Assembly: GCA_021773795.1 (NCBI GenBank) | Contig: JAJFJT010000012.1 | Location: 186,001 to 250,000 of the forward strand | Length of the DNA: 64,000 nt | Reading direction: 5' to 3' | From: Gammaproteobacteria bacterium | Lineage (GTDB): Bacteria; Pseudomonadota; Gammaproteobacteria; HK1 | Shown here: positions 1-64,000 of the stretch, piece after piece | Position numbering within the stretch: the stretch's first letter is position 1 | How the letters are laid out: the number at the start of each line of letters is the position of its first letter | Notes under the pieces: model-generated | Seen by the model: only the letters and a program-made list of their open reading frames with translations | Told to the model about the DNA's origin: nothing | Databases searched by the model: none | Made by a program: the position numbers and the translations under genes

Positions 1-142
1 AAACAGGGTCTACGCACGGGGCCAGAGGATCGGCACCTAACCGTCCATTCAGTAGGATTGCAGGGTCGTTTCGACCGTTCTGTAACGCGGCGTCTCGGAA
101 CTCTCTCGGCAACTCCTGCTTGACCAGGAAGGCGATTACTTC

Positions 143-1288
143 GTGAAAGTCGGGATTCCAAAGGAAACTGTGTCGGGAGAGGGGCGCGTCGCCACCACTC
201 CGGATATCGTCAAGCGCCTGTGCGCCAAAGGCTTTGAGGTTTGTGTTGAGCGTGGTGCCGGACGCAAGGCGGCCTACGCCAATGCCGCCTACACCGAGGC
301 TGGTGCCACCATGGTGGATGCCGCCACAGCACTTGCTGCGGATGTGGTGCTCATGGTTCGGGCTCCGGACAGTAAGCAGATTGCTGCACTCACCGAAGGA
401 GCCGTGCTACTGGCTCTGCTGGATCCCTGGGGCGGGGGTGAGGGCTTCAAGGCCTTGGCAAAACAGGGCATCAGCGCCTTCGCCCTGGAACTTATTCCGC
501 GCATTTCCCGCGCCCAATCCATGGATGCGCTCTCCTCCCAGTCGAATATTGCAGGCTACCGCGCGGTAATTGAGGCCTCGGCCCGCTACGCACGTTTCTT
601 TCCCATGATGATGACCGCTGCCGGTGCCGCGCGTCCGGCGAAGGTGATCGTGCTTGGCGCTGGTGTTGCCGGTTTGCAGGCCATCGCTACGGCCCGTCGT
701 TTAGGTGCTGAGGTGGAAAGTTTTGATGTACGGCCCGAGGTGAAGGAGCAGATAGAATCTCTCGGTGCCAAATTTATTGAACTGGATATCGGTGAGAGCG
801 CGTCGGGTGAAGGCGGCTATGCCAAGGAGCTCAGCGAGGAGGCCAAGGAACGCCAACAACAGGCACTTACTGAATATCTGGGAACCGCCAATATCGTAGT
901 TTCCACGGCGCTGATTCCAGGTCGCCCGGCACCAGTGCTGATTACCGAAGATGCCCTGAAAGGCATGGCCGAGGGCACAGTGGTGGTGGATATGGCAGCG
1001 GCCAACGGTGGTAACTGCCCACTAACCAAGGCCGACAAGGTGAGCACCAAGCACAGCGTTACTCTGGTGGGCTACACCAATTTCCCCTCCATGGTGGCCG
1101 GTGACGCCAGTGCCTTCTATGGCCGCAACCTCTTCAACCTGTTGAACCTGATGGTTGAGGAAGTGGAAGAAGAGGGAGATGCCTCGGAAGCGGGGCTGAA
1201 ATTCAAGGATTTCAGTGAGGACGAGGTCACGGCCGCGAGCCTGGTGACCCACAAGGGTGAAGTTCTGTTTCCACCGAAAAAGGCGTAG
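143..1288 (+). CDS. pntAA: NAD(P) transhydrogenase subunit alpha, NAD-binding part (PntAA)
   Basis: Soluble NAD(H)-binding dI subunit of the proton-translocating transhydrogenase, which couples proton flow to hydride transfer from NADH to NADP+. The N-terminus (MKVGIPKET) is the typical alanine dehydrogenase/PntA start, and a Rossmann glycine motif ([20 protein letters not shown]) lies near residues 168-187. The 381-residue length fits the split form, in which the membrane part of alpha is a separate gene. The start is GTG at 143 with an AGGAAGG-like ribosome site about 10 bases upstream. pntAB follows after 4 bases and pntB shortly after, so the three genes form one operon. The family assignment is secure. 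Confidence 0.95.
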
Positions 1289-1292
1289 AACA

Positions 1293-1577
1293 ATGTCAGA
1301 AACGATGGTTGCTGTTTATGTGTTCGTGCTGGCCTGTTTCATTGGCTACTGGGTGGTCTGGGGAGTCACTCCGGCACTGCACACACCGCTAATCTCCCTC
1401 ACCAATGCCATCTCCGGCATCATCGTCATCGGTGCGCTGCTGGTGGCGGGCTCCGAGATGGGTGGATTTGCTGAAGGCAGCCTGGGCTTTATTGCGGTGC
1501 TGCTTGCCACTATCAATATTGTCGGTGGCTTCATGGTCACCCAACGCATGCTCGCCATGTTCAAGAAGAAAAGGTAG
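1293..1577 (+). CDS. pntAB: NAD(P) transhydrogenase subunit alpha, membrane part (PntAB)
   Basis: Short integral membrane subunit (94 residues) supplying the first transmembrane helices of the proton channel (dII) in three-subunit transhydrogenases. Three hydrophobic segments are visible, and the protein ends in a basic tail (MLAMFKKKR), typical of this subunit. A GTG at 1257 would add 12 basic residues lying inside the 3' end of pntAA. The ATG at 1293, 4 bases after the pntAA stop, is preferred because [20 protein letters not shown] is the usual family start. It acts with PntAA and PntB in the inner membrane. Confidence 0.93.
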
Positions 1578-1586
1578 GCAAAGACC

Positions 1587-2987
1587 GTGATGACGACTAA
1601 TTTCCTGGCGCTTGTATACCTGATCTCCGGTTGCCTTTTTATCTTTGGCCTCAAGGGCCTGACCTCACCCGCCACCGCACGGCGCGGTAACTACCTGGCC
1701 ATGGCCGGCATGGCGCTGGCGGTCATTGCGACGCTCAAGAGCCCTGTAGTTTCCGGGCTCGGGGTGATTATTCCCGCGGTTATCATCGGTGCTGCCATTG
1801 GTGCGGTGGTGGCGAAGCGTATCGAGATGACAGCCATGCCACAGCTGGTGGCGGCGTTGCACAGCTTCGTCGGTCTTGCGGCGGTGCTGGTGGCCATCGG
1901 CACCTATCTCAATCGCGAGGCAGCGGGGGCTCTGAATGGTGTCCTCATGGGGGAACTGGCGGTCGGGGCGATCATAGGCGCCATCACCTTTACCGGTTCT
2001 CTGGTTGCCTTTGCCAAGCTACAGGCCCTGGTCAGCGGTGCGCCGGTCAACTTTAATGGCCAACATTGGCTCAATCTCGGTCTGGCGGTATTCATCCTCA
2101 TTCTGTCCATTGATTTTGTCGCCAATGACCATTTTGTCTCGCTGGTATTTCTGACCCTGCTAGCCTTTGCCCTTGGCGTGTTACTTATTATTCCCATCGG
2201 TGGTGCCGACATGCCGGTGGTGATCTCCATGCTCAACTCCTACTCGGGTTGGGCGGCGGCGGCTACCGGCTTCACCCTCGGCAATCACCTGCTTATCATT
2301 ACCGGGGCGCTGGTGGGTTCTTCAGGTGCGATCCTTTCCTTCATCATGTGTCGAGCGATGAACCGTGGCTTTATCAGCGTTATTCTGGGTGGTTTTGGCG
2401 CCAAGGATGACGATGAAGGCGGCGGTAGTGCAACCCGCGCAGCAGCAGAGAAGGGGGCCAATTCTGCTGGTGTGGAGGATGCCGCCTTCTGGATGGAGAG
2501 TGCACGCAAGGTTATCGTGGTGCCTGGTTATGGCATGGCGGTGGCTCAGGCCCAGCATGCGCTCAAGGAGCTTACCCAGGCACTGGAGGCGGCAGGTGCC
2601 CAAGTGAAATTTGCTATCCATCCGGTGGCGGGGCGCATGCCTGGCCACATGAATGTGTTGCTGGCCGAGGCCGATATTCCCTACGACCAGGTAGTGGAGA
2701 TGGATGAGATTAATCACGAGTTTGCCACTGCCGATGTGGCACTGGTGGTAGGCGCCAACGACGTGACCAATCCGGCAGCCAAGGATGATAGTTCGAGCCC
2801 CATTTACGGTATGCCAATCCTTGAGGTCCACAAGGCTAAACAGGTTTTCGTTATCAAACGCAGCCTGCGTCCCGGTTATGCGGGAGTTGAAAATACCCTC
2901 TACTATATGGACAACTGTTCCATGGTCTTTGGTGATGCCAAAGAGGTTTGTGAGGGGCTGGGTTCGGCCGTACGCGAAGCGGGGTAA
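1587..2987 (+). CDS. pntB: NAD(P) transhydrogenase subunit beta (PntB)
   Basis: Membrane and NADP(H)-binding subunit of the transhydrogenase. The first about 265 residues are a string of hydrophobic helices. The C-terminal about 180 residues form the dIII NADP-binding domain with the fingerprint VIVVPGYGMAVAQAQHAL, then GRMPGHMNVLLAEA and GANDVTNPAAKDD, all diagnostic for PntB. The 466-residue length is normal. GTG 1587 and ATG 1590 are adjacent possible starts, and ATG 1590 is equally likely. It is the last gene of the pnt operon. NADPH supply for biosynthesis or redox defence is the known role of the family. Confidence 0.95.
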   Translation: MMTTNFLALVYLISGCLFIFGLKGLTSPATARRGNYLAMAGMALAVIATLKSPVVSGLGVIIPAVIIGAAIGAVVAKRIEMTAMPQLVAALHSFVGLAAVLVAIGTYLNREAAGALNGVLMGELAVGAIIGAITFTGSLVAFAKLQALVSGAPVNFNGQHWLNLGLAVFILILSIDFVANDHFVSLVFLTLLAFALGVLLIIPIGGADMPVVISMLNSYSGWAAAATGFTLGNHLLIITGALVGSSGAILSFIMCRAMNRGFISVILGGFGAKDDDEGGGSATRAAAEKGANSAGVEDAAFWMESARKVIVVPGYGMAVAQAQHALKELTQALEAAGAQVKFAIHPVAGRMPGHMNVLLAEADIPYDQVVEMDEINHEFATADVALVVGANDVTNPAAKDDSSSPIYGMPILEVHKAKQVFVIKRSLRPGYAGVENTLYYMDNCSMVFGDAKEVCEGLGSAVREAG

Positions 2988-3124
2988 AACCCATGCCTTG
3001 GTGGCATTAAGAGCCAAACTGGGAACTCTTGCGTAGGGCGCACCATGTGCGCCGTATAACGATGGTTTTGGCGAGGCCCCGGTGGACATGGTCCACCCTA
3101 CGAGAATCCCATTCCCTCGGACGC

Positions 3125-3250
3125 GACATAAAGCCGTCCATGGCCAAGCGTCACTCTCGCACGTCCCTGTGCTTCGTGACATAAAGCCATCCATGGCCAA
3201 GCGTCACTCTCGCACGTCCCTGTGCTTCGTGACATAAAGCCATCCATGGC
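3125..3250. repeat. 53-bp tandem repeat, two full copies plus a partial third
   Basis: In the 337-base gap between pntB and the next gene, a 53-bp unit starting GACATAAAGCC begins at 3125, 3178 and 3231. Copies one and two are almost identical, and the third runs for about 20 bases before diverging. A full-length diverged copy in reverse orientation is at about 63734-63784, so this is a dispersed repeat that has been duplicated in tandem here. Upstream, at about 3034-3052 and 3080-3103, are two other small palindromes built on GGCGCAC/GTGCGCC and GGTGGAC/GTCCACC, again typical intergenic repeats. No gene is visible in the gap. Confidence 0.85.
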
Positions 3251-3324
3251 TAAATTTCTTTCTCAATTTCCTGTCGTCTATTCTCTGTACTACTGGTCCA
3301 GTTCTTTCGAGATAAGGGGTTTTT

Positions 3325-4386
3325 ATGTCCAACCTGCGTATTGCGGTGATTCCCGGTGATGGCATAGGCCAGGAGGTGATGCCTGAGGGTATCCGGGTGC
3401 TGGATGCCGTGGGGCGTAAGTTCACCATAGACTTCCAGTGGACGTCTTTTCCGTGGGGATGCGAAGCTTATCTCAGGGATGGTCGTTTCATGCCGGAGGA
3501 TGGCATAGAGAAGTTGCTTGATTTTGATGCCATCTATTTCGGCGCCGTGGGTGCGCCCGGTGTGCCTGACCATCTTTCCCTTTGGGGTCTCCTTATTCCC
3601 ATACGCAGAGAACTACAGCAGTACGTCAATCTGCGGCCGGTGAAGATGTTTCCCGGCATGCCCTCGCCACTACGGAATCGTGGCCCAGAAGACATTGATT
3701 TTTGTGTAGTCCGAGAGAATAACGAGGGCGAATATTCCACCATTGGCGGCAGCCTGTATGGCGGCACCGAGGATGAGGTGGTGGTGCAGCAGTCACTGTT
3801 TTCCCGCCGCGGCGTTGATCGCATCCTCGACTACGCCTTTCAGCTTGCCAAGAGCAGAAAGAAAAAACACCTCACCTCGGCCACCAAGTCCAATGGCATC
3901 ATCCACACCATGCCCTTCTGGGATACACGCTTTGCGGAGATGGCGAAACGTTATCCGGATGTGCGTACTGACAGCTACCACATCGATATCCTCTGCGCCC
4001 ACTTCGTGCTCCATCCGCAACACTTCGATGTAGTGGTGGGCAGCAATCTGTTCGGTGATATCCTCTCGGATCTTGGCCCGGCCATCGCTGGCACCATTGG
4101 CATTGCACCGTCAGCCAATCTCAACCCGGAAGGGGACTTTCCCTCCATGTTTGAACCGGTCCATGGCTCTGCGCCGGATATTGCCGGCCAGGGCATCGCT
4201 AACCCCATTGGCCAGATCTGGTCCGGCGCCATGATGCTGGAGCATTTGGGTCAAGCCGAAGCTGCTCAAGCGGTGGAGAGGGCGATAGCTACTGTTCTGG
4301 AAGATGCGTCATTGCATACTCCAGATCTCGGAGGAAATACCGATACCCTGACCATGGGGAAAGCGATAGCAGAGGCCGTCGAATGA
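3325..4386 (+). CDS. Tartrate dehydrogenase / D-malate dehydrogenase family protein
   Basis: Member of the beta-decarboxylating dehydrogenase superfamily (isocitrate, isopropylmalate, tartrate and D-malate dehydrogenases). The N-terminal IAVIPGDGIGQEVMPEG nucleotide-binding segment and the VVVGSNLFGDILSDL and FEPVHGSAPDIAGQG metal/substrate motifs are clear. The 353-residue length, the WGCEAYLRDGRFMPEDG segment and the DHLSLWGLLIPIRRELQQYVNLRP segment (shown here only in part as a family marker) point to the tartrate/D-malate branch (TtuC/DmlA) rather than LeuB, which lies normally in a leu operon. It should oxidise and decarboxylate tartrate or D-malate with NAD+. An AAGGGG ribosome site precedes the ATG. 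The exact substrate is not decided by sequence. Confidence 0.85.
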   Translation: MSNLRIAVIPGDGIGQEVMPEGIRVLDAVGRKFTIDFQWTSFPWGCEAYLRDGRFMPEDGIEKLLDFDAIYFGAVGAPGVPDHLSLWGLLIPIRRELQQYVNLRPVKMFPGMPSPLRNRGPEDIDFCVVRENNEGEYSTIGGSLYGGTEDEVVVQQSLFSRRGVDRILDYAFQLAKSRKKKHLTSATKSNGIIHTMPFWDTRFAEMAKRYPDVRTDSYHIDILCAHFVLHPQHFDVVVGSNLFGDILSDLGPAIAGTIGIAPSANLNPEGDFPSMFEPVHGSAPDIAGQGIANPIGQIWSGAMMLEHLGQAEAAQAVERAIATVLEDASLHTPDLGGNTDTLTMGKAIAEAVE

Positions 4387-4435
4387 GCAGAATAAAGGAT
4401 GGTATCCGCGCTAACATTGGTCTACGGATGACAAT

Positions 4436-5413
4436 ATGAAGACTAAGCTTTGCGGACATCACCGCACCTTGGCGGGCATCATCTATCTGGCCTTAGCCCT
4501 GTTGGTATCGGCCTGTAGCCCCACGCCGGAACCCCCGTTACGCATTGGCACCAATGTCTGGCCCGGTTACGAGCCACTTTATCTGGCTCGCAGTCTGGGC
4601 TATTACAAAGAATCTTCGGTCAATCTGGTGGAAATGACCTCTGCGCCAGAGGTCATCCAGGCCCTGCGTAGTGGCACCCTGGAGGGCGCAGCGCTCACCC
4701 TCGATGAAGCGCTGACCCTGCTGGATGACGAACTCGACTTGAAGGTGATCCTGGTGATGGATTTTTCCCATGGTGGCGATGTCCTGCTCGCCCGCCCTGG
4801 AATAGCGGCCCTTGGGGATCTTCGCGACAAGCGCATTGGGGTGGAGCAGACGGCGGTCGGGGCTCTTTTATTGGATGCTGCGCTGGATGCGGCCGGGTTG
4901 CGGGTATCCGATGTTGAGATTGTGTACTGCGCTGCAAATGAACACGTGGACTGCTATTGGTCGGGCGATGCAGTCGTTACCTTCGAACCGATCAAGACCG
5001 CCTTATTGAAGCAAGGTGCGTGGCAGTTGTTTGACAGCAGCCGTATTCCAGGCCGGATTGTGGATGTACTGGTGGTGCACGCCGACAGCATAAGCACCCA
5101 TCCACGTTCACTCGAATACTTGCTTGCGGGGTATTTCAAGGCGCGTGAATATCTTGTGGATGCCGCCGAAGACGCGGGCAAACGTATGGCACCACGCATG
5201 GCCTTGTCACCCGCTGAGGTGCTGGCATCTTTCAAGGGCCTGCGCCTGCTCGGACTGGAAGAGAACCAGACATTATTGAGCGGGAATCCTTCACAACTGC
5301 AAGCGACTGCCTCTGAGCTGGCCGGGTTTATGCTGGAGCGAAAGTTGCTCAGAAACCGGCTAACCATTGAGAACTTGTCGGATAGCCGGTTCCTCCCGGG
5401 CAATAAGCCATGA
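4436..5413 (+). CDS. Binding-protein-like lipoprotein (NitT/TauT, SsuA/THI5-like)
   Basis: The 325-residue protein starts with a signal peptide ending in the lipobox LVSAC at about residues 23-27, so it is probably a lipid-anchored periplasmic protein. The mature part has the pattern of the NitT/TauT-type substrate-binding family (RIGTNVWPGYEPLYLARSLG near the start, then ALTLDEALTLLDDELDLKV). No ABC permease or ATPase is nearby. Instead its stop codon overlaps the start of a membrane histidine kinase (ATGA at 5410-5413), which is followed by a REC-EAL regulator. The likely inference is that it is a solute sensor feeding the kinase rather than a transporter component. The ligand is unknown. 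Confidence 0.85.
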   Translation: MKTKLCGHHRTLAGIIYLALALLVSACSPTPEPPLRIGTNVWPGYEPLYLARSLGYYKESSVNLVEMTSAPEVIQALRSGTLEGAALTLDEALTLLDDELDLKVILVMDFSHGGDVLLARPGIAALGDLRDKRIGVEQTAVGALLLDAALDAAGLRVSDVEIVYCAANEHVDCYWSGDAVVTFEPIKTALLKQGAWQLFDSSRIPGRIVDVLVVHADSISTHPRSLEYLLAGYFKAREYLVDAAEDAGKRMAPRMALSPAEVLASFKGLRLLGLEENQTLLSGNPSQLQATASELAGFMLERKLLRNRLTIENLSDSRFLPGNKP

Positions 5414-8400
5414 GGGCTATCTACTCCCTGCCACTCAAGCTCTGGTTACCGCTACTGGTGTTGGGCACCTTCGTCTTATTGTTGTCAACAATGACGTGGA
5501 GGCACTATTACGATCGCACGGCAGAAGTCATCAAATCCAGCCAGGCTTTTGTGATTCGGGACATGAGCGCCCTGCAGCGTGAAATGGAGGAGGAGTTTAA
5601 TAGTGGTGAGTATGTTCGCGTAGGTCAGGACCTGTCGGCCCGGGGGACCAATACGCAATACCAGACCCTGGTGGCACTCGACGAGCGTGGCCGGATCCTG
5701 CATTCCATCCGTCTTGCCCTGAAAAATCGGCACGCGGAGAAAGTTCTGGAGAATTTTGATCCGCAACGTTTTGAGCAGATGCGACGATACAAGCGACCGG
5801 ATATTCGTCTGGATACCGACAAGCAACAAATCATCGTCTATTTTCCGCTGAGGCTGAAACACTCCTCCGGAGAAATACGCTCCTTGCGTAGCGGGGCCCT
5901 GTTTGCGATTTATGACTTAAGTGCCGCTCAGGCAGAGATATGGAATCAGGTTTGGCGCGCCAGTCTGCCGACCGGGTTGTTGCTACTGGTCGCGATGGTG
6001 GTTTTGATTGGGTTTTTACAGCGTTTTGTCACCCGTCCGGTTAGCCATCTTGTTCGAGTCGCCGGATTGCTTTCCAAAGGAGGGCGGGTGCTCAGCGATA
6101 TCCGTGGTAGTGGCGAGTTGGTTGGCCTCGGTGAGGCCTTTAATGAAATGAGTGAGCAACTCGAGGAACAGACAGAGATTTTGCGGGAGAATGAGGCGCA
6201 TTATCGTGCGCTGGCGGAGGAGACGCCGGTCTGGATCTGTCGCTTTCTGCCTGGCGGCGAGATTACCTATGCCAATGGGACCTACTGCAAGTACAGAGAG
6301 AAAAACCCTGGAGAGCTGGTTGGCTCCTCCTTCCTGTCGTTAATTTCTGAAGCAGATCGGGAAACGGCCATGAGGGACCTCTCGGCGCTAACGAAAAAAT
6401 CCCCGGATTACTCACATGAGCATCAGTTTATTGCGCCCGATGGTGAGATTAGCTGGCAACGCTGGAGCACTCGCGCGCTGTTCGACGCGCAGGGCCGGGC
6501 CGTTTTTTACCAGTCTATTGGCGAAGATGCCACCGAGCGCAAACAGGCGGAAGAGCGGAGTGCCCGCTTTAGCCACATACTTGAAGACTCCTTGAACGAG
6601 ATTTATATCTTCGATGCCGAGACACTCCATTTTCTGGAGATTAATCGGGGGGCACGGACAAATCTTGGCTACTCCATGGAGGAGCTGAAACAATTAACGC
6701 CCGTGGATATCAAGCCAGAATTTAGTGCCGAAGAATTTTCCAAACTACTTGTCCCGCTTCGCTCCGGGGTAGAGAAACAACTTGTTTTCACAACGGTCCA
6801 TCTCCGGAAGGATGGTACTCAGTACCCGGTTGAAGTACACCTCCAGTTAGTGAATGAGGGATCGTCAGTTTTTCTCGCATTCATTCTGGATATCACCGAA
6901 CGCAATCAAACGGAGCAGGCCCTGCGGCGGGCGCAGAAGATGGATGCCATAGGTCAGCTCACAGGCGGCATTGCCCACGATTTTAATAATGTCCTTGGTA
7001 TCATCCTTGGAAATCTCGAATTACTGGATGGCGAGATGGTGGCTGGTGATAAGGCCCGTAAGCGTTTGCAGAGTGTCAAGAAATCCGCCCAGCGAGCGAG
7101 CCACCTGACCAAACAACTGTTGGAGTTTTCACGTCACCAGGCCATCGAGGCTGATATCAGTAACATCAATCGCCTGATTGAAGAGATGGACAGTTTGATT
7201 GCCCGTGCGGTTACCCCGGAAGTGGAAGTGGAGCATATGTTTGCCGCGGAGCTGTGGCAGACGGAAATAGATCGTGGTGATTTTAGTGATGCTTTGCTTA
7301 ACCTGGTTCTCAATTCCCGTGACGCCATGCCCGGCGGCGGTCGGTTGACCCTGGAGACCTGCAATTGCGTCCTTGATGCGGTCTACTGTGCAGCCAATCC
7401 TGGCGCTACACCGGGTGAGTATGTGCAACTGGCGGTGAGTGACAATGGCGAGGGTATCTCCCCCGAACTGCAAGAGCGCATCTTCGAACCCTTTTTCACC
7501 ACCAAGCCCGGCGGCCAGGGTACCGGTATGGGGCTGGCCATGGTCTATGGCTTTACCAAGCGCTCTGATGGTTATATCAAGGTCTACTCCGAGCCGGATA
7601 TCGGCACCACCATGCGCCTCTATCTACCTCGGGTGAAAGGGCAGGAAGGTGCTTCCGAAGCCGCCATAGAACACGCCGAGACGTTACCACGGGGCCGGGA
7701 ATGTATTTTGGTGGTGGATGATGAGGCCGGTTTGAGGGAGTTGGCCCAGGAGTCACTACAGGCACTGGGTTACCGTATTCTGACCGCCGGAAACGGTCTA
7801 CAAGCACTGGCCCGGCTGAATGAAGATCCGGCCATAGCCTTGCTGTTTAGCGACGTGGTAATGCCGGGGGGATTAAACGGTTATGAATTAGCCGAAAAAG
7901 CGACCGCCAGCCGCCCGAGTCTCAAGGTCTTGCTGACCTCCGGTTATACAAGTAAAACGGTGGCCCACAATGGCCAGGCTCACTTTAATGCCGACCTGTT
8001 GAGTAAGCCCTATACCCAGGCAGAATTGGCACAGCAGGTGCGGAAGCTGCTCGATGGCTCAGGTGCAGCCAACAAGGAACAAGAGGGGCCTGTCTCCACC
8101 TCCATTACATGGGACGCCAATTTCAGTGTGGGTGTTCCAGCCATGGATGCGGATCATCGCGTGTTACTGGGTTTGCTCGGTCGCAGTCAGTTGGCCATTG
8201 CCCATGGTGACAACAGCGCATGCAAGGAACTGTTAGAACAATTGCACGAATATTCCAAAAGCCATCTACGGCGTGAGGAGGCGGTGATGGCTGCCAGTGT
8301 GTACCCAGGGCTGGCTAACCATCGTCAGGTGCACCGCTTGCTGCTTAACAAGGTAGAAAAAATGCGCAGGCAGTTACAGTTGGGTGAGTTGAGCATTGAT

Positions 8401-8550
8401 GACGTGGTGAGGTTCCTTCGCATTTGGTGGGTTGATCACATCCTGGGCATGGATCGCGCCTACGGGGCTTATTGTGAGGGCAAGGAAGAGCAGATCGCAC
8501 ATGCATTGGAGCAGGCGGGACCTGCGCCGGGACAAGGAGGGTCACCATGA
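5410..8550 (+). CDS. Hybrid sensor histidine kinase: TM-HAMP-PAS-PAS-HisKA-HATPase-REC-hemerythrin
   Basis: Large membrane kinase of 1046 residues. Helix 1 is near residues 10-28 and helix 2 near 183-205, enclosing a periplasmic region of about 150 residues. A HAMP-like linker follows, then two PAS domains at about 265-375 and 385-500. The H-box is GGIAHDFNN with the phosphorylatable His at 523. The ATPase part carries LNLVLNSRDAMPGGG, DNGEGISPELQ and GTGMGLAMVYG. A receiver has Asp815 (LLFSDVVMPGG). From about 897 a hemerythrin domain shows the iron ligand pattern MDADHR, HLRREEAVM, NHRQVH and WVDHILGMDRAY, so oxygen or redox input is likely. Translation is probably coupled to the upstream lipoprotein, because no ribosome site is evident, and to the downstream REC-EAL gene by a 4-base overlap. 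Confidence 0.92.
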   Translation: MRAIYSLPLKLWLPLLVLGTFVLLLSTMTWRHYYDRTAEVIKSSQAFVIRDMSALQREMEEEFNSGEYVRVGQDLSARGTNTQYQTLVALDERGRILHSIRLALKNRHAEKVLENFDPQRFEQMRRYKRPDIRLDTDKQQIIVYFPLRLKHSSGEIRSLRSGALFAIYDLSAAQAEIWNQVWRASLPTGLLLLVAMVVLIGFLQRFVTRPVSHLVRVAGLLSKGGRVLSDIRGSGELVGLGEAFNEMSEQLEEQTEILRENEAHYRALAEETPVWICRFLPGGEITYANGTYCKYREKNPGELVGSSFLSLISEADRETAMRDLSALTKKSPDYSHEHQFIAPDGEISWQRWSTRALFDAQGRAVFYQSIGEDATERKQAEERSARFSHILEDSLNEIYIFDAETLHFLEINRGARTNLGYSMEELKQLTPVDIKPEFSAEEFSKLLVPLRSGVEKQLVFTTVHLRKDGTQYPVEVHLQLVNEGSSVFLAFILDITERNQTEQALRRAQKMDAIGQLTGGIAHDFNNVLGIILGNLELLDGEMVAGDKARKRLQSVKKSAQRASHLTKQLLEFSRHQAIEADISNINRLIEEMDSLIARAVTPEVEVEHMFAAELWQTEIDRGDFSDALLNLVLNSRDAMPGGGRLTLETCNCVLDAVYCAANPGATPGEYVQLAVSDNGEGISPELQERIFEPFFTTKPGGQGTGMGLAMVYGFTKRSDGYIKVYSEPDIGTTMRLYLPRVKGQEGASEAAIEHAETLPRGRECILVVDDEAGLRELAQESLQALGYRILTAGNGLQALARLNEDPAIALLFSDVVMPGGLNGYELAEKATASRPSLKVLLTSGYTSKTVAHNGQAHFNADLLSKPYTQAELAQQVRKLLDGSGAANKEQEGPVSTSITWDANFSVGVPAMDADHRVLLGLLGRSQLAIAHGDNSACKELLEQLHEYSKSHLRREEAVMAASVYPGLANHRQVHRLLLNKVEKMRRQLQLGELSIDDVVRFLRIWWVDHILGMDRAYGAYCEGKEEQIAHALEQAGPAPGQGGSP

Positions 8551-9728
8551 GTCACAACATCATCTATCTGCTTGATGATGAAGCCGGGATGCTGGATCTG
8601 CTCGCGGATGTGGTGGAGCTGGCGGGTCTGAGGGCCCGGGGTTACACCTGTGCCCGGCGCTTTTTTGAGGAAGTGACCGCCTTCGAAAGCGGTACGATTT
8701 TGGTGCTCGATTTGCTCATGCCCGGGATGGATGGCATTGAGGTGATGCGGCGGTTGGCTGAAATGGACCAGGCGCCAGCGCTAATCCTCATCAGTGGGCA
8801 CGATATAGGGGTGCTGCACGCGGCTGAAAAGCTGGGTCGTGCGCAAAAGTTAGAGATCCTCGACTCCCTGGCCAAACCGGTATCGTTAGGCTTGTTTCGT
8901 TCCATCCTCGAAAAATACGCTGGAAATGATACAAGCGAGGATCAGTCTGAGTCACGGGCAGCGATACGTAAACCGGGTGCGGCCCAACTGCGGCAGGCTA
9001 TCCATGATGGGCAGCTGGTTTTGCACTATCAGCCCCAGGTGGAAATGAAGACGGGAACCCTTGCGGGGGTTGAGGCCTTGGTACGTTGGCAGCACCCGGA
9101 TCAGGGGCTGATCTATCCCGGTGGTTTCATCCCTCTGGCAGAACAAAAGGGCTTGATGGGGGAGTTGAGCCATTGGGTGGTTGGAGAGGTGGTTCGGCAG
9201 GAGCAGCTATGGCGGGAATCCGGACTGCTGATTTCTGTGTCTGCCAACATCTCAGCCGAGAACATTGCCAGCCTTACCTTGCCGGAATATCTTTCCCAAC
9301 TGTTGGCCGACAATCAACTCGACCCCACCCGGCTGACACTGGAGGTGACTGAAAGCGCATTGATGGGTGAGTTGGTCACTTCGCTGGATATCCTTACCCG
9401 CCTGCGGCTGAAGGGGATGGGGCTTTCCATTGATGATTTCGGTACCGGCTATTCCTCGCTATCACAACTACACCGGATACCCTTTACGGAATTAAAGATC
9501 GATCTTGGTTTTGTCAGCAATATGACGGCAGACACCGAGGCCCGCGCCATCGTTAAGACTTGCATCCTGCTAGGTCACGAACTCAATATGAAGGTGGTAG
9601 CCGAGGGGGTGGAGGACCAGCACACGTGGGACCTGCTGACGGGCCTGGGTTGCGATGTGGCGCAAGGTTACTTCATCGCCAAACCGATGCCAGCGGCCGA
9701 GGTGCTCAAATGGATAAGGTCCCATTAA
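8547..9728 (+). CDS. Response regulator with EAL phosphodiesterase output
   Basis: The 393-residue protein has an N-terminal receiver with Asp55 in LVLDLLMPGMDG, and a C-terminal EAL domain from about residue 145. The EAL domain keeps Glu176 in GVEALVRW, the NISAEN and EVTESALMGE segments, the DDFGTGYSSLSQL loop, LKIDLGFV and VVAEGVED, so it is expected to hydrolyse c-di-GMP. The usual KIDxSFV is KIDLGFV here, a mild deviation. An AAGGAGGG ribosome site lies 5' of the ATG, which overlaps the kinase stop by 4 bases. It is the probable output of the kinase encoded by the preceding gene. Confidence 0.92.
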   Translation: MSHNIIYLLDDEAGMLDLLADVVELAGLRARGYTCARRFFEEVTAFESGTILVLDLLMPGMDGIEVMRRLAEMDQAPALILISGHDIGVLHAAEKLGRAQKLEILDSLAKPVSLGLFRSILEKYAGNDTSEDQSESRAAIRKPGAAQLRQAIHDGQLVLHYQPQVEMKTGTLAGVEALVRWQHPDQGLIYPGGFIPLAEQKGLMGELSHWVVGEVVRQEQLWRESGLLISVSANISAENIASLTLPEYLSQLLADNQLDPTRLTLEVTESALMGELVTSLDILTRLRLKGMGLSIDDFGTGYSSLSQLHRIPFTELKIDLGFVSNMTADTEARAIVKTCILLGHELNMKVVAEGVEDQHTWDLLTGLGCDVAQGYFIAKPMPAAEVLKWIRSH

Positions 9729-9758
9729 AGCCGGAGAGGTGGAATGCAGGGTTATCCA

Positions 9759-10889
9759 TCAGCCCCGTGCGAGTTGTATGTGTAATATCTCACCCGCCTC
9801 GCTGCCAAAAAAAAGGTCATTGCTGCGGGGACCCAGAGAGATAAAATTGCGTACTGCCACTGGCAACGAGTAGCGGGCGATTTCATCACCGCTCCCCATA
9901 TCAAGGACATGCAGTATGTGGTCCATGGTGAGGGCATACAGTTGTTTCCCGCGAACCTGTAACTCCGCAGCCATGGGTGCCCAGTTGGATGCCCCGGAGC
10001 TTCGCCGGTAGTTTGTGGTGCGGTGGCGCCAGACTATGGTGCCGGTGCGAGCGTCGAGGGCGTAGATCCAGCCAGTGGGGGACCAGAAGCAGGCCAGCCC
10101 CGCGTTGACGATGTGGGAATTGACGAAGTTGCCGGCATCAAAGCGCCAAAGTATCTCTCCGTTGTCGGCATGGATACCAAATAACTCATCATGGTAGCCA
10201 CCGGCAACCAGAACCTCTCCGCTGAGGTGGAGCTGGCGCAGATATTGCCAGTCGTGTTCCCGGTCCACATGCCATAGCAGCCGGCCATCTGACACATCCA
10301 GTGCATACAGTTGGCCGTCACCGGAACCCAGCAGCAGGGTTTTACCGTAGACGACAGGGGCATAGGCGATGCGCGAATCAGCATGGGTGGAAAAGGACCA
10401 CCTTTGCTTCCCCGAGCTGAGATCAAGGCTGAGCAGGCGGTGGCCTTTGCCAACGAAAAGCTGGCCATGGTGTAGTAAAGGTACGCCGAGATCCTTCTCA
10501 GAGCGATATTCCCAGCGCTGGCTACCATCCAGAGCCCGATGTACACCAAGGAGGCTGCGTCCAGCACTTAACAGCCATTCTCCATCCATGCGTGGACGGT
10601 AGGTGGAGGATGTCACCAGAGGGTAATGCCAGCGCTGGCGGCCGTTCCCAAGGTCCCACGCCTCAAGGGTGGCATCACCATTCAGGAACAGGGTCTGCCC
10701 CGAGAGCAAAAAGGGGTAGAGCCTGTTGTTTCCGGTTTGCCAGCGATGCCGAACGGGGAGCGCTTCACCGCCACGGGCCCCACCCGGAATGCTGACGGCG
10801 AGCCCGCCCGCTGCTATAGCCGCCAGCAGTTTGCGTCGGGAAAAAGCAGGGCTATCCTCACGGAATGGCTCGCCAATTCCTAATCGCAC
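9759..10889 (-). CDS. Tat-exported PQQ-type beta-propeller repeat protein
   Basis: The 376-residue protein begins with a twin-arginine signal (FSRRKLLAAIAAGG) followed by a hydrophobic stretch and an AxG-type cleavage region, so it is probably exported folded. The mature part has repeated propeller blades of the PQQ/BamB type, for example GSQRWEYRSEKDLG, GKQRWSFSTHADS, DGRLLWHVDREHD and NGEILWRFDAG (each a W-containing blade end). Enzyme-type PQQ catalytic residues were not identified, so a binding or scaffold role is as likely as catalysis. The GTG start at 10889 lies inside the last codons of the upstream cytochrome gene (10-base overlap), which implies co-transcription and a joint periplasmic redox role. 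Confidence 0.85.
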   Translation of the reverse strand: MRLGIGEPFREDSPAFSRRKLLAAIAAGGLAVSIPGGARGGEALPVRHRWQTGNNRLYPFLLSGQTLFLNGDATLEAWDLGNGRQRWHYPLVTSSTYRPRMDGEWLLSAGRSLLGVHRALDGSQRWEYRSEKDLGVPLLHHGQLFVGKGHRLLSLDLSSGKQRWSFSTHADSRIAYAPVVYGKTLLLGSGDGQLYALDVSDGRLLWHVDREHDWQYLRQLHLSGEVLVAGGYHDELFGIHADNGEILWRFDAGNFVNSHIVNAGLACFWSPTGWIYALDARTGTIVWRHRTTNYRRSSGASNWAPMAAELQVRGKQLYALTMDHILHVLDMGSGDEIARYSLPVAVRNFISLGPRSNDLFFGSEAGEILHIQLARG

Positions 10890-11773
10890 TTGGCTCCTTG
10901 CTCAACCCAGCGCAACAGCAGCTGGGTGTTCGGGTGATCCCGCCCTTCCCCCGGGCTGATGCCGGCCGGCATGCGGTTTTCCACCAAACGCTGGTAGAGT
11001 TTGCTGCCCGCCGAGTTACCCGGTTTCACGATCTTTGCTGGTGGTTTTCCCTGCTTTGCCTTGGCGATGGCATCGGCGCCCAGCATGATGCCCTCATAAG
11101 AGGTCAGATCCAGTTCGTGAAAGCTGGGTGGCTCCTGATTGGACATGTGACAGTCGCTACACGCGGCCAGCGAGCCAAAGGCGCCACGCAGACTCATCAG
11201 CGGCAAGACTTTGGTCTGAAAAACGGCATTATTCTTTGCGCCGTCATCAATCCACTTCTTTATCGCAAGGATATTAGCCGTGTCCTGTGGATAATCGAAG
11301 GCGACACCGAGCGGCATGCGATTGTTACGAAGATAACGTCGGAACAAGCCCTTCTTTGGTTTGCCGGGAACCACGACGGCACGAGCCGGGGCTTCCATGG
11401 AACCCCTGAGAATGCCCTGACAGCTGGTTAGATCCAGCCCGCGGTAACTCTTCTTGGGATCGTTGGAGCCATGACAGATCACGCAGGCCGCACCTTCACC
11501 GAAGGCGTTGGGCAGGCGCATCAGGGTTGCGATGTATTCGTAGGTGATGGCGATATTTCGTTCCACTACCAGTTTCCTCACCGCTTCCTCATGGCTGGCA
11601 CCACGAATCGCTTTTTCTACCACATCCTCCACGGCATCAGCTTTTGCATCTTTCCTGTCTGCCTGGATCGATGGGCTGGCCAAGAGCAATGCCAATCCCG
11701 TTAGCAGCACCCGGATGAATGCTGCAGAAGTACGCGTGCAACTCTGGAATTGCATAATGCTCACTGTAAACAT
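10880..11773 (-). CDS. Exported dihaem c-type cytochrome-like protein
   Basis: Two CXXCH haem sites are visible, CVICH and CSDCH, each followed by related sequence (a DLTSCQGILRGSM / DLTSYEGIMLGAD pair and a later NNRMPLG / ENRMPAG pair). The protein is therefore an internal duplication of a one-haem module of the type often annotated as planctomycete-type cytochrome C. The ATG at 11773 is preferred to the upstream in-frame codon at 11806 because AGGGAGGGGG lies just before it and an export signal follows. The next gene overlaps by 10 bases. A periplasmic electron carrier or sensor is inferred; the partner is unknown. Confidence 0.85.
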   Translation of the reverse strand: MFTVSIMQFQSCTRTSAAFIRVLLTGLALLLASPSIQADRKDAKADAVEDVVEKAIRGASHEEAVRKLVVERNIAITYEYIATLMRLPNAFGEGAACVICHGSNDPKKSYRGLDLTSCQGILRGSMEAPARAVVVPGKPKKGLFRRYLRNNRMPLGVAFDYPQDTANILAIKKWIDDGAKNNAVFQTKVLPLMSLRGAFGSLAACSDCHMSNQEPPSFHELDLTSYEGIMLGADAIAKAKQGKPPAKIVKPGNSAGSKLYQRLVENRMPAGISPGEGRDHPNTQLLLRWVEQGAKCD

Positions 11774-11802
11774 GATTTCCCCCTCCCTTGTTAGTGCCCA
11801 AA

Positions 11803-11970
11803 TCAAAGAATTTTAAAATTGGCACTAAGGTATAAGTGTAGTAGGTGTTTATGATTTATTGGAGAGAAATGGTTTGGTTTTTTCAGTGCCGGCAGCAAGG
11901 CAAGCAGTAGCGCGGTAATGATGCCGGTGCAGATGAATATGGTTTTCTGAACGCTGATATTTTCCATCAT
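11803..11970 (-). CDS. Possible small single-helix membrane protein
   Basis: A 55-codon open frame ends 29 bases before the ATG of the dihaem cytochrome, on the same strand. It begins with two ATG codons (11970 is the second in the genome order and the first with 7-base spacing to GAGG). The translation contains a clear hydrophobic helix (IFICTGIITALLLALLPALKK) with basic residues after it (only the helix is quoted, in short form TGIITALLLALLPALKK). The 3' part is AT-rich and looks less protein-like, so it may be non-coding. The Shine-Dalgarno-like GAGG belongs to the end of the neighbouring repeat element. Confidence 0.3.
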   Translation of the reverse strand: MMENISVQKTIFICTGIITALLLALLPALKKPNHFSPINHKHLLHLYLSANFKIL

Positions 11971-11972
11971 AA

Positions 11973-12113
11973 GGGTGCCTCTAAAAACTCAAGTTTCCAT
12001 GCAAGACAAGGCATGAGTAAAAAAGTTGAGTGCAGCATATGGTTTATATGTAAGCAAAACGTTTTTGCCAGAAACGCCGTATTGCGACGAAAATTGGATT
12101 TTTAGAGGTGTCC
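11973..12113. repeat. Dispersed repeat family A, copy 1 (MITE-like, 141 bp)
   Basis: The element has inverted ends GGGTGCCTCTAAAAA (11973-11987) and TTTTTAGAGGTGTCC (12099-12113), flanked on both sides by ATAA, a possible 4-bp target duplication. Inside are the family landmarks GCAAGACAAGGC and AACGCCGTATTGC, shared with copies at 41138-41263 and 60213-60338, though the middle has diverged. The rest of the 11807-12252 gap holds only the small frame described above and about 130 bases before the porin gene without recognisable features apart from AT-rich promoter-like sequence. Confidence 0.75.
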
Positions 12114-12252
12114 ATAAGGGACTCTGGGCATCAAATTGCATAAATGAACGGGTGGATATGAATACGGTTGTCGGTACTATAATTAGTGTTCAGATTAGAG
12201 GAGGCTTTAACGGAATCGACCTCCCGTAATAACAACATGCAGGGGCTGTGTG

Positions 12253-13350
12253 ATGGGATATTCAGTGCTGGATTCGTGGAAAAATTATTTTGTGCTGGTA
12301 GCGGCGTTACTGCTGTCTCAGGCCTTGCTGGCAGTGGAGGAAAACAGTTTCCCCCGCGTTTCTGGCAGCGTTGTGTTTGAGCTTCAAAACGATGCGGCCT
12401 ACGACTCGGATGATGCAACGGCCAAGTTCAATAACCTTTCCGCGACCATCGAACCTGCCTTTAGTCTTAAATTCAGCGAGGCCATTTCCATCAATGCGGC
12501 CCTGGTTTTCGAACCGGTGGCAGACCCCTCGGTTCCCGGCGATGATCTCTGGTTTGACCATGAAGGGCTGTATGTGGAAACCCTGAGCCTGAATTACGAT
12601 AGCGAGCGATTATTCCTGCAGGTGGGCAAGATTGGAGTTAATTTCGGTATTGCCTGGGATGCGGCGCCCGGGATCTACGGCGTTGATATTCCTGGGGAAT
12701 ACGAGATAACAGAGCGTGTCGGTTTTGGCGGGGGGCTTAATTTCGGTAGCGAGAACCATGGTCAGCACACACTGTCGGCGAGCGTCTTTTTTACCGATAC
12801 GTCGCTGTTAGCAGAATCCGTATTTACCCGGAGGGAGCGTACCCGGAGGAGTGCTGGTGGCCCGAGTAATAACGGCGATTTGTCTTCCTTTGCCGTGGCC
12901 CTCGATGGCGGCGAGTTTTCGTCGCTACCGGGTTTCCGTTATCACCTGGCCCTCATGCATCAGGCCAATGGTCTGGCCAGTGAGGATGATGAGTTTAGTT
13001 TTGCCATCAGTACCGAATACGAGATCAGCATCAACGACGCACTCTCCGTTACGCCTCTTTTGGAGTATGTCGATCAACGTGATACTGGCGGGGTGGCGGG
13101 TGACGACACCCACTATCTGACCGCTAGTCTGGCGAGTGCCTACAAGAACTGGAATCTGGCCCTGGCCTGGACCCGAAGAGAGACTGATTTAACGGGTGGT
13201 GCTGGTGCTGCCGTAGAGCAATTCCAGGCCACCGCTGGTTATGCCTTTGCCAACGGGGTCAGCGTGGATGCCGGTTGGATGACCCACCACGAGGGCGGTG
13301 TGGATACGGATACTTTGGGCGGGTTGCTGGCCTATACTCTGGAGTTCTAG
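12253..13350 (+). CDS. Outer-membrane porin-like beta-barrel protein
   Basis: A hydrophobic export signal occupies about residues 12-28 (VLVAALLLSQALLA). The mature protein is made of alternating amphipathic strands and ends with a C-terminal phenylalanine strand (GGLLAYTLEF), as outer-membrane barrels do. A segment with LFLQVGKIGVNFG and EITERVG resembles porins annotated as LbtU-like siderophore porins or phosphate-selective-like porins, but the match is by eye and weak. GTG 12250 and ATG 12253 are adjacent candidate starts. It is monocistronic as far as can be seen. Substrate unknown. Confidence 0.75.
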   Translation: MGYSVLDSWKNYFVLVAALLLSQALLAVEENSFPRVSGSVVFELQNDAAYDSDDATAKFNNLSATIEPAFSLKFSEAISINAALVFEPVADPSVPGDDLWFDHEGLYVETLSLNYDSERLFLQVGKIGVNFGIAWDAAPGIYGVDIPGEYEITERVGFGGGLNFGSENHGQHTLSASVFFTDTSLLAESVFTRRERTRRSAGGPSNNGDLSSFAVALDGGEFSSLPGFRYHLALMHQANGLASEDDEFSFAISTEYEISINDALSVTPLLEYVDQRDTGGVAGDDTHYLTASLASAYKNWNLALAWTRRETDLTGGAGAAVEQFQATAGYAFANGVSVDAGWMTHHEGGVDTDTLGGLLAYTLEF

Positions 13351-13427
13351 CTTTCCCCATAGCCCCCCTGTCCAGCATCAAATATGGGCGGTTGCTCCTG
13401 TAGTTGGCACTGCCATACGGAGTTTTC

Positions 13428-13922
13428 ATGCAAGTAACCACCGTTGCCGAACTTGTCCCGCTGCTGCAGACGGCCATAGGGCCGGTCATTCTCATCTCGG
13501 GCGTTGGTCTTTTTATCCTCACCATGACAAATCGCCTCGGGCGGATCATCGATCGCGTCAGATTGCTATCGGCAGAGTTGCCCCAGGCTGGTCCGGCCCG
13601 TGCCGCAAAGATAGTGCCTCAGATCCACATCTTCTGCCGGCGTGCTCGTGTGATACGGCTGGCGATTACCCTGGTTTTAATGAGTGCCCTGAGTGCGGCA
13701 ATCCTCGTTATTCTGCTTTTCTTTACGGCGTGGCTTCAGCTCGAAACCGCGTGGCTCATCGGTGCATTATTTGTTATCTGTATGGGATGTTTGATCGCAG
13801 GGCTGGTGGTATTCATTCAGGATATCAATCGTTCACTCGTGGCGTTGAAGCTCGAATTGGCAGCGGACGGGATAGAGGATCTGCCTGAGGAGGCCACAGA
13901 AGAGATAGAACCTCCTTCCTAA
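13428..13922 (+). CDS. DUF2721 family membrane protein
   Basis: A 164-residue inner-membrane protein. The N-terminal helix followed by TNRLGRIIDRVRLLSAEL matches the DUF2721 signature (membrane helix, then R-L-x-R-I-x-D-R). Two further hydrophobic helices (LAITLVLMSALSAAILVILL and WLIGALFVICMGCLIAGLVV) and an acidic C-terminus follow. The ATG at 13428 with GGAG upstream is preferred over an in-frame codon at 13404. The stop overlaps the convergent livF-like gene by 4 bases. Function is not known for the family. Confidence 0.85.
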   Translation: MQVTTVAELVPLLQTAIGPVILISGVGLFILTMTNRLGRIIDRVRLLSAELPQAGPARAAKIVPQIHIFCRRARVIRLAITLVLMSALSAAILVILLFFTAWLQLETAWLIGALFVICMGCLIAGLVVFIQDINRSLVALKLELAADGIEDLPEEATEEIEPPS

Positions 13923-14791
13923 CCACCCAGAAACAGCTTTCCTACCTCCGGGTCCTCCAGCAATTCACTGCCGGGTCCTGCCATGGCCAACTCACCTGAA
14001 ACCAGCACATAGCCGATATCGGAGAATTCCAGGCCCTTTTTGGCATTTTGTTCCACCATGATGATGGTTTTGCCCTCGGTGTGCTGAAGGTCATCAAGGA
14101 TTTCGAACACCATATCGATGAAGCGGGGTTCAAGCCCGATGGAGGGTTCATCTACCAGCAGGATTTGCGGCTCCATCACCAGCGCACGAGAGATTTCCAA
14201 CAGGCGGCGCTCGCCGCCTGAAAGCACGCTGGCGGTTTGGCCACGGCGCGCGGCGAGACGGGGATATTTTTCGAAAATACGCTCGGCAGCCTCTTTAGCG
14301 TCGTCGGTTCGGGGCATCAGGTAGCCCCCCATCCACAGATTCTCTTCCACCGACATATCCGGGAACACGGAATTATCCTGGAGAATGTAGGCGATACCGG
14401 CCTCCCCGAGTTTGCGATTGGTACTCATTCGGGTGATGTCCTGGCCATCAATATTGATGCTGCCACTACGGATATCCGTCAGCCCGTAGATGGAATGCAG
14501 GATGGTGGATTTACCGGCGCCATTGGGGCCGATGAGGCACAATGATTGACCACTGGCGATGTGCAGGCTGAAGCCATGCAGGATCTCCATTTTGCCGTAG
14601 CCGGCCACCAGATTATCAATGTGTAACAGGGCTTCACCCTTTGCCAGTTCCGCCAGTCTTTGCACCGCGACGCCTTCCGCGCCCAGTTCGCTGGCCCGGC
14701 GGGACACGTCCTCCACGGATATGACGGAATCTACCTTGCCGAGGCCATAGCCAAAGCTTCTTTTTGTCTTCGGATCCGGTGTTGTCGTCAT
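13919..14791 (-). CDS. livF: Branched-chain amino acid type ABC transporter ATPase (LivF-like)
   Basis: ATPase of a high-affinity Liv-type importer. Walker A GPNGAGKST, signature LSGGERRLLE and Walker B ILLVDEPSIGLEP are intact, and the DIRSGSINIDGQDIT region fits LivF. It is 290 residues, about 50 longer than usual: the ABC core begins near residue 56 (LLHIDNLVAGYG), preceded by a charged extension rich in Ser, Glu and Ala. The gene is the last of the operon. Its ATG overlaps the livG stop by 1 base. The transported solute cannot be told from the ATPase. Confidence 0.9.
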   Translation of the reverse strand: MTTTPDPKTKRSFGYGLGKVDSVISVEDVSRRASELGAEGVAVQRLAELAKGEALLHIDNLVAGYGKMEILHGFSLHIASGQSLCLIGPNGAGKSTILHSIYGLTDIRSGSINIDGQDITRMSTNRKLGEAGIAYILQDNSVFPDMSVEENLWMGGYLMPRTDDAKEAAERIFEKYPRLAARRGQTASVLSGGERRLLEISRALVMEPQILLVDEPSIGLEPRFIDMVFEILDDLQHTEGKTIIMVEQNAKKGLEFSDIGYVLVSGELAMAGPGSELLEDPEVGKLFLGG

Positions 14792-15534
14792 CAGTTGGCC
14801 CCAAGATAGGCGTCGATAACCCGCTGATCATGTTGAATATCTTTGGGCACACCCTCGGCAAGCAGTTGGCCATGGGCGAGGCAATAGATGTGCTCCGCCA
14901 GATTCATGATGACGCGCATATTGTGTTCGATCACCAGCAGGGTGATACCCAACTCGGCATTGGCAAGCTTCAATCGATCGATGATGCCGTTAATGAGGGT
15001 GGGATTGATGCCGGCAGTGGGTTCATCAAGGAGCAGCATCTTCGGCTTGTTCATCAGCGCCATGGCGAATTCCAGCAGCTTTTGTTGCCCAAAGGAAAGA
15101 TCCCCGGCGAGCAGCCAGCGCTTGTTGTAGAGGCCCACAAATTCCAGCAGTTCCTCGGCCTGCTCCGTTACCTCTGGGGGAATGGGGCGAAACATGGCGC
15201 GCAGGCTCTCATTACGGGTAGGGGTGCTGATCATCAGGTTTTGCACACAATTCATGCCGCCGTAGATGCGCGTTTGCTGAAAGGTGCGCAGCAATCCCAT
15301 GCGCGCTATTTGCGGAACCCGCAGTTGGGTCAGCTCCTTACCGGAAAATTTTATCGAGCCGGAATCGATGGGATGATAGCCGACGATGGAGTTGAACAGG
15401 GTGGTCTTGCCCGAGCCGTTGGGACCGATGAGACCGATGATCTTGCCTTCCGGCACATCAATGCTGATGTTTTCATTGGCTACGACGCCACCGAAAGACT
15501 TGGCAGCATCGCGAACTTCCAGCAGATGACTCAT
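14791..15534 (-). CDS. livG: Branched-chain amino acid type ABC transporter ATPase (LivG-like)
   Basis: Second ATPase of the importer. Walker A is GPNGSGKTTLFN, the signature is LSFGQQKLLE, Walker B is MLLLDEPTAGINP, and the switch His is in VIEHNM. The 247-residue length and the DIQHDQRVIDAYLG end are normal for LivG. It overlaps livM upstream by 4 bases and touches livF downstream. It should energise transport together with LivF at the cytoplasmic face. Confidence 0.93.
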   Translation of the reverse strand: MSHLLEVRDAAKSFGGVVANENISIDVPEGKIIGLIGPNGSGKTTLFNSIVGYHPIDSGSIKFSGKELTQLRVPQIARMGLLRTFQQTRIYGGMNCVQNLMISTPTRNESLRAMFRPIPPEVTEQAEELLEFVGLYNKRWLLAGDLSFGQQKLLEFAMALMNKPKMLLLDEPTAGINPTLINGIIDRLKLANAELGITLLVIEHNMRVIMNLAEHIYCLAHGQLLAEGVPKDIQHDQRVIDAYLGAN

Positions 15535-16562
15535 CTCTGCTCCTCTCCATCAACCTGCTGGCCAAAGCGTTCCGGCCATTGTTCCCGTATCCAGCCGAGG
15601 ATCCCCCGTGGGAAGAACACTACAATGATGATGATCAGAAGTCCCAGTGCGACCCGTTGCCAGCCCAGCAAATAGGTCCAGAAGAGTTCCTGGGTAATGT
15701 GAAAAATAGTGGCGCCGATGACCGGCCCCCATAGCGTGCCCTTGCCACCAAGGATGGCCATGAGCACCATCCACACCCCGAGGGTGGGTCCGGCAAAGGC
15801 CACATCCATGGGGTCGATAAAACCGATGAGATTGCCGTAGGCGCCGCCTGCCAGGGCCAGGAACACCGCAGCTACAGACCAGGCGATGGTTTTATAGCGG
15901 GTGGTATAAAGGCCCATGGATTCGGCCTTGTCTTCATCATCACGGACCGCGTTGATGGCGAGCCCGAAGCGCTCCGAATACAGGTAGCGCAGCACCACAA
16001 AACTCACTGCAGCCAGTATCAGGAAGAAATAATAAAAAAAGATCCCACGTCCGAAAAATGTCTCGGGAAATAATGGCGTGACCAGTCCGGAACCGGCACC
16101 CAGAAAATCCCAGCCACTGGCTATCTCGCCGGCAGCAATACCCAGACCCAGGGTGCAGATGGCAAAATAATGGCCGCGCAGGCCGAGGATGCCGGCACCG
16201 AGCACCACCGCGAGCACCACGCACAGCAGCGCACCACTGGCGAGGCCAAGGCCAAGGCTGAGCAGATAGTCCAGCAGTGAAAGCTGGGACTCTGTTCCAC
16301 CTGCCATGCTGGCGTATTCATCTACATTAAAAAACAGCCCACGCTGGATTACCGCGGTGGTGTACATACCGACACCAAAGTAGACGATATTTCCGAAAGA
16401 GTTATAACCCATCTGGCCACCCATGATGTCCCAGGTCAGGGCCAGCAGGACCATCAGCCAGAGCACTGCCAGCTGGGTTTGATAATTGGGAAATAGCAGT
16501 GGTGCGGTGAGGATGAATAGTCCGAGGCCGATAGAGAGCAGAGTTTTCAGGGAGCTGTTCAT
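15531..16562 (-). CDS. livM: Branched-chain amino acid type ABC transporter permease (LivM-like)
   Basis: A 343-residue polytopic permease. The hydrophobic N-terminus, the GHYFAICTLGLGIAAGEIASG loop area (in short, GHYFAICTLGL) and the late AGPTLGVWMVLMAILGGKGT motif with GPVIGA are characteristic of LivM. It lies between livH and livG with 4-base overlaps on both sides, so the four membrane and ATPase genes are translated as a unit. Confidence 0.92.
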   Translation of the reverse strand: MNSSLKTLLSIGLGLFILTAPLLFPNYQTQLAVLWLMVLLALTWDIMGGQMGYNSFGNIVYFGVGMYTTAVIQRGLFFNVDEYASMAGGTESQLSLLDYLLSLGLGLASGALLCVVLAVVLGAGILGLRGHYFAICTLGLGIAAGEIASGWDFLGAGSGLVTPLFPETFFGRGIFFYYFFLILAAVSFVVLRYLYSERFGLAINAVRDDEDKAESMGLYTTRYKTIAWSVAAVFLALAGGAYGNLIGFIDPMDVAFAGPTLGVWMVLMAILGGKGTLWGPVIGATIFHITQELFWTYLLGWQRVALGLLIIIIVVFFPRGILGWIREQWPERFGQQVDGEEQR

Positions 16563-17458
16563 TGCAGGTATTGGCGCTTTTTGCCCAGACGATAGTTACG
16601 CCAGACTAGGATGATTACCAGCAGGCTGAATACGAAGGCGGCCTGAAATTCGGTGCCGAGGAGGAAGCCGGCAAAGTTTTCAGCGGCCCCCAAGCCAAGA
16701 CCTGCTACCACCACCCCTGCGAGGTTTCCAAGCCCGGCGATTACCACGATCATGAAGGAGCGCACAGTGTAGATGAGTCCGATAAAGGGATGGATTACCC
16801 AAGTCATGACTACCAGGGAACCGGTGGCGCCACAGAGCGCGGCATTGAGTGCATAGGTGGTGGCATAGACGCGATCCGTGTTGATGCCCATGAGGCGTGC
16901 TGCGCGGGCGCTTTGGGCAGTGGCGCGGATCGCCTGGCCTATGCGGGATTTACGTAAAAACAGCATCAGCAGGGCGCCCGTCACGATAGTGATTGCCAAG
17001 GCAACGAATTTGATGTTGGCGATGGCGACGTCGTCGTTGAACAGGAACAGGGTGCCTAATTCCGGATCGGCATTTTGGATATCAGCACCGAAAACCTGAT
17101 TCATCAATTGCTGCAGCAGGATCGATATACCGAAGGTAGCGAGGATTGAAATAAAGAGGTCGCGGTCGACGATGCGAAAGATCACCAGGCGATATACCCC
17201 CCAGCCGACGATGAACAAGGCTAGCGCCGATACCGGTACTCCCCACAGGGGATGGATGCCGAGATAGGAAAGGTAAAGGGTAACGAAGCCACCGAGGATG
17301 ACGAATTCACCCTGGGTAATATTGATGATATTCATCACTCCCCAAACCAGGGCCATACCGTAGGCCGCAAGGGCGAAGATGGCTCCTGCGAGCAATCCAT
17401 CAATGAGTAACTGGAGAGAAAAGACCGGTGCGTCAACAAGCAGAAGGAGGTTATCCAT
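16559..17458 (-). CDS. livH: Branched-chain amino acid type ABC transporter permease (LivH-like)
   Basis: A 299-residue permease with about eight hydrophobic helices. The LLAGAIFALAAYGMALVWGV, NIINITQGEFVILGGF and AIRATAQSARAARLMGINTD motifs are classic LivH. It is the first gene after the intercistronic hairpin that separates it from the binding-protein gene. It would form the heterodimeric channel with LivM. Confidence 0.92.
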   Translation of the reverse strand: MDNLLLLVDAPVFSLQLLIDGLLAGAIFALAAYGMALVWGVMNIINITQGEFVILGGFVTLYLSYLGIHPLWGVPVSALALFIVGWGVYRLVIFRIVDRDLFISILATFGISILLQQLMNQVFGADIQNADPELGTLFLFNDDVAIANIKFVALAITIVTGALLMLFLRKSRIGQAIRATAQSARAARLMGINTDRVYATTYALNAALCGATGSLVVMTWVIHPFIGLIYTVRSFMIVVIAGLGNLAGVVVAGLGLGAAENFAGFLLGTEFQAAFVFSLLVIILVWRNYRLGKKRQYLQ

Positions 17459-17530
17459 GGCTTCCGGGAAGGCTCCGAATTATTGTTATCTGAGGCCGCT
17501 CCAGTCCCGATGAATAACTGGAGCTCATAA

Positions 17531-17564
17531 AAAGCCCTGACGGCCATGTGGCCGTCAGGGCTTT
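17531..17564 (-). terminator. Perfect hairpin between binding-protein gene and livH
   Basis: AAAGCCCTGACGGCCA (17531-17546) and its exact complement (17549-17564) form a 16-bp stem with a 2-base loop. On the minus strand it is followed by only a short T run (TTTTTA). It lies just downstream of the binding-protein stop and upstream of livH, where it probably acts as a partial terminator or mRNA-stabilising hairpin. That would make more binding protein than permease, a common arrangement for ABC importers. Confidence 0.8.
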
Positions 17565-17574
17565 ACTTCGGAGT

Positions 17575-18807
17575 TTAAGGTCGTGGATGGATCAGCTTAT
17601 GGCTTGCCCACTTGGCTGGCGCCACCACCACGTATTTGCCGCCCTGAACCTGGCGCAGCACCATGGGCTTGGCGATATTTTTGCCGGTAGCATCAAACTT
17701 TACGTTGCCGTAGAAAGTTTGTAATTGGGTTGCGGCCAGCGCATCGCGTACCTTCTCGGTATCGAAGGAGTTAGCCTTTTGTAGTGCATTCACCCAGACC
17801 AGCACCGATGCAGTGGATTCTGCTGCCTGGTAAGGGGGCACATAACCATAGGCCGCCTTAAAGTCTTTGGCGTAGTCTCCTGCCGAGCCAAACCAGGGGT
17901 CCTGGTAGGTCATGGTAGGTGCCCACTGGGTGGCGCACAGGGTTCCCTCTGCCTTGTTGCCAAACTTTTGGCTGTCAGTGACTTTTGCCGATTCGCAATG
18001 GGTAATCGCCAGCATCGGCACCTTGACCCGCATGGCAGCGGCCTGACGGGTGATCAATGAAGCGCCCTTGGAGTGACCTGAGACCACCAGTATGTCGGGC
18101 TTCAGCGCCTTCACTTTGGTCAGCGTGGCCGACATATCGCTCAGCTCACGTGGCAGCTTGTCATCCACCACCACCTTCATACCGTGGCGTTTGGCGTCAT
18201 CCAGCACGCCGGCACGGATATCGAGTGAGAAGGGATCGTTCTCCACTGCCACCGCAACCTTGACGCTGGACGGGCTCTTGCCCGAGGCCTTGGCGTGTTG
18301 CGCGGCCAGGTTGACGGCTTCCTGAAGGTATTGCTCCGAGGTGGAAAGCACTGCAAACAGATAGCGGTAACCCTTGTTGAAGAGCGAACGCGAGGCGCCA
18401 TTGCCTTCTACCATGGGGACCTTGTGCTTCTCGGTGATCGGCGCCATTGCCTTGGTAAGGCCTGAGCTGTATGGCCCGAGCATGAACTTCACCCCATCCT
18501 GCTTGATCAGGCGTTCGGCTAATTGTGCACCGCGCGCCGGGGTGGATTCGTCATCGTAGTAGATGACCTTGAGGCGGTAGCTTTTGCCACCCACCGTGAC
18601 GCCACCCTTGCTATTGACCCGGTTAACCGCAAGGTCATAACCCCGTTGGGTATGATTTCCGGCGGTGGTGTATTTGCCAGTCAGGGAGACTGCGGCGCCG
18701 AGTACGATGGTGTCGCCTTCTACCTTGGCAGAGGCACTACCCACGAGACCCAGTGTGAGCAGAGAAGTACCGAGTGAAAGGATTAGATTTTTTGTTAGCT
18801 TGAGCAT
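17575..18807 (-). CDS. Liv-type ABC transporter substrate-binding protein
   Basis: Periplasmic binding protein of the leucine/urea/amide type, about 410 residues. The Sec signal ends near GLVGSASA. The mature part begins with TIVLGAAVSLTGKYTTAGN, then GPYSSGLTKAMAPITEKHKV and VVSGHSKGASLITRQAA, the usual two-lobe pattern. The ATG at 18807, just after GGAGGAGG, is chosen over an upstream in-frame ATG at 18822. It is the first gene of the Liv cluster. Members of this branch bind branched-chain amino acids, amides or aromatic compounds, and the ligand is not decided here. Confidence 0.9.
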   Translation of the reverse strand: MLKLTKNLILSLGTSLLTLGLVGSASAKVEGDTIVLGAAVSLTGKYTTAGNHTQRGYDLAVNRVNSKGGVTVGGKSYRLKVIYYDDESTPARGAQLAERLIKQDGVKFMLGPYSSGLTKAMAPITEKHKVPMVEGNGASRSLFNKGYRYLFAVLSTSEQYLQEAVNLAAQHAKASGKSPSSVKVAVAVENDPFSLDIRAGVLDDAKRHGMKVVVDDKLPRELSDMSATLTKVKALKPDILVVSGHSKGASLITRQAAAMRVKVPMLAITHCESAKVTDSQKFGNKAEGTLCATQWAPTMTYQDPWFGSAGDYAKDFKAAYGYVPPYQAAESTASVLVWVNALQKANSFDTEKVRDALAATQLQTFYGNVKFDATGKNIAKPMVLRQVQGGKYVVVAPAKWASHKLIHPRP

Positions 18808-19062
18808 GCTGTCCTCCTCCATAAAGATCTGCTGATCATGTTTCCCCGTCCAGCTTGGACCACGGGAAGCAACGGTGGTTCTACACAGATTTCTTTTTTC
18901 GGTCCGGGATAGCCATGTGGATAATATTTAGGCGATCCCTTGGCCATAGCATAGAAGCTTGCGTTCTGAGGTCAAGGGTTGGTAGAACCTCGCGGTCGTT
19001 TCATGGCGGGTGGGGGAGTGTAGTATGAGGGTCTTATCACGAATATCAGGGAAGGCATTTAT

Positions 19063-20007
19063 ATGGACTCTGAAACTCAGGCACATGCTATTTACCAACG
19101 TCTTATAGCCAATGTTGAACGGGTAATTCGCGGCCAGAATCGCGCCGTTCGCCTGCTTGTTGCCGCCTTTGCTGCGGGTGGTCATGTGCTGCTGGAAGAT
19201 GTGCCGGGTACTGGCAAGACGACCCTGGCCAAGGCATTGGCGCGCTCCGTGCACGCGGAGTTTCAACGTATCCAGTTCACCCCGGACCTGCTCCCGAGCG
19301 ATATCCTCGGGGTGAGTATTTTTGACCAGGGCAGCCAGAAATTCAGCTTCCACCCAGGCCCGGTATTCACCGAGGTATTATTGGCCGACGAGATTAACCG
19401 TGCCTCGCCACGTACCCAGTCCGCCTTGCTGGAGGCCATGGGTGAGCACCAGGTGAGCGTGGATGGCGCCCGGCACGGACTCAAGCCGCTATTTTTCGTT
19501 ATCGCCACTCAGAACCCGCTGGAATTCCAAGGCACCTTTCCCTTGCCGGAGTCGCAAATGGATCGTTTTGCTCTGCGCTTTAGTCTTGGTTACGTGAGTC
19601 CTGAGGAGGAGGTGGCGATCCTCGGCGATCAAGCCCATGGTCATCCCCTGGAAAATATTGGGCCCTGTGTGAGTGAGGCTGAGGTGGTTGCCCTGCGTAG
19701 AGAATTGGAGGACGTGCGGGTGAGTGATGAACTGAAGCGCTATGTGGTGGATCTCGTCGGTGCTACCCGTAGTGCGGAAGGGGTGCGGGTAGGTGCCAGC
19801 CCGCGGGCATCGCTCACCGTAGTAAAGGTGGCTCAGGCCCTGGCACTTTTTGATGGCCTTGATTTCGTTACCCCGGACCACATTCAGGAGATCGCCGAGC
19901 CTGCCATTGCCCACCGTATTCTGGTGGAAGATCAGGCTGGCTTTTCCGGCTTGAATGGCGAGCGGGTGGTGGCCGAGATCCTGGAAACGCTGCCGGTTCC
20001 CGCCTGA
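19063..20007 (+). CDS. MoxR-family AAA+ ATPase
   Basis: A 314-residue AAA+ protein. Walker A is EDVPGTGKTTLAKALA, Walker B is VLLADEINRASPRTQSALLEAM, and sensor 1 is FFVIATQNPLEFQGTFPLPE, all hallmark MoxR segments. The C-terminal helical lid ends in TPDHIQEIAEPAIAHRI. MoxR proteins act as chaperone-like remodelers that work with vWA or DUF58 proteins. Here the next two genes are a DUF58 protein and a transglutaminase-like membrane protein, the usual cluster. Confidence 0.93.
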   Translation: MDSETQAHAIYQRLIANVERVIRGQNRAVRLLVAAFAAGGHVLLEDVPGTGKTTLAKALARSVHAEFQRIQFTPDLLPSDILGVSIFDQGSQKFSFHPGPVFTEVLLADEINRASPRTQSALLEAMGEHQVSVDGARHGLKPLFFVIATQNPLEFQGTFPLPESQMDRFALRFSLGYVSPEEEVAILGDQAHGHPLENIGPCVSEAEVVALRRELEDVRVSDELKRYVVDLVGATRSAEGVRVGASPRASLTVVKVAQALALFDGLDFVTPDHIQEIAEPAIAHRILVEDQAGFSGLNGERVVAEILETLPVPA

Positions 20008-20044
20008 GCTAGTGAAGCAGATGTCGGGCAACAAACAAGGACCA

Positions 20045-20079
20045 TAGCCTGGATGGCGCGATAGTGAAATCCGGGCTAC
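20045..20079. repeat. Palindromic intergenic repeat of the AGCCCGGAT...ATCCGGGCT type
   Basis: TAGCCTGGATGGCGCGATAG pairs with AAATCCGGGCTA across a short loop between the MoxR and DUF58 genes. Related copies lie at 23458-23490, 23531-23562 and 23593-23622. This type of small imperfect palindrome is common between genes in Gammaproteobacteria. It may stabilise or end mRNA within the operon. Confidence 0.65.
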
Positions 20080-20108
20080 GGGATGGCTGATGTCGTAGAG
20101 AGATCCTT

Positions 20109-21440
20109 ATGTTCAGACGCTGGTTACTTGCCCGGTTTTATACCCTCTACCGGCTTGATCGCTGGCTGCGGCTCCGGCTTGGTCCCGCCGGGGTGCTGGT
20201 GGCAGGACTTTTTAGCATTGCTCTCGTCTTTGGCATCGATACCCGGCGGACGCTCGCCTATCAACTCGCGAGTCTTGGTCTCGCACTGCTATTGCCGGCC
20301 ATCATCAGCACCTTATTTCCCTGCCCACGTTTGTCTCTGAGGCGAAGTGTGCCCCGTTACGCCACCGTAGGTGTGCCGATGGCCTATACGGTTAGGGTGA
20401 ATAATGAAAGCGGGCGGGAGCAGCATGGCCTGCGCCTGGTAGAAGCCTTACAGGCAAAGCCACCCTCGTATCAGCGTTTCCGCACCGAGCGGCTCAAAGA
20501 CCGGAAGCAAAGGAGCAACCCCTTCGATCGTCTGGTGGGTTATCCCCGCTGGAGTGTGCTCATGCGGTGGGCTCGTGGTGCGACGGTGAAAGAGGTCGGG
20601 ATTCCGCCAATTCCGCCACATGGTGACACTGAGGTGAAGATGCATTTGCTCCCGGAGCGTCGGGGGATGATTCACTTGGGCGATCTGCATGTGGCCCGGC
20701 CTGATCCCCTGGGTTTGGTGCGAGCGATTTCTACCCATCAAAAGCCAGTGAATCTGCTGGTATTGCCTCGCTGTTACCCGCTGCAGGGGATCGAGCTTCC
20801 CGGGACGCGGAGTCGTCCACACAATGGCTTATTGCCAGCGCCACTGCGCGGTGACTCGGGGGAATTTATGATGGTCCGGGACTATCGGCCCGGCGATCCC
20901 CTGCGGTGGATACATTGGCGCAGCTGGGCGCGGACGGGGCGACCGGTGGTCAAGGAATTCGAGGATCTGGGTGGTTGTCGCCATGCGCTTTTTCTGGATG
21001 TTGGTGATGGTGCGTCTGCTGAGAGTTTTGAGGCGGCGGTTTCGGTGGCGGCCTCTTTTGTGGTGACCGGATTCGTGGAGTTGGTCTGTATTGGCAGCAC
21101 TGTCTATCGCATGCCACGTGGAGGGGGGCGCGGTTTTTCAGCGCTGGTGATGGAGGCGCTGGCCTGCGTTCAGCCGCAAACGGATGGCAAGGGACGCCGT
21201 GTTCCGGAGGAATGCCTGGCCGAGGCGGGTGGCTGGATCTGTGTCTTTCCGGCTTGGGATGAGCAGCACCGACAGCAGATAAAAAACATCGCTGAGACGG
21301 GTGCGGGCGTGTTGGCACTGCCCATCGCTGACAGCGCAACGTTGGGATCGGAACTGTTGGGGCCGGGAATTCGTGTGGTACCACTGGCTGGTGCAGATAT
21401 AGCTCACTCCCTGCGCGATCTGGCGGGGGCCGGCTTATGA
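20109..21440 (+). CDS. DUF58 domain protein
   Basis: A 443-residue protein. Two N-terminal hydrophobic helices are followed by a soluble part containing the DUF58 signature MMVRDYRPGDPLRWIHWRSW and then KEFED, with a vWA-like fold downstream (HALFLDVGDGASAESFEAAV). Family members partner with MoxR ATPases. The downstream transglutaminase gene overlaps by 4 bases, supporting co-expression. The molecular role of DUF58 is not known. Confidence 0.9.
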   Translation: MFRRWLLARFYTLYRLDRWLRLRLGPAGVLVAGLFSIALVFGIDTRRTLAYQLASLGLALLLPAIISTLFPCPRLSLRRSVPRYATVGVPMAYTVRVNNESGREQHGLRLVEALQAKPPSYQRFRTERLKDRKQRSNPFDRLVGYPRWSVLMRWARGATVKEVGIPPIPPHGDTEVKMHLLPERRGMIHLGDLHVARPDPLGLVRAISTHQKPVNLLVLPRCYPLQGIELPGTRSRPHNGLLPAPLRGDSGEFMMVRDYRPGDPLRWIHWRSWARTGRPVVKEFEDLGGCRHALFLDVGDGASAESFEAAVSVAASFVVTGFVELVCIGSTVYRMPRGGGRGFSALVMEALACVQPQTDGKGRRVPEECLAEAGGWICVFPAWDEQHRQQIKNIAETGAGVLALPIADSATLGSELLGPGIRVVPLAGADIAHSLRDLAGAGL

Positions 21441-23425
21441 GGATTCCGCCATTGCTGTTGGGTGCCACCATGCTGTTTTGGGGATGGCAAAATGGGGCCT
21501 GGCTTACGGGCTTGTCACTGGCCGCTCTGATTGAGGGCGCACGGTGGGTCCCGTGGCGTTGGGAACTGGACGATCAGGACTTCAATCGTATCGCCGATCT
21601 CAGTGCCGTGCTGTTTCTCGGGTTGATTTATTACCAATACGATACCCACGCGGTACACGGGATATTTGGCACTCTGCGCTGGTTGCCACTGGTGTTGCTG
21701 CCCCTGCTGGCCGCCCAGCTCTATAGCACCCGTGACGGCATCCGTTACGCCACCCTGTTTATCAGTATTCGCCGCGCTGAGGCCCGTGGGCGGATTGTGG
21801 ATGGGGGGACGATAGATCTTCGTTATCCTTTTTTGGTCCTGTGCTTACTTTCTGCCAGCGCGGGTACTGCTGACCGGAGTCGCTTCTATGCGGTCTTGTG
21901 CCTGCTCGTGGTATGGGCCTTGTGGCGTTTTCGGTCACAGCGCTATTCCGTAATTATCTGGGGTGGGGTTATGGCGCTTTCACTGGCCCTGGGGATGGGT
22001 ATTCAGACGGGCATCCTGAAGACACGGACCGCGCTGGAGCCCATCGTGCTGGAGTGGCTGCAGGAACGCCTGTGGCAGATGCGTGACCCCTACCGCACCC
22101 AGACCGTCATCGGCGAGATTGGTGATTTCAAGACCTCCGACCGCATTCTTATGCGTGTGGATGCTTCCGGTAACCCTCCACCCCCGTTGCTGCGCGAGGC
22201 GAGTTACCGCACCTACAGCACCGGGGTCTGGCTTGCCGGCTCTACACGATTTAGCCCGCTCAAGCCGGACATCGAGGGCACAAGCTGGGCCTTGCAAGCG
22301 GGCGAGGGCCCTTTTCATAGCGCAAATATTTCCCAGCGCCTGCGCCGTGGCAAAGGGTTGCTCGCGCTGCCCGGTGGCTCCCATCGGCTGGAAAAATTGC
22401 CGGTAGAGGAGCTCAAACAAAATACCCTGGGGGCGGTCACCGTGGCGAGTGGACCCGATCTTGTTGAGTACACTGCCTACTACCGCCCCGGTGAGAGCGT
22501 GGATCTCAAGGCCGATGAGACCGATCTGCAGTTGCCACGTCGGCAGAGTGCATTGTTCAGCGATCTGGTGGATGAGCTGGGATTGCGCGGTTTGGAAACA
22601 GAGGCGGTTATTGCCCGCGTGGCAGCCTATTTCAAGCAGTATTTCAGCTACACCCTGGTGCAGCGCAGGTCTCAGGGCTTGCGGCCGCTTGCCTATTTCC
22701 TTCAGGAGTCGCGGCGTGGGCATTGTGAATACTTTGCTACCGCCACGGTGCTGCTTTTACGTGCGGCTGGTATCCCTGCGCGTTATGCCACCGGTTACTC
22801 GGTGCAGGAATACAGCACCCTGGAAGAACGTTTCATCGTGCGTCGTCGGCACGCTCATTCCTGGACTTTGGCGCGGGTGAACGGGCAGTGGCGGGATATG
22901 GACACCACGCCGGCAGTATGGGCGCCGCTGGAGGCTAAAGCGGCTTCCAGTTGGGAGGCTTTTTTCGACTTTTTTGCCTGGCTGCAATATCGCTTTACCC
23001 GCTGGCGAGTGAGCGAGGGCGGGGTGGAAATGCAATGGCTGCCATGGCTGGCGTTGCCGCTCTTTCTATTTCTGATATGGCGCTTACGGAGTACCCGGCG
23101 CCAGCAGCGTGTGCAAGTGGGAACATCCTCACAACGGCGGCCACGGCCCGTTGGCATGCGTTCGGATTACTATCAAATTGAGGCATTTTTAGGTGCTGCA
23201 GGTCTGACACGACCATCTGGGGAGACGCCACAAAGCTGGCTACGACAGTTGGCGGAGAGCAAGCAACTGGAGGGAATGGATGAAGTGCTGAAGGATATTC
23301 TGCCCATCCACTATCGTTGGCGTTTTGACCCCTTGGGTCTTGATGAGCGGGCGCGGGAAGAATTCGGCCGCCGGGTACAGACGTGGCTGACCCAGCAAAA
23401 AAAGGGAACGCTACCCTTTAAGTAG
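21437..23425 (+). CDS. TgpA-type membrane transglutaminase-like protein (DUF3488-transglutaminase)
   Basis: A 662-residue protein. The N-terminal about 180 residues contain several hydrophobic helices (DUF3488). A periplasmic papain-like transglutaminase core follows with the triad visible: Cys in RRGHCEYFATATVLLLR, His in RRRHAHSWTLARV, Asp in WRDMDTTPAVW. Another helix (LPWLALPLFLFLIWRL) and a cytoplasmic tail end the protein. The stop lies in a small AAAGGG...CCCTTT palindrome (23401-23419) that could help terminate transcription. It belongs to the MoxR-DUF58-TgpA trio, whose substrate is unknown in most species. Confidence 0.92.
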   Translation: MRIPPLLLGATMLFWGWQNGAWLTGLSLAALIEGARWVPWRWELDDQDFNRIADLSAVLFLGLIYYQYDTHAVHGIFGTLRWLPLVLLPLLAAQLYSTRDGIRYATLFISIRRAEARGRIVDGGTIDLRYPFLVLCLLSASAGTADRSRFYAVLCLLVVWALWRFRSQRYSVIIWGGVMALSLALGMGIQTGILKTRTALEPIVLEWLQERLWQMRDPYRTQTVIGEIGDFKTSDRILMRVDASGNPPPPLLREASYRTYSTGVWLAGSTRFSPLKPDIEGTSWALQAGEGPFHSANISQRLRRGKGLLALPGGSHRLEKLPVEELKQNTLGAVTVASGPDLVEYTAYYRPGESVDLKADETDLQLPRRQSALFSDLVDELGLRGLETEAVIARVAAYFKQYFSYTLVQRRSQGLRPLAYFLQESRRGHCEYFATATVLLLRAAGIPARYATGYSVQEYSTLEERFIVRRRHAHSWTLARVNGQWRDMDTTPAVWAPLEAKAASSWEAFFDFFAWLQYRFTRWRVSEGGVEMQWLPWLALPLFLFLIWRLRSTRRQQRVQVGTSSQRRPRPVGMRSDYYQIEAFLGAAGLTRPSGETPQSWLRQLAESKQLEGMDEVLKDILPIHYRWRFDPLGLDERAREEFGRRVQTWLTQQKKGTLPFK

Positions 23426-23457
23426 AAAAAGGGAGTAGAGCACCAAAACGCCTCTCC

Positions 23458-23726
23458 GTAGCCCGGATGCAGCATTAGCGAAATCCGGGAAGGTGGCTGC
23501 GGCGTAGGTTGGTATGACAACAGACCTCTGCCCCGGATTCCACTTCGTTTCATCCAGGCTACAGCCGGCTTAGCATTCCATCTTTCCCGTTATGCCGGAT
23601 GTAGCGCAGCGAAAATCCGGTCTCCAGGGGCCGAAGTCACGAAAATGAGGCCCTTGGTAGGCAGGAAAAAGGGCGGCGTTCGCTTATTCTCTATGTCGGG
23701 TTACGCTACGCTAACTCGACCTACGA
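23458..23726. repeat. Cluster of palindromic intergenic repeats
   Basis: The 374-base gap between the transglutaminase and FecR genes holds three copies of the GCCCGGAT/ATCCGGGC palindrome. Those at 23458-23490 and 23531-23562 are inverted to each other, so they could fold as one large hairpin; the third is at 23593-23622. A different palindrome at about 23696-23726 starts GTCGGGTTACGC; the same core recurs at 49472-49495. From 23738 a 14-base stretch (CACTATCGTTGGCG) repeats the 3' end of the transglutaminase gene. No gene is visible here. Confidence 0.7.
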
Positions 23727-23776
23727 GCCTTGCCCACTCACTATCGTTGGCGATTCAGATCCCGAGTCTGAAAAGG

Positions 23777-23798
23777 AAAAGGGTAGCGTCCCCTTTTT
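23777..23798 (-). terminator. Probable terminator after the FecR-domain gene
   Basis: On the minus strand, directly after the FecR gene stop, AAAGGGG and CCCTTTT pair across a 6-8 base loop and are followed by CCTTTTC. The T run is broken, so this is a moderate candidate for a Rho-independent terminator. On the plus strand the same palindrome ends in TTTTT. Confidence 0.4.
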
Positions 23799-23799
23799 G

Positions 23800-24513
23800 T
23801 CAGTGCATCCGTGGTCGTGGTGTCGATACCCGGCCCATGGACTGTATGTTGCGCATGAGGTTTTCGATGCTCTTCAGGCGCATCCGTCGCGGTGGGGTCG
23901 GCGCACTGTTGGCATCGGGGATGGTGGTGCCCCAGCCGGGCTGGTCAATGCTGACGCTACCGTGATCATTGGAAACATCGATGGCGGTTTTTTCTCCCGT
24001 TTTCTTCGGCTCGTTTAGGACCACGGTTGCGGAGTCCCCAATCACCTCACCGGATACATCGGTGCCACGGATGCCGATGGTGGCGACTTGGCCGAGCCGT
24101 ACGTTCATGGAGCGTGGGCGGTGTTTGGCTATCAAGCCGCTGACAAAGCGAAAGACACCCTTCAGAATGCGGGTAGCAACCACGTCTTGTTTGGCACTCC
24201 TGCCATAGACAAATTTGCTGACTTTCATTTGTGCCCGCGAGCCGAGGGTGAATTTGGAGCCATCCTGGAGGCGGAATCGGATCACCGAGCGTCGAGAGGT
24301 GGTTATCTTGTCTCCCGCGTAGATATCAGCTTTCTTGGAGAGGCGGCGGATTTGTCCATCTGTTCCTGTCGCTGTGACGGTGCCACGTAGCAGCATGACC
24401 TTGCCCGCAGATACTGCGGCGCTTGCGGGCAGTACCAGCGTGGCTAACAGGAAGCCGAGCAAAAGAGCGGGTATGCTTGCAGGAATCCGGGAATTTTGTA
24501 GCCTGATGCGCAT
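23800..24513 (-). CDS. FecR-domain secreted protein
   Basis: A 237-residue protein with a signal peptide (IPALLLGFLLATLVLPASA) and a FecR-type domain. Domain marks are KVMLLRGTVTATG, the IYAGDKITTSRRSVIRFRL segment, DGSKFTLGSRAQMKV and the late VRLGQVATIGIRGTDVSGEV. It is a soluble periplasmic or surface form lacking the transmembrane anti-sigma part of true FecR, and there is no ECF sigma gene near. The ATG at 24513 with GGTGGAGAT just upstream is preferred over a longer frame to 24636. The end is Pro/Arg-rich. It lies next to the autotransporter array, and a role in surface assembly is possible but unproven. Confidence 0.8.
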   Translation of the reverse strand: MRIRLQNSRIPASIPALLLGFLLATLVLPASAAVSAGKVMLLRGTVTATGTDGQIRRLSKKADIYAGDKITTSRRSVIRFRLQDGSKFTLGSRAQMKVSKFVYGRSAKQDVVATRILKGVFRFVSGLIAKHRPRSMNVRLGQVATIGIRGTDVSGEVIGDSATVVLNEPKKTGEKTAIDVSNDHGSVSIDQPGWGTTIPDANSAPTPPRRMRLKSIENLMRNIQSMGRVSTPRPRMH

Positions 24514-25459
24514 GATATCTCCACCTTTGTTTGTATTCTTTCCCAGCATAGACGGCCCCTGTAGGGCACGCAATGTCGTGGGTGCCATATTTGCGGGGGT
24601 GGTCACATTGTTTGCCCTTGGAGGTTGTGCCAGCATCCCCGGAATGTCAGCCCGCGACGAGTTATCGCGTGCGGAGCAACAAGGGTTTGTGCGCGCTCAG
24701 CATCATTTCAGCGGTTTTGACGTGGTAACACTGCATCGTGGTACTCATGTTTCCAGACGTCTGGTGGTGTACATCGAGGGCGATGGCCGGGCCTGGATCA
24801 GTCGCACACGTTTATCGGCAGACCCCACCCCGCGTAACCCGGTCAGTCTGAAGCTGGCACTCAAGGACCCCTCCACGGCGGTCCTCTACATTGGTCGGCC
24901 CTGCCAGTATTTGCGTTCGTCGGAGCGTGGCCGCTGCGATGCCCGATACTGGTCCAGTCATCGTTATGGTCGTGCGGTGGTGGATGCCATAAACCAGATC
25001 ATCGACGGCATAGCAGTTCCAGGGATGCAGGTGGGGTTAGTGGGTTATTCCGGTGGTGGAACGTTGGCGGCCTTGGTGGCAGCAACACGCGAGGATGCTG
25101 CCTGGTTAGTGACCCTTGCCGCCAATCTGGACCACCGCGTCTGGACCCGCGAGCATGGGCTTAGTCCGCTTGTCGGTTCGCTGAATCCACCAGATTTTGC
25201 GCTTCCACTCAAGGTCATTCCCCAGTTTCACCTTTCGGGCACGCGGGATCGCATCGTCCCGGTGGCGGTACTTAAGAGTTATCTGGCAGCGCTTGGTAAT
25301 CTGGCCACACTGACGACCGAAACGGTTGCAAATTTTGACCACGCCTGCTGCTGGGAAGGCCTCTGGCCCGATCGTATGTGCCGCTTTCCCCCGGCACGGG
25401 GGTTTCTCTCTAGAAAAGCCTGCAAAACCAGCATCATAGAGGGGGTTGTTGTTAAATAA
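24512..25459 (+). CDS. Predicted lipoprotein alpha/beta hydrolase
   Basis: The sequence shows a hydrophobic signal ending in the lipobox FALGGC, then a mature domain with VVYIEGDGRAWISRTRLS, GLVGYSGGGTLAALVA (a nucleophile elbow with Ser in GYSGG), a late Asp (SGTRDRIVPV) and His (NFDHACCW), consistent with a serine hydrolase triad. The start is uncertain. ATG 24512 is used here, but GTG 24578 would place the lipobox within 20 residues and leave room for a promoter facing the divergent FecR gene. A surface or periplasmic lipase/esterase-like role is inferred. Confidence 0.75.
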   Translation: MISPPLFVFFPSIDGPCRARNVVGAIFAGVVTLFALGGCASIPGMSARDELSRAEQQGFVRAQHHFSGFDVVTLHRGTHVSRRLVVYIEGDGRAWISRTRLSADPTPRNPVSLKLALKDPSTAVLYIGRPCQYLRSSERGRCDARYWSSHRYGRAVVDAINQIIDGIAVPGMQVGLVGYSGGGTLAALVAATREDAAWLVTLAANLDHRVWTREHGLSPLVGSLNPPDFALPLKVIPQFHLSGTRDRIVPVAVLKSYLAALGNLATLTTETVANFDHACCWEGLWPDRMCRFPPARGFLSRKACKTSIIEGVVVK

Positions 25460-25594
25460 GAACACTTGTGGTGTAAGGGGGACATCTGCTATGCTCGCGT
25501 CTGTTGCTATTTAATGACAGGGAAACAACAAAAATAATCCCGCCGTTGTAACGACAGTCAAGAGTAATTTCAGCGCTTTAATGGGGGATCTGTC

Positions 25595-26719
25595 ATGCGC
25601 GCCATAGCTAAACCAGTCCTGTGTACGGCTTTGGGAGTCATGCTCCTGGGTAACAGTTTTTCTGCTAACGCCGGTAGTTCTCCTCCTCCTTGCACACCCT
25701 ATCCCGCGTGCTGGTACGCCAACAACATTAACCCGTTGCTCACGTCACCCGTTGAACTCTTGGCGCTGGTCATATTGCAGGCACAGATACGTGCGTGGGC
25801 ACAGGTTGCTCTCATGCTGAATATGCCTTTTGCTGCCTATGTGGGGAGCGGCCGTTCTGGCCTCGATACAGAAATTTCCCCGGTTGCCGGTGGTTCCATG
25901 TTTCGTAGCCGAGGTATGGCGGCGGGTGATGATTTTGCCTTTCCCTACAGCTTCTGGGGCAGTGTCTCTCGCACAGACTCTGAGGACGACTTTGTTTCCA
26001 CCGCTTTTGATTCCACCCGTTACAATTTTCTTGCCGGCGCCGATTTTAGCCCACGGGAAGGTCTGGTTATGGGCTTGGCGCTTGGTTATGAAGATCAGGA
26101 TGTGGATACAACATTCAATGCGGGTAACGCCGATATGGATGGCTTTACCGTTGTTCCCTATCTTTCCCTGATGGTGGGAGATAAGACCAGCGTTAATCTG
26201 TCCTTTGGCTATTCCGACATCGATATAAGCCAGTTCCGTTCTACCGGTGGTGTCCCCGGCGGTGCGCCCATTACCAGTAAAGTGGATTCGGAGCGCTGGT
26301 TTTTTAGCGGAAACGCTGCTCACTACTGGCAATATGGCAACTGGAACCTGACCGGACATGCCGGTGTCTTCTGGGCCAAGGATCAGCAGGATGCCTTTAC
26401 CGAGAGTGACGCCACCGCAAACCTTAAAAATAGCTTCAAGCTAGGGCAGTGGCGCATCGGTATTGAGGGTGCGTACCCAATGGGTGCCTTCGAACCCTAT
26501 GCCAGCGCTACCCTCGAAAATGATTTCAGCCGTACCCAAATTCCCTTTGCTGCAGGTGTTGCCCGGGCTCAATATGATCCCACCGACGTGCTGCTCGGCT
26601 TCGGACTGCGTTATTTTGCTGATGATGGCCTGTCAGGAAGTATCGGATACAGCACCGTGGTTGGCCGTAATGACTACGACGAAGATACCTTCCAGCTGAT
26701 GGTTCGGGCCGAGTTTTAG
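25595..26719 (+). CDS. Autotransporter-type beta-barrel protein, array member 1
   Basis: A 374-residue outer-membrane protein. Signal to about residue 26 (GNSFSANAG), then a short N-terminal region of about 80 residues with CTPYPAC, and a barrel of about 265 residues. Barrel marks are GMAAGDDFAFPYSFWG, TAFDSTRYNF, FSPREGLVMGLALGYE, YDPTDVLLGFGLRYFA and a final RAEF, as in the autotransporter barrel family (PF03797). There is no passenger of usual size. A GGGGGAT ribosome site precedes the ATG, and an extended -10-like TGCTATGCT lies near 25489-25497. It is the first of five paralogues and shares the barrel but not the N-terminus with members 4 and 5. Confidence 0.85.
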   Translation: MRAIAKPVLCTALGVMLLGNSFSANAGSSPPPCTPYPACWYANNINPLLTSPVELLALVILQAQIRAWAQVALMLNMPFAAYVGSGRSGLDTEISPVAGGSMFRSRGMAAGDDFAFPYSFWGSVSRTDSEDDFVSTAFDSTRYNFLAGADFSPREGLVMGLALGYEDQDVDTTFNAGNADMDGFTVVPYLSLMVGDKTSVNLSFGYSDIDISQFRSTGGVPGGAPITSKVDSERWFFSGNAAHYWQYGNWNLTGHAGVFWAKDQQDAFTESDATANLKNSFKLGQWRIGIEGAYPMGAFEPYASATLENDFSRTQIPFAAGVARAQYDPTDVLLGFGLRYFADDGLSGSIGYSTVVGRNDYDEDTFQLMVRAEF

Positions 26720-26837
26720 GTTCGGGGGGGAAGGGGGCCTTCATGTGCTGGAGTGGTGGCCCGGGTTTTTTTGACCGCTAGCGCCTTTGCTAACGGCACA
26801 CACATTTAAATTGCAGCAAATTAATCAGGGAGTTTCC

Positions 26838-27941
26838 ATGGTGGCCAAATGGTTCTTATACCCGGCAGCGATTTTGTTCTTGCTGGCCACCAGTTTTACC
26901 GCTAATGCGGTTTATCCTTGCTCTCCTTGGCCCGCTTGTTCCAGCAGCAACGGAGAGATAAGTGATCCTCACGATGCGGCGGGTAGCCTGGTCATGGAAG
27001 GTGTCTTGATGTGGGGCCGCGATACCCTGAACATCCAGCACGATGCTTTCCGTATTGGTCATATTCTGATGGACAAGAGTAGCTCGCAGTCCTCGGGTGC
27101 CAAGGGGCTGGCCGGCAACAAAATGTTGCACACGGGCATGGCGGCAGGTGATGGCTTTGCCTTTCCCTATAGCGTCTGGGGTGGTTTCTCCCACACTGAT
27201 TCCAGCGGCGACTTTCCGACCACCGCTTTTGATTCCTCTCGCTATAATTTTCTTGTAGGTGCTGATTTCAGTCCCAGAGAAGGTTTGATTATGGGGCTTG
27301 CCTTGGGCTATGAGGATCAAGAGATAGATTCCTTCTTCAACGCCGGTGAGATGGATATGGATGGCTATACCGTCGCGCCCTATATCGCGCTGCAGGTGGG
27401 TGACCAAAGCAGCATCGATCTGACTTTCGGTTACTCCGACATTGATGTCAGTCAGTTTCGTTCGACAGGTGGAGTGCCGGGTGGGGCGCGTATTAGCAGT
27501 AAAGTAGATTCCGACCGCTATTTTGTCAGCGGTAATTTCACCACTTTTAGAGACTATGGTGAGTGGCATGTAACCGGTCAAATCGGGGCGTCTTGGGCCA
27601 AGGATCAGCAGGATGCCTTCACCGAGAGCAACGGCACGGTTAATGCCCGGAGCAGTTTCAGGCTGGGGCAGGCGAAGATTGGTGGTGAGGTCTCTCGTGC
27701 CTGGGGTGCCTTCGAGCCCTACGCCAGCGCCACGCTGGAGTACGATTTTGCCCGTACCGAGATTCCCTTTGCAGCGGGCGTCGCTCGATCGCAATACGAT
27801 CCCACCGATGTGTTGTTCGGATTCGGAGTGCGTTACTTCGCTGATAATGGTCTTTCCGGAAGTGTTGGATACAGCCGTATATTTGGTCGTGAGAATTACG
27901 ACGAAAGTACCCTGCAGTTCCTCGTGCGGGCCGAGTTTTAG
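26838..27941 (+). CDS. Autotransporter-type beta-barrel protein, array member 2
   Basis: A 367-residue paralogue. The signal (FLLATSFTANA) and following CSPWPACSSSNGEISDPHDA are nearly the same as in member 3, at DNA level too, so the two are a recent duplication. The middle about 60 residues differ between them. The barrel has GMAAGDGFAFPYSVWG, FSPREGLIMGLALGYEDQE and RAEF at the end. The ATG at 26838 with AGGGAG upstream is chosen over an in-frame codon at 26787. Upstream, a GC-rich palindrome and a TTTTTTT run at about 26736-26772 may end transcription of member 1. Confidence 0.85.
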   Translation: MVAKWFLYPAAILFLLATSFTANAVYPCSPWPACSSSNGEISDPHDAAGSLVMEGVLMWGRDTLNIQHDAFRIGHILMDKSSSQSSGAKGLAGNKMLHTGMAAGDGFAFPYSVWGGFSHTDSSGDFPTTAFDSSRYNFLVGADFSPREGLIMGLALGYEDQEIDSFFNAGEMDMDGYTVAPYIALQVGDQSSIDLTFGYSDIDVSQFRSTGGVPGGARISSKVDSDRYFVSGNFTTFRDYGEWHVTGQIGASWAKDQQDAFTESNGTVNARSSFRLGQAKIGGEVSRAWGAFEPYASATLEYDFARTEIPFAAGVARSQYDPTDVLFGFGVRYFADNGLSGSVGYSRIFGRENYDESTLQFLVRAEF

Positions 27942-28034
27942 GTTCAGGGCAAAGACAGCATTTATCACCCTGCGGGATTGTGTCCCCTGGGGTTAACTGA
28001 AAGCGACTGTAGCTCTAGTTAACGGCGAACACAT

Positions 28035-28202
28035 TTAAGGAAGCTCTGATCTATTCGTGAGTTCGTATCTTGCGCCCAAAATATCCATGTTTATCGTTGC
28101 TGCCCTTCGCAATAGAACGACTATTACGTGCGAGCAGCGCCTCAAAGCTGAACATTTTGAATCACAATCTACTTCGCTCAGAATAAATCAGAGCTTCCTT
28201 AA
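28035..28202. repeat. Dispersed repeat family B, copy 1 (168 bp, IS5-group-like ends)
   Basis: Inverted ends GGAAGCTCTGATCTATTC and its partner GAATAAATCAGAGCTTCC are bounded by TTAA on both sides. The leader of array member 2 (26800-26838) is similar to both flanks and contains TTAA only once, so it represents the empty site, and TTAA is the target duplication. Internal landmarks are TATCTTGCGCCCAAAAT and TGAACATTTTGAAT. No protein is encoded. Copies 2 and 3 are at 43161-43320 and 50161-50326. Confidence 0.85.
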
Positions 28203-28231
28203 GTTATAGCGAATTAATCAGGGAGTCTTCC

Positions 28232-29332
28232 ATGGTGACCAAATTTCTCTTATACCCGGCGGCGGTTTTGTTCTTGCTGGCCACCAGTTTTACCGCTAAT
28301 GCGGTTTATCCCTGTTCTCCTTGGCCTGCTTGTTCCAGCAGCAACGGGGAGATAAGTGACCCCCATGATGCGGCGGGTAGCCTGTTTATCGAGGGATTTA
28401 TAAAAGCGACCCTCGGTAATGTCTGGAACAAAGCGGACATGGATAATGCGTCGGGCTGGTTTGGTAGCGACCGTCAGAGCAATCTTGGCACCACCGGAGT
28501 GGCTGGAAACGGGATGCGGTATACGGGCATGGCTGCAGGCGACAGTTTTGCCTTCCCCTATGCCATCTGGGGTAATTTCTCCTATACCGATGCGAGTAGT
28601 GATTTTTCGACCACTGCTTTTGATTCCTCTCGTTACAACGTCTTCGTAGGCGCGGATTTTAGCCCCCGGGAAGGTCTGGTTATGGGGTTGGCGCTGGGCT
28701 ATGAGGATAACGAGATAGATACCTTCTTCAACGCGGGCGAGATGGATGTGGATGGGTATACCGTCGTACCTTATGTCGCACTGCAGGTGGGCGACCAAAG
28801 CAGCTTGGATCTCGCCTTCGGTTACTCCGATCTGGATACCAGTCAGTTTCGCCTGACTGGCGGGGTGCCGGGTGGGGCGCGGATCAATAGTAAGGTTGGT
28901 TCCGAGCGCTATTTTGTCAGCGCCAACTACAACACCTTCAGGGACTATGGCGAGTGGCATGTAACCAGCCAACTCGGGGTGTTTTGGGCCAAGGATCAGC
29001 ACGATGCATTTACCGAGAGTAACGGTACGGTCAATGGCCGTACCAGTTTCAAGCTTGGGCAGGCGAAGATTGGTGCTGAGGTAGCACGTGCCTGGGGTGC
29101 CTTTGAGCCCTATGCCAGCGCTACGCTGGAGTATGATTTCGCCCGCACCGGATTACCCTTTGCCGCCGGTGTTGCCCGGCCCCAATATGATCCCACCGAT
29201 GTGTTGTTCGGATTCGGGGTGCGTTACTTCGCTGATAATGGTCTTTCTGGAAGTGTTGGATACAGTCGTATATTTGGCCGTGAGAATTACGACGAAAGTA
29301 CCCTGCAGCTCTTGATCCGGGCGGAATTCTAG
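28232..29332 (+). CDS. Autotransporter-type beta-barrel protein, array member 3
   Basis: A 366-residue paralogue, closest to member 2 (same signal and CSPWPAC N-terminus, same final barrel strands YDPTDVLFGFGVRYFADNG). It differs in residues about 55-95. The barrel marks GMAAGDSFAFPYAIWG and FSPREGLVMGLALGYE are intact. A GGGAG ribosome site precedes the ATG. A family B repeat sits 29 bases upstream of the start, separating it from its former promoter region, so expression relative to member 2 may differ. Confidence 0.85.
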   Translation: MVTKFLLYPAAVLFLLATSFTANAVYPCSPWPACSSSNGEISDPHDAAGSLFIEGFIKATLGNVWNKADMDNASGWFGSDRQSNLGTTGVAGNGMRYTGMAAGDSFAFPYAIWGNFSYTDASSDFSTTAFDSSRYNVFVGADFSPREGLVMGLALGYEDNEIDTFFNAGEMDVDGYTVVPYVALQVGDQSSLDLAFGYSDLDTSQFRLTGGVPGGARINSKVGSERYFVSANYNTFRDYGEWHVTSQLGVFWAKDQHDAFTESNGTVNGRTSFKLGQAKIGAEVARAWGAFEPYASATLEYDFARTGLPFAAGVARPQYDPTDVLFGFGVRYFADNGLSGSVGYSRIFGRENYDESTLQLLIRAEF

Positions 29333-29398
29333 GCGGCGGATCACCTTTTCATGAGCCTCGTGCGGCATTGAACGGGGCACAACCGGGAAATTGGGTTC

Positions 29399-30853
29399 AT
29401 GTCCTACGTTGATTCGCTGATTGCACAATGCCGCCCCCTGTTTGTGGGACTTGCTCTCGCCTGTTTCGCGTCTGCTGCCTTCGCTGGAATACCGGCGCCC
29501 CCCGGGACCGGCCCCGGTTCTTTCCCGGAAGCACGTGGTAGCTATACGGGCACCCTCAGTGAGCAGGATGTTAGCTGTACCGCTCCGTCGGTTGATAGTA
29601 GCGAATCTGTCCCGTTTACGGTTGTCATCGACACTCAGTCTAACAACAGTTTCTACGGTACGGCGACGGCGGCAGACGAGCCGGGAAATCCGGCGACTTT
29701 TTTGGGACTCATCGATATGGCGGGTGCCGTTACTGGCAGTTGGTCAGATGCCAATGCATCGGGCGGTTTTACCGGCACACTGAGCGGCAACACCCTGAGC
29801 CTGAATATTGTTGGTACGGACGTTGGCTACCCGACTGCCCCCGGCTCATGCCTGATTCTGGATAGCGCTACGGTAAGCCGCTCCGGTGCGATCAATCCTG
29901 CGGTGACGGCGGGTATCACGGTAACCACCCCGGCGACCACCCTGGCCTCGGTACGTGGCACCACCACCATTCTCAACCAGCGCTTTGGCGCCATCAGAAA
30001 CAGTGATTTTGCCGGCCTGGGCGTGAACCCTATCGCCAATGGCTTCATGGTGCAGACTGGCGCCGCCGCGGGTGATGGCTTTGCTTATCCCTTCGGCTTC
30101 TGGGGCAGCTTCTCGCGCACCGAGTCCGACAACGACTTCGTCTCCACTGCTTTTGATTCCTCCCGTTACAATTTCCTTGTGGGTGGCGACTTCAGCCCGC
30201 GGGAGGGCTTGGTGATGGGCTTGGCGCTGGGTTACGAGACCCAGGATGTGGACACCTTCTTCAACGCCGGTAAGCAGGATATGGATGGCTATACCGTCGT
30301 GCCCTACGTGGCCGCGAGTGTCGGGGACCACAGCAGCCTTGACTTCGCTTTCGGCTATTCCGATATCAATACCAAGCAGTTCCGGGTGACCGGCGGCACG
30401 TTGATTAGCAGTTCCGTGGACTCTGAGCGTTACTTTGTCAACGGCAACTTAACTCACACCCGCGCCTACGGGCTGTGGAATGTGAGCGGGCAACTGGGCG
30501 CGCTGTGGGCCAAAGACGTGCAGAAAGCCTTTGCCGAGAGCAACGGCACCGTCAACACCGCCCGCAGCTTCAAGGTGGGGCAGTGGCGTATCGGCGGTGA
30601 GGCGGCCTATACGTGGGGTGTCTTCGAGCCCTACGCCCGGGCGACTTTCCAGTATGATTTCACCAGTACCAAGATAACCTTTGCGCCCGGTGTCGCCTCA
30701 CCGAAGTTTGACCAAACCGATGTGCTGGCAGGTTTTGGGGTGCGTTACTTTGCGGACAACGGTATCTCTGGCAGCCTGGAGTACAATACTGTGCTGGGTC
30801 GGGAGAACTACAGCGAGGATACGCTTCAGTTTCTTATTCGCGCCGAGTTCTAG
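29399..30853 (+). CDS. Autotransporter-type beta-barrel protein, array member 4
   Basis: A 484-residue paralogue. After a signal (LALACFASAAFAG) comes a domain of about 120 residues with beta-strand character and two cysteines: GSYTGTLSEQDVSC, then SFYGTATAADEPG, FLGLIDMAGAVTGSW, GGFTGTLSGNTLSL and SCLILDSATVSRSG. A Thr/Val-rich linker (AVTAGITVTTPATTL) leads to the common barrel (GAAAGDGFAYPFGFWG, FSPREGLVMGLALGYE, RAEF). The N-terminal domain is shared with member 5 but not with 1-3. It is a possible displayed domain. I do not recognise its family. Confidence 0.82.
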   Translation: MSYVDSLIAQCRPLFVGLALACFASAAFAGIPAPPGTGPGSFPEARGSYTGTLSEQDVSCTAPSVDSSESVPFTVVIDTQSNNSFYGTATAADEPGNPATFLGLIDMAGAVTGSWSDANASGGFTGTLSGNTLSLNIVGTDVGYPTAPGSCLILDSATVSRSGAINPAVTAGITVTTPATTLASVRGTTTILNQRFGAIRNSDFAGLGVNPIANGFMVQTGAAAGDGFAYPFGFWGSFSRTESDNDFVSTAFDSSRYNFLVGGDFSPREGLVMGLALGYETQDVDTFFNAGKQDMDGYTVVPYVAASVGDHSSLDFAFGYSDINTKQFRVTGGTLISSSVDSERYFVNGNLTHTRAYGLWNVSGQLGALWAKDVQKAFAESNGTVNTARSFKVGQWRIGGEAAYTWGVFEPYARATFQYDFTSTKITFAPGVASPKFDQTDVLAGFGVRYFADNGISGSLEYNTVLGRENYSEDTLQFLIRAEF

Positions 30854-30871
30854 CGATCGAATAGCCTGAAT

Positions 30872-30906
30872 AAAAAATCCCGGGGACTCAGCCCCCGGGA
30901 TTTTTT
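30872..30906 (+). terminator. Rho-independent terminator after array member 4
   Basis: AAAAAATCCCGGGG (30872-30885) pairs with CCCCGGGATTTTTT (30893-30906) across a 7-base loop, followed by more T/A. It is strong and symmetrical, so it may work in both directions. Confidence 0.85.
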
Positions 30907-30933
30907 ATTGATGAACTCAAAAAAAGGAAAACC

Positions 30934-32403
30934 GTGCACATTATCAACCTTCGCTGGGCTCTGCCAGGCATCTTTCTGCTTACCAGCTTCGCTGGTAGCG
31001 CTCAGGCCACCTTCCCAAATGTCCGGGGCATCTTTGTTGGACTGGATACCTTTGCGGAGACGGGATGCACGGCACCCTTGCCGGCGAGCAGTAGTGGTGT
31101 AGACCCCATTATTATCGTCATCAATAGTCAGTCCGGAGCCAATTTTTCCGGAACCGCAAGAGAGAATAGCGGTGGCACTCCGGTTACGCTGACGGGAACC
31201 ATTGATCCGGCCGGCAGTGTGAACGGGACCTTTATTGAGCCTTCCAGTGGGACCTTCAATGGTGGCTCAGGTACCTTTGGTGGCACGCTTAATGGCAACA
31301 GGCTGAGTTTTAGCTACTCGGGATCGGACAATCCCGGTCCGGGGGCATGTTCGAGTTTTGGTGGTTCTGTTGTGTCTACCCGTGCTCCCGTTGCGACAGT
31401 TTCCGCCGCTGCTCCAGGTACGGTGGTGACCAAAACCCAGACGGCAGCTCGGAAGGCGAGTGCACTTGCGACGATTGTGGGTGTGCGTGTCAGTAATATC
31501 TTCCGTCCGCAGGGAAGCCCACAACGAACTCCGCAGCCAACTAATGAGGTCGGTGTGAGTTCCATCCCCAATGGCATGATGTTTCAGACCGGTATGGCGG
31601 CGGGTGAAGATTTTGCCTTTCCCTATGGCTTCTGGGGCAGCTTTTCCCGCACTGATTCCGAGGATGATTTCTCTACCACGGCCTTTGATTCCACCCGTTA
31701 TAATTTCATCTTTGGTGGTGATTTCAGTCCTCGTGAGGGCCTGATTATGGGGCTTGCTCTGGGTTACGAAACCCAGGAGGTCGATACCTACTTTAACGGT
31801 GGCCAGCAGGATGTGGATGGCTACACCGTGGTGCCCTATCTGGCTCTCAGATTGGGCGAGCATTACAGTCTGGACCTTTCCTTCGGTTATTCCTCGGTGG
31901 ATACCGATCAGTTCCGCCTGGCGCTGGTGGGCGGACTGCCTGTAGGGGCGCAGGTTTCCAGCGCAGTGGATTCCGAGCGCTATTTTTTCAGCGGCAACTT
32001 AACCACCAACCGTGCTTATGGAAACTGGAACTTAAGTGGCCAGGTGGGTGGCTTGTGGGCCAAGGACGTGCAGGACGCCTTTAGCGAGAGTAATGGCACG
32101 GCAGTTGCCGGCAGCAACTTCAAGGTAGGGCAGTGGCGCATCGGTGGTGAGGCGGCCTATGCTTGGGGTGCTTTTGAGCCCTATGCCCGGGCCACCTTCG
32201 AATATGACTTCACCCGCACCAAAGCGGTCTTTGCACCGGGTGTTGCGGCACCGAAGTTTGATCAGACTGATGTGCTGGCGGGCTTTGGGGTGCGCTACTT
32301 CGCGGATAACGGAATGTCCGGCAGCCTGGAGTACAGCACCGTGCTGGGGCGCGAGAACTACAGTGAGGATACGATACAGTTCCTCATTCGCGCCGAGTTC
32401 TAG
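30934..32403 (+). CDS. Autotransporter-type beta-barrel protein, array member 5
   Basis: A 489-residue paralogue with a GTG start preceded by AAAAGGAAAA. The signal is LLTSFAGSAQA. The N-terminal domain resembles that of member 4 (GIFVGLDTFAETGC, FSGTARENSGGTPVTLTGTI, GTFGGTLNGNRLSFSYSG, ACSSFGGSVVSTRAP), followed by a basic linker and the barrel (GMAAGEDFAFPYGFWG, FSPREGLIMGLALGYE, final RAEF). It has its own terminator. The conserved barrel and changing N-terminus across the five genes suggest N-terminal domain shuffling. Confidence 0.82.
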   Translation: MHIINLRWALPGIFLLTSFAGSAQATFPNVRGIFVGLDTFAETGCTAPLPASSSGVDPIIIVINSQSGANFSGTARENSGGTPVTLTGTIDPAGSVNGTFIEPSSGTFNGGSGTFGGTLNGNRLSFSYSGSDNPGPGACSSFGGSVVSTRAPVATVSAAAPGTVVTKTQTAARKASALATIVGVRVSNIFRPQGSPQRTPQPTNEVGVSSIPNGMMFQTGMAAGEDFAFPYGFWGSFSRTDSEDDFSTTAFDSTRYNFIFGGDFSPREGLIMGLALGYETQEVDTYFNGGQQDVDGYTVVPYLALRLGEHYSLDLSFGYSSVDTDQFRLALVGGLPVGAQVSSAVDSERYFFSGNLTTNRAYGNWNLSGQVGGLWAKDVQDAFSESNGTAVAGSNFKVGQWRIGGEAAYAWGAFEPYARATFEYDFTRTKAVFAPGVAAPKFDQTDVLAGFGVRYFADNGMSGSLEYSTVLGRENYSEDTIQFLIRAEF

Positions 32404-32424
32404 GGAAGAGACGAGCGTATTCTG

Positions 32425-32460
32425 AAATCCCGGGGGCGAGACTCGCCTCCGGGATTTTTT
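32425..32460 (+). terminator. Rho-independent terminator after array member 5
   Basis: AAATCCCGGGGGCGAG and CTCGCCTCCGGGATTT form a 16-bp stem with one G-T pair, followed directly by TTTT. It closes the barrel array. Confidence 0.85.
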
Positions 32461-32523
32461 ATGCACGGACAAAAGGCGTACCGTGTACACCGAGATAGCG
32501 ATGGGATGTACAGGTTAGACACG

Positions 32524-33069
32524 ATGGCGGCAATGGATCGACGGGCATTTTTGCGCGGTGGGCTGGGGCAGGCAGCGCGGCAGATTACGGGTGATGGCCC
32601 GGGCACTACCTGGATACGCCCGCCCTATGCGGTGGCAGAGGTCGATTTCCAGCGCGATTGCAGCTGTTGCGGGGATTGTGTGACGGCTTGTCCCCATGGG
32701 GTGATATTCAGCTTGTCCGGGGAGTTGGGTGAGGCTGTGGCGGGTACTCCGGGGCTGAATTTGCTCAATTTCGGTTGTCATCTGTGTGCCGACTGGCCTT
32801 GTGTCGCGGCCTGTGAGGCAGGCGTGCTGGCCTTGCCGGAGGACCCGGAGCAAGTCCCGGCCAAACTCGCCCGGGTCAGTATCAATACGACAAGCTGTCT
32901 CCCCTACAGTGGTCCTGAATGTGGCGCCTGTGCCGACAGTTGCCCGGTGGGTGCTTTGCATTTCAATGGAACGCGGCCGGAGATCGATGCGAGCAGTTGC
33001 CTTGGCTGTGGTTTGTGCCGTGAGGCTTGTATCGTAGATCCCAAGGCGGTGCAGTTAGTAGTAATATGA
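32524..33069 (+). CDS. napF: NapF-like ferredoxin-type iron-sulfur protein
   Basis: A 181-residue protein with MDRRAFLRGG at the start (a twin-arginine-like but short N-terminus also seen in NapF) and four cysteine clusters: CSCCGDCVTACP, CHLCADWPCVAACEAGV, CGACADSCP and CLGCGLCREACI, which fit up to four [4Fe-4S] sites. This pattern and length match NapF, a cytoplasmic accessory to the periplasmic nitrate reductase. No other nap gene is in the window, although a NapC/NirT-type cytochrome lies at 38669-39256. ATG 32524 is used, and ATG 32533 is an alternative. A different electron-transfer role is possible. Confidence 0.8.
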   Translation: MAAMDRRAFLRGGLGQAARQITGDGPGTTWIRPPYAVAEVDFQRDCSCCGDCVTACPHGVIFSLSGELGEAVAGTPGLNLLNFGCHLCADWPCVAACEAGVLALPEDPEQVPAKLARVSINTTSCLPYSGPECGACADSCPVGALHFNGTRPEIDASSCLGCGLCREACIVDPKAVQLVVI

Positions 33070-33151
33070 CGCGCTTTGCCGCCTGAAAGTTGTGGCAATC
33101 GAATCAGCAGGGCTGCCGGTGGTTTGACGGTGGCAGGATTGGGAACACTTG

Positions 33152-34444
33152 ATGAATAAACTGGACGATTTTCGCCTCGAGTTGGGTGGGCGGGCCTATG
33201 TGCCGATCATGATTGGTGGCATGGGGGTGGATATCTCTTCGGAGGCTCTGGCCGTGGAGGCGGCACGCTTGGGTGGTATTGGACATATTTCTGACGCCAT
33301 GGCGCCCACGGTGGTAGACCGGATACAGAAGACACGTTTTTCCAAAACCAAGCTGCAGAAGTATCAGGACAACATCTACAACTCGGACAAGAGCAATATC
33401 CATTTTGATCTGGGTGAGTTGGCGGAGGCGACCCGGCTGCATGTGACGTCTGCCATGGAGGCAAAGCGTGGCGAGGGGGCGATTTTCCTCAATGCCATGG
33501 AAAAACTCACCATGAATAATCCCGGCGGCACACTTAAAACGCGTTTGGTGGGCGCCATGAATGCCGGCATCGACGGAATTACCCTGAGTGCCGGCCTGCA
33601 TCTCGGCACCTTCTCGCTGATTGAGGATCATCCGCGCTTTCGCGATGTGTTGCTCGGCACCATCGTCTCCTCGGTGCGTGCGCTGCGGTTGTTTCTGATG
33701 AAATCCCGCCGTACCCGACGCCTGCCCGACTACGTTGTGGTGGAGGGGCCGTTGGCCGGTGGTCATCTTGGCTTCGGCATGGACTGGAAGGACTATGAGC
33801 TGCATAACATCGTCACCGAGGTGCTGGCTTTCCTGAAGAAGGAAGGGCTGGATATCCCGGTGATTCCCGCCGGTGGCGTGTTCACTGGCTCCGATGCAGT
33901 GAGTTTCATGGAGGTCGGTTGCGGCGGCGTGCAGGTGGCGACACGCTTTACCATCACCGAAGAGTGCGGTTTGCCGCCGAAGGTTAAACAGGCCTATTTC
34001 AGCGCCCGGGAAGAGGACGTCATCGTCAACCAGATCTCTCCCACTGGTTATCCCATGCGCATGTTGAAGCAGAGCCCGGCCATCGGCGCCGATACCCGGC
34101 CCAATTGCGAGGCCTTTGGCTATCTGCTGGACCGTGAGGGGCACTGCTCCTACATCGAGGCCTATAACGAGGCGGTGGAAGCGGCGAACAAGGCTGGTAA
34201 AAAGAAGTTCAAGGTTATGGACAAGACCTGCCTGTGCTCGGGCTTCAAGCGTTTCCGGGTGTGGACCTGCGGCCACTATGTCTATCGCCTGAAGGACACC
34301 ACCACGCAGTTGGCCAATGGCAGCTACCGCTTGCTGAGCGCGGAGCATGTGTTCAAGGACTATCAGTTCAGCAGCGAGCACGAACTGAGTCAGCCTACTG
34401 ATGAGGATAATGCCAAGCCATCCCCGAACCGGGCGCGCGCCTGA
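33152..34444 (+). CDS. Nitronate monooxygenase family flavoprotein
   Basis: A 430-residue FMN protein of the 2-nitropropane dioxygenase/nitronate monooxygenase fold. Family marks are PIMIGGMGVDISS at the start, the VVVEGPLAGGHLGFG phosphate/flavin segment, IPVIPAGGVFTGSDAVSFM and GGVQVATRFTITEECG. The C-terminal about 100 residues include a cysteine-rich stretch (KTCLCSGFKRFRVWTCGHYVY) seen in the longer subfamily, not in short enzymes. The ATG at 33152 is one codon after a TTG. The true substrate of such proteins is often unknown; denitrification of nitroalkanes is the textbook reaction. Confidence 0.87.
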   Translation: MNKLDDFRLELGGRAYVPIMIGGMGVDISSEALAVEAARLGGIGHISDAMAPTVVDRIQKTRFSKTKLQKYQDNIYNSDKSNIHFDLGELAEATRLHVTSAMEAKRGEGAIFLNAMEKLTMNNPGGTLKTRLVGAMNAGIDGITLSAGLHLGTFSLIEDHPRFRDVLLGTIVSSVRALRLFLMKSRRTRRLPDYVVVEGPLAGGHLGFGMDWKDYELHNIVTEVLAFLKKEGLDIPVIPAGGVFTGSDAVSFMEVGCGGVQVATRFTITEECGLPPKVKQAYFSAREEDVIVNQISPTGYPMRMLKQSPAIGADTRPNCEAFGYLLDREGHCSYIEAYNEAVEAANKAGKKKFKVMDKTCLCSGFKRFRVWTCGHYVYRLKDTTTQLANGSYRLLSAEHVFKDYQFSSEHELSQPTDEDNAKPSPNRARA

Positions 34445-34462
34445 CAAAGCCTGCCTTATAGC

Positions 34463-34499
34463 CCGCCACCAGCCTGCGCGCGCCGCTGGCTGGTGGCGG
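34463..34499 (+). terminator. Hairpin after the nitronate monooxygenase gene
   Basis: CCGCCACCAGCC and GGCTGGTGGCGG form a 12-bp perfect stem with a GC-rich 13-base loop. No T run follows, so it is a weak terminator candidate or a processing/stability hairpin. Confidence 0.4.
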
Positions 34500-34599
34500 A
34501 TTGATGTAATAAGGCCCCCGTTTCACCTGATTCCCGCCCTAAACATTGTCGTTTTCTGGCCGCTAAGGTCTGTATGAAAGCGCTTCGGGACGCGAAGTC

Positions 34600-37500
34600 A
34601 TGAGCAACAGAACCCACCCCTGCACAATCGCCGAATGTGCGGACACAGCCGTACTCGTGGTGGCGCCGGATTGCGGCGTGCGCGACGCGCTGGCGATGAT
34701 GAAAGAGGGGGCCACGGGTGCGCTGGCGATTTGCCTGAATAACAAGCCGCTCGGGGTTCTTACCGCTCATGATGTCCCGGCCATCGCCCTCGAACTTTTG
34801 GAAAACCGCGCCCTCACCGTTGCGGAGGTTATGCCGCGGCCCTTGTTAACGGTTCCCGGCGAGATGCCCTGTCGTATTGCCCGGCGCTGGATGCGGGAGC
34901 GTGAGGTTCGTGCGCTGATGGTGGTGGATGACAGTGGTGAGCATGCGGGGGTTGTCACAGAGCGTGAGCTTCTGGCCCATCTGTGTGACGCCAAAGCGCG
35001 CCCGGATCAGTCCTGCTCCACGTTGGATCAGATCTTTCAGGTACTCCCGGATACGTATTTCCGTATGGATCGGGAAGGTGTGATTCTCGATTACCGCGCC
35101 CGCAATAATGCCGACCTGTACATTTCGCCGGAGCAGTTCCTGGGCCGGCGCATGCAGGATGTATTGCCACCGGAAGCAGGCACACGGTTCAGCGAGAAAC
35201 TCGCACTCCCTCAAGGCTCCCCAGAATTGGCGAGCTTTGAGTATGCTTTGCCGCTGGCAGATGGCCTGTGCTATTTCGAGGCCCGCGTTGCGGCATTGCC
35301 CGATGGCAGCGGTGAATGGATGGCCATCGTGCGGGATATCAGCGAGCGCAACCAGCTTGACGCTGCCTTGCGTGCCAGCGAGTCGCGCCTGAAAGAGGCG
35401 CAGGCTTTGGTTCACATCGGTAGTTGGGAGCTGGATCTGATCAATGACGTCTTATGGTGGTCCGATGAGGCCTACCGTATTTTCGACATCGACCCGGATA
35501 AGTTTGGCGCCTCCTACCCTGCCTTTCTCAAGATCATTCATCCGGACGACAGGGACGCCGTTGACCGGGCCTATACCAAGTCGGTGGAGCAGCATACGGA
35601 ATACGAAATTACCCATCGCCTGCTGTGTGACGATGGCCAAATTAAGTACCTTCACGAGCAATGTCATACCTTCTACGATGATAACGGCAAGCCGCTGCGC
35701 TCTATCGGCACCACGCAGGACATTAGCGAGCAGGAAAGTTCGCGGCGGGCTCTGGAAGCCAGTGAGCAGCGCTACCGTGGCATCTTCGAGCAGGCGGCAG
35801 TGGGGGTCGCGGAAATTGAAACTGCAACCGGCCGATTCCTACGCGTTAACCAGCGCTATAGCGACATTGTTGGCTACGCCCAGGAAGAATTGGTTGGTTC
35901 AACCTTTATGGCGATTACCCATCCGGATGATTTGCAGCCCGATCTGGATCACATGGGGCAGCTTAAAGCAGGCACTATCCACGAATTCAGCATGGAAAGG
36001 CGTTACCTCTGCAAGGACGGCAGCACCGTCTGGGTGGAGTTGTCAGTCTCCCGCATCGGAGGGCGGAACGAAGCCCTGAACACGCATATCGCCGTGGTGG
36101 AGGATATTACCGCGCGCAAGCATCTAGAGGCCTTGCAGGTCGGGGAGCGGGGTATTCTGGAGCTCATTTCTCGCGGCACGGCCTCGCTGGTAGAGATATT
36201 CAACGCAATTATCCTGTTTTCCGAAGGCCAGCACCCACGCCTCCGTGGCGCTATTTTTCAGTGTGAAGGCGCCTACCTGAGGCTTGTCGCGGGCCCCACG
36301 CTTTCTGATGCCTACACCAATATGGTTGACGGCCTGGTGGAGATTGGTTCCGCTGCCGGATCATGCGGCACGGCGGTTCATCGTCGTGAACGCGTGATCG
36401 TTACGGATATCGGTAAGGATCCGCTCTGGGCTGCATACCGGACGTTGGGCGAGCAATTTGAATTTCAGGCCTGCTGGGCCGAGCCGATCATCGATTCCCG
36501 TGGCAAGGTGCGTGGTGTCTTCTCTCTTTACCACCCCGAGCAGCGTGTCCCGGCACCGGATGAAATCGCGCTCATTGAGACCATGGCCTGGCTTGCCGGT
36601 ATTGCCATGGAGCGCGAGCAGACGGGGCGGAACCTGCGGCTCGCGGCAGCGGTGTTCGAGAGTACCGCCGAGGGGGTGGTCATTACCGATATCGACGGCT
36701 GTATTGTGGAGGTTAACCGGGCCTTCACGGAAATTACCGGCTACGGCCGGGATGAGGTGCTCGGGAAGAATCCGCGGCTGTGGAAGTCCGGGCGCCACGA
36801 TGAAAGCTTCTATCGCGATATGTACCGCGCCCTGAAGGATACCGGGCGTTGGCAGGGAGAGATCTGGAACCGGCGCAAGGATGGAGAGGTGTTCCCCGAA
36901 TGGGCCGTCATTAGTTGTGTCCTTAATGAACAGCAGCAGCCGACCCATTATGTGGCGGTGTTCTCGGACATCAGCTCTATTAAGAAAACCGAGGCGGAGC
37001 TCGTACACCTTGCCCACTATGACGCGCTCACCCGGTTACCCAATCGGTTGCTGTTCAATGCGCGCTTGGAGCATGGGCTGAAGCATGCCGAGCGCTATAA
37101 ACAGAGTCTGGCCGTTATCTTTCTCGACCTGGATCGATTCAAGAACATAAACGATAGCCTGGGTCATCCGCTGGGGGACGATCTGCTGCGCCAGGTCGCC
37201 GATCTGCTTCAGGGTGCCGTGCGTCAGGAAGATACCGTGGCGCGCATCAGTGGTGATGAATTCGTGTTGCTGATGGAGCATATCGACGGGCCCCATAATG
37301 CCGCGGTGCTGGCGAAGAAACTGATGCTTGCGCTGGAGGAGTCCTTCGTGCTTGGGCCGCAATCGGTACGCATCACCGCGAGCATGGGTATCAGCATCTT
37401 CCCCCGTGATGGTAAGGATGTCGCTGCGCTGATGCGTAATGCCGACGCCGCGATGTATCGCGCCAAGGGTAAGGGGCGCAATACCTATCAGTTTTATACC

Positions 37501-38289
37501 GAAAAACTTACCAGCAACGCCTTTGAACAGGTCGCCATGGAAAATGACCTGTGGATAGCCATGGAGCAGGATGAATTCTATCTGCTTTACCAGCCCCAGA
37601 TGGATTTGGGCAACGGTCGTATTATCGGCGTTGAGGCGCTCATTCGCTGGAACCATCCAACCCTGGGAATCGTATCGCCCGCGTGGTTCATTCCCGTGGC
37701 TGAGGAATGCGGGCTCATTCATAGCATAGGGGAGTGGGTATTGAATACCGCGTGTGCCCAAGGCCGTCAGTGGCTCGAGCAGGGCCTGGATTTCGGGCGT
37801 ATTGCAGTCAATGTGTCGGGCCAACAGCTACGACGCGGGGGATTGGTGGGTGTGGTAAAGATAGCGCTGGAGCGCTCGGGCTTGGCGGCAGAGAGACTGG
37901 AACTGGAGGTGACCGAGAATTTCATCATGCAGGGTGCTGAGCAGGCGGTGGCCGAACTTTCTGCACTGCGGAAGCTCGGCGTCACGCTGGCCATTGATGA
38001 CTTCGGCACCGGCTATTCCTCGCTCAGTTACCTCAAGAAGTTGCCTATCCACAAGCTCAAGATCGACCAGTCTTTTGTACGGGATATCCCGCAAGATACC
38101 AATGACATGGCAATTTCAAATGCCGTGATCGCCCTTGGCAAGAACCTGTCGCTAACGGTCATTGCGGAAGGTGTGGAGACCGAGGAACAGGCAGAATTTT
38201 TCAGGCAGGCAGATTGTAATGAGGTGCAGGGTTACCTCTACAGTCGCCCGGTAAGTGCCGCAGAAGTGGAAAAGCTGCTAACCAAATAG
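34600..38289 (+). CDS. CBS-PAS-PAS-PAS-GAF-PAS-GGDEF-EAL c-di-GMP signalling protein
   Basis: A cytoplasmic protein of 1229 residues with no membrane helices. A CBS pair covers about residues 1-130 (VLVVAPDCGVRDALAMMKEG; VRALMVVDDSGEHAGVVTERE). Three PAS domains lie at about 145-510, a GAF domain at about 515-675 (GSCGTAVHRRERVIVTDI), another PAS domain at about 680-800, a GGDEF domain at about 810-970 and an EAL domain at about 985-1229. The GGDEF site is ISGDEF (Ser884), with an intact inhibitory RQED site before it. The EAL site keeps Glu1012 in GVEALIRW, with DDFGTGYSSLSYL and VIAEGVETEEQA. It may make or degrade c-di-GMP in response to nucleotide (CBS) and other signals. It stands alone. 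Confidence 0.92.
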   Translation: MSNRTHPCTIAECADTAVLVVAPDCGVRDALAMMKEGATGALAICLNNKPLGVLTAHDVPAIALELLENRALTVAEVMPRPLLTVPGEMPCRIARRWMREREVRALMVVDDSGEHAGVVTERELLAHLCDAKARPDQSCSTLDQIFQVLPDTYFRMDREGVILDYRARNNADLYISPEQFLGRRMQDVLPPEAGTRFSEKLALPQGSPELASFEYALPLADGLCYFEARVAALPDGSGEWMAIVRDISERNQLDAALRASESRLKEAQALVHIGSWELDLINDVLWWSDEAYRIFDIDPDKFGASYPAFLKIIHPDDRDAVDRAYTKSVEQHTEYEITHRLLCDDGQIKYLHEQCHTFYDDNGKPLRSIGTTQDISEQESSRRALEASEQRYRGIFEQAAVGVAEIETATGRFLRVNQRYSDIVGYAQEELVGSTFMAITHPDDLQPDLDHMGQLKAGTIHEFSMERRYLCKDGSTVWVELSVSRIGGRNEALNTHIAVVEDITARKHLEALQVGERGILELISRGTASLVEIFNAIILFSEGQHPRLRGAIFQCEGAYLRLVAGPTLSDAYTNMVDGLVEIGSAAGSCGTAVHRRERVIVTDIGKDPLWAAYRTLGEQFEFQACWAEPIIDSRGKVRGVFSLYHPEQRVPAPDEIALIETMAWLAGIAMEREQTGRNLRLAAAVFESTAEGVVITDIDGCIVEVNRAFTEITGYGRDEVLGKNPRLWKSGRHDESFYRDMYRALKDTGRWQGEIWNRRKDGEVFPEWAVISCVLNEQQQPTHYVAVFSDISSIKKTEAELVHLAHYDALTRLPNRLLFNARLEHGLKHAERYKQSLAVIFLDLDRFKNINDSLGHPLGDDLLRQVADLLQGAVRQEDTVARISGDEFVLLMEHIDGPHNAAVLAKKLMLALEESFVLGPQSVRITASMGISIFPRDGKDVAALMRNADAAMYRAKGKGRNTYQFYTEKLTSNAFEQVAMENDLWIAMEQDEFYLLYQPQMDLGNGRIIGVEALIRWNHPTLGIVSPAWFIPVAEECGLIHSIGEWVLNTACAQGRQWLEQGLDFGRIAVNVSGQQLRRGGLVGVVKIALERSGLAAERLELEVTENFIMQGAEQAVAELSALRKLGVTLAIDDFGTGYSSLSYLKKLPIHKLKIDQSFVRDIPQDTNDMAISNAVIALGKNLSLTVIAEGVETEEQAEFFRQADCNEVQGYLYSRPVSAAEVEKLLTK

Positions 38290-38444
38290 CAGCTTGCTTG
38301 CCGTTCCCCCAAGCCCTGCTGCAACAAATTATTATCAGTTTGAGCCGCGATATTTTGTGCTCAGGGTGGTCATGGCATTTTCCTCAACTATGCTTGTAAA
38401 CAGAGCATCGTGATGCGGCGTTGTGCACGTCGAAGGAGTTTGCA

Positions 38445-38633
38445 ATGAATGCACTGACTGCGGTTGTTCTACTCGCCCTGGTGGCCACGGTAGTGGCACT
38501 GGGTACTGGCATTATTTCCATGGCTCGTGGTGGCGAATTCGACCACCAGCACAGCGAGCAGTTCATGATTTCCCGGGTGGTTTTTCAGGGGGTGGCGCTG
38601 GTCGCGCTGCTGTTGGCCCTGTATCTGCTCTGA
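38445..38633 (+). CDS. Small twin-transmembrane protein, HIG1-like
   Basis: A 62-residue protein with two hydrophobic helices joined by a polar loop SMARGGEFDHQHSEQFMISR and a Q residue at the start of helix two. This is the layout of bacterial HIG1/twin-transmembrane proteins (GG-F-D-x-x-H-S, F-M, R). ATG 38445 with GAAGGAG before it is chosen over an upstream codon at 38421. Such small proteins are often found with respiratory complexes. It converges with the NapC-like cytochrome gene 36 bases away. Confidence 0.75.
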   Translation: MNALTAVVLLALVATVVALGTGIISMARGGEFDHQHSEQFMISRVVFQGVALVALLLALYLL

Positions 38634-38668
38634 GTCTGGAAACTGCCCGCTAAAAAACCGGGAATGAC

Positions 38669-39256
38669 TTAGTCATCCTCGTCTTCCGCCTCGTATCCCT
38701 TGGGCAGCGAGTGGGCGATGCCTTTGTGACAATCGATACAGGTCTTGCCTTCACGCATGGCCACCGGGTGTTTCTTTCGTGGGCGGCGTTGCTGACGCTC
38801 GAAATCCATAGCCTCGAAGGAGTGGCAATTGCGGCATTCGTGCGAGTCGTTAGCCTTCATGGTTCGCCACACATTTTCCGCCAGCTCCAGCCGCTTGGCC
38901 TCGAATTTCTCCTTGGTATCGATGGTGCCTAAAGCCCAGTGGAAGAGCTCGTTAGTGGCCTTGATCTTGCGCACCAGTTTGGGGGTCCATTCCTTCGGTA
39001 CATGGCAGTCCGAGCACACCACCCGCACCCCTGTACGGTTTTTAAAATGGATGGTCTCCTGGTACTCGCGGTACACCCAACGCTCCATCTCGTGGCATGA
39101 GGTGCAGAATTCCAGGGTGTTGGTGTAGGCCATGTAAGTGTTGAAACCACCCCAGAAGATGATGCCGGCAGCAGCGCCGGCGAGGAAAATGCCCCCCAGG
39201 GTGTAACGTCGGGTTGGGCGCCAAAACCAACACCAGCTACGTCGCAGAAAATGCAT
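38669..39256 (-). CDS. NapC/NirT-type tetrahaem c-type cytochrome
   Basis: A 195-residue membrane-anchored cytochrome. Basic N-terminus and a single helix (GGIFLAGAAAGIIFWGGFNTY), then four CXXCH haem sites: CTSCH, CSDCH, CRNCH and CIDCH. The MERWVYREYQETIHFKNRTG region fits the NapC/NirT family, which takes electrons from the quinol pool to periplasmic reductases. The C-terminal tail is acidic. It lies downstream of the dihaem cytochrome gene on the same strand with a hairpin between. Its terminal reductase partner is not in the window. Confidence 0.9.
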   Translation of the reverse strand: MHFLRRSWCWFWRPTRRYTLGGIFLAGAAAGIIFWGGFNTYMAYTNTLEFCTSCHEMERWVYREYQETIHFKNRTGVRVVCSDCHVPKEWTPKLVRKIKATNELFHWALGTIDTKEKFEAKRLELAENVWRTMKANDSHECRNCHSFEAMDFERQQRRPRKKHPVAMREGKTCIDCHKGIAHSLPKGYEAEDEDD

Positions 39257-39289
39257 GTGTGCTTCCCTGATGAAGAGGATGAATGAAAG

Positions 39290-39312
39290 AAGGCCCCGGT
39301 TAGGGGGCCTTC
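39290..39312 (-). terminator. Hairpin between the two cytochrome genes
   Basis: AAGGCCCC and GGGGCCTT pair around a 6-base loop downstream of the dihaem cytochrome stop, followed by CTTTC. The T run is short, so it may be a partial terminator that lets some transcripts continue into the NapC-like gene. Confidence 0.5.
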
Positions 39313-39330
39313 AGGTACAAGCGTTGCGGA

Positions 39331-40065
39331 TTACTTCTTTTTCGGCAGTGTTGCGAGGTGGGCTAGAATATCTATCGTGATCTGCCGATCCAGTGCACGT
39401 AGCGAGGGCATTTGCTCATCGGGCTGACCGTTGAGGATCTTGTGCATAACCTCCCAGGGATTGCTCATCTGTTTGCCCAGGGTCTTTTTCATGTCCTTGG
39501 GTTGATCGCCGTTCTTGCCGTGGCACTGGGCGCAGAGGGTATTGAAATAGACCTCTCCCTTGACGGCATTGCCTTTGGAACTTTTGCTTGCCCGGTCGAT
39601 GTACTGGTCCATATTTTCCTGACCGCGGCTGACAAAGTTCGCCAGATCGGTGAAGTCGGCCGCATCCATTTTGCCGGCATAGTCGTGGGTCTGGTCCTGC
39701 AGTACGTTAATGATGGCGTTGGTATCCGCACCGGCCATGCCGTTGATGCCCTTGATGCCGGTATTATGCTTGCCGGAGGCGTAGGCGCCATCGACACCGC
39801 GATAATCCCAGCCGTGGCACTCTTTGCAGCGCCAGTTGGATTTAGCTTTCTTGGCGTATTTTTTGTCCGCCGGATAGGCAGGGTGCGATGCTTTGGGGGC
39901 ATCGGTATCAATGACTGCGTACCACTTGTCATAGAGCTGGCCACCGCGGGCGATGGATGACTCCAGTTCTGCCGCTGACAACGGCGCAATCATGAAGCTG
40001 AGTGCGACGGCCAGCAGTACGCCCATGCCCGTGATAGTGAAACGATGGTTGGTCCCTGTTTTCAT
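39331..40065 (-). CDS. Periplasmic dihaem c-type cytochrome
   Basis: A 244-residue protein with a Sec signal (GVLLAVALSFMIAPLSAAE) and two haem sites, CKECHGWDYRG and CAQCHGKNG, with Met-containing segments between and after, the usual cytochrome c family layout. ATG 40065 with AGGGGAG just upstream is chosen over an in-frame codon at 40149. An FNR-type box and a TATAAA -10-like hexamer lie upstream with class II spacing. It probably hands electrons to or from the NapC-like cytochrome encoded next. The CKECHGWDYRG start is reminiscent of c-type cytochromes found beside sulfur or nitrogen reductases, but no partner enzyme is present. Confidence 0.88.
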   Translation of the reverse strand: MKTGTNHRFTITGMGVLLAVALSFMIAPLSAAELESSIARGGQLYDKWYAVIDTDAPKASHPAYPADKKYAKKAKSNWRCKECHGWDYRGVDGAYASGKHNTGIKGINGMAGADTNAIINVLQDQTHDYAGKMDAADFTDLANFVSRGQENMDQYIDRASKSSKGNAVKGEVYFNTLCAQCHGKNGDQPKDMKKTLGKQMSNPWEVMHKILNGQPDEQMPSLRALDRQITIDILAHLATLPKKK

Positions 40066-40135
40066 GATGTGCTCCCCTGAAGAATGGTTTTCCAATGAAC
40101 TGAGTGCTTTATAGCCCTTGGTGGATGCGCCCGCT

Positions 40136-40149
40136 TTGATCTGGATCAA
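40136..40149 (-). promoter_or_regulatory. FNR/ANR box upstream of the dihaem cytochrome gene
   Basis: TTGATCTGGATCAA is a perfect FNR/ANR palindrome. Its centre (40142.5) is 32 bases from the centre of TATAAA (minus strand, 40108-40113), as expected for a class II activator site at about -41.5. The ATG at 40065 would leave a leader of about 35 bases. The opposite strand has no matching -10, so the cytochrome gene rather than the universal stress gene is the likely target. Confidence 0.85.
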
Positions 40150-40314
40150 GAAACACGCAACTCGCCTCTTAAAAAGGCGCTGTTTTCTTTGCTCTTCGAG
40201 TGTGGGCTAATCCTAGGGCACGGGAGGTCCTTTCTCAAGAACATAGATCCATCTACCACGGGTCAAATCCAGCGGCTATGCTTGGGACAGGGGAAGCATC
40301 ACTGGAGAAGAGAA

Positions 40315-41142
40315 ATGACTGTTCGAGACATATTGGTACATGTGGACAACTGCCGTGCCTGCCGCGCCCGCCTGGATGTCGCGCTTGACCTTGCGATTGC
40401 CCACGGCGCAAGCCTCACCGGGTTATACGTTATTCCCAATATCGAGATTCCCATCTATATCGAAGGGGGTGTTCCCCCCGGTCTGGTGGAGGAGCAGCGG
40501 AATGCGATGGACGTCCAGCGTGCCGAGGCGGAAGCGCTTTTTCAGGAACTGGTGCAACGTGGAAAGTTGAAGACAAATTATGTTGCTCTGGAGGGAGGGC
40601 TGGCATCTTGCCTTAATCGCTTCGCCCGCCACGCCGATTTGGTGGTGGTCGGGCAGGCGGATGACGAGGATCCTCGCTGTGTCAGTGGTGGCCTCGCTGA
40701 CAATCTGGTATTGGAGTCTGGTCGCCCGGTATTGGTGGTGCCGGCGAGTGGTTTCTCCGGGCCCGTGGGAGAGCGCGTGCTGATTGCCTGGAACGGTAGC
40801 CGTGAATCGGTGCGCGCAGTGGCTGATGCCTTGCCATTCATGGCCCAGGCCGAGCGGGTAGAGGTGGTCGTGGTGGTCCCGGATAGTGACGATGAGGATG
40901 ACAGTTCCCAGGCCCAGATCGCCCATCATCTACGCCGTCACGATATAACCGTAGAGACCACCGTGTTGGTGGGGAAAGATTCCCAGGCGGGCGAACTGCT
41001 GCTTGGGCATGCAGTGGATATGGGAGCCGACCTGCTGGTATTGGGTGGTTACGGCCATTCCCGTTTGCGTGAGCTGGTGTTGGGCGGGATTACCAAGCAT
41101 ATGCTGCAGAATATGACTGCCCCCTTGCTCATGTCCCACTGA
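40315..41142 (+). CDS. Universal stress protein, two-domain
   Basis: A 275-residue protein with two Usp domains. The start MTVRDILVHVDNCRACRARL, the DLVVVGQADDE segment and the second-domain VLIAWNGSRESVRAVADAL, then DLLVLGGYGHSRLRELVLGG with the ATP-loop-type GxxGHS pattern, fit the family. ATG 40315 with GGAGAAGAG just before is chosen over an upstream in-frame codon at 40189. It is divergent from the dihaem cytochrome gene. The first domain has lost a clear ATP loop. The stop codon lies inside a repeat (41138-41263). Confidence 0.88.
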   Translation: MTVRDILVHVDNCRACRARLDVALDLAIAHGASLTGLYVIPNIEIPIYIEGGVPPGLVEEQRNAMDVQRAEAEALFQELVQRGKLKTNYVALEGGLASCLNRFARHADLVVVGQADDEDPRCVSGGLADNLVLESGRPVLVVPASGFSGPVGERVLIAWNGSRESVRAVADALPFMAQAERVEVVVVVPDSDDEDDSSQAQIAHHLRRHDITVETTVLVGKDSQAGELLLGHAVDMGADLLVLGGYGHSRLRELVLGGITKHMLQNMTAPLLMSH

Positions 41143-41263
41143 AGGGGCTTCATGCGATGCAATACGGCGTTAAAAATCAGCTCAAAATGCTCACTTACTC
41201 TATGTAAGCTCCGCTTTTTCGCCAATTTTTGCCTTGTCTTGCACCACCTGAAACCCCTTCAGT
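41138..41263. repeat. Dispersed repeat family A, copy 2 (126 bp)
   Basis: Inverted ends ACTGAAGGGGCTTCA (41138-41152) and TGAAACCCCTTCAGT (41249-41263) enclose the family core in reverse orientation (CAATACGGCGTT ... GCCTTGTCTTGCAC). The core is nearly identical to that of copy 3 (60213-60338), but the outer arms have different sequences. The left end includes the stop codon of the universal stress gene. Confidence 0.8.
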
Positions 41264-41275
41264 CATCTAACGGGG

Positions 41276-41394
41276 GCATGGATGCCAAGGAGCGGTTTTG
41301 TACAGGGATGTATTTATGCCGCGATGGCATGGATGCCAAGGAGCGGTGCTTCATCTCCACCGTCATTACCCGTGGACACGGGTAATCCAGGGAG
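41276..41394. repeat. Direct repeat and palindrome in the 398-base gap
   Basis: The gap between the universal stress and APH-kinase genes, after the family A element, holds a 21-base direct repeat GCATGGATGCCAAGGAGCGG at 41276 and 41326 (period 50) and a palindrome around GTCATTACCCGTGG...CACGGGTAATCCAG (41361-41394), the type of short repeat often found between genes. The remaining bases to 41540 show fragments of the same style and no gene. Open frames seen here are products of these repeats. Confidence 0.6.
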
Positions 41395-41540
41395 CAAAGG
41401 CAATGCATTCGGTATCTTTCGGATCAGCAACTTCTCTGCCGCACCTCCGTTCCCCTGGATGCCGAGTCTGTGTTTCACTCCGCCCGGCATGACGAGCGAC
41501 AGTAGGGAACTGGCGTGACGAGGGGGGGAAGGGAGCCGGG

Positions 41541-43151
41541 ATGACGCACGCATCGTCAGCTGCTGCGGGATTATTGGATGGCCAGAGCCCCAAGGGTGGG
41601 GGAAAACGTTTGCGGTGCCTGTTGGATGCCTTGCGAGAGCACGGTGCGTTTTCCCATTCGCTGGATGACTGGGGCATTGTGGAGACCCATATCTCCATCA
41701 TCCTGTTGGCCGGACCCTTTGCCTACAAGTTTAAAAAGCCACTGGATCTGGGCTTTCTGGATTTTCATAGCCTGGAAAAACGGCAGCATTTCTGTGAGGA
41801 AGAATTACGCCTTAATCAGCGTACGGCCCCCGAGCTCTATCTCGCGGTGATTGCCATCACCGGCAGCGAGGCGGAGCCGGAGATCGATGGTATTGGAGCC
41901 GTGATTGAGTATGCGGTGAAGATGCGGCGTTTCCCTGCGGATGCCGAGGTCCATCGGTTGCTGGAATGCGGGGTGCTGACATCGGAGCAGGTGGACTATC
42001 TGGCGGTATCGGTTGCCAATTTTCACCGCCATGCGGCGGTTGCGAGCGCGGACTCACCCTGGGGCTCTCCCGCATGCCTGCATGAGAATCTGATGGGTAA
42101 TTTCTCCGTGCTGGCGGCAGATCCTGGTGAGAAGTACACGGAACCACTAACAGTTTTACGCTCTTGGGTGGAGGCAGCATTGGACGCCGGTTCACGTTAC
42201 CAAGAGCGTAAATCATCGGGATGGATACGTGAATGCCATGGCGACCTGCACGTGGGTAACCTGGTTCTGCTGGATGATCGGATAGTACCTTTTGACTGTC
42301 TGGAATTTAATCCCGCCCTGCGCTGGGGTGATGTCATGGGGGAGGTGGCATTCCTGGTGATGGACTTCGATTATCGGGGTTATCCAGAATTTTCCGCGCA
42401 CTTTCTCAACGCCTGGCTGGAATGCAGTGGGGATTATGCCGGGCTTAAGGTGTTGTCGTTGTATCTGGTCTACCGGGCCATGGTGCGCGCGAAGGTGGCG
42501 GCCATTCGCAGGTATCAGCTGGGGGATAGTGGGGGGCAGGATGAGGCGCGGCAGGCCGTGGAGGCACATCTCGCCCTGGCGCTTCGATATACCCGAAGGT
42601 ACTCGCCGGCACTGGTGATTAGTTGCGGCGTTTCCGGCTCCGGCAAGTCCACCCTGAGTGGGCGTTTGCTGAGCTTCGGGCGGGTGATTCGCATTCGTGC
42701 CGATGTGGAACGCAAACGCCTGCATGGGCTGCCGGCTGAAGCGAAAAGCGGCAGCCCGCAAGATGGGGGTATCTACAGTGCTGCTGCGACCCGTCGCACC
42801 TATGCCCACCTGGAGGCCTTGGCTACCAGCATATTGCAGGCCGGTTTCAGTGTGCTGGTGGATGCTACTTTTTTGCAGCGGAAGCAGCGTGTGGCATTTC
42901 AAAAGCTTGCTGTGAAAATGGGGACGCCCTATCACATCCTGTTGTGTGATGCCGATGAAGACACCTTGCGTCAACGGCTGATTGAGCGTTTATACCGGGG
43001 TGGAGATGTCTCCGAGGCGGGGATTGCGGTGCTGGAGCAACAGCTGGCCTGTCGTGAGGTTCCGGGCGAGGATGAACAAGGCTACTGTGTGGCTGCAAAC
43101 GGGGTGGCGGATGATATGAGTCACCTCGCTTGGCAGCTGGAACTGGTTTAG
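41541..43151 (+). CDS. Bifunctional aminoglycoside-phosphotransferase-like / ATP-binding kinase fusion
   Basis: A 536-residue fusion. The N-terminal about 340 residues resemble the APH kinase-like fold, with the catalytic loop RECHGDLHVGNLVLL and the metal region VPFDCLEFNPALRWGDVMGE. The C-terminal about 180 residues form a P-loop kinase with Walker A SCGVSGSGKSTLSGRL and the segment FSVLVDATFLQRKQRVAF. This domain pair is known as bifunctional APH/ATP-binding protein, and the substrate is unknown. The ATG follows GGGAGCCGGG. It stands alone. There is no evidence that it confers drug resistance. Confidence 0.85.
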   Translation: MTHASSAAAGLLDGQSPKGGGKRLRCLLDALREHGAFSHSLDDWGIVETHISIILLAGPFAYKFKKPLDLGFLDFHSLEKRQHFCEEELRLNQRTAPELYLAVIAITGSEAEPEIDGIGAVIEYAVKMRRFPADAEVHRLLECGVLTSEQVDYLAVSVANFHRHAAVASADSPWGSPACLHENLMGNFSVLAADPGEKYTEPLTVLRSWVEAALDAGSRYQERKSSGWIRECHGDLHVGNLVLLDDRIVPFDCLEFNPALRWGDVMGEVAFLVMDFDYRGYPEFSAHFLNAWLECSGDYAGLKVLSLYLVYRAMVRAKVAAIRRYQLGDSGGQDEARQAVEAHLALALRYTRRYSPALVISCGVSGSGKSTLSGRLLSFGRVIRIRADVERKRLHGLPAEAKSGSPQDGGIYSAAATRRTYAHLEALATSILQAGFSVLVDATFLQRKQRVAFQKLAVKMGTPYHILLCDADEDTLRQRLIERLYRGGDVSEAGIAVLEQQLACREVPGEDEQGYCVAANGVADDMSHLAWQLELV

Positions 43152-43160
43152 AACGCCTTA

Positions 43161-43320
43161 GGGAAGCTCTGATTTATTCTGGACAAAGTAGCTTGCAATT
43201 CAAAATGTTCAGATTTGAGGCGCTGATCTTCGTAATAGCAGGCTATTACGAAGATCAGCAACGATAAAGATGGACATTTTGGGCGCAAGATACGAGTTCA
43301 TGAACAGATCAGAGATTCCT
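43161..43320. repeat. Dispersed repeat family B, copy 2 (160 bp, reverse orientation)
   Basis: The element is inverted compared with copy 1. Outer ends are GGGAAGCTCTGATTTATTC and GATCAGAGATTCC, with TTAG before and TCAG after as an imperfect target duplication. The middle is modified: it contains a long perfect inverted stretch (CTGATCTTCGTAATAGC ... GCTATTACGAAGATCAG), forming a stable hairpin. It ends 4 bases beyond the stop of the REC-PAS-GGDEF-EAL gene and may act as its terminator. Confidence 0.8.
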
Positions 43321-43324
43321 CAGT

Positions 43325-45829
43325 TCAGACGTGATTTTTCACCACACTCAGGGGCGGTTTATCACCAGGCGTGGTAAAGGCCCCGGCGCTGAGCAGTACC
43401 GGTTTTGCAATGGTGTAACCCTGAGCAAAGTCGACCCCTATTTTTTTTAGTTTCTTCAGGATCGCCGGGTTTTCCACGAATTCGGCAATGGTCTTTTTAC
43501 CCATCACCTGGCCGATCTCGTTGATGGATTTCACCATCGCACAGTCGATGGGATCTTCGACAATATCGCGCACGAAGATGCCGTCAATCTTGAGGTAATC
43601 TACCGACAAGTTCTTGAGATAGGCAAAGGAGGAAAGCCCACTGCCGAAATCGTCCAGGGCAAAGTGGCAACCCCATTCCTTGAGTACGCGGATAAAACGG
43701 GTGGCGGCTGCGAGATTGGCAATGGCCGCCGTTTCAGTGATCTCAAAACAGAGTTTCTCCGGTGGTATGTGGGTGTTATCAAGCAGCCCTGTGATGAAGG
43801 TGAGAAAGTCCTTTTCACTGAGGGAATGACCTGAGAGGTTGATAGCGCAAAGATGCAGGCTGTCGACATGTGCCGGGTGTCTGGCCAGCCAGTCCAGGAC
43901 GGTACTCACCACCCAACGATCGATGCGGGTGGAAAGATTGTAGCGTTCCGCTGCGGGCAGAAAAGCACCGGGAGGAACCAGCTTGCCTTCCTTGTCGATC
44001 ATGCGTAGCAGCAACTCGTAGTGCAGTCCCTCATCGCTGCTATCACTGATGGGCATGATGGTTTGCATCCACAGTTGCAGGCGATTCTCCTCCAGCGCTT
44101 CGTGGATGCGGGATACCCACTGCATCTCGCCATGCCGGCGGGCCAGTTCGGCGTCTTCTTCATGATAGACGTGGATACGGTTACGGCCAGCGTCCTTGGC
44201 TGCATAGCAAGCAGTGTCGGCGGCGCTCAGCAAGCTGGTGATATCACGACTGTTGGCATCGATGGGTACCAGGCCGATGCTCACCCCGAGGCTAAAACTT
44301 TTCTCGTCCCACAGAAAACGGAATTCGTCCACGGTCCGGCGCAGGCTGTTGGCCACCCGGCGTGCCTGCTTCAGGGTGCAATGTTCCATTAACACCCCAA
44401 ATTCGTCTCCACCCAGGCGGGCGAGGGTGTCACGCTTGCGTACCCCTAGCTTGAGTATGTTGCTGAGCTGGCGTAGTAGTTCATCCCCGGCGATATGGCC
44501 GCAGGTGTCGTTAATGACCTTGAATTGATCCAGGTCCAGATACAGCAGCGCGTGGCGGGCCTTGTTACCGCGTGCTTGCTCCAGCACCCGTTCCAAACGT
44601 TGGGTGAAGGCCTGGCGGTTAACCAGCCCGGTGAGGGCGTCGTGAGTGGCCTGGTAGGAAAGCTGCCGGGCAAGGCGGTGGGCCTCGGTAATATCCTCAC
44701 ATACCATCAGCACGGTGGCGGAGCCCCGGGGGTGGATCTGGGCACGGGCGGTGGCACGCACCCAGAGTAGGCTGCCATCGCGACGTACCTGGCGGTGTTC
44801 CCAGATCAGGGTTTCACCACCGCGCTCGATACAGTCGGTGAGGTGCAACTCGAAGTGTGACAACTCCTCCTCCGGCAGGATGAGGGAGGCGTGCTGGCCC
44901 ACCAGCTCTTCCAGTGTATAGCCCAGCTCATCGGCGGCGTAGCGATTGACCGAGAGTAGGGTTCCGGTTGAGTTGAGGGTGAGGAAGATGGCCGGGGTTT
45001 CATCGTACAGGCTGCGATAGCGCTGTTCACTGGTGCGTAAAGCCTGTTCAGCGCGAATACGTTCGCTGATTTCGGTTTCGATGCCAATGTAATGGGTGGT
45101 TATTCCCGTTGCATCCGTTAGCGGGAAGATGGAGCTCTGAACGTGATAGTAGCGGCCATCCTTGCGGCGATTGCAGAGTTCACCCTGCCAGATGTTGCCC
45201 TCGCGCAGGGTGGCCCAAAGTTCCTCATAGACCGCTGCCGTGGTGCGACCGGATTTGAGGATGCGGGGGTTCTCTCCCTTAACCTCGTCGGCGGGGTATC
45301 CACTGATGCGTGTAAACCCCGGATTGACGTATTCAATACGCCCCTCTGGGTCGGTGATCACCACCGCATTGGGTGTTTGTGCCACCACCCGGGAGAGCTT
45401 CTCTATCTCCTCATCGCTCTGTTTTTTGCGGCAGCGGTCGCGGACCGCGTACAGCTCGCGCTCCACTGTAGGCCCCAGGCGTGCCAAGTCATTCTTGGCT
45501 ACAAAATCGTGTGCTCCGGTATGCATCAGATCGGAAGCCTGTCCAATGTCTATAGCACCGGACATGAGTATGAAGGCCGGGTCCTGGTCACTATTGCGGA
45601 CGAGTTCAAGGGCCTGAACAGGAGAAAATCCAGGCAGGTTATAGTCGCAAAGCACCAGGTCCCAGCGGGTGTCTTGCAATGCTGCAGTGACACCGGACGC
45701 TGTTTCTACGCGCTGGTGAGAGGCATCGAAGCCAGCTTTTTTCAGGGCCAGCAGCGTTAGCTCTGCATCATCTGTATTGTCTTCAATCAGCAGCACCCTG
45801 ATGGATAACATGATGTTCAGCCCCGTCAT
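43325..45829 (-). CDS. REC-PAS-PAS-GGDEF-EAL c-di-GMP signalling protein
   Basis: An 834-residue protein. The receiver has Asp in LVLCDYNLPGF and Lys in DFVAKNDL. PAS domains lie at about 150-265 and 275-390. The GGDEF domain is intact (LARLGGDEFGVL) with an RKRD inhibitory site. The EAL-family domain has YELLLRM in place of EALxR, keeping ExLxR, then EITETAAI, DDFGSGLSSFAYL, LKIDGIFV and AEFVEN. This ELL subtype is common in GGDEF-EAL proteins, and both activities are possible. ATG 45829 overlaps the stop of the upstream single-receiver gene by 4 bases; ATG 45811 is an alternative. It is the last gene of a three-gene signalling operon. Confidence 0.9.
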   Translation of the reverse strand: MTGLNIMLSIRVLLIEDNTDDAELTLLALKKAGFDASHQRVETASGVTAALQDTRWDLVLCDYNLPGFSPVQALELVRNSDQDPAFILMSGAIDIGQASDLMHTGAHDFVAKNDLARLGPTVERELYAVRDRCRKKQSDEEIEKLSRVVAQTPNAVVITDPEGRIEYVNPGFTRISGYPADEVKGENPRILKSGRTTAAVYEELWATLREGNIWQGELCNRRKDGRYYHVQSSIFPLTDATGITTHYIGIETEISERIRAEQALRTSEQRYRSLYDETPAIFLTLNSTGTLLSVNRYAADELGYTLEELVGQHASLILPEEELSHFELHLTDCIERGGETLIWEHRQVRRDGSLLWVRATARAQIHPRGSATVLMVCEDITEAHRLARQLSYQATHDALTGLVNRQAFTQRLERVLEQARGNKARHALLYLDLDQFKVINDTCGHIAGDELLRQLSNILKLGVRKRDTLARLGGDEFGVLMEHCTLKQARRVANSLRRTVDEFRFLWDEKSFSLGVSIGLVPIDANSRDITSLLSAADTACYAAKDAGRNRIHVYHEEDAELARRHGEMQWVSRIHEALEENRLQLWMQTIMPISDSSDEGLHYELLLRMIDKEGKLVPPGAFLPAAERYNLSTRIDRWVVSTVLDWLARHPAHVDSLHLCAINLSGHSLSEKDFLTFITGLLDNTHIPPEKLCFEITETAAIANLAAATRFIRVLKEWGCHFALDDFGSGLSSFAYLKNLSVDYLKIDGIFVRDIVEDPIDCAMVKSINEIGQVMGKKTIAEFVENPAILKKLKKIGVDFAQGYTIAKPVLLSAGAFTTPGDKPPLSVVKNHV

Positions 45830-46263
45830 TTTGCCCGTGTGTTGAGTAACAGCCAATACAGGCCAAGTTGATTCACCGCGGAGATGAAGTCCTCATAGCG
45901 CACCGGTTTGCGCACATAGCTGTTGGCGCCGTTGCGATAGCTCTCCACGATATCTGCGTCCTCATCCGAGGTGGTGAGAATTACCACGGGTAGACACTCT
46001 GTTATCGGATTGGCGCGGATTTCCTTGAGTACTTCAATGCCGTGCAGCTTGGGGAGCTTGAGATCGAGCAGTACCAGAGTGGGTAGGCAGTGGTTGTTGC
46101 GAGTAGCGTATTGCTTGCGGGAAAAGAGGTAATCGAGGGCCTCTACGCCGTCCTTGACCACCGTGATTTCATTGCTGAGCTGATGCTGCTTGAAGGCGCG
46201 CAGGGTGAGTTCCACGTCATCCGGGTTATCTTCTACCAACAGGATATGGGTGGTTGTAGACAT
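45826..46263 (-). CDS. Single-domain response regulator (Rcp1-like)
   Basis: A 145-residue receiver-only protein. Acidic pair EDNPDD near residues 11-16, phosphorylation Asp in LVLLDLKLPKLHG, Thr in VVILTTSDED and Lys in YVRKPV. The long loop before the Asp (YLFSRKQYATRNNHCLPT) is typical of Rcp1-type regulators, which pair with phytochrome-like kinases. The kinase upstream (80 bases away) is the likely partner. The stop overlaps the start of the downstream GGDEF-EAL gene, giving a relay kinase to receiver to c-di-GMP enzyme. Confidence 0.92.
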   Translation of the reverse strand: MSTTTHILLVEDNPDDVELTLRAFKQHQLSNEITVVKDGVEALDYLFSRKQYATRNNHCLPTLVLLDLKLPKLHGIEVLKEIRANPITECLPVVILTTSDEDADIVESYRNGANSYVRKPVRYEDFISAVNQLGLYWLLLNTRAK

Positions 46264-46343
46264 GGTGCGTTCTCCTGATTCCGACTCCTTCAGTGCCTCG
46301 TTCCGTGAGTGTCGTGCAACAGACCAGGTCGGAGGATTTCGCT

Positions 46344-48224
46344 TTATTTCCCCGGTGAAACTTGGGGAATATCGGGTATCTCGCTACCCATAGTGAAGTA
46401 GAAACAGGCCCCTTTGTCCACCTCGGCCTCGGCCCAGATGCGGCCGCCGTGGCGGTGGATCAGGCGTTCTACGGTGGCGAGACCGATGCCTGATCCGGGA
46501 AATTCATCGGCGGGAAGCAGGCGTTCGAAGGGAGAAAACAGGCGTCCGGCATGGGCCATATCAAAGCCCACGCCATTGTCGCTGACGAAGTATGCGGCTT
46601 CACCGTTGATGGTACGGATGCCCAATTCAATCCGTGCCTGGTCTGTTTTGCCGGTGTATTTCCAGGCATTAGCCAACAGGTTTTGAAGCACGATCACTAG
46701 CGCGGAGGGATCTCCCTGGACGCGCAAATCCGGGGTGATGTGGATCTCCATCAGGCGTTCTGGCTCCGCCGTTTGCAGCCCTGCAAGAATTTCTGTAGCA
46801 ATGGACGACAGATTGACCGAGTGAGTCTTAAACACCATGCGTGTGGTGCGTGAGAGGGTGAGCAAGTCATCGATGAGTGTTCCCATGCGCTGAGTGCCAC
46901 TGCGGATGCGCTCAAGATAGTGGCAGGCTTGCGGGTCCAGGCCTTCACTGTAATCCTCCAGCAGGGCCTGGCTAAAGCCGTCAATATTGCGCAGCGGTGC
47001 GCGGAGGTCGTGGGAGACCGAGTAGGCAAAGGCATCGAGTTCATGGTTCAGGGCCTGCAGATCCGAGGTGCGCGCCGCCACCCGTCCTTCCAGTTCCGCA
47101 TTGAGTTTGACCAGGGCGATCTCCGCCTCGCGCCGCTGTATGGCGTTTCCCAGGCGTTTGGCTATTTCATCAAGCAGGGCGCGTTCCTCTTTGAGGAAGG
47201 GGCCCTCGTCTGCATCCTGGAATTGCTCCGTGTAGCAGATGTCTATACCCCCGCGGAGCTTGCCATTGACTCTGAGATCCACCTGCTGGCACCAGGCCGT
47301 TTGGCTATAGCCTTTGCTGTTGTAGCTTTGTTTGTCCAGACGGACGCGTGCCCGGGTGTGATCCGGGTATTGCCAGCCAGCGGGTAGAATTTCTGCTGCC
47401 TGGGCACACAATTCCGCGGGTGTTATCTCTGCCTGGCTGATGATCAGGGAAAGCTGGTAGAGGCAGTCTATTTCCTTGCTGCGTTCACCCAGTTCCCATT
47501 CCTGTAGCTTGAGTGTAGCCAATAGTCGTTTCTGCTTACGCAGGTCGTGCAGGCTGGCGATAAAGAAGCGCTTACCCTGTTCCTGGTATTCCCTTAGTTG
47601 CAGTAGATGCGGTACGGCGCTGCCATCCCGATGTTGCCCGGTGACCTCCACCTTGCCCCACGACATGTGTCGCTCCCCACTATCCAGGTAACGCGCTAGC
47701 GCCAGGCTATGACGTTCAAAGGTCTTTACATCCATGATGCGTGCCAGGGATTGGCCGGTGAGCTCTCTCGGGCCGAATCCAAACATGGCGTTGGCCTGAT
47801 CATTGGCATAGCCCACGATGCTGCGGCGATCAATAGCAATAATGCCATCGCTTCCCATTTCCGCCACACTGCGGTAGCGGGTTTCACTTTGGCTGAGTTC
47901 CGCCTCACTGCGCTTGAGGAAATAGCCGGCGAAAGCGATGGCCCAGATGCTGCCAAGGGATAACAGGCGATTGCTGAGGACCACCCACGAAAGGCCCTCG
48001 GCGGGTGAGTACGCGTAGCCAATGAGGACGCAGCAGCTGCTGACTGCGGCGGTGCCGAGAACGCCGCCAATCCCCGGTAGCCAGAGGGCGAGCAGCATGG
48101 CGGAGATATAGGCCACGCCCACGGCAACCCCCAAGGGTATCTGCAGGTCCAGGGTGAGTACGCCCAGCGTGAGCAGGGTGATGGCAACGAGCAGCCATCT
48201 GGGATGAAGGCGAGTCTCAGGCAT
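46344..48224 (-). CDS. Membrane sensor histidine kinase (multi-TM, PAS, GAF-like, HisKA, HATPase)
   Basis: A 626-residue kinase. The N-terminus has four to five hydrophobic helices (LLVAITLLTLGVLTL to SLGSIWAIAFAGYF), then a PAS domain (VGYANDQANAMFGFG), a divergent GAF-like middle, and a coiled coil leading to the H-box SVSHDLRAPLRNIDGF. The ATPase part shows LLANAWKYT, DNGVGFD and GSGIGLATV. The kinase type resembles phytochrome-like kinases paired with Rcp1 regulators. ATG 48224 with AGAGGGCA upstream is preferred over 48275, because the FNR box and the TATGGT -10-like hexamer place the transcript start near 48259, downstream of 48275. Confidence 0.9.
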   Translation of the reverse strand: MPETRLHPRWLLVAITLLTLGVLTLDLQIPLGVAVGVAYISAMLLALWLPGIGGVLGTAAVSSCCVLIGYAYSPAEGLSWVVLSNRLLSLGSIWAIAFAGYFLKRSEAELSQSETRYRSVAEMGSDGIIAIDRRSIVGYANDQANAMFGFGPRELTGQSLARIMDVKTFERHSLALARYLDSGERHMSWGKVEVTGQHRDGSAVPHLLQLREYQEQGKRFFIASLHDLRKQKRLLATLKLQEWELGERSKEIDCLYQLSLIISQAEITPAELCAQAAEILPAGWQYPDHTRARVRLDKQSYNSKGYSQTAWCQQVDLRVNGKLRGGIDICYTEQFQDADEGPFLKEERALLDEIAKRLGNAIQRREAEIALVKLNAELEGRVAARTSDLQALNHELDAFAYSVSHDLRAPLRNIDGFSQALLEDYSEGLDPQACHYLERIRSGTQRMGTLIDDLLTLSRTTRMVFKTHSVNLSSIATEILAGLQTAEPERLMEIHITPDLRVQGDPSALVIVLQNLLANAWKYTGKTDQARIELGIRTINGEAAYFVSDNGVGFDMAHAGRLFSPFERLLPADEFPGSGIGLATVERLIHRHGGRIWAEAEVDKGACFYFTMGSEIPDIPQVSPGK

Positions 48225-48293
48225 TGCTGCCCTCTGGGTGTGGATAGCGGTACTTTCAACCCAGTACCATAGCAAACTACTCGGTTAATATCC

Positions 48294-48307
48294 TTGATCC
48301 AGATCAA
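48294..48307 (-). promoter_or_regulatory. FNR/ANR box upstream of the kinase/GGDEF-EAL operon
   Basis: TTGATCCAGATCAA is a perfect palindrome inside CTTGATCCAGATCAAG. On the minus strand, TATGGT (48266-48271) is 32 bases from the box centre, the class II spacing also seen at 40136. This supports oxygen-linked control of the kinase operon. The divergent accA gene has no -10 at the matching distance. Confidence 0.8.
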
Positions 48308-48387
48308 GTTAGGGAGCATAAATTGGCACCCATCCGGCTGGCTCCATAAGCACTTGGGGAGAGGCTTTTTTGCTATAGTTCTGCCCC

Positions 48388-49344
48388 ATGGACCTTAACT
48401 TTCTTGAATTTGAACAGCCTATTGCCGATTTGGAGGCAAAGATCGAGGCGCTGCGTCACGTGGGCAGCGATAGCGAGATTAATATCGGTGAGGAGATCTC
48501 CCGTCTGGAGGCTAAGGCCCGGGATCTCACCCGCTCTATATACTCCGACCTCAAGCCCTGGCAGGTGGCTCAGGTGGCCCGCCATCCGCAGCGCCCCTAT
48601 ACGCTGGACTACATCCCACAGATCTTTACGGACTTCCAAGAGCTGCATGGGGATCGTAGTTTTGCCGACGATGGCGCTATGATCGGCGGCCTGGCGCGCC
48701 TTGATGGCACCCCGGTGATGGTGATTGGTCATCAGAAAGGGCGCGTGACCAAGGAGAAGCTGAAACGCAACTTCGGTATGCCGCGCCCGGAGGGCTACCG
48801 CAAGGCCCTGCGTCTGATGCAGATGGCGGAGCGCTTTGGCCTGCCCATCCTGACCTTTATTGATACCCCGGGGGCCTATCCTGGCATTGATGCCGAGGAG
48901 CGTGGGCAGAGCGAGGCCATTGCCCGTAATCTCTATGTGCTTTCCGGGCTGAAGACACCCATCATCTGTACCGTAATCGGCGAAGGTGGTTCTGGTGGGG
49001 CATTGGCCATTAGCGTGGGCGATCGCCTGCTGATGCTCGGTTATAGCACCTACTCGGTGATCTCCCCCGAGGGTTGTGCAGCGATCCTGTGGAAAGACAG
49101 TGCGCGGGCGCAGGACGCGGCCGAGGCCATGGGGATTACCTCTCATCGGCTAAGTAAATTAGGTCTGGTGGATCGGGTGATCGAGGAGCCTCTGGGCGGT
49201 GCCCATCGGGATTCCGAGGCCATGGCTATTGCTCTCAAACAGGCCCTCAAGGAGGAGTTGGCACGGTTGATGGACACCGATCTGACGGAGTTGGTGGTGG
49301 CTCGCCATCAGCGGCTCAATGCCTACGGGGAGTTCAAGGTTTAA
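48388..49344 (+). CDS. accA: Acetyl-CoA carboxylase carboxyltransferase subunit alpha
   Basis: A 318-residue protein of the family length. The N-terminal [20 protein letters not shown] helix, [20 protein letters not shown], the [20 protein letters not shown] oxyanion segment and [20 protein letters not shown] are all classical AccA. It transfers the carboxyl group from biotin to acetyl-CoA in fatty acid synthesis, with AccD. No Shine-Dalgarno sequence is seen before the ATG; TATAGT (48374-48379) ends 8 bases upstream, so the mRNA may be leaderless. Confidence 0.97.
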
Positions 49345-49471
49345 GGGTTGCCGTCGGATTACCGCTCTATTGGCATTCTCGGCAAAGCTCCCGCATCCTG
49401 CTCACGCCCCTCACCTACATCCATGTAGGCGATTGCTTCTGCATTACCCTATTACCGTACATAATGTCGTT

Positions 49472-49495
49472 GCGGGTTAGCGACAGCGTAACCCG
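49472..49495. repeat. Palindromic intergenic repeat
   Basis: GCGGGTTAGCGACAGCGTAACCC forms an imperfect palindrome in the 160-base gap between accA and the convergent GAF gene; the same core is at about 23696-23726. The start of the gap (TCGGATTACCGCTCT, from 49357) resembles the start of the gap after nudC (63713), another repeat fragment. Confidence 0.55.
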
Positions 49496-49505
49496 GGAAA
49501 AAACT

Positions 49506-50108
49506 TCAGGCCGACTGTTGTTTTCCTTGCTGAATCAGGGTGTGGAGCAACTCACCTGCGTAGCGACACATGAGGGTCAGCAGGGTTTGGTCGTCGGCAG
49601 TAAAGGGTTCTTCGTCTTCTTTGTTCAGAACTTCAATAACCCCCAGCACCTGATTACCACCGATGATTGGTGCGGCGAGGATGGAACGGGTCTTGAAGTG
49701 CAAGTCCTCATCCATCTGGGCGTAAAAACGGTCATCCATCTGGGCGTCGTTGACGATGGTGGCACGACGATTTTCTACTACCCAGCCAGCAATTCCCTTG
49801 CCCGCTGGCACCCTTCGCCAGGCGAGTTGTTCCTGTGGGATGGCCCCCTGGCTGAGTACGAAGGAGAGCTCGCCCGAATCCTCGTCCAGTACCAGCAGTG
49901 AACCGTCTTTGGCGCGGATGGTCTCGCGGGCGTTGCCAAGGATATTCGCAAGCAGGTCCATGACTTCGCCCTCGCCCTGGGGGTGTTCCACTGCCTCGGT
50001 GAGGTTTTCCAGGGCATCGATGAACTGGCGCAACGCCTGTAGTTCCTGAGTCAAGCGCTGGTTTTCTGCCTCCAGTTGGGCCTGTTCTTCCTTTGCTGAT
50101 ACGTCCAT
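49506..50108 (-). CDS. GAF-domain protein, paralogue 2
   Basis: A 200-residue cytoplasmic protein. An N-terminal coiled coil (EEQAQLEAENQRLTQELQAL) is followed by a GAF domain with GKGIAGWVVENRRATIVND, DDRFYAQMDEDLHFKTRSIL and GGNQVLGVIEVLNKEDEEPF, as in free-standing sensor GAF proteins. Start assignment is uncertain: ATG 50108 with GGGGAT at good spacing is used, and 50114 and 50159 are alternatives. The protein is very like the product of the gene upstream (50313-50975), from which it is separated by a family B repeat. No output domain is present. Confidence 0.82.
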   Translation of the reverse strand: MDVSAKEEQAQLEAENQRLTQELQALRQFIDALENLTEAVEHPQGEGEVMDLLANILGNARETIRAKDGSLLVLDEDSGELSFVLSQGAIPQEQLAWRRVPAGKGIAGWVVENRRATIVNDAQMDDRFYAQMDEDLHFKTRSILAAPIIGGNQVLGVIEVLNKEDEEPFTADDQTLLTLMCRYAGELLHTLIQQGKQQSA

Positions 50109-50160
50109 TAGCATATCCCCATAGCTGGCTGTGTCAGTGTGGGCGATCCATGCCGTCATT

Positions 50161-50326
50161 TAGGGAAGCTCTGATCTATTCGTGAACTTGTATCTTGCGC
50201 CCAAAATGCCCCTCTTTATCGTTGCTGCTCTTCGCAATAGATTGACTATTACGTGCGACCAGCGCCTCAAAGCTGAACATTTTGAATCACAATCTACTTC
50301 GCTCAGAATAAATCAGGGTTTCCTTA
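50161..50326. repeat. Dispersed repeat family B, copy 3 (166 bp)
   Basis: Ends GGGAAGCTCTGATCTATTC and CAGGGTTTCC with TTAG before and TTAT after. The interior is close to copy 1 (TATCTTGCGCCCAAAAT, TGAACATTTTGAATCACAAT). It lies exactly between the two GAF paralogues. Its right end supplies the last three codons and the stop of GAF paralogue 1, and its left end is next to the start region of paralogue 2. Confidence 0.85.
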
Positions 50327-50975
50327 TTATTGATAGTGTGTGCGATAGCGTCAGTGTCAGGGTGTCTTCGACCCCGATATTCTGATGTTGTAGCAGGGAC
50401 TCTAGCAGTTCTCCGGCAAAACGGCATACCAGCCCGAGATGGGTCTGGTCCGGCAGGCTGAATAGCTTGGAGTTCTCCTTGTTCAGCAATTCGATGACCC
50501 CGAGCACTTTGCCGCGACCAATGATGGGTGCCGCCAGCACCGCCTGAGTGTGAAAATCCAGTTCCTGGTCTAGTTGACCATCAAAGCGATCATCCATCTG
50601 CACATTGTTGACGATAGTGGTACGTCGGTTTTCTACCACCCAGGATGCGATGCCCTGTCCCCGGGGAATACGCCGCCACAGCAGTTCCTCGCTCGATATC
50701 TCACCACGGACGAGAATGAAAACCAGCTCTTCGGTATCCTCATCTCGTGCTAACAGAGAGCCATCCTGGGCATGGGTCAGTTTCATGGTGATGCCCAGGA
50801 TCTCGTTGAGCAGTTCAATCACCTGAGCATCGGGTTGCGGACTCTCAATTGCTCCCATGACTTCGTCGAGGGCCTCAATAAAGCTGCGTAACGTGCTGAC
50901 TTCCCCAGCCAGCCGAACATTCTCGAGGCTGAGCCGGCTGCGGTCGTCGGCATTTGGGCTCTGGTGTTCGGTCAT
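50313..50975 (-). CDS. GAF-domain protein, paralogue 1
   Basis: A 220-residue protein of the same design as the next gene: a coiled coil (LENVRLAGEVSTLRSFIEAL), then a GAF domain with GQGIASWVVENRRTTIVNN, DDRFDGQLDQELDFHTQAVL and GRGKVLGVIELLNKENSKLF. The C-terminus is about 20 residues longer than in paralogue 2 (NIGVEDTLTLTLSHTLSIIRKP, shown only as a tail mark), and its final three residues and stop come from a family B repeat. The insertion has therefore changed the 3' end. A diffusible signal sensor without output domain is inferred. Confidence 0.8.
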   Translation of the reverse strand: MTEHQSPNADDRSRLSLENVRLAGEVSTLRSFIEALDEVMGAIESPQPDAQVIELLNEILGITMKLTHAQDGSLLARDEDTEELVFILVRGEISSEELLWRRIPRGQGIASWVVENRRTTIVNNVQMDDRFDGQLDQELDFHTQAVLAAPIIGRGKVLGVIELLNKENSKLFSLPDQTHLGLVCRFAGELLESLLQHQNIGVEDTLTLTLSHTLSIIRKP

Positions 50976-51164
50976 ATTTATTATTCTTTAATGGCCTTTT
51001 GGATTCTGCATCCATACGGCGCGTGTCTGTCCTCTAATCCTAGTCCTTAGACGGTTACTTCCACAAGAATTCCATAATGAATATCGTGCCACTCATTAGT
51101 AGTGCACCGCTATAATGCCGCATGAGTATTTTTCAACAGTCCCCTGACAGCCTGGCCGACGGCC

Positions 51165-52505
51165 GTGTCTGACTTTTCCAGACATGCCTTGGCCCAGGCC
51201 CTGCTTAGCTTTCCCGCAGCAAAACGCTACTGGGTGGCTTTTAGCGGAGGCGCTGATTCCACGGCCCTGCTGCACGCCTTGAGCCATTGCCGGCCGACGG
51301 GGGTGGAGCTTGGGGCTATCCACGTTCATCACGGGCTTCAAGCTGACGCCGATGGCTGGGCGCGTCACTGTGAGCGATTCTGTGCACAACTTGGCCTGGG
51401 TTGTCGGGTGCTGCGGGTGCGAGTGGTGCGTGAGGGAGCTGAGAGCCTGGAGGCAGTGGCACGACGGGCGCGTTATGGGGCCATGGAAGGCATGGTGGCT
51501 CGTGGTGACCTGCTGCTGGTGGCCCATCATCGCGAGGATCAGGCGGAGACGGTATTACTACAGTTGTTTCGGGGAGCTGGCCCCCGCGGGCTTGCGGCCA
51601 TGCCACGCTGGCGCCCCTTTGGTGGTGGCCACCTGGGTCGCCCACTGCTGGATATGAGCCGTGATAGCGTGAACGCCTATGTAGCTCGCGAGCGGCTGCC
51701 TTGGGTGGAGGACGGCAGTAATCGGGATGCGGCTCACCGACGCAATTTTTTGCGCCATGAGATAGCGCCCCGGTTGCAACGACCTTGGCCAGCACTGGCC
51801 AAGGTATTGGGACGGGTGGCGCATCATCAGGCCGAAGCAGCAGAACTTTTGGCTGATATTGGCCGTGCGGATCTGCTGGAGATGGTGTCGGCTGACACGC
51901 GTAGCTTGTGTTGTGATGCCTTGCGTCGGGTACCGGCATTGCGGCGGGCGAATGCACTGCGCCATTGGCTGCACGACGGGGGGTTTGCGGTCCCTGGCAG
52001 CGTGCAACTGCTGGAAATCGACCACAGCCTGTTGGGGGCCAGAGTGGACCGTATGCCGCTAGTGTGTTGGCCCGGTGTAGAACTGAGACGCTATCGTAGT
52101 CGGCTCTACGTGATGCGGTCGCGCCCCTCACCGCCTGCGGGCGATGCCCGTATAGCCTGGCACCTGGATCCGGATAAGGCACTGAAACTCCCACATGGGA
52201 AACTGCAGGCGCACCAGGCAGTGGGAGAGGGGCTTTGCCTGCCGCCACTGGCCCCGGTGGAAGTGAGCTTTCGGCAGGGTGGTGAGCGTTGTCATCCGGT
52301 GGGTCGAAGCCATAGTCAGCGTTTGAAAAAACTTTTTCAGGAGGCCGGTATTCCGCCCTGGGAGCGTTGCCGAATTCCGCTGATTTATAGCGGGGAGGAA
52401 TTGGCTGCGGTGGCCGGGCTTTGGGTGTGTACGCCCTTTGCCGTGGCGGCCGGAGAGCCTGGCTGGGTGTTGCGTTGGTCCGACAGTGAATCAGCCGTTA
52501 TTTAG
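51165..52505 (+). CDS. tilS: tRNA(Ile)-lysidine synthetase
   Basis: A 446-residue enzyme that modifies C34 of tRNA-Ile(CAU) to lysidine with ATP and lysine. The N-type ATP-pyrophosphatase P-loop is VAFSGGADSTALLHAL, then GAIHVHHGLQADADGWARHCERFC (only partly quoted here: IHVHHGLQADADGW), and VAHHREDQAETVLLQLFRG and RNFLRHEIAPRL are family marks. The C-terminal domain has LKKLFQEAGIPPWERCRIPL. A GTG start at 51165 is used. A 16-codon frame at 51122-51172 ends across this start. The gene end overlaps the convergent vWA-FHA gene by 15 bases. Confidence 0.95.
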   Translation: MSDFSRHALAQALLSFPAAKRYWVAFSGGADSTALLHALSHCRPTGVELGAIHVHHGLQADADGWARHCERFCAQLGLGCRVLRVRVVREGAESLEAVARRARYGAMEGMVARGDLLLVAHHREDQAETVLLQLFRGAGPRGLAAMPRWRPFGGGHLGRPLLDMSRDSVNAYVARERLPWVEDGSNRDAAHRRNFLRHEIAPRLQRPWPALAKVLGRVAHHQAEAAELLADIGRADLLEMVSADTRSLCCDALRRVPALRRANALRHWLHDGGFAVPGSVQLLEIDHSLLGARVDRMPLVCWPGVELRRYRSRLYVMRSRPSPPAGDARIAWHLDPDKALKLPHGKLQAHQAVGEGLCLPPLAPVEVSFRQGGERCHPVGRSHSQRLKKLFQEAGIPPWERCRIPLIYSGEELAAVAGLWVCTPFAVAAGEPGWVLRWSDSESAVI

Positions 52506-54086
52506 CTCGGTTTCGTCTTCGGTATCTGTTGCGGTCTGAATACGTGATGCGGTGCTTTTTACCATCCTCGTCACCTCGTCATCGTGCACTGACACGGTAC
52601 CAAACACCATGCCTACATCGCCTAATTCCAACATATCCCCATCCTTAATAATGGCGGTATCTACGGGCACGCCGTTGACATAGACGCCATTCAGGGAGTT
52701 GAGATCGGTGAGGCGGAAACTGCCTTCCTGCTGACGTCGAATTTCCGCGTGGTGGCGGGAGAGGGAGCTGTCCTCCAGGGTGAGATCATTATCCGAGTGG
52801 CGGCCCATGCGGAAGCAGTCGCCGTCAATCTCCACATGGCGCTCAGTTCCATCCCTGAGTTCCACAAAGGCTTGTACTTTCGGGACGGACTTTGGCTTTG
52901 GTGTTGTCTTTGGGAGAGGGCTGTCAGTACGCCCACGGCCACGTAGAAAAGCGAGTGCACCACCCACCAGTGCAAAGGCCCCCAGCAAGCTGATCCAGAG
53001 CAGAGGATTGATCTCGTCACTTGTCCGAGGTGCCGACATCCGTGTGGGAGCAGGTGGGGGACGGATGGCGACAGGTGTGGGTGCAGGCGTCGCTAACGGA
53101 CCCGGAGCTGCGATTGCCTCCGGCGCTGGTGCCGATATTGCCACTGATACGGGTACTGGCGGCGGTGGTGGTAGATGGACTTTCACGGTGGCCGCATAGC
53201 TGGTCCCGGCGGTATGGGCTACCACGGTGAGCGGGAGCCCGTCTCCAGGGTCGGTGCTGGTGGCCGCCGACAGGTCAAGGAGAATGTGGCCACCCCGTTC
53301 CAGGGTGGCAAAAGGGGCTGCCATGAAGTCGGTTGCCAGATGCAGTTTGGGGTCGGCTGCCAGGAACAGCCCCCCGGTTTCGTCACTGAGTCGACGCAGG
53401 GTCTGCAGCGCAACGGATTGAGATACCGAGCGTGCAAAGCCAAGCCCATAGATGCTTATCTGGTGCTGACGGGCCTTTTCCACAACATCATGGTGAAAAT
53501 AGGCGTGATCCTCCGCCATGCCGTCAGAGAAAATGAAGAGCGCTTTTCGCTGGGCTGGATAGCTGGCCAGAGTGTCCAGTGCCTGCAGGGCGCTACGGTA
53601 AAGCTCGGTGGTACGCCCGCTGGCACGCAGCCCCTGGATGGCCTTGCCCAGTTGTTTCGGGCTGCTCCCCGGTGGGCTGAGGAGGTGGTAGTCGGCATCA
53701 AAGCGGGCGAGGCCGAAGCGTTGGTGTGATTTACCCTGGGCCAACAATTTGCGGATCTGTCCGGCATTTTCGGCTACCACGGACCCACGCCCGGGATCGC
53801 TGGTATCCACCAGAAACAGGATGGCGCTGGTGTCGCCAGGTTGTGGATAGGGGATGAAACGGGGCTTGGGTAGCTGGATCTCTCCCAGACGGGCCTCGAA
53901 GTCCAGCATGGCCTTGGCCTGGCGCAGGCGCAGATCACAGCGGCCTTGTTTCGCATCAAAGGGTGCGCAGTGGAGCAACAGCTCCAGCGCGCTTCCCGGG
54001 GCGATGTGAGTGCGGGCCGGGAGGGCGCCGCTAAACAGCACAAGGGTTAGGAACGCTGAGAGTAGTGTCCTTGTCTTCCGAGGCAT
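52491..54086 (-). CDS. vWA-TM-FHA membrane protein
   Basis: A 531-residue protein with a signal peptide (LLSAFLTLVLFSGALPA), a vWA-type domain at about residues 90-285 (AILFLVDTSDPG as a MIDAS-like start; KALFIFSDGMAED), a Pro/Ala-rich linker, one membrane helix (LLWISLLGAFALVGGALAFL) near 370-390, and a cytoplasmic FHA domain at about 405-500 (FRMGRHSDNDLTLEDSSLSR, then HHAEIRRQQEG and LNSLNGVYVNG). The FHA domain should bind phospho-Thr peptides. The layout, periplasmic vWA and cytoplasmic FHA, fits a signal link. A Ser/Thr kinase lies upstream in the same gene set. ATG 54086 is used. Confidence 0.87.
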   Translation of the reverse strand: MPRKTRTLLSAFLTLVLFSGALPARTHIAPGSALELLLHCAPFDAKQGRCDLRLRQAKAMLDFEARLGEIQLPKPRFIPYPQPGDTSAILFLVDTSDPGRGSVVAENAGQIRKLLAQGKSHQRFGLARFDADYHLLSPPGSSPKQLGKAIQGLRASGRTTELYRSALQALDTLASYPAQRKALFIFSDGMAEDHAYFHHDVVEKARQHQISIYGLGFARSVSQSVALQTLRRLSDETGGLFLAADPKLHLATDFMAAPFATLERGGHILLDLSAATSTDPGDGLPLTVVAHTAGTSYAATVKVHLPPPPPVPVSVAISAPAPEAIAAPGPLATPAPTPVAIRPPPAPTRMSAPRTSDEINPLLWISLLGAFALVGGALAFLRGRGRTDSPLPKTTPKPKSVPKVQAFVELRDGTERHVEIDGDCFRMGRHSDNDLTLEDSSLSRHHAEIRRQQEGSFRLTDLNSLNGVYVNGVPVDTAIIKDGDMLELGDVGMVFGTVSVHDDEVTRMVKSTASRIQTATDTEDETELNNG

Positions 54087-54181
54087 CAAAACGCCTTCCA
54101 TAAGCTTGCTGGGAAGTCCTATCTTAGCATCGAGAGAGGCCCGCCAGAACTGAAGCGCATGCCATGGTCACGGGTGTCGTT

Positions 54182-54973
54182 TCAGGGGCGGTGCAAACGG
54201 TCGAGGCGCAGGCGTTGACGATGATCGAAGAGGCGGCGGGAGCCCATCCATACGGCACCCATGGTGCCCAGCAGGGTGCCGGCAGAGATGAGAAACATAA
54301 TCAGGATTTGGTAGTTTACGGCGTGCACCGGCGAGGCCCCTGCGAGGATTTGGCCGGTCATCATCCCCGGTAGACTGACGACCCCGGCTGCCGCCATGGA
54401 GTTGATGATGGGCATAATGCCGCTGCGGATGCTCTGGCGGCGGATATTGCCGATGGCTTCGTTCCAGTCCTCCCCCAGCATCAGGCGTGCCTCAATCACC
54501 CCACGCCGTTCCCAGGCACCCTCGGTGAGGCGATCGAGCCCCAGGGAGACCCCGGTCATGGTATTGCCCAGCAACATGCCGAGCAAGGGAATGGCGTACT
54601 GGGGGGTGTACCAGGGATCGGGCGCAATGATGACCTGCAGCGCCAGGATGGTGACCGTAAAGGAAGACAGGAACATCGAGGTAGTGCCAATGCCATAACC
54701 CCACCAGCCCTTGAGGCGCCGGTGTTGGCGGGCCAGTACTTCGCGTCCGGCAATGGCCAGCATGAGCAGTGAGAGGAGGCCAATGAACACGGCATTGGTG
54801 CTGGCAAACAGGGCCTTGAGCACGAGGCCGATGAGGAGCAATTGGGCCACCGTACGCACCGCTGCGATAGCGATACTGCGGCTGATGCCGAGGCGAAGGA
54901 GGTGGGCACAGATGCCCGTAAGGAGCACGAGGAATCCGGCAATACCCAGTTCCAGAGGGCCGACGGGGATCAT
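54182..54973 (-). CDS. fetB: ABC transporter permease, FetB family
   Basis: A 263-residue protein with about seven hydrophobic helices. GREVLARQHRRLKGWWGYG, LIPLLGMLLGNTMTGVSLGLDRL (short mark: LGMLLGNTMTGVSLGL), RSGIMPIINSMAAAGVVSLP and GMMTGQILAGASP are FetB (UPF0014) marks. With FetA it forms a putative iron/metal exporter in E. coli. It overlaps fetA by 4 bases. Confidence 0.9.
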   Translation of the reverse strand: MIPVGPLELGIAGFLVLLTGICAHLLRLGISRSIAIAAVRTVAQLLLIGLVLKALFASTNAVFIGLLSLLMLAIAGREVLARQHRRLKGWWGYGIGTTSMFLSSFTVTILALQVIIAPDPWYTPQYAIPLLGMLLGNTMTGVSLGLDRLTEGAWERRGVIEARLMLGEDWNEAIGNIRRQSIRSGIMPIINSMAAAGVVSLPGMMTGQILAGASPVHAVNYQILIMFLISAGTLLGTMGAVWMGSRRLFDHRQRLRLDRLHRP

Positions 54974-55584
54974 TGGCCTGGCTCCTCAATGGCGTGCAGT
55001 TTACCGGCTTCGATACGGTACTGGCGATCACTGACCCGCTGTAGTTGGGCCAAGTCGTGACTCACCCAGATGATCCCGGCACCGGTATCATGGCGGTAGG
55101 CCGCTACCAGCGCTTCAATGCGTTGGGTATTCAGCGCATCGAGGTTGGCGGTGGGTTCATCGAGCAGCAATACCCGGGGCTGGTTATTGGCCAGCAGGCG
55201 AGCCAGGGCAAGGCGTTGGCGCTCGCCGGAGGAAAGTTCGGCTATAGCTTGCTTGAGAATAGAGGGTTCGAGTCCGAGGGCATCTAGCGGCGCCGTTTCC
55301 GGGGTGCGCAGGTGGGCACCCGCAGACTCCTTCCACCAGCGGCTTTCAGGAGGCAGCAGGCCCACCGTTCGACGCCATTCCGGGGCGCTAAAATCGGCGC
55401 GTGGCACCTCGTCCAGCAAGACCTCACCCTCGTGCTCATCCAGATCCACAATAGCGCGCAGCAGCAGGGATTTTCCGCACCCGGAAGCCCCCGTAAGGCC
55501 GATACTCTCGCCGCTTTCCAGTTCGAAGCTCAGCGTCTTCCTGAAGATACAGGGGCGGAGTTGTTCAATCCTCAACAGGGACAT
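54970..55584 (-). CDS. fetA: ABC transporter ATPase, FetA family
   Basis: A 204-residue ATPase with Walker A GLTGASGCGKSLLLRAI, signature LSSGERQRLALARLL and Walker B RVLLLDEPTANLDALN, then the switch His in WVSHD. Its short length and pairing with fetB mark it as FetA. It begins 2 bases after the Ser/Thr kinase gene stop, implying co-transcription with that kinase gene. Confidence 0.9.
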   Translation of the reverse strand: MSLLRIEQLRPCIFRKTLSFELESGESIGLTGASGCGKSLLLRAIVDLDEHEGEVLLDEVPRADFSAPEWRRTVGLLPPESRWWKESAGAHLRTPETAPLDALGLEPSILKQAIAELSSGERQRLALARLLANNQPRVLLLDEPTANLDALNTQRIEALVAAYRHDTGAGIIWVSHDLAQLQRVSDRQYRIEAGKLHAIEEPGQ

Positions 55585-55586
55585 AG

Positions 55587-56882
55587 CTATACGGGATTGA
55601 GGCGGGCAAGGGCGGCAGTGGTGTCGGACAGACGGGCGATGAGGGTGCGCACGAAGACTTTGTGAAAGCGCAACTGGGTACCCTCGGCGGCGCTATCAAT
55701 AGTAGCGGCGTTGACCTGCATCAGCGAGATATCGGTTTTTGCCGCCACCGTTGCACTGCGTCTGGCCTTGCTCAAATAACCCATTTCACCAAAGCAATCA
55801 CCTTCCTGGAGCTGATCCACCTCACGGCCATTTTTTTCGATGCCTACGAGGCCGGCAAGCACGATATAGAAGGAATGATCCGCCTCGCCCTCGCGGATGA
55901 TGGTGCTGCCCACGGGATAGTTGTGCCAGTTACAGGAGCGTGCCAGCTCCCAGATGTCCTGTTCCTCAAAACCCTTGAAGAAGCCAAGATTTTTGATCGA
56001 GCCAAATTTATCCCGTAGCGCGTCCTCGGTCTGAACACCGTCCAGATCCTCATAAAGCAGGGCGAGATCGGCGGCAAGCTCGAGTCCACTGGCATAGCGC
56101 TCGGCTGGGTGCTTTTTGATCATGCGGCTGACCGTATAGGCCAGCCCCTCCGGGAGGTCGTTACGGTATTGGCCTAGCGGTGGCGGCTCTTCGTGGGTGA
56201 TTTTATGGTTGATGGCGTTGAGGTTGCCCGCACGAAAGGGCTGATGTCCACACAGTGCCTGATACATCACCACCCCAAGGGAAAAGATGTCTGTGCTATG
56301 GCTGAGATCGCCCTCGTTGATCTGTTCGGGCGACATGTAGAGCGGGGAGCCGAGAAAGCCGGTGAATTGGGTGTTGGCATTGTCTGTCCGGGTGATCATG
56401 GCAATGCTGAAATCCGCCAGCCGGACGTCCTGTTCCACTGTGAGCAGGATATTGTTGGGCTTGATATCACGATGAATTACACCTTGCCGATGGGCGTAAT
56501 CCAATGCCTTGGCGAGTTTGTAGATAATTCCTACTACCGTTCGCGCTGGCAGCAAGGTATCAGCCGTGCAGTGCTCGCCCAGGGTCTTGGCTGCGGCCAG
56601 ATGTTCCATGACGATGTAACACAGATTCCCCTCCATATCGGCATCGTAGATATGCAGGATATTGGGATGGTCCAGATTTCCTGCCGCATGCGCTTCATTG
56701 AAGAAAAGCTTGCGGAAGCGCTCTCCCTCACGGGTCTGGCCAGTGTGCTGGGGGTGGGCGACCTTGAGCGCTACTTTGCGATCAGAAAAGGGATCGTAGG
56801 CGGAATAGACCACTCCCATGCTACCCCGGCCGAGCTCTTTGGAGAGGGTATATTTGCCTATCTTTTGTGGAATGTCATTCAT
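55587..56882 (-). CDS. Ser/Thr protein kinase with C-terminal cyclic-nucleotide-binding domain
   Basis: A 431-residue protein. The kinase domain covers about residues 10-275: glycine loop LGRGSMGVVYSAYD, Lys in KVALKVAHP, catalytic loop VIHRDIKPNNILL and MSPEQ. The magnesium loop is ADFS rather than DFG, keeping the Asp. The C-terminal part (about 310-420) is a cNMP-binding fold with YPVGSTIIREGEADHSFYIV and DCFGEMGYLSKARRSATV, which fits a phosphate-binding cassette. No membrane helix is seen. ATG 56882 is used (56972 is an upstream alternative). It sits in a set with fetAB and a vWA-FHA gene, so phosphorylation of a protein read by the FHA domain is a fair inference. Confidence 0.9.
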   Translation of the reverse strand: MNDIPQKIGKYTLSKELGRGSMGVVYSAYDPFSDRKVALKVAHPQHTGQTREGERFRKLFFNEAHAAGNLDHPNILHIYDADMEGNLCYIVMEHLAAAKTLGEHCTADTLLPARTVVGIIYKLAKALDYAHRQGVIHRDIKPNNILLTVEQDVRLADFSIAMITRTDNANTQFTGFLGSPLYMSPEQINEGDLSHSTDIFSLGVVMYQALCGHQPFRAGNLNAINHKITHEEPPPLGQYRNDLPEGLAYTVSRMIKKHPAERYASGLELAADLALLYEDLDGVQTEDALRDKFGSIKNLGFFKGFEEQDIWELARSCNWHNYPVGSTIIREGEADHSFYIVLAGLVGIEKNGREVDQLQEGDCFGEMGYLSKARRSATVAAKTDISLMQVNAATIDSAAEGTQLRFHKVFVRTLIARLSDTTAALARLNPV

Positions 56883-56995
56883 GGGAGCGGCGCCATTGTA
56901 GCGGCGACGTAGCCGGAGAATCCACCGGCTTTTCCGATTGTTGGAGAGAGGGAAGGGTGCCCGGGGCGGCATGCCACCCCGGGAAGCGGATCGGG

Positions 56996-57880
56996 CTAGA
57001 TGCGGTCGCCGAGTTCCTTGCGGACTTGGCGAATCAGGTCGTATTGCTCGTCAAAGGCGGGTTCATAGTGGGAAATGGCGGGATCAAAGTGGGCCTGGCC
57101 ACGAGGAAATCCCATAAAGGCCTTTAGCAACCGATATTTAATCTGGTCAGGGAGATCGGAACGAATGGTGACGGGTTCTCCGGGCAAATCGGGTGATTTC
57201 CAGACAATTTTCACATGGTGGGGATTGATAAGTCCCTGTTTTAGCAAGGCCTCAAAGGAGCGGATATTGCTGCCACCACCATCTACCTCACCAAAGTTAA
57301 CTGCGGTGAGGGTGGCGGTATGGCTACCAGTGAAACGCGTGCCAGCCAGACTCTTTTTTGGGTCGATACCCTGGTTTCCCAACTCCCACATGGGAACAAG
57401 GTAGCCGGAGGTAGAGGCTGGATCACTGAAGGCCAGGGTATGTTTTGTCCCGAATTGTCTGGGATGGCGAATCCTCAATGATGAGCGGGCAACGATCACG
57501 CTGTTATAGGTGCTCTTGCCGGTGGACTCGCTTACTCCGCTGACCAGAGGCTCAACCTTCCCTCCGGTTTTTTCATGGGCCATGACATAAGAGAAAGGCC
57601 CAAGAAAAGCTACATCTGTACGCTTGGTCTCAAGTGCGTGCACCGCCTGCGTGTAACTGGTAGCGACATCGGCCTCGATCCGTATACCCACAACTTGTTC
57701 CAGGAAGTCGGACATGGGACGGAAGTTAAAGCGTGCGGCCTGGGCATCTTCTACCGGAGGCAGAAGTACTCTGAGTACTTTAAGGTCGCCTGCGGCGGCT
57801 ACGGGGGCTTGTAGTAGAAAGGCGAGTGCGGTGAGGGTGAACAGTGAGCGGAATGTACTACGAAGTTGACCTATCAGCAT
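56996..57880 (-). CDS. PhnD-like phosphate/phosphonate ABC binding protein
   Basis: A 294-residue protein with a Sec signal (LFTLTALAFLLQAPVAAAG) and a type II binding-protein fold: ARFNFRPMSDFLEQVVGIRI, DVAFLGPFSYVMAHEKTGGK, FSDPASTSGYLVPMWEL and VNFGEVDGGGSNIRSFEALL are PhnD-family marks. No phosphonate permease or ATPase follows. It may bind an oxyanion and serve as a sensor subunit. ATG 57880 with GGAGGAAG before it is chosen. The kinase gene follows after 113 bases on the same strand. Confidence 0.88.
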   Translation of the reverse strand: MLIGQLRSTFRSLFTLTALAFLLQAPVAAAGDLKVLRVLLPPVEDAQAARFNFRPMSDFLEQVVGIRIEADVATSYTQAVHALETKRTDVAFLGPFSYVMAHEKTGGKVEPLVSGVSESTGKSTYNSVIVARSSLRIRHPRQFGTKHTLAFSDPASTSGYLVPMWELGNQGIDPKKSLAGTRFTGSHTATLTAVNFGEVDGGGSNIRSFEALLKQGLINPHHVKIVWKSPDLPGEPVTIRSDLPDQIKYRLLKAFMGFPRGQAHFDPAISHYEPAFDEQYDLIRQVRKELGDRI

Positions 57881-58109
57881 GGTGTCTTCCTCCAGGTAAT
57901 TTTGGAAAACGGATGGCATCCACGTTGCTTTGATTTCTATTTATGCGGATCCTGTCCAGCCGTACTATTTTTTTAAAATCCTTGCTGCGTGATGGATTTG
58001 CATAAAATACTAGGCGGTCGAACCGGGGTTTGTCCAGTTTAAGCCGCTGTGCCGCTCGGCTCCTGCTATGATCCCGGGCGTTTCTCTTGCGATTCCACGA
58101 GTACCAGCA

Positions 58110-59423
58110 ATGACTTCAAGCAGACCCCGGCGGGTAGCCTTTCGTACCTTTGGCTGCCGGCTTAACCAATACGATAGCGAGGCCATGCGTACCCTGTTGG
58201 AGGGTGACGAAGGCTACGAAACGGCGGCACCCGGGGAGACGGCAGATGTATACGTCATCAATACCTGTAGTGTCACCGCACGCGCCGATGCCAGCGCACG
58301 CAAGGCCATTCGGCGTCTGCGCAAGGAATACCCCACGGCCAAACTGGTGGTGGCGGGCTGTTATGCCCAGCGCGCACCTGAAGAGATAGCCCGCCTGTCC
58401 GGGGTGGCGCTGGTGCTGGGAACTCCGGATCGGGCGCGCATTGTAGAGGAGATCACGGCGGCGGAGAGTGAGATACCTCGGATAGCAGTTTCTCCGGTGG
58501 ATGCCGAGAGTGATTTTCTCGATGTGCCGGTGACCGACATGCTTGGGCACACCCGGGCGGTGGTTAAGGTGCAGGATGGCTGCAACCAGGATTGCAGCTA
58601 CTGCATCATTCCCCAGACCCGTGGGCATTCGGTCAGCAGAGAGCCTCAGCAGGTGATCGAGCAGGTGGGTGTTTTAGTGGCTGGTGGTTATCCGGAGGTG
58701 GTGATCTCCGGCGTGCATGTGGGGGATTATGGCCTCGATCTCAAGGATTCGGCCTGGGATTTGCCCCGTTTATTGCGTGCCTTGCTGGCTGTGCCGGGGC
58801 TTGAGCGACTGCGGCTTAGTTCTATAGAACCCGCCAGCATCAACCATGAATTGATCGATCTGATGGCCTCGGATCGTCGCTTTGCACGCCATTTCCATAT
58901 TCCCCTTCAAAGCGGCAGTGATAGCGTGCTGGAGCGCATGGGGCGGTGCTATCGGGCAGCGGATTTCAGCGAGCTGGTGGAGCGTATTGCTGCGACTATC
59001 CCGGATTGTGGTATCGGCAGTGATTTGATCTGCGGTTTTCCCGGTGAGACGGAGGATGATTTTGAGCAGACTCTGGAACGTCTACGAGCCACACCGCTGT
59101 CCTATTTGCATGCCTTTCCCTATTCGATTCGGCCCGGTTCCCCGGCTGAGGCCTTCGGGGATCAGGTGCCGGGGGATATCAAAAAGCAGCGGGTACGCAT
59201 GGCCAAACGCCTGGTCAGCGAAAAGAATGAGCGTTTCCGGCGCGCCCAGGTGGGCCAACGTCTGCGTGTGCTGTTTGAGCAGGTAAAGGGCAAAGGCCCC
59301 AGCGCCGGCTGGTCTGATAACTACCTGCGGGTGGAGCTGCCCGGAGAGACGGGGATCACTGGCATGAAGGAAGTGGAAATTACCGGTTTGAGTATCTCCG
59401 GCCTTACTGCAATAGTCTGCTAG
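58110..59423 (+). CDS. mtaB: tRNA N6-threonylcarbamoyladenosine methylthiotransferase MtaB
   Basis: A 437-residue radical-SAM enzyme that adds a methylthio group to t6A37 of tRNA. The N-terminal cluster Cys begins in FRTFGCRLNQYDSEAM with further Cys in INTCSV and VAGCYAQ. The SAM cluster is CNQDCSYCIIP. DYGLDLKDSAWDLPRLLRAL and LRLSSIEPASI follow, then a TRAM-like end. The ATG at 58110 follows the GTACCAGCA stretch; an in-frame ATG at 58068 would add 14 residues. It stands alone. Confidence 0.93.
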   Translation: MTSSRPRRVAFRTFGCRLNQYDSEAMRTLLEGDEGYETAAPGETADVYVINTCSVTARADASARKAIRRLRKEYPTAKLVVAGCYAQRAPEEIARLSGVALVLGTPDRARIVEEITAAESEIPRIAVSPVDAESDFLDVPVTDMLGHTRAVVKVQDGCNQDCSYCIIPQTRGHSVSREPQQVIEQVGVLVAGGYPEVVISGVHVGDYGLDLKDSAWDLPRLLRALLAVPGLERLRLSSIEPASINHELIDLMASDRRFARHFHIPLQSGSDSVLERMGRCYRAADFSELVERIAATIPDCGIGSDLICGFPGETEDDFEQTLERLRATPLSYLHAFPYSIRPGSPAEAFGDQVPGDIKKQRVRMAKRLVSEKNERFRRAQVGQRLRVLFEQVKGKGPSAGWSDNYLRVELPGETGITGMKEVEITGLSISGLTAIVC

Positions 59424-59456
59424 GAGCAGCAGAGCAGTCCTAAGTCTGACAGACTC

Positions 59457-60146
59457 CTAGCCACACTTTGAATCCCCGCAATTCAGGCAGGTCATGCAGC
59501 CGTCCATCTGGACCACCGCCTTGGTGCTGCACTTGGCGCAGAGTGTTGCGGCATCAGGAAAGCCATTTTCCCCGTTACCACAATCTTTTGCCTGCGCCTG
59601 GTGTTCTTCAAATTCCTTTTTCTTCTGGTCTACCAGCTTCTGCTGATGCTCGTCGAGGCTAGCGGGTTCAAGCATGCCGATCATGCGCATATGGGCTTCA
59701 ATAGCATCCCCGATCTCGGCCACCAGCGAGGGCATGTAGTGGCCGCCTTTTTTAAAGTAACCACCGCGGGGATCAAAGACCGAGTGTAATTCCTCCACCA
59801 GGAAGGTGACGTCCCCACCCTTGCGGAAGACCGCGGAGATAATGCGGGTGAGGGCGACAATCCATTGAAAATGCTCCATATTCTTGGAGTTGATGAAGAT
59901 CTCAAAGGGTCGCCGTTGCTCATGCTCGGTGCCCGGATTGAGCACGATATCGTTGATGGTGACATACAGCGCATGTTCTGAGAGCGGGGTCTTCACCTTG
60001 TAGGTGGAGCCGATAAGCATCTCCGGACGCTGTAGCTTCTCGTGCATCTGAATGACGTCGGCGGATGGCTTGGCTGCTGGCGGCGCGGCCTCTTCGGCAC
60101 TCTTGACGCTGTATTTAACGATGGGTTTTTCTATTTTGATTGCCAC
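59457..60146 (-). CDS. nrdJb: Class II ribonucleotide reductase small part (NrdJb-like)
   Basis: A 229-residue protein. The N-terminal MAIKIEKPIVKYSV start and the TSCPD-like domain (RRPFEIFINSKNMEHFQWIV, RIISAVFRKGG) fit NrdJb of the Pseudomonas type. The C-terminal cysteines CAKC and CMTCLNCGDSKCG are the redox/zinc site that regenerates the active site of the reductase. It lies 200 bases downstream of nrdJa, with a family A repeat between them. Its length agrees with the family in which the reductase is split into two chains. Confidence 0.93.
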   Translation of the reverse strand: MAIKIEKPIVKYSVKSAEEAAPPAAKPSADVIQMHEKLQRPEMLIGSTYKVKTPLSEHALYVTINDIVLNPGTEHEQRRPFEIFINSKNMEHFQWIVALTRIISAVFRKGGDVTFLVEELHSVFDPRGGYFKKGGHYMPSLVAEIGDAIEAHMRMIGMLEPASLDEHQQKLVDQKKKEFEEHQAQAKDCGNGENGFPDAATLCAKCSTKAVVQMDGCMTCLNCGDSKCG

Positions 60147-60212
60147 TGGGTTAGCTCCCTTTGGGGCGAAACTATTTGTTAGCTGCGAATCGGTGTGTTC
60201 CCGAAGTTATTC

Positions 60213-60338
60213 GTTGAAAAATTATCAGGCGAGTGCAAGACAAGGCAAAAATTGGCGAGAAAGCGGAGCTTACAAATAGTAAGTGAGCAATTTGAGCCAA
60301 TTTTTAACGCCGTATTGTGCCGCATGAGGATTTTTCCT
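60213..60338. repeat. Dispersed repeat family A, copy 3 (about 126 bp)
   Basis: Arms GAAAAATTATCAGGCG and CGCATGAGGATTTTTCC surround the core GTGCAAGACAAGGC ... AACGCCGTATTG, nearly the same as in copy 2. It fills most of the 200-base gap between nrdJa and nrdJb, so it is transcribed within the reductase operon unless it ends transcription. Confidence 0.75.
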
Positions 60339-60346
60339 TCGCTTTA

Positions 60347-62494
60347 CTAGAATTTGCCGTAATAACCTTCTTTGAGCGCGTCATAAAGATTGGCGGCGGT
60401 ATGGTTCTCACCGTCATAGACGATATCTTCATTGCCCTTTGCCTCGACCAAGGTGCCATCTTCCAGGGTGAAGCAGTAGGTGGTATTTTCCAGATCATCT
60501 TCCTTCACCAGCACCCCCTGGAAGACCTCGGGATTAAAGCGGAAGGTGGTACAGCCCTTGAGTTTTTTCTCGTAGGCATAGAGATAAATATCCTTGAAAC
60601 CCTCGTAGGGAAAGTCCGTGGGCACATTGGCGGTCTTGGAAATGGAGGAATCGATCCATTGTTGCGCAGCGGCCTGAACATCCACATGGGCCTTGGGGCT
60701 GATATCGTCGGCACTGATGAAATAATCCGGTAATCCGGCGCCGGGCATGGCCTTCGGATCCACCAGGGCGTGATAGGCCAGTAGCTCAAAGGAATAGACA
60801 TCCACCTTTTCCTTGCTCTTCTTGCCCTCGCGGATGACGTTGCGTGAGTAATGGTGGGCAAAGCTCGGTTCGATACCGTTGCTGGCGTTGTTGGCTAGCG
60901 ATAGCGAGATGGTACCGGTGGGGGCAATGGAGCTGTGATGGGTAAAGCGCGCACCTACCTCGGCCAGTTCATCCACCAACTCCGGCTCGATCTCCGCCAG
61001 GCGTTGCATATAGCGACTGTAGCGGGCAAACAATACCTTGCCGTCCACTTCATCCCCCGGTTGATAGCCATCTGCAGCCATTTCCGGGCGTTGGCGGATC
61101 ATCTCCGTGGTCACGCTAAAGGATTTCTGTAGTAGCGGTGCCGGTCCCTTCTCGCGAGCGAGCTCCGCCGCAGTGCGCCAGCCCACAATGGCCAGTTCCC
61201 GCGCTACCTGCTCGGTGAAATCCAGTGAGTCGGGCTCACCGTAGCGCATTTGTAGCATGGTGAGGGTGGAGCCAAGACCCAGGAAACCCATGCCATGACG
61301 ACGTTTCTCGGTGATCTCCTGGCGTTGCTGTTCCAGCGGCAAGCCATTGATCTCAACTACGTTATCCAGCATACGTGTGAACGTTGCCACGATTTCACGG
61401 AAGCTCTCCCAATCAAAATGCGCACTTTCCCCAAAGGGCTGGCGCACAAAGCGGGTGAGATTGATCGAGCCCAGCAGACACGAGCCGTAGGGAGGCAGTG
61501 GCTGTTCGCCGCAAGGATTGGTTGCACGCACCTCTTCACAAAACCAGTTGTTGTTCATGTCATTGATTTCGTCAATGAGGATGAAGCCCGGTTCGGCGAA
61601 ATCGTAGGTCGATGACATAACCAGATCCCACATCTTGCGCGCCTTCAGGGTCTGGTAGACGGCGCAGGCCACCTGGCCGGCATCATTGACCACATAGTTC
61701 TTGTGTACCGGCCAGTTGCGCCAGATGATCTCATCGGCGGCCAGATCTACGCTGCCGTCTTCCACTTCTTTGGCAGTGACCGGAAAGGCCAGTTGCCAGT
61801 CACGATCCTGCTTTACTGCCTCCATGAACTCCCGGGTGATGAGCAGGGACAGGTTGAACTGGCGCAGGCGACCGTCTTCGCGCTTGGCGCGGATGAAGTC
61901 CGGGGCATCGGGATGGCCGATGTCGAAGGTGGCCATCTGGGCACCGCGACGGCCACCGGCGGAGGACACCGTAAAGCACATCTTGTCGTAGATATCCATG
62001 AATGACAGGGGGCCGGAGGTGTAGGCACCGGCGCCGGAAACATAGGCTCCTTTGGGGCGCAGGGTAGAAAATTCGTAGCCGATTCCGCAACCGGCCTTGA
62101 GGGTCAGGCCCGCCTCATGGACCTTGCCAAGGATATTGTTCATGGAGTCATGGATGGCTCCAGATACGGTGCAATTGATGGTGGAGGTGGCCGGTTTGTG
62201 TTTCAAGGCGCCGGCATTGGAAATAATGCGTCCCGCGGGGATGGCGCCATGGCGCAGGGCGTGCAGGAAGCGCTCAAACCAGTACTCACGTTTCTCCGGT
62301 GTGTCTTCCACATCGGCGAGTGCCTGGGCTACTCGTTGGTAGGTATCGTCTATGGCCTCATCCACGGCCTCGCCGTCTTTGGTCTTGAGGCGATATTTCT
62401 TGTCCCAGATGTCCAGTGAGGCATCTTGTAACGGGATCTCGACGTTTTCGTCCTCGGGTGTGGCATTTAAAATGGGCTGGTGTACCGGGTCCAT
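60347..62494 (-). CDS. nrdJa: Class II (B12-dependent) ribonucleotide reductase large part (NrdJa)
   Basis: A 715-residue enzyme that makes deoxyribonucleotides with adenosylcobalamin. It shows the GRIISNAGALKHKPATSTIN start, GCGIGYEFSTLRPKGAYVSG, FDIGHPDAPDFIRAKR and the catalytic NPCGEQPLPPYGSCLLGSIN (Asn, Cys, Glu). ASNGIEPSFAHHYSRNV and APTGTISL are further class II marks. It lacks the C-terminal cysteine tail, which is in NrdJb. ATG 62494 with AGGGAGGA before it is chosen over 62536. Two NrdR boxes lie upstream. No cobalamin riboswitch is visible. Confidence 0.95.
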   Translation of the reverse strand: MDPVHQPILNATPEDENVEIPLQDASLDIWDKKYRLKTKDGEAVDEAIDDTYQRVAQALADVEDTPEKREYWFERFLHALRHGAIPAGRIISNAGALKHKPATSTINCTVSGAIHDSMNNILGKVHEAGLTLKAGCGIGYEFSTLRPKGAYVSGAGAYTSGPLSFMDIYDKMCFTVSSAGGRRGAQMATFDIGHPDAPDFIRAKREDGRLRQFNLSLLITREFMEAVKQDRDWQLAFPVTAKEVEDGSVDLAADEIIWRNWPVHKNYVVNDAGQVACAVYQTLKARKMWDLVMSSTYDFAEPGFILIDEINDMNNNWFCEEVRATNPCGEQPLPPYGSCLLGSINLTRFVRQPFGESAHFDWESFREIVATFTRMLDNVVEINGLPLEQQRQEITEKRRHGMGFLGLGSTLTMLQMRYGEPDSLDFTEQVARELAIVGWRTAAELAREKGPAPLLQKSFSVTTEMIRQRPEMAADGYQPGDEVDGKVLFARYSRYMQRLAEIEPELVDELAEVGARFTHHSSIAPTGTISLSLANNASNGIEPSFAHHYSRNVIREGKKSKEKVDVYSFELLAYHALVDPKAMPGAGLPDYFISADDISPKAHVDVQAAAQQWIDSSISKTANVPTDFPYEGFKDIYLYAYEKKLKGCTTFRFNPEVFQGVLVKEDDLENTTYCFTLEDGTLVEAKGNEDIVYDGENHTAANLYDALKEGYYGKF

Positions 62495-62589
62495 CTGTTC
62501 CTCCCTGTGGCTCCGGGGGCGCGGGAAAGGCGGCACCCCCTGGCTGTGTAATTATTGCTTAGGGCATGGTAGAAGGCTGTTCCCACCAA

Positions 62590-62637
62590 ACACTACAGAT
62601 TGTAGGCTAGCCGGGAGAAAAACGCTATATGTTGTGT
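62590..62637 (-). promoter_or_regulatory. Pair of NrdR boxes upstream of nrdJa
   Basis: ACACTACAGATTGTAG (62590-62605) and ACGCTATATGTTGTGT (62622-62637) resemble the NrdR box consensus ACACWATATATWGTGT. Their 16-base spacing (start-to-start 32 bases) is the normal three-turn geometry for tandem NrdR boxes. They lie about 95 bases upstream of the nrdJa start, in a 242-base gap shared with nudC. This suggests repression by NrdR, which is not encoded in the window. Confidence 0.7.
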
Positions 62638-62736
62638 GCGCTGGGGAAAGGCGGATGACAAGCTGTGGATAAACTGTGGGGGCTTTCGGTTCTTTCTCGC
62701 GGCGATCCAATGGCCAAAAAAGCTTACAATCCGGCC

Positions 62737-63690
62737 ATGAACAAGCACTCAAGTCGCTGCAATGTCAAAAATTACTTTGCCGGGTTGGCACTGGATCGGG
62801 CTGCGGGCGTACGCCGGGACCCGGAATGGCTGCAAAAGCGTATGCAGGCACCAGATAGCTACTTTGTGCCGGTCTGGCGCGAGCGTAACCTGCTGCGTGC
62901 GGAGGCATCCGCCGCGGCGCTATTGTCCCGGGCTGAGGTGGACCCCTGGCTGGAAAATGCCGACGCGGTGGTCTTTTTGGGCGAGGATGGTGAGAGTGCC
63001 TATTTTGCCCTGTTCCTTGATGGTGGTGATGATGCCGTGCCCACCCAATTGGTCGGCTTTGGTGAATTCCATCAGCTCAAGGGGGCTGCAGAGGGGCTCG
63101 GTGAGAATGACCGGGGGCTGCTCGCCTACGCACGGGCCATGGCTCATTGGCATGGGCGGCAACGCTTTTGCAGTGACTGTGGTGCGCCCACTCACAGCAG
63201 CTCCGATGGCCACGTACGCATCTGCAGTTCCAGCGAGTGTGGTCGGGAGCATTTCCCACGTACCGATGCGGCGGTCATCGTGGTGGTTGAGCACGGGACG
63301 AGTTGTTTGTTGGTGCGTCAGCCGCGCTGGCGTGAGGGGCTTTATTCCGCCCTTGCCGGTTTCGTTGAGGCCGGGGAGAGCGTGGAGGATGCCGTGGTGC
63401 GTGAGGTTTATGAGGAGGTGGGGGTGCGGGTCATTGGCCAGCGTTATCACTCCTCCCAACCCTGGCCCTTTCCGTCTTCTCTGATGCTAGGTTTCGAGGC
63501 CAAGGCAGCCGCCCGGGAGTTCAATCCCGGAGATGATGAACTTGAGGATGCGCGTTGGTTTACGCGAGAGGAATATGCCGCTGCGCTAGCTAGTGGGGAG
63601 GTGAAAATGCCCTCGCGTCCGTCGATTGCCCGGCGCCTGATTAGCGACTGGTATGGCCGGGATGGGGCAGTGTTGTCTGACGTGGATTAG
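62737..63690 (+). CDS. nudC: NAD(H) pyrophosphatase NudC
   Basis: A 317-residue Nudix hydrolase that cleaves NADH and can remove NAD caps from RNA. It shows the zinc site (FCSDCGAPT and CSSSECG), the Nudix box GFVEAGESVEDAVVREVYEEVG and the NudC-specific SSQPWPFPSSLM motif. The N-terminal FAGLALDRAAGVRRDPEWL is typical. Start is uncertain: ATG 62737 is chosen by family length, while 62710 and 62665 are in-frame alternatives, none with a strong ribosome site. Confidence 0.92.
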   Translation: MNKHSSRCNVKNYFAGLALDRAAGVRRDPEWLQKRMQAPDSYFVPVWRERNLLRAEASAAALLSRAEVDPWLENADAVVFLGEDGESAYFALFLDGGDDAVPTQLVGFGEFHQLKGAAEGLGENDRGLLAYARAMAHWHGRQRFCSDCGAPTHSSSDGHVRICSSSECGREHFPRTDAAVIVVVEHGTSCLLVRQPRWREGLYSALAGFVEAGESVEDAVVREVYEEVGVRVIGQRYHSSQPWPFPSSLMLGFEAKAAAREFNPGDDELEDARWFTREEYAAALASGEVKMPSRPSIARRLISDWYGRDGAVLSDVD

Positions 63691-63733
63691 GGAAGGGCGG
63701 AGTTAATTATCGGATTACCGCTCTTCGGCATCT

Positions 63734-63784
63734 TTGGCCAGGGACGGCCTTATGTCGCGGAGCACATGGACGTGCGGGAGCGAC
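63734..63784. repeat. Reverse copy of the 53-bp repeat unit
   Basis: The stretch TTGGCCAGGGACGGCCTTAT to GAGCGAC matches the reverse complement of the 3125-3250 unit with about six mismatches in the best 39 bases and continues upstream with similar identity. The gap (63691-63852) also has TCGGATTACCGCTC at 63713 and GTCGCTAATCCGACC at 63850 as a loose inverted pair. No other feature is seen. Confidence 0.7.
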
Positions 63785-63852
63785 CATGCCCCTGTATCGG
63801 AGTACGGGGCAGGCTCCGCGGGTTAAGTACATCCCTGCACAAAACGCTGTCG

Positions 63853-64000
63853 CTAATCCGACCTGCCGGCTGCTTCAGCAGTTCCAAACTGTTGACGGAA
63901 ATAATTGGCGACGGCTTGTGCGTCTACGTGGAAGTCGTTGTATAGCACGCGCCGATTGGGGTCGATGATAACTACCCAGGGGGTGCCGCCGGTGCGGTAG
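63853..64000 (-). CDS. Thioredoxin-like (TlpA-type) protein, C-terminal end, cut by window edge
   Basis: An open frame of 48 codons enters from the right edge and ends with TAG at 63853-63855. The visible part is YRTGGTPWVVIIDPNRRVLY, then NDFHVDAQAVANYFRQQFG. TGGTPWVVIID is the cis-proline and beta-strand segment of thioredoxin/TlpA-like folds. The CXXC site would be upstream, outside the window. Too short to name further. Confidence 0.6.
   Translation of the reverse strand, partial: YRTGGTPWVVIIDPNRRVLYNDFHVDAQAVANYFRQQFGTAEAAGRSD

Follow-up and report, generated by a model that had tools for sequence, protein, structure and literature searches.

A tandem array of type Va-like autotransporter barrels in a locus with a lipoprotein hydrolase and a FecR-domain protein

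Five consecutive genes in a gammaproteobacterial genome encode proteins with a common C-terminal barrel and differing N-termini, and their arrangement raises the question of what type of barrel they share, what it carries and why it stands in several copies. The analysis covered a 64,000-nucleotide stretch of DNA (the window), whose relevant features are listed in Table 1. This architecture, including a shared entry motif, had been predicted from the DNA sequence alone (the original prediction), and it was confirmed through protein alignment and PF03797 matches. All five proteins, designated as A to E, have in common the motif FSPREGL-MGLALGYE, the entry motif G-xAAG--FA-P---WG and the C-terminus RAEF in the alignment, and the paralogues show 53–59% identity to A. 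A hydrophobic N-terminus and a terminal F are readable in every array protein. Only about 75–80 residues lie between the signal peptide and the barrel in A to C. Short N-termini and a CxPxPAC motif were correctly predicted for these three, while the motif is not invariant: gene C of a sister genome has lost it entirely. An RIG-x-x-L-like motif is present ahead of the barrel in B and its relatives, is looser in D and E, and is degraded in A and C. The predicted near-identity of B and C at their start corresponds to 92–95% DNA identity over the first ~45 codons, followed by 31–57%. The genome carries 40 or more copies of the MITE-like element that lies between these two genes, and the ends of the element had no match at the locus L040.

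Table 1. Features of the array and its partner genes (positions within the window).
Feature	Position	Strand	Characteristics	Basis
FecR-domain secreted protein	23800..24513	-	FecR domain (PF04773); conserved C-terminal tail (RRMRLKSIENLMRNIQSMGRV-PRPR)	Pfam 26.4 bits, cut-off 24
Alpha/beta-hydrolase lipoprotein	24506..25459	+	Lipobox LGGC, Cys codon 24626, GYSGGG nucleophile; start uncertain, 24506-24578	
Array gene A	25595..26719	+	Signal peptide, CTPYPAC stub, helical segment, autotransporter barrel	PF03797 2.7e-26; alignment
Array gene B	26838..27941	+	Signal peptide, CSPWPAC stub, helical segment with FRIGHIL linker motif, autotransporter barrel; both ends mosaic with C; ORF opens at 26787	PF03797 4e-24; gene-conversion analysis
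MITE-like element	28039..28198	+	~160 bp, terminal inverted repeats GGAAGCTCTGATYTATTC, inserted between B and C	
Array gene C	28232..29332	+	Signal peptide, CSPWPAC stub, helical segment, autotransporter barrel; donor for the ends of B	PF03797 1e-21
Array gene D	29399..30853	+	Signal peptide, ~120-residue N-domain with two cysteines, linker, autotransporter barrel	PF03797 6.8e-20
Array gene E	30934..32403	+	Signal peptide, eight-stranded ~120-residue N-domain (26-151), disordered linker, barrel (231-488)	PF03797 8.6e-23; AlphaFold2; Foldseek

The array barrels are of the autotransporter type and type Va-like, as the original prediction had held. PF03797 scores 72–93 bits in all five proteins (gathering cut-off 26), and within the genome it matches these five genes only, besides one contig-edge fragment (G000:C3:5-160) that was matched with a profile built for this analysis. 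Structure prediction of protein E with AlphaFold2 indicated 12 barrel strands with moderate confidence (mean pLDDT 60.6), a modelled structure from which the pore helix is absent, and a separate N-terminal beta domain with pLDDT of ~80–90. The 14 best PDB matches of this model in Foldseek are all autotransporter structures, among them EstA, NalP, EspP, BrkA, Hbp, and AaaA, with target TM-scores up to 0.81, and autotransporter translocators lead the list, the first barrel of any other kind having an E-value over three orders of magnitude worse. The model of protein C, built on a 12-row alignment, reached a pLDDT of 36.5 and was left unused, and a PDB sequence search with C returned zero matches. 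A profile of the N-domain of D and E gave just two short PDB matches, SAKe6BR and OR280, and a Pfam search gave no family for this domain.

Classical autotransporters have passengers of several hundred residues. The array proteins resemble classical type Va autotransporters (PF03797/TIGR01414; EstA, NalP, BrkA, EspP, and AaaA) in the 12-stranded C-terminal barrel, the hydrophobic signal, the pre-barrel linker region and the aromatic C-terminal residue. They differ in that the passenger is reduced to the stub of ~75–80 residues in A to C, or consists of a domain of ~120 residues with a linker in D and E; the predicted lack of a normal passenger holds for A to C, which have no such domain. They differ further in the cysteines found in the N-parts of most relatives, and in the organization as tandem paralogues with conserved partner genes.

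The genus has 12 array genes, which fall into a single clade (support 100/99) beside the single-copy genes of the genomes G134, G249, G148, and G260. Since the single-copy relatives in G134, G148, and G260, from two other families, have the D/E-type domain, the D/E plan is older; it is the ancestral state, and A to C look reduced, derived by domain loss. The separate domain predicted for D and E is present, as a beta domain in the E model, and represents an older state rather than an addition. The array comprises five, five, and two genes between the same flanking genes in the window genome and two genomes of the same genus, in agreement with the suggestion that its size would differ between relatives, and the two-copy array is best explained by loss.

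Recombination, likewise anticipated, is seen as tracts at both ends of B. Before codon 61, 42 of 49 informative sites in B agree with C and not with the G001 orthologue of B, and in codons 331–345 this holds for 14/14 sites; in codons 61–105 the count drops to 4/68. None of 5000 permutations reproduced this mosaic pattern. B is therefore a mosaic produced by gene conversion, with C as the source of its 5' end and its final ~50 codons. Conversion reached the signal peptide, the opening ~50 codons and the ~50 codons that end the barrel, and it left the variable helix segment untouched; the parts that it homogenizes are the constant ones. Selection is purifying throughout the array and merely relaxed in the N-parts, with dN/dS of 0.06–0.12 in the barrels and 0.10–0.25 in most N-parts; between orthologue pairs, nonsynonymous change in the N-parts is up to 4.5 times faster than in the barrels. 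Nothing suggestive of phase switching was found, whether a tandem-repeat tract within the array or a long homopolymer in the gaps separating its genes, and a promoter and terminator scan gave no more matches than shuffled sequences.

The barrel genes stand in a conserved neighbourhood with a hydrolase gene and a FecR gene; the original prediction had recognized the barrels and missed both partners. The Cys, SGGG, D, and H columns of the hydrolase, which carries a lipobox, nucleophile, Asp and His, are conserved across 24 homologues, and only sub-threshold matches to Pfam and NCBIfam were obtained, with no curated named family. Outside the genus, the hydrolase gene adjoins an autotransporter gene in 18 of the 37 other genomes that have it, against 0.26 expected, in 15 families. 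As it also adjoins autotransporters bearing long, ordinary passengers, the link is to autotransporters generally and not to short ones.

The FecR-domain protein has 14 full-length orthologues among 274 genomes. Twelve of 12 orthologues match NF033682 (retention_LapA), and the profile matches PDB 5ix9 (E 9e-9). The window protein scores 33.3 bits against NF033682, below the cut-off of 50, and is therefore described as resembling the LapA retention module, not as a member of that family. The retention module of LapA/MpAFP is periplasmic and serves to anchor adhesins (PMC13090378). The N-terminal ~65–80 residues are common to the FecR protein and the retention module of these RTX adhesins (NF033682, 5ix9; FecR PF04773), whereas the FecR protein is a stand-alone protein of ~235 residues with its own conserved C-terminal tail and without adhesin repeats. 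The AAG of the barrel entry motif was considered as a LapG site, [T/A/P]AAG (PMC13090378), and this reading was rejected because its first A varies (MAAG, SSAG, LNAG, and LSAG). FecR orthologues adjoin an autotransporter gene in 9 of 11 other genomes (0.06 expected; seven families), while generic FecR matches do so in just 2 of 41 cases, both within the conserved module loci.

All three genes occur together in nine genomes of six families. The trio is not obligate, because the partners differ in order and strand from locus to locus and some genomes carry just two of the three genes. A retained adhesin of type Vb (two-partner) secretion has been described in Pseudomonas aeruginosa (PMC13090378), where a retention-module protein is likewise encoded beside an outer-membrane barrel; here, the barrel is an autotransporter instead of TpsB-type, and the long adhesin is absent. 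Slam (type XI) translocons similarly have a barrel protein near lipoprotein and FecR genes, but their barrel belongs to another family and the window locus has no Slam gene. At the locus L099, a TPR-barrel gene with a weak TPR_Slam match lies downstream. In open-access papers, no locus combining FecR or a hydrolase lipoprotein with an autotransporter was found described, and the pairing of autotransporter barrels with a lipid-anchored enzyme and a retention-module-like protein is apparently undescribed.

A constant barrel with changing N-termini could constitute a contingency or antigenic-variation array, in which recombination would shuffle the displayed N-termini and loops. The divergent, faster-evolving N-parts and the presence of both recombination and copy-number change are consistent with such surface variation, which had been suggested originally. 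However, the parts copied into B are the constant ones, no exchange of a displayed segment was found, dN/dS is well under 1 everywhere, switching repeats near the genes were not found, and orthologues retain their identity and order across the two five-gene genomes. Because the copied parts are constant and selection is purifying, antigenic variation is unsupported and decidedly improbable. Quite unlikely, too, is an expansion of porin-like channels that lost the secretion role and serve uptake. The missing passenger of A to C, the degraded linker motif of A and C, a weak OMP_b-brl match in protein A, and the CymA channel and other barrels lower in the fold list of E are compatible with it; the lead of autotransporter translocators in that list, and the retention of an N-domain or stub under purifying selection, argue against it.

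The partner genes permit two other readings. The barrel may export or anchor the separate FecR/retention-module-like protein as a split passenger supplied in trans, with the hydrolase as a processing factor. The non-random adjacency, the passenger-less A to C, the resemblance to an adhesin retention module and the same-strand order autotransporter-FecR-hydrolase at the locus L096 fit this proposal, which is nevertheless unlikely: barrels with their own N-domain occupy the same loci, FecR and autotransporter genes are often divergent, not co-transcribed, and export of free partners is not known for classical autotransporter barrels. Alternatively, the neighbourhood may be a neutral relic of old gene order, functionally unrelated to the barrels, as variable strand and order and the lack of pairing in some genomes with a hydrolase or FecR gene might indicate. 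Conserved gene order alone is insufficient, because the paired genes turn up again in 15 other families in varied orientations and with different autotransporter types; generic FecR genes, moreover, are unlinked to autotransporters outside module loci. The relic is accordingly given a low probability, of the same order as antigenic variation.

The array is probably a set of tandem duplicates of one type Va-like barrel protein within the conserved hydrolase/FecR locus. The ancestor would have comprised a signal peptide, a cysteine-containing beta domain of ~120 residues and, after an R-I-G-x-x-L-like linker helix, the barrel. This plan would persist in D and E, and A to C would have lost the beta domain while retaining a short stub and the linker. 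The proteins probably use Sec for export and BAM for insertion, the latter via the C-terminal aromatic signal (RAEF). In D and E, the small N-domain would reach the surface and form an undersized passenger there. In A to C, just the stub and helix would occupy the pore, so that these are presumed to be mainly plugged barrels. The lipid-anchored hydrolase probably targets the barrel itself, the N-terminal segment of the barrel protein or a substrate close by in the envelope, and the FecR-like protein is probably periplasmic and may engage the barrel from below. Duplication and loss change the copy number, and gene conversion homogenizes neighbours. Points against this explanation by tandem duplication are the moderate confidence of the E model and its missing pore helix, the low pLDDT of the C model, the variable and sometimes incomplete trio, and the hydrolase genes beside long-passenger autotransporters.

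A bolder extension, possible though doubtful, is that the barrel, the hydrolase and the FecR-like protein work together in Gammaproteobacteria as a single, undescribed machine for surface display. In this multi-component system, the retention-module-like protein would plug or load the barrel from the periplasm, the hydrolase would mature or release the cargo, and the five-gene array would mark a lineage that multiplied the barrel and abandoned the built-in passenger.

Autotransporters are usually described with general helpers only (Sec, chaperones, and BAM). The hydrolase lipoprotein, found beside autotransporters in about sixteen families, and the retention-module-like protein, in about eight, would be candidate dedicated autotransporter partners. 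The array itself most likely represents an expansion, specific to this lineage, of the barrel part of an outer-membrane locus, and it offers a natural experiment on the function of an autotransporter barrel after passenger loss.

Features of the array region and of related loci (window positions on the forward strand; L-numbers, loci from other genomes; AT, autotransporter)
Feature	Position	Strand	Remark
53-bp unit	3125-3250		2.4 repeats, 98% match
FecR-domain protein	23800-24513	-	upstream of array
Lipoprotein alpha/beta-hydrolase	24506-25459	+	upstream of array; start uncertain
Array gene A	25595-26719	+	
Array gene B	26838-27941	+	
MITE-like repeat	28039-28198		between B and C
Array gene C	28232-29332	+	
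Array gene D	29399-30853	+	
Array gene E	30934-32403	+	
NapF/NapG-like 4Fe-4S ferredoxin gene	32461-33069		directly 3' of array in 3/3 genus genomes
MITE-like repeat	43162-43319		
MITE-like repeat	50164-50323		
Dispersed single paralogue	L039 4591-6117		sister genome
Dispersed single paralogue	L042 4371-5903		sister genome
Dispersed single paralogue	L038 5136-6638		sister genome
Two tandem short AT genes	L052 174-3412		G024, another family; divergent from FecR gene
TPR-barrel protein (weak TPR_Slam match) and second FecR protein (536 residues)	L099 4138-7885		downstream of FecR gene

The five array genes lie where the original prediction placed them, and the alignment confirmed their common barrel, entry motif and RAEF end, the cysteine motif of A-C (CTPYPAC in A, CSPWPAC in B and C), and the distinct N-termini of D and E. 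All five proteins match the Pfam autotransporter barrel family PF03797 well over the cut-off, and no PF03797 match beyond A-E was found in the 2.56-Mb genome; searching the genome with our own profile brought up just one further match, a ~160-base fragment at the edge of a contig. The AlphaFold2 model of E, run from a 12-row alignment (mean pLDDT 60.6), consists of an eight-stranded beta domain (residues 26-151, pLDDT mostly 80-90), a disordered stretch (152-229), and twelve strands (231-488). In the Foldseek search of this model against PDB, ranks 1-14 are all autotransporter structures, including EstA, NalP, EspP, BrkA, Hbp, and AaaA, with target-normalised TM up to 0.81. A-C probably have the same fold, judging from 53-59% identity to the other members and the PF03797 matches; in these three, the signal peptide is followed by the barrel with no folded domain between. 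B shares with distant relatives an R-I-G-x-x-L-like motif directly before the barrel, of which D and E have a looser form and A and C a degraded one; this motif may represent the usual pore helix. A-E are of the autotransporter type by fold and family, but they lack a large passenger, and the array is thus designated as a variant of this type.

The two genes upstream of the array were searched for in a sample of 274 genomes of the class, and their positions were compared with PF03797 matches in the same genome. Outside the genus, 37 genomes have the hydrolase, and in 18 of these, from 15 families, its gene is no more than 5 kb from an AT-barrel gene; given gene number and genome size, random placement would yield 0.26 (P ~1e-31). 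By the same distance limit, a full-length FecR orthologue stands beside an AT-barrel gene in 9 of 11 genomes outside the genus, from 7 families, versus 0.06 expected (P ~1e-19). These P values ignore relatedness; the counts of families are more reliable. The two unpaired FecR genomes belong to one genus, with contigs of 10.2 and 6.8 kb, and the hydrolase adjoins there. As a control, 41 other FecR matches in AT-bearing genomes gave two adjacencies, both within the same module loci. The full trio is found in nine genomes from six families (three of this genus, G134, G249, G148, G155, G135, and G261). Gene order and strand differ between these loci, and the ATs beside the hydrolase vary widely in length, some being short with a two-cysteine N-part and others exceeding 1000 residues; one frozen gene order therefore does not explain the pairing. 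No published description of it was found in the open-access literature searched. Many hydrolase-linked short ATs (L142, L143, L145, L146, L147, L101, and L102) have in common an N-part in which two cysteines precede a helical stretch that ends in RL..LR.G; this N-part may be an unnamed small domain.

Sequence features of the hydrolase are a lipobox cysteine, a nucleophile in a GxSGGG motif, and Asp and His columns conserved in 24 homologues; no curated family name was found for it. The NCBIfam model retention_LapA is matched by 12 of 12 aligned FecR orthologues, while the window protein scores 33.3 bits, below the cut-off of 50. The orthologue profile matches PDB 5ix9 (E 9e-9, positions 26-106), an entry named antifreeze protein that comprises the N-terminal region of the ice-binding adhesin from Marinomonas primoryensis. 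Elsewhere in the phylum, the FecR domain often lies within very large open frames. Retention modules are periplasmic and keep adhesins in the outer membrane, and in P. aeruginosa an adhesin is held by such a module through a type Vb system (PMC13090378). The window protein resembles the LapA-type retention module but falls outside its definition.

Array size differs between relatives, in line with the original prediction. The array of the sister genome G002 (OFTM98) also comprises five genes, ordered as in the window, and that of G001 (OFTM67) consists of one B-like and one E-like gene; the flanking genes are the same in both. In the barrel tree, the twelve array genes of the genus form one clade (100/99) with the branches A, B/C, and D/E. 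The G001 genes sit within the B/C and E branches, and the absence of A and D is therefore best read as losses. The neighbours of the clade are single-copy genes of other families (G134, G249, G148, and G260). Those of G134, G148, and G260 carry the D/E-type N-domain; this small domain is therefore the ancestral state and was lost by A-C. In C of G002, the CxPxPAC motif is gone as well. The dispersed paralogues of the sister genomes have different N-domains and 34-40% identity to the array barrels; about 7 kb from those at L039 and L042 is a second, distant FecR gene. The tandem pair in G024 indicates that duplication at the AT/FecR locus may have occurred more than once. The MITE-like repeat (~160 bp, inverted ends GGAAGCTCTGATYTATTC, TTA-rich flanks) has at least 40 copies of 81-100% identity in the genome, and its ends have no match in L040 of G002.

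Recombination among members was also detected, B of the window being a mosaic. At informative sites comparing likeness to C with likeness to the G001 orthologue, B is C-like at 42 of 49 before codon 61, at only 4 of 68 in codons 61-105, and at 14 of 14 in codons 331-345; no such tract appeared in 5000 permutations. The VYP and SNGEISDPHDAAGSL stretches are present also in C of G002, suggesting C as the donor. Conversion affected the constant ends of the gene and left the variable helix segment untouched. Between orthologue pairs, dN/dS is 0.06-0.12 for the barrel and 0.10-0.25 in most N-parts. Selection is purifying, with weaker constraint on the N-parts, which gives no support to the proposed surface (antigenic) variation.

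Computation shows the autotransporter type of the barrels, the loss of the N-domain from A-C, the variation in copy number, the gene conversion in B, purifying selection, and the conserved neighbourhood. The array is probably the expanded barrel component of a conserved locus with a hydrolase and a FecR-like partner. In this reading, D and E would display a small domain and A-C would be plugged barrels, the FecR-like protein would dock from the periplasm, and the hydrolase would act on the barrel or its cargo. That the three form one multi-component machine is a stronger reading, and an unlikely one.
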